Shown: piece after piece, positions 1-6,566 of the stretch
Position numbering within the stretch: the stretch's first letter is position 1
Layout: each line of letters starts with the position of its first letter
From: Candidatus Fermentibacterota bacterium
GTDB taxonomy: Bacteria > JAFGKV01
Direction: 5' to 3'
Assembly: GCA_030620115.1 (NCBI GenBank)
Contig: JAUXFG010000192.1
Coordinates: 1-6,566 of the forward strand
DNA length: 6,566 nt
Position numbers and translations under genes: made by a program
The notes under the pieces: generated by a model
What the model saw: only the letters and a program-made list of their open reading frames with translations
What the model was told of the DNA's origin: nothing
Database searches by the model: none

Positions 1-2545
1 CTGTGTTGCAACTGAAATTCATGATGAGCGGATAGTTCGGTGCAGTGAGAACATCCGGGGCGTCATCCGTGGTGATGATCCATTCCGTGGCCCACGTATT
101 GATCCCTCCGTGGCCCACATAGGTGAAGAGGAGCGTGCCTGCGCCACGCGTTTCGAGAATCCACGGCTTGTAGTATTCCTCTCCCTTGGCCCGGGGTGCC
201 AGCATTACCTCCCGGTCGTTCCAGGCATTGTTGGAACCGCCGTTGTAGCTCAAATAGATCCGCTCGGGAAAGTAGGCAGGGGAGACGCTCTCAATGAGTT
301 CTTCGCAGTCGTACGCGAATCCAGGAAGATGGGCTGATCCACTTGCATCATCGGCGAAAAGCGCGATTCGAGCATGTGCAGGAGATGGAACGGCCTGTGT
401 TTCAGCGGCAATGATCTTGTCCACGAATTCCTCCGCCTGCTCGGGCGTCTGAACGCTCAATCTGCCGAGAGCCAGGTCCGGGAGATGGTGCGGGTCCTTG
501 TCCACATCCACATAGTCGTTGTCATCCGCAACACGGTTGATGAGCCGATCGGGAAAGAGATTAGGCGAGGTTTCGTTTCCATGACGCAACCGGGCGCTGC
601 CGTCGCCCATCAGTGCCACAAATCCCGGCCGTGGCTCGTAGGAGGCATATGCCCATGCAATGAAGTCGGCAACCCCTTGGCTCGCCGGATAGCCAAAGGA
701 GAATCGGTCGAAGACCTCCTCCACATCCACCGTGAGCGTTTGATAGCCAAGGCTTGCTCGATAGTCTGCGAGCCGCTGAGCCTGATCGAAGAGGAGAGCC
801 GGCGTGAGCACCATGTAGTCGGCGCCTTCCGCGCTGACGAGTACACCGGCACTCCTTGATTCCAAGATAAGATCAGGCTGTTCCCTACCAAGGCCGAAGG
901 CGAGATAGGTCCGCTGCTGCCCTGTGGGCACCGAATCATGGAACGCAATGGAATAGCCGCGGGACGAGGGGTTGACCTCCACCTCGGTGATGGCTGCGGG
1001 ATTGTTCTCTTCTGTGACATCGAACACGAAAAGATCCGGCTCAGAGAATCCATCAAGCGCGAATTCGATTTTCCCACCCACTGAGTTGTGGCTCATGAAC
1101 CGGAGGATGTTATCCGTGGCGACTCCTGTCTCGAACGCAAGGTCCAGCCCTTTAACCTGGACGATATCATCCTCATTTGCCTGCCCTACGAGCTCGACAC
1201 GAACGATATTCGTCCCCTGATATACGAAATCGGCCGGAATATCCGCTTCTATTTCGAAAAACCCGCTGCCGGCCCATGTGGTATCGGCAATCTTCTGCCC
1301 TACAATAGTCAGCCGAATGCGATGATTTCGCCACGATTCAGCGCTCCCCCGAACCGTCATGGTCAAAGGATGGGAGGAATCGATCTCGCCCAATCTGAAA
1401 TTCAAATTAGCCACATCGACTTGTCCGGCGCTCTTCGTCGTCAGCTCATCCCACCACCACAGCAAGGCATTCCCCTCCCTGTTATACGACGTATGGGTGA
1501 GCTCGACCTCGCTGGTAGTAAAAACCGGATGCACGGTTTGCTCGTGATCCGGCGTCCCTTGGGTCACGCCGCTTCGTTTTTCCATAGAGAGAAACCCGTC
1601 TCCCGGGCCAAGCCAGAAGACATTGGTGAATGTCTCATGTGCATATTCCTCGGGGAGCGCCGGGCTGACAAATGTCAACCGACCAAGATTCCCGGCCTGG
1701 TCCGTCTCAATCACGCATGGGTACTTCTCGCCTTTCCACCAGAGGGAGAGCGTCGACGCCGGCTGAGCCGCCAGCTCGGGATGAACGCCGGCGATATCGT
1801 CTCCAGTGATAACCACCGGACTCTGGGGCGGCGCCGTGATCTTCAACCCGGGAAAAGTGGGTTCCCACTCCAGAGATGGCTTCAATTGTGGTTCGCTAGT
1901 CGCCATCGTCTCGGCTTGGTTGGGGTTTATTACCATCTGCCGAACCAGGGGTAGGTACGGCTCTTCCACGGGAGGGCCGCCGCCCGAACCACCGCTCCAC
2001 GTGATCTCCATCTCCATCCTGGTCTGTTCCACCAGGGTTCCTGTTCCTAATTCCTGTTGGAGAGGCGCCACTTCCAACACATAGAGACCGAGGCCGCGAA
2101 ACTGACCCCAGGGCGAGACGCGTGCCCAGAAATCAGGATAGAGCAATCCTTGCTCCGCCGTCCCGATCAGGCTTCTCCGCTCCACGGAAAAGCCTTGCGG
2201 GCCGGAACTCCACGTGCCTACCGGTGAAACGCGCATTCCTTTTTGATGCACGGGTCTACTGGTCGCCGTGACCAAGGTTGGTTGGGCGCCCGGGGGTACG
2301 GCAAAAAGCAATCGGTAGATAGGGAGCTCGGGCCATCCGACCTTTCTGGTGGATGCGGCTCCTGTGGCACGGATCAGCACCTCATCCCCCTGGAGGGGAA
2401 AACTCCGCCACAGCAGCCGATCAAGGGACACATGCAGGCCATGTTCCTTCTCTTGGATCTGCCAGGAAGGAGCTGGCGGGGGCTGGGCATAGGCCAGACA
2501 GGCAAGAAGCATTGCCGCAAGCACTATCATCAATCGGTTCACCAT
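1..2545 (-). CDS. Secreted gingipain-type (peptidase family C25) cysteine endopeptidase, C-terminus outside window
   Basis: One uninterrupted minus-strand frame of 848 codons runs off the window edge. The N-terminus is a signal peptide (MVNRLMIVLAAMLLACLAYA, then Q21), so the product is exported. Residues about 21-575 form a long, probably beta-rich pro-region of the kind preceding C25 domains, including NVFWLGPGDG. The C25 domain starts near ADYMVLTPALL (M578) and continues through LADYRASLGYQ, VALMGDGS (D648) and LALGRLSVQTPEQAEEFVDKI. The catalytic His is H812 in FTYVGHGGINTWATE and the nucleophile is C846 in PLIMNFSCNT. Their 34-residue spacing is close to that of the Arg-gingipain dyad (33, from memory). 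These are cysteine proteases that cleave extracellular proteins. The ATG at 2545 follows GGAG with a 5-nt gap; the GTG at 2542 is an alternative start. LLAC resembles a lipobox, but AYA-Q fits signal peptidase I better. The rest of the fold and any sorting domain are not visible. Confidence 0.93.
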   Translation of the reverse strand, partial: MVNRLMIVLAAMLLACLAYAQPPPAPSWQIQEKEHGLHVSLDRLLWRSFPLQGDEVLIRATGAASTRKVGWPELPIYRLLFAVPPGAQPTLVTATSRPVHQKGMRVSPVGTWSSGPQGFSVERRSLIGTAEQGLLYPDFWARVSPWGQFRGLGLYVLEVAPLQQELGTGTLVEQTRMEMEITWSGGSGGGPPVEEPYLPLVRQMVINPNQAETMATSEPQLKPSLEWEPTFPGLKITAPPQSPVVITGDDIAGVHPELAAQPASTLSLWWKGEKYPCVIETDQAGNLGRLTFVSPALPEEYAHETFTNVFWLGPGDGFLSMEKRSGVTQGTPDHEQTVHPVFTTSEVELTHTSYNREGNALLWWWDELTTKSAGQVDVANLNFRLGEIDSSHPLTMTVRGSAESWRNHRIRLTIVGQKIADTTWAGSGFFEIEADIPADFVYQGTNIVRVELVGQANEDDIVQVKGLDLAFETGVATDNILRFMSHNSVGGKIEFALDGFSEPDLFVFDVTEENNPAAITEVEVNPSSRGYSIAFHDSVPTGQQRTYLAFGLGREQPDLILESRSAGVLVSAEGADYMVLTPALLFDQAQRLADYRASLGYQTLTVDVEEVFDRFSFGYPASQGVADFIAWAYASYEPRPGFVALMGDGSARLRHGNETSPNLFPDRLINRVADDNDYVDVDKDPHHLPDLALGRLSVQTPEQAEEFVDKIIAAETQAVPSPAHARIALFADDASGSAHLPGFAYDCEELIESVSPAYFPERIYLSYNGGSNNAWNDREVMLAPRAKGEEYYKPWILETRGAGTLLFTYVGHGGINTWATEWIITTDDAPDVLTAPNYPLIMNFSCNT

Positions 2546-2675
2546 ATCATCTCCACTGCAAATTCTCTCGAAGATCCCGGCGACGGGACAAGGGTACGAA
2601 CAACTCTCGGGCGGTCTTCATGTCTCAATGCAAAGAACTGCGCTTCGCTGCAATACTTGCTGACAAATACGGGCC
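2546..2675. other. Leader region upstream of the C25 peptidase gene
   Basis: This stretch separates the peptidase start from the 185-bp element. On the minus strand it ends in the peptidase ribosome binding site, GGAG at 2551-2554. The peptidase promoter should lie here or in the adjoining element, but I see no convincing -35/-10 pair. A short minus-strand frame crosses the region and overlaps the peptidase start, but its first half is element sequence and I do not count it as a gene. Confidence 0.4.
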
Positions 2676-2860
2676 CTAACCCGAACTTCTCACCAGCTTC
2701 CGGCTGTAACCGCCGATAAGCCACTGTCTGCTTCGTTACGCTTCATCGGCCTCCTCGACGTATCGCAGAGGATACGCCTGCGGGGTCCTCAGTCGCAAGC
2801 CTCGCAGCCAGAACCATCTCGGCGGTTTCGCTTCGAAACCCGGTGAGAAGTCCGGTCTAA
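2676..2860 (-). mobile_element. 185-bp MITE-like element, copy A, with 19-bp terminal inverted repeats
   Basis: Read on the minus strand, this segment aligns without gaps over 185 bp to 4817-5001. The central part (2728-2809 against 4868-4949) matches at about 74 of 82 positions by hand count. Both ends carry inverted repeats. One end reads TTAGACCGGACTTCTCACC (complement of 2842-2860) and the other CTAACCCGAACTTCTCACC (2676-2694). A hairpin stem, CGTATC/GATACG, is identical in both copies although its six-base loop differs. There is no transposase frame, so this is a non-autonomous element or a structured dispersed repeat. No clear target-site duplication is visible. It lies between two divergent exported-protein genes and could affect their promoters. 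Confidence 0.82.
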
Positions 2861-2918
2861 CCGTACAAGATACACCCGACGAAGTGGTGAGATCCAGCTC
2901 GTGGGCAGGAATGCCGAC

Positions 2919-2927
2919 AAGGAGGTG
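2919..2927 (+). promoter_or_regulatory. Strong Shine-Dalgarno site setting the start of the CAP-like protein
   Basis: AAGGAGGTG lies 4 nt before the ATG at 2932 and is a near-perfect complement of the 16S rRNA 3' end. It favours 2932 over the in-frame GTG at 2884. The 16 residues gained by starting at 2884 are polar and would place a charged tail before the signal peptide. Confidence 0.85.
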
Positions 2928-2931
2928 CACA

Positions 2932-3753
2932 ATGATTCGAACTCACCTATTCCCAGTCGTCATGGTGACGATGATTGCGGTCGTCCTCGGCTCGTTGCCG
3001 GCCCCAGCGGAAGAATCGACGGTTCAAGACCCAGGGTTCCGGGATGCTGTTGATGCTTTGCGGCAAGCCAAAGGCTTCCCCAGTCTCCGGGACGATACAC
3101 TGGGCAGTTTCTTTATCCAGAAAAAGCTGGAGACACTCCTGATGGATCAGCAAGCCGACACACTCGACCCGGGCCGTGTGGTCGAAGCCGTCGGCGCTAC
3201 GCTGCACTGGCGCCATCGCAACTTCGTTGCCTCCGGAGATTCGCGACCAGATCTGTTGGCCGCCTTAAGGGAACAACCCGCCTTCCTCGCCGCGGTCCTG
3301 CAGCCTGAGGCTACTCACCTCGCCTTCGGTTGCGCGCAGGGAGCCAGGGGCCGGCTTTGGTGCGTCGGGTGCGTCATGCGCCAGATGGTTGAGCTAGGTC
3401 TCTTCGAAGGTGGACTAGCGTTGTTGGACGGGGGTGGGAGTCTGACATCGTTCACCCTGTCCGGCCGGACTCAGTATCCGCTCTTGCGAGCCAGGTTCTA
3501 CAAGGGCGACGAAGATCCGATCGAGTACCGCGGCCCGGATCACCATGTCGATGCGGAGGCCGACGACACCGGGGCCTTCCGCGTCAAACTCCCGATTTCG
3601 ATGTTCGGTGAAGGAGACTACCGGATCTTCCTGTACGTCAAGGAGCACTCAGATGCCAAGTACACGATTGCCGCGCATACACGCTTCCATGTCGGAGCGT
3701 CTCCATCCACCGCCACGGGCCCCCCTACGGTAGAACCAATCCAAGGGCCTTAG
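2932..3753 (+). CDS. Exported protein with probable degenerate CAP/SCP-like domain and C-terminal beta-rich domain
   Basis: The product has 273 residues. It begins with a signal peptide (MIRTHLFPVVM, a hydrophobic core, then LPAPA before E27), so it is secreted or periplasmic. Residues about 34-155 resemble the CAP/SCP-like fold: AVDALRQAKGFPSLRDD at the front, then FVASG, ALREQPAFLAAVLQPEATHLAFG (residues 111-133) and GRLWCVGCVMRQ. The usual CAP metal-site His/Glu pattern is not evident, so the domain looks degenerate. Three cysteines (134, 144, 147) sit close together. Residues about 165-257 are probably an Ig-like or carboxypeptidase-regulatory-like beta sandwich (TLSGRTQYPLLRARFYKG, DDTGAFRVKLPI, GEGDYRIFLYV). 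The Pro/Thr-rich tail ends at a TAG lying inside an element end repeat, so the original C-terminus may be altered. The gene is divergent from the C25 peptidase. I am confident it is an exported protein gene and only moderately confident of the CAP assignment. Confidence 0.82.
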   Translation: MIRTHLFPVVMVTMIAVVLGSLPAPAEESTVQDPGFRDAVDALRQAKGFPSLRDDTLGSFFIQKKLETLLMDQQADTLDPGRVVEAVGATLHWRHRNFVASGDSRPDLLAALREQPAFLAAVLQPEATHLAFGCAQGARGRLWCVGCVMRQMVELGLFEGGLALLDGGGSLTSFTLSGRTQYPLLRARFYKGDEDPIEYRGPDHHVDAEADDTGAFRVKLPISMFGEGDYRIFLYVKEHSDAKYTIAAHTRFHVGASPSTATGPPTVEPIQGP

Positions 3754-3778
3754 CCCGGACTTCTCACCAGCTTTCGCG
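3750..3778 (-). repeat. Solo terminal repeat of the 185-bp element family
   Basis: TTAGCCCGGACTTCTCACC at 3750-3768 matches the CTAACCCGAACTTCTCACC end of copy A at 16 of 19 positions, and the match continues into AGCTT and CG. Only this end is present; no internal element sequence follows. It supplies the stop codons of both the plus-strand CAP-like gene (TAG 3751-3753) and the minus-strand toxin remnant (TAA, 3752-3750). That marks a rearrangement junction. Confidence 0.7.
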
Positions 3779-3914
3779 GTTCCCTCCTCCGGGCCAACTT
3801 CTCCTGACGGGCGAGCCGAACCATGATGGCCTTGAGCTTGGCCATATCCTTGCCAGACTTGAGCGCTTTCCTGTAGTCCCTTTCAAACCGGCTTGTTGTC
3901 TTCAGCTTCAGCAT
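3750..3914 (-). pseudogene. yafQ: Truncated YafQ-family (RelE superfamily) toxin remnant
   Basis: This 54-codon frame starts at 3914 and overlaps the dinJ stop by 7 bases (ATGCTGA), the usual dinJ-yafQ arrangement. The first ~40 residues look like YafQ: MLKLKTTSRFERDYRKAL, then KSGKDMAKLKAIMVRLA. YafQ is an mRNA interferase of about 90 residues whose catalytic His/Asp residues lie in the second half (RDH, CHI and DWLLIY motifs). None of these is present. The frame instead continues as KLVRSPG and stops, and those last codons are element terminal-repeat sequence. The toxin is therefore almost certainly inactive. It converges on the CAP-like gene and overlaps its stop by 4 bases. A shorter active family is unlikely, because the whole catalytic part is missing. 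Confidence 0.82.
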
Positions 3915-4171
3915 TTATCGAGACTCGCGAACATCTCCTCGAAGCTGTCGTAGGAGTTCAGTTCCTCTCCCCGATCTGTCGCTTCGAAGGTCCGCCGAGT
4001 CATCTCGTTCGGCACCTCGACCGTAAATGGCAATCCATGCCGAAGCTGAATCTGCTTGTAGAAAATCGTGATGGCTTCAGTAGTGCTGAGCCCGAGAGTA
4101 TCCAGCACGGCCTCCACCTCATTCTTGAGGGATGGTTCAATCCGTGCACGCACTGTTGCTGTCCTAGCCAT
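3908..4171 (-). CDS. dinJ: DinJ/RelB-family antitoxin
   Basis: The product has 87 residues, against about 86 for E. coli DinJ, and appears intact. The N-terminal ribbon-helix-helix part reads TATVRARIEPSLKNEVEAV, then LDTLGLSTTEAITIFYKQI. It is followed by the family's LRHGLPF motif and a toxin-binding tail ending ELNSYDSFEEMFASL. In this family the N-terminus dimerises and represses its own promoter, while the C-terminus blocks YafQ. The ATG at 4171 follows GGAGGA with a 6-nt gap. A -35/-10 pair with a palindrome between them lies just upstream, so autoregulation is likely. The partner toxin downstream is truncated, so this is probably an orphan antitoxin that may still bind DNA. Confidence 0.93.
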   Translation of the reverse strand: MARTATVRARIEPSLKNEVEAVLDTLGLSTTEAITIFYKQIQLRHGLPFTVEVPNEMTRRTFEATDRGEELNSYDSFEEMFASLDKC

Positions 4172-4199
4172 GGTTTGTCCTCCGATTGATCACCAGGAC

Positions 4200-4228
4200 A
4201 ATATAGCCCGAACGGGCTATGCGATCAA
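4200..4228 (-). promoter_or_regulatory. Sigma-70-type promoter of dinJ
   Basis: On the minus strand, TTGATC (4228-4223) and TATATT (4205-4200) are separated by exactly 17 bp. Transcription would start near 4193, giving a leader of about 22 nt containing the GGAGGA site at 4183-4178. Just below the -10, TTGTCC could pair with the GGACAA that overlaps the ribosome binding site, which might modulate translation; that last point is inference. Confidence 0.75.
4203..4220. promoter_or_regulatory. Palindromic operator in the dinJ promoter
   Basis: ATAGCCCG and CGGGCTAT are perfect 8-bp inverted arms around a 2-bp centre, filling the spacer between the -35 and -10 boxes. Ribbon-helix-helix antitoxins of this family bind such dyads in their own promoters, so this is the expected repression site. 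Confidence 0.75.
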
Positions 4229-4477
4229 TGTCCATATGGCGATTGCCATGTCAAGAGCAGCAGAGATCCCCGCGCGTTTCGTCGTTCGCTACTCAACTAA
4301 CTCGATATGCCGGCACTTCTGGGCATTGACATAAATCTCTAGTAAATCCATGGATTTACTAGAGATTTAGATGGCGACGTCCCATTCTCTCGTTTTATGG
4401 TCTCGGTCTGGCGCTACGGCTCGCCATAGGAATACAATATCCCGTAGAGAGATCCCGGAACCGTGGCCCCACCCTCA
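4229..4477. other. Non-coding stretch upstream of the repeat cluster
   Basis: I see no gene here. The region holds the 38-bp palindrome described separately and a small stem, TGGCG/CGCCA, around 4410-4427. A 67-codon frame beginning at 4371 starts next to the palindrome, has no ribosome binding site, and runs through the repeat units, so it is not credible. A TTGACA at 4326-4331 has no matching -10 at a normal distance. Confidence 0.5.
4332..4369. repeat. Perfect 38-bp palindrome
   Basis: TAAATCTCTAGTAAATCCA is followed at once by its exact reverse complement, centred on CCATGG with no spacer. It is more AT-rich than its surroundings. It is not followed by a T-run, so a terminator is unlikely. 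It could be a large operator, a recombinase site, or two inverted element ends joined after excision. No neighbouring gene reveals which. Confidence 0.9.
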
Positions 4478-4589
4478 GTCATTGCGAGGAGCCCTTCGAC
4501 AAGCTCAGGATAGAGTACGGCGACGAAGCAATCTCATCCACCTATTGAGATCGCCGCGCTGTCGCTCGCGATGACCAGCTCCTCTACCT
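4478..4589 (+). repeat. Palindromic dispersed repeat, unit 1 (112 bp)
   Basis: The unit begins GTCATTGCGAGGAG and contains the near-complement CTCGCGATGAC. Inside is a second stem made by ATCTCA and TGAGAT. It carries about 24 extra bases relative to unit 2, including CCCTTCGACAAGCTCAGG, which I recall as a widespread dispersed motif in its own right. The remaining 71 bp match unit 2 at about 66 positions. It resembles a REP/BIME-type hairpin repeat. Confidence 0.85.
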
Positions 4590-4677
4590 GTCATTGCGAG
4601 GAGGGTAGCGACGAAGCAATCTCATCCGCCCATTGAGATCGCCGCGCTGTCGCTCGCGATGACCAGCTCCTCCACAT
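4590..4677 (+). repeat. Palindromic dispersed repeat, unit 2 (88 bp)
   Basis: This is a direct copy immediately after unit 1, without the insertion. It runs from GTCATTGCGAGGAGG to CCAGCTCCTCCACAT. The GTCATTGCGAG and CTCGCGATGAC arms and the ATCTCA/TGAGAT inner stem are kept. The short tail AGCTCCTC between units is part of the repeat, not a variable spacer. Confidence 0.85.
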
Positions 4678-4704
4678 GTCATTGCGAGGAGGGTTCAGAC
4701 GAAG
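4678..4704 (+). repeat. Palindromic dispersed repeat, partial unit 3
   Basis: GTCATTGCGAGGAGGGT repeats the start of unit 2 and similarity continues to GACGAAG, after which the sequence diverges. The closing CTCGCGATGAC arm is missing, so this copy is broken. Confidence 0.8.
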
Positions 4705-4718
4705 AGACAAAAGGAGGA

Positions 4719-4755
4719 GGCCACGCCGTCCGCCAACATGCGGACTCGGTTGGCC
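4719..4755. other. Two-part hairpin
   Basis: A perfect stem, GTCCGC/GCGGAC with loop CAACAT, lies inside an outer GGCCA/TGGCC stem. There are short T-rich stretches on both sides, but no gene ends nearby on either strand. It may be a decayed terminator or part of another repeat. Confidence 0.45.
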
Positions 4756-4816
4756 TATCTGGCTTTTGACATGGGAAGCTCCTATCTTCTTCTTGCTCTG
4801 AAGTTGAAATTCCCAC

Positions 4817-5001
4817 TTATCCCGCTTTTTTCACCGGGTTTCGTCGCGAAGCGGCGAAGGTGGTTGCGGCTGCGAGGCTTGCGACCGAGGACGACGCAGG
4901 CGTATCCACTGTGATACGTCGAGGAGTCCGAGGAAGCGTGACGAAGCAGGCGGTGCCAGATCCGTCGCTGCAGCAGATAGTCGGTGAGAAATGCGGGTCA
5001 A
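4817..5001 (+). mobile_element. 185-bp MITE-like element, copy B
   Basis: This is the second full copy, opposite in orientation to copy A and aligning to it without gaps. Its ends are TTATCCCGCTTTTTTCACC (4817-4835) and, as reverse complement of 4983-5001, TTGACCCGCATTTCTCACC, which agree at 15 of 19 positions. The ends have diverged from copy A more than the core at 4868-4949 has, so this copy is probably older. The CGTATC/GATACG stem is intact. Its right end lies 17 bp before the coiled-coil gene start, so it replaces or contains that gene's promoter region. It codes for nothing convincing. Confidence 0.8.
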
Positions 5002-5008
5002 CCAACAA

Positions 5009-5015
5009 GAGGTGG
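5009..5015 (+). promoter_or_regulatory. Ribosome binding site that sets the coiled-coil gene start
   Basis: GAGGTGG lies 3 nt before the ATG at 5019 and just outside element copy B. It supports 5019 over the in-frame GTG at 4860, which lies inside the element and has no comparable site. Confidence 0.7.
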
Positions 5016-5018
5016 AAC

Positions 5019-6200
5019 ATGCCTGCGCATAAATCGCCACGCACGATGCCCCCAACCCCTCCCAAGGACGCGGGGCGGATCGATGAGAGCATTCCAAAGA
5101 TCACCGTGAAGAGTACGAAGCAAGATATCCTCGATGCCTACAAACAGCTTCAGCTCCGTCACGAGGGGGAAGAGAAAGACAAGCCGAAGGTAAAAGTGGA
5201 GGCTGAGCGGAAAAGACGGGAGAAAGTGGTGGAATCCGCCAAGACCGCTTCTGTTGAGGGGATTATTGAATCCATCGGCGCCCAGAAGCTCGATGTCACC
5301 GATTTGCTCAACAGCCTTTCGGGGAAGCTCACGGCTCAGGTGCAACGTCTCGCCGAAATAGAGGAGGCCATCACCATTGAGTCTGAGAGACTCTCGGGCC
5401 TGCACGACATCGAGATTGCTGCCGACACGCTCTCAATGCTCCTGGAACGCCACAAGGAGGCCGAAGTAGACTTCGACAAACGCATCGAAGAGAAGCGCCA
5501 GGAAGTTCAGGAGAATCTCGCGTCAGCACGTGCGGAGTATGAGAGCTGGACGGCCGCAACGAAAGAGGAATTCGAGGCTGGAATAGAGGAGAAGCAAGCC
5601 GAATGGAAACGGGAGCAGGCGAGCCACGATGAGCAGGTGAAGGAACGGAATGATAAGGCAAAGAAGGAACGAGAACGGGAGCAGGAGGAGTATGCCTATC
5701 TCCTCAAATTGAACAGAAAGCGCGACGAAGACATCTATAAGGCAAAGAAGGAATGGTTGGAGAAGGATCTTGCCGCGACAAGGGAAGCACAGGAGCAAGA
5801 GCTGGCCCAACGCGAGAAGGCAGTGGGCGCTCGGGAAGAAGAACTGAGCAGTCTACGCGAACAAGTTGAATCGTTCCCCAAGCAGCTCGACAAGGCCATT
5901 GCCGAAGCCCGGCTTGCCGCACGCAAGGAAGCAGAGAAGGAAGCAAAAGTCACGCGCGACCTCCGCGAGAAGGAGATCTCCGGCGAGAAGCAAGTCGCCG
6001 ACCTTCGTATCGAAACCCTGACGAACAAGGTGGAGGAGCTGGAAGCCCGGATCAAGGAGCTGAATCGGCAGGTCGAAGGAGCAACCACCAAGGTCCAGCA
6101 GATCTCCATCAAGGCCATCGAAGGCGCCGAAGGGCGAAAGGCATTGTCTGCGCTCAACGAGATAGCCCTCGAACAAGCCAAACGCCCCCGGGAGAGCTGA
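5019..6200 (+). CDS. Long coiled-coil protein of unknown function
   Basis: The product has 393 residues with no signal peptide or membrane segment, so it is cytoplasmic. Residues 1-30 are Pro/Lys-rich and probably disordered. A short conserved-looking motif follows, KSTKQDILDAYKQLQLRH. Residues about 85-125 look like a helical region (VEGIIESIGAQKLDVTDLLN). From about 125 to 370 the sequence is dominated by Glu, Lys, Arg, Gln and Ala in heptad-like order, for example RQEVQENLASARAEYESW and NKVEELEARIKELNRQVEG. This is a long coiled coil without SMC-type ATPase ends. The tail VQQISIKAIEGAEG resembles, from memory, a motif shared by similar uncharacterised bacterial proteins. The next solid gene is a P-loop ATPase on the same strand, so a joint complex is likely. 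A frame extending from 4860 would add 53 residues of element sequence and is rejected. Confidence 0.85.
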   Translation: MPAHKSPRTMPPTPPKDAGRIDESIPKITVKSTKQDILDAYKQLQLRHEGEEKDKPKVKVEAERKRREKVVESAKTASVEGIIESIGAQKLDVTDLLNSLSGKLTAQVQRLAEIEEAITIESERLSGLHDIEIAADTLSMLLERHKEAEVDFDKRIEEKRQEVQENLASARAEYESWTAATKEEFEAGIEEKQAEWKREQASHDEQVKERNDKAKKEREREQEEYAYLLKLNRKRDEDIYKAKKEWLEKDLAATREAQEQELAQREKAVGAREEELSSLREQVESFPKQLDKAIAEARLAARKEAEKEAKVTRDLREKEISGEKQVADLRIETLTNKVEELEARIKELNRQVEGATTKVQQISIKAIEGAEGRKALSALNEIALEQAKRPRES

Positions 6201-6388
6201 GCATCAAAGAGAAAAAGCTGGAGGGCCATGCTCCGCCATGGCCGCCGTTGGTGCCGATACTTACGGACGCGATCCGCCAGCGGGCGGACGTCCCTCCACA
6301 GGACAAGACGTATACATTCCTCGCTGGAGGGCCAATTGATTTTTTGTCATTGCTAACGCCAAGAACGTTAGGCATCTTAACGCCATGA
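6197..6388 (+). CDS. Possible small coupled gene, or frame-shifted extension of the coiled-coil protein
   Basis: Between the coiled-coil stop and the ATPase start, one frame reads through with coding-like composition: IKEKKLEGHAPPWPPLVP, ILTDAIRQRADVPPQDKTYT, FLAGGPIDFL, and it ends at TGA 6386-6388. That stop overlaps the ATPase ATG as ATGA, which is typical of translational coupling. No ATG, GTG or TTG begins the frame where it should. The listed start, CTG at 6197, is only nominal, and the first usual codons are TTG 6248 and GTG 6251, without a good ribosome binding site. Inserting one C in the run at 6185-6189 would fuse the frame to the coiled-coil protein. It may be a small protein with an unusual start, a C-terminal extension lost by an indel or sequencing error, or non-coding sequence. 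I recognise no family. Confidence 0.4.
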   Translation: MSIKEKKLEGHAPPWPPLVPILTDAIRQRADVPPQDKTYTFLAGGPIDFLSLLTPRTLGILTP

Positions 6389-6394
6389 ACGTTA
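6354..6394 (+). repeat. Two tandem 17-bp dyads at the ATPase start
   Basis: TAACGCCAAGAACGTTA (6354-6370) and TAACGCCATGAACGTTA (6378-6394) differ at one base and repeat with a 24-bp period. Each has perfect TAACG/CGTTA arms around 7 bases. The ATPase ATG lies in the centre of the second. They could be a double operator or RNA hairpins controlling initiation. Confidence 0.7.
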
Positions 6395-6566
6395 TAGAGA
6401 TCAACAAACAACTCTCCATTGGCGACTTCGATGAGAGGCTCTTCCCCCATATAGAAGACTTGAAGACTGTACCCCATGTGTTCAAGATCGACTTCGGTCT
6501 CGACGCCTTACCGATGGAACCAGGTATTGTTCTGATTCGAGGAGCACGTCAGTACGGAAAAAGTAC
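6385..6566 (+). CDS. P-loop ATPase, N-terminal part (AAA-type, COG1373-like)
   Basis: Sixty complete codons are visible before the edge. The sequence ends in a Walker A motif, LIRGARQYGKS followed by the first two bases of a Thr codon. This closely resembles the GARQVGKT form of the AAA-type ATPases grouped with DUF4143 proteins. The preceding part (FPHIEDLKTVPHVFKIDFG, then LPMEPGIV) fits the usual lead-in to the nucleotide-binding loop. The ATG at 6385 gives this conventional N-terminus but has only a weak AGG about 12 nt upstream. The ATGA overlap with the preceding frame suggests coupled translation, and a 17-bp dyad covers the start. Walker B, sensor and any C-terminal domain lie beyond the window, so the ATPase call is firm but the subfamily is not. 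Confidence 0.85.
   Translation, partial: MNVIEINKQLSIGDFDERLFPHIEDLKTVPHVFKIDFGLDALPMEPGIVLIRGARQYGKS

Follow-up and report, generated by a model that had tools for sequence, protein, structure and literature searches.

A mobile, hairpin-bodied MITE family of several phyla, with two inverted copies in a Candidatus Fermentibacterota contig

The two inverted 185-bp copies in the contig analysed here (the window, one whole contig of 6,566 nucleotides from a host genome of 4.1 Mb in 296 contigs, 98% complete) belong to a mobile, hairpin-bodied MITE family with members in several phyla, and this conclusion is well supported. The family has the features of a MITE, namely complementary ends of 18–25 bp, a target duplication and a short, multi-copy, noncoding core. 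Our best explanation, to which we assign a probability of about 0.6, is that it depends on a transposase and carries a conserved hairpin body; both the transposase and the need for the hairpin are inferred. The sequence-only reading had proposed either a new non-autonomous element or an RNA-structured repeat family. The former is borne out by the high copy number, the precise ends, a 4-bp target duplication and the existence of filled and empty sites, and the latter agrees with the conservation of structure, seen as covariation in the host genome and across phyla; transcription has not been shown.

Copies in the contig and in the host genome

A repeat search and the family alignment placed the two mutually inverted copies exactly where they had been predicted, at 2676-2860 and 4817-5001, and MAFFT aligned them without gaps, as expected. 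The identity of about 90% claimed for an 82-bp stretch matches our hand count on that alignment, which gave some 8–9 mismatches in the best 82 columns; over their full length the copies are about 78–80% identical. The repeat search recovered them as an inverted pair of 182 nt with 78% complementarity and 1956 nt separating the arms. According to the family alignment, each 185-bp stretch consists of a 177-bp core with 4 bp on either side (Table 1), and these flanking bases form an intact duplication in copy A. The terminal inverted repeats are real, but the 19 bp first given to them fall short of the outer stem, which extends over about 25 bp across the family. Similarly, the CGTATC/GATACG stem, described as invariant, is so between copies A and B but covaries across the family, for instance from C-G to U-A at the inner pair; the hairpin to which it belongs runs the full length of the element, and the stem forms its apical helix. 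The interior of copy B (4836-4982, plus strand) was also matched by a model of the interior alone, with an E value of 3e-27.

Table 1. Positions of the element copies, their parts and an orphan end in the window.
Feature	Position	Strand	Sequence and basis
Copy A, left target duplication	2676..2679	+	CTAA (YTAR), identical to 2857-2860; YTAR duplication family-wide
Copy A, 177-bp core	2680..2856	-	CCCGAACTTCTCACC...GGTGAGAAGTCCGGT; hairpin sense strand is minus; covariance-model match 2677-2859(-), 183.4 bits; alignments
Copy A, apical helix	2759..2776	-	CGTATC-GCAGAG-GATACG; helix 6 of the host-genome structure
Copy A, right target duplication	2857..2860	+	CTAA; sequence and family-wide YTAR statistics
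Orphan left-end fragment, 27 bp	3750..3776	+	TTAG + CCCGGACTTCTCACCAGCTTTCG; 89% complementary to 2834-2860; in a direct repeat 88% identical to 2671-2702
Copy B, left flank at target-duplication position	4817..4820	+	TTAT; decayed relative to right flank TCAA
Copy B, 177-bp core	4821..4997	+	CCCGCTTTTTTCACC...GGTGAGAAATGCGGG; hairpin sense strand is plus; covariance-model match 4818-5000(+), 179.1 bits
Copy B, 5' internal-loop motif	4839..4850	+	TTTCGTCGCGAA; conserved across phyla (alignments)
Copy B, apical helix	4901..4918	+	CGTATC-CACTGT-GATACG, conserved context AGGCGTA...TACGTCGAG; helix 4 of the cross-genome structure
Copy B, 3' internal-loop motif	4968..4977	+	CTGCAGCAGA (family CCGCAGYAGA); alignments
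Copy B, right flank at target-duplication position	4998..5001	+	TCAA; sequence

The orphan fragment, which the sequence-only reading had missed, contributes to ORFs on both strands: its TAG terminates the ORF that ends at 3753, and read on the opposite strand it supplies the final codons of a truncated yafQ-like toxin gene, as judged from the translation and the Pfam YafQ_toxin profile. This gene (3744-3914, minus strand) encodes 54 aa that correspond to positions 2-48 of the 88 in the profile, and it adjoins a RelB/DinJ-type antitoxin gene (3908-4171, minus strand). At the left of the window, positions 2-2545 of the minus strand encode a large protein that contains a peptidase domain of the C25 (gingipain) type and runs off the contig edge. 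The longest ORF on the right (4860-6200, plus strand) begins within copy B; its true start is likely the ATG at 5019, located behind AGAGGTGG, which would place the end of copy B immediately before the ribosome-binding site.

BLAST of the host genome revealed at least 40 copies at E<1e-31, and their boundaries were consistent, so that neither of the outcomes that would have refuted the proposal, an absence of other copies or a disagreement of their ends, was met. With a covariance model trained on 23 copies, at least 132 matches were obtained among 150 scored candidates. The end pattern TANCCCGNANTTCTCACC, allowing up to one mismatch, occurred 239+254 = 493 times in the host genome compared with 0 times for the reversed control, which amounts to about one element end per 8 kb; the short conserved ends of the core read CCYG...CRGG. 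No reading frame was open in all copies. There are shorter and longer versions of the element, the longer ones with small palindromes (TCCCGCGTCnGACGCGGGA, TCCGCCAGCTGGCGGA) in their body.

Other repeats accompany the family. The palindrome TCCCGCGTCnGACGCGGGA replaces 7 bp of the element in several copies (L017, L023, L025 and L027). Another palindrome, TCCGCCAGCGGGCGGA, at 6273-6288 of the window, is a member of a small palindrome family that also occurs as insertions within element copies. Four loci (L064, L068, L069 and L074) present an identical nesting of element within element at the same site, a composite that may have spread as a unit. At 4520-4695 of the window, an 88-bp repeat of another family (GTCATTGCGAGGAG...GCGACGAAGCAATCTC) is present twice in tandem, its two units being 94% identical, and the host element copy at L020 is flanked by that family as well. 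A perfect 38-bp palindrome without spacer (TAAATCTCTAGTAAATCCA/TGGATTTACTAGAGATTTA) lies at 4332-4369, and a similar stretch is found beside the element in L072.

Target site, neighbouring genes and candidate transposases

Insertion of the element duplicates 4 bp, preferentially YTAR, and this is well supported. The outer positions of the flanking 4-mer (NTAN) agree in 68/105 cases (42.1 expected) and in 71/105 (50.3 expected), and in a set dominated by two Holophagae genomes they agree in 30/34 and 26/34; the commonest identical pairs of flanks are TTAG/TTAG, CTAG/CTAG and CTAA/CTAA. A 2-bp TA duplication was discarded in favour of 4 bp, as in the Holophagae-dominated set the agreement under the 2-bp model was at the level of chance (16/34, 17.6 expected). 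Empty relatives of occupied sites were sought by joining the flanks of an element and searching with the joined sequence. The clearest example is the filled site GGGC-GTAG-[element]-GTAG-CCTGG of L072 compared with the empty GGGC-GTAG-CCTGG of L118, L111 and L083, and a net agreement with 4 bp was also obtained for L004 and L070 against L078, for L082 against L127, for the nested set and for L109. L004 and L070 possibly represent a single event, as may the members of the nested set, and one duplicate is mutated in several pairs. The host sequence analysed consisted of stretches around element matches and not the whole genome, a sample biased towards copies.

From these observations we infer that a transposase acting in trans, perhaps lost by now, would cut the element at its ends and join it to YTAR sites. 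A transposase with matching terminal repeats, which the sequence-only reading had suggested seeking, was looked for in part of the known families, and none was found. The negatives cover the loci examined among the matches listed; most families remained outside the search, and absence of the enzyme is not shown. None of the eight DDE_Tnp_1 loci of the host genome had a matching terminal pair. An origin of the MITE from IS630 was rejected because the duplication is of 4 bp and not a 2-bp TA, and no IS630 DDE_3 was detected in the host genome. The only clear IS1380-type gene (PF13701) in ten genomes, located in the Thermoanaerobaculales genome, lacks these ends. Inspection by eye of the ORFs in long segments bounded by the terminal repeats, and beside single ends, gave no recognisable transposase. 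The failure to find a transposase bearing these ends counts against the MITE reading, as does the lack of evidence here for transcription or current movement of the element.

The Y1_Tnp genes deserve separate consideration, since the element could instead move as a single strand, with folded DNA serving as the substrate of a Y1/RAYT-type (HUH) transposase in the manner of REP or IS200/IS605 ends. This would explain the strand-specific folding and the conserved loop motifs described below without any transcription, and the host genome has four Y1_Tnp genes, some with degraded element ends nearby; however, ends occurring about once per 8 kb make such proximity weak evidence, and none of the four loci is bounded by a matching terminal pair. 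Transposases of the Y1 type are not known to duplicate their target, and the 4 bp duplicated here speak against them, leaving single-strand mobility of this kind improbable.

The copies are mostly intergenic. Judged with a home-made hexamer gene call, copies inside ORFs numbered 3/88 in the host genome, 0/39 in Holophagae and 2/15 in the others. About one quarter lie exactly at a stop codon: in 17 cases in the host genome, 11 in Holophagae and 9 in the others, that is, 37 genes for 142 copies, the stop of the neighbouring gene is the TAR of the element flank, and the duplication therefore preserves a stop. We infer from this arrangement that an element inserting into such a TAR codon would restore the stop and be tolerated; some of the cases may be truncated genes and not insertions at a native stop.

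Such a placement would also suit an element acting in cis on mRNA, whose hairpin sets the stability, processing or termination of host transcripts, mobility being secondary. For Correia and ERIC repeats, the literature describes effects of RNase III and RNase E (PMC10969869), and a role of this sort has been proposed for ERIC and Correia/NEMIS repeats. The covarying, strand-specific hairpin, the intergenic location and the direct abutment of about a quarter of the copies to a stop codon are all compatible with it, as is the sense strand lying in line with the gene in 13 of the 17 stop-abutting host cases. However, the 13:4 bias of the host genome did not replicate, as it was reversed in the two Holophagae genomes (2:9) and gone in the others (5:4); orientation at tandem-gene sites was evenly split (23:21), and no consistent neighbouring gene was noticed. 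The lack of a consistent bias relative to host genes leaves a simple mRNA role without support, and we consider it unlikely.

Conservation of the hairpin across genomes

A first scan of a genome collection with an exact pattern gave zero matches. In the relatives sample, the exact end pattern was present in 2 of 192 other genomes, with 46 matches and 1 match, respectively; the genome with 46 matches is of a different lineage and carries a 182-bp element whose first and last 45 or so bases are similar and whose loop order is identical. A 25-letter pattern combining an end with a motif then identified the MAGs Gemmatimonadetes ARS67, Planctomycetota OFTM49, Gammaproteobacteria SZUA-75, Deltaproteobacteria NC_groundwater_926, Acidobacteria 277c_3 and S145_17, Holophagae CSMAG_2570 and CSMAG_1988, and Thermoanaerobaculales SMBSF41. 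Their terminal-repeat counts ranged from 3 to 237 per genome (control, 0), and complete elements of 180–184 bp, alike in ends, loop motifs and fold, could be read from most of them. As the gammaproteobacterial copy is shorter (157 bp) and the deltaproteobacterial genome has three end matches only, the evidence is strongest for Gemmatimonadota, Planctomycetota and Acidobacteriota. Errors in the binning of MAGs could inflate the low-copy cases but hardly the genomes with tens of copies. Many copies in the Gemmatimonadetes MAG lie at contig ends, and the element possibly explains assembly breaks.

The interior-only model matched 13 of 116 genomes, with at least 26, at least 22 and at least 10 matches in three of them and at least 3 in a genus related to the host genome. 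Many of these matches keep a TA-containing flank with CCYG ends; in a few genomes the weaker matches were shorter hairpins without these ends, on which we do not rely. The outer repeats differ between genomes yet still pair (CCCGNANTTCTCACC; GCCCG..TTATTCATG; GCCTGG..TATGCACG), while the interior motifs and their spacing persist. Seven Holophagae loci (L231, L240, L242, L245, L247, L251 and L258) have larger, structured multi-hairpin inserts inside the hairpin body, such as GGGACATCGCGC...GCGTGGGC, possibly another mobile structured module. Searches of plasmids and phages for the element returned nothing, and among viral contigs there were 0 matches to the end pattern and three contigs with an apex-like pattern, these with weak model matches only.

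The consensus of the host copies folds from end to end, with -107 kcal/mol for one strand and -121 kcal/mol for the other, and the whole element forms one imperfect hairpin. In a structure of 69 pairs, 90.5% of the cells of the host copies pair, and double changes affect 24/69 pairs compared with 14.6±2.1 in shuffled and 7–12 in slid controls. As this structure was derived from the consensus, the percentage paired is favoured and the counts of changes are the better measure. Across genomes, an alignment of 15 interiors with the ends removed, two of them from a genus belonging to the family of the host genome, showed changes on both sides in 35/46 pairs, with a score of 0.491 compared with 0.233±0.017 for shuffled and at most 0.162 for slid controls. 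When eight 182-mers were compared without gaps, their middles being 42% identical on average, the count was 42/83 pairs and the score 0.395 compared with 0.178±0.017. The cross-genome structure comes largely from one member and was aligned by sequence, a circumstance that the slid and shuffled controls address only partly, and the statistics are not tree-aware. The hint of selection for structure in the sequence-only reading is in line with this covariation, found within the host genome and across phyla, and selection for base pairing over the element, as inferred from the alignments, appears well supported.

The sense strand folds better in 25/25 host copies, in 14/14 representatives and in 38/40 copies from three further genomes, where orientation was set by the interior model. 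This strand preference is well supported; its cause is unexplained. Three motifs are conserved: TTCGT[CA]GCGAGG close to the 5' base, CCGCAGYAGA close to the 3' base and, in the tip, AGGCGTA..TACGTCGAG.

An ordinary IS-derived MITE, with the palindromic body as a functionless by-product of its origin, would account for the precise ends, the target duplication, the high copy number and the degraded copies, all of which are usual for MITEs. Compensatory changes in 35 of the 46 interior pairs, a near-constant length over several phyla and a bias to one strand are unexpected of a neutral body, and we give very little weight to this explanation, already disfavoured by the data. Alternatively, transcription within the element could yield a self-contained structured RNA, itself the mobile or acting molecule, the DNA ends being secondary. 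The persistence of interior length, loop motifs and fold as the outer repeats change fits this idea; no evidence of a promoter, terminator or transcript was obtained, the precise 4-bp duplication points to DNA transposition, and this too seems highly doubtful.

For the transposase-dependent MITE that we prefer, we infer that the body is conserved because the element needs the hairpin of its sense strand, as RNA or as single-stranded DNA. Most likely, a protein that mobilises or processes the element would have to recognise the hairpin together with its loop motifs, which are TTCGTCGCGAGG/CCGCAGYAGA in the base and AGGCGTA..TACGTCGAG in the tip, and G-U pairs may permit folding of the strand without a perfect, unstable DNA palindrome. 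The reason for the structural conservation is thus inferred, not shown. One observation sits uneasily with this MITE reading: an element dependent on its terminal repeats should keep its ends and drift in the middle, and across genomes it is the outer repeats that differ and the interior motifs and spacing that persist. We entertain, tentatively and with less confidence, that these are a broadly distributed class of bacterial mobile elements, defined not by end sequences but by a hairpin that is conserved, strand-specific and fixed in length, with conserved loop motifs, the folded RNA or single-stranded DNA being part of mobilisation or processing and recognised by a still unknown protein, with outer repeats that vary by lineage. 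Because fold, length and loop motifs recur in several phyla despite heavy sequence change, many independent compensations are available for testing the structure, and a search for the partner can draw on its co-occurrence over many genomes.

Comparison with known repeat systems

The family was found neither in Rfam nor in the literature searched. Rfam gave no match in the window at gathering scores, nor any at E<=1 in four element-bearing loci from four other lineages, and literature searches with the end or apex sequences returned unrelated papers only, most subscription papers being outside their reach. If the element acts in transcripts, it would be a widespread RNA element missing from that RNA-family library, and if the hairpin is required for movement, it would represent an unusual way to mobilise DNA.

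The YTAR target and the CCC...GGG ends are reminiscent of piggyBac, which inserts at the 4-bp TTAA (PMC7351741), and of IS1380, by analogy only. REP elements are of 20–40 bp (PMC3733652); REP/REPIN sequences are high-copy and hairpin-forming like the present element, but membership is ruled out by its core of 177 bp and by its ends, which bound none of the four Y1_Tnp loci. YPAL/RU-2 of Yersinia has 168 bp, internal inverted repeats, no TA ends and duplications of 3–26 bp (PMC2229807). It is likewise palindromic, high-copy and of similar size, and the terminal repeats, the TA in the flank and the 4-bp duplication exclude our element from it. In Geobacter metallireducens, a 24-member family of predicted short RNAs is intergenic and has the central palindrome GRCGTAGCGCTGCTACGCC (PMC2700814), which resembles the apical helix GGCGTA..TACGCC; homology is unproven and the resemblance is only a lead. 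As far as the accessible part of that source goes, no cross-phylum mobile element is described for the family; should the two be related, the novelty of the core motif would be reduced.

The element resembles ERIC and NEMIS without being a member of either. Correia/NEMIS repeats of Neisseria, 107–155 bp long, are bounded by terminal inverted repeats with TA termini and give stem-loop transcripts (PMC2229807); terminal repeats are common to both, the lengths differ, and the single fold and length of the present element recur in unrelated phyla. ERIC (IRU, RU-1) is a mobile palindromic repeat of about 127 bp in enterobacteria with no confirmed mobilising enzyme (PMC2229807, PMC2267715). Like ERIC, our element is short, palindromic and mostly intergenic, forms a single long stem-loop from paired ends and duplicates its target. 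Unlike ERIC, it has a 177-bp core (180–184 bp as a whole, a length that excludes membership), a 4-bp YTAR duplication, a high GC content, conserved loop motifs and a multi-phylum distribution, whereas the known palindromic repeats (ERIC, NEMIS, RUP and YPAL) have been described from restricted lineages, with their mover mostly unknown.
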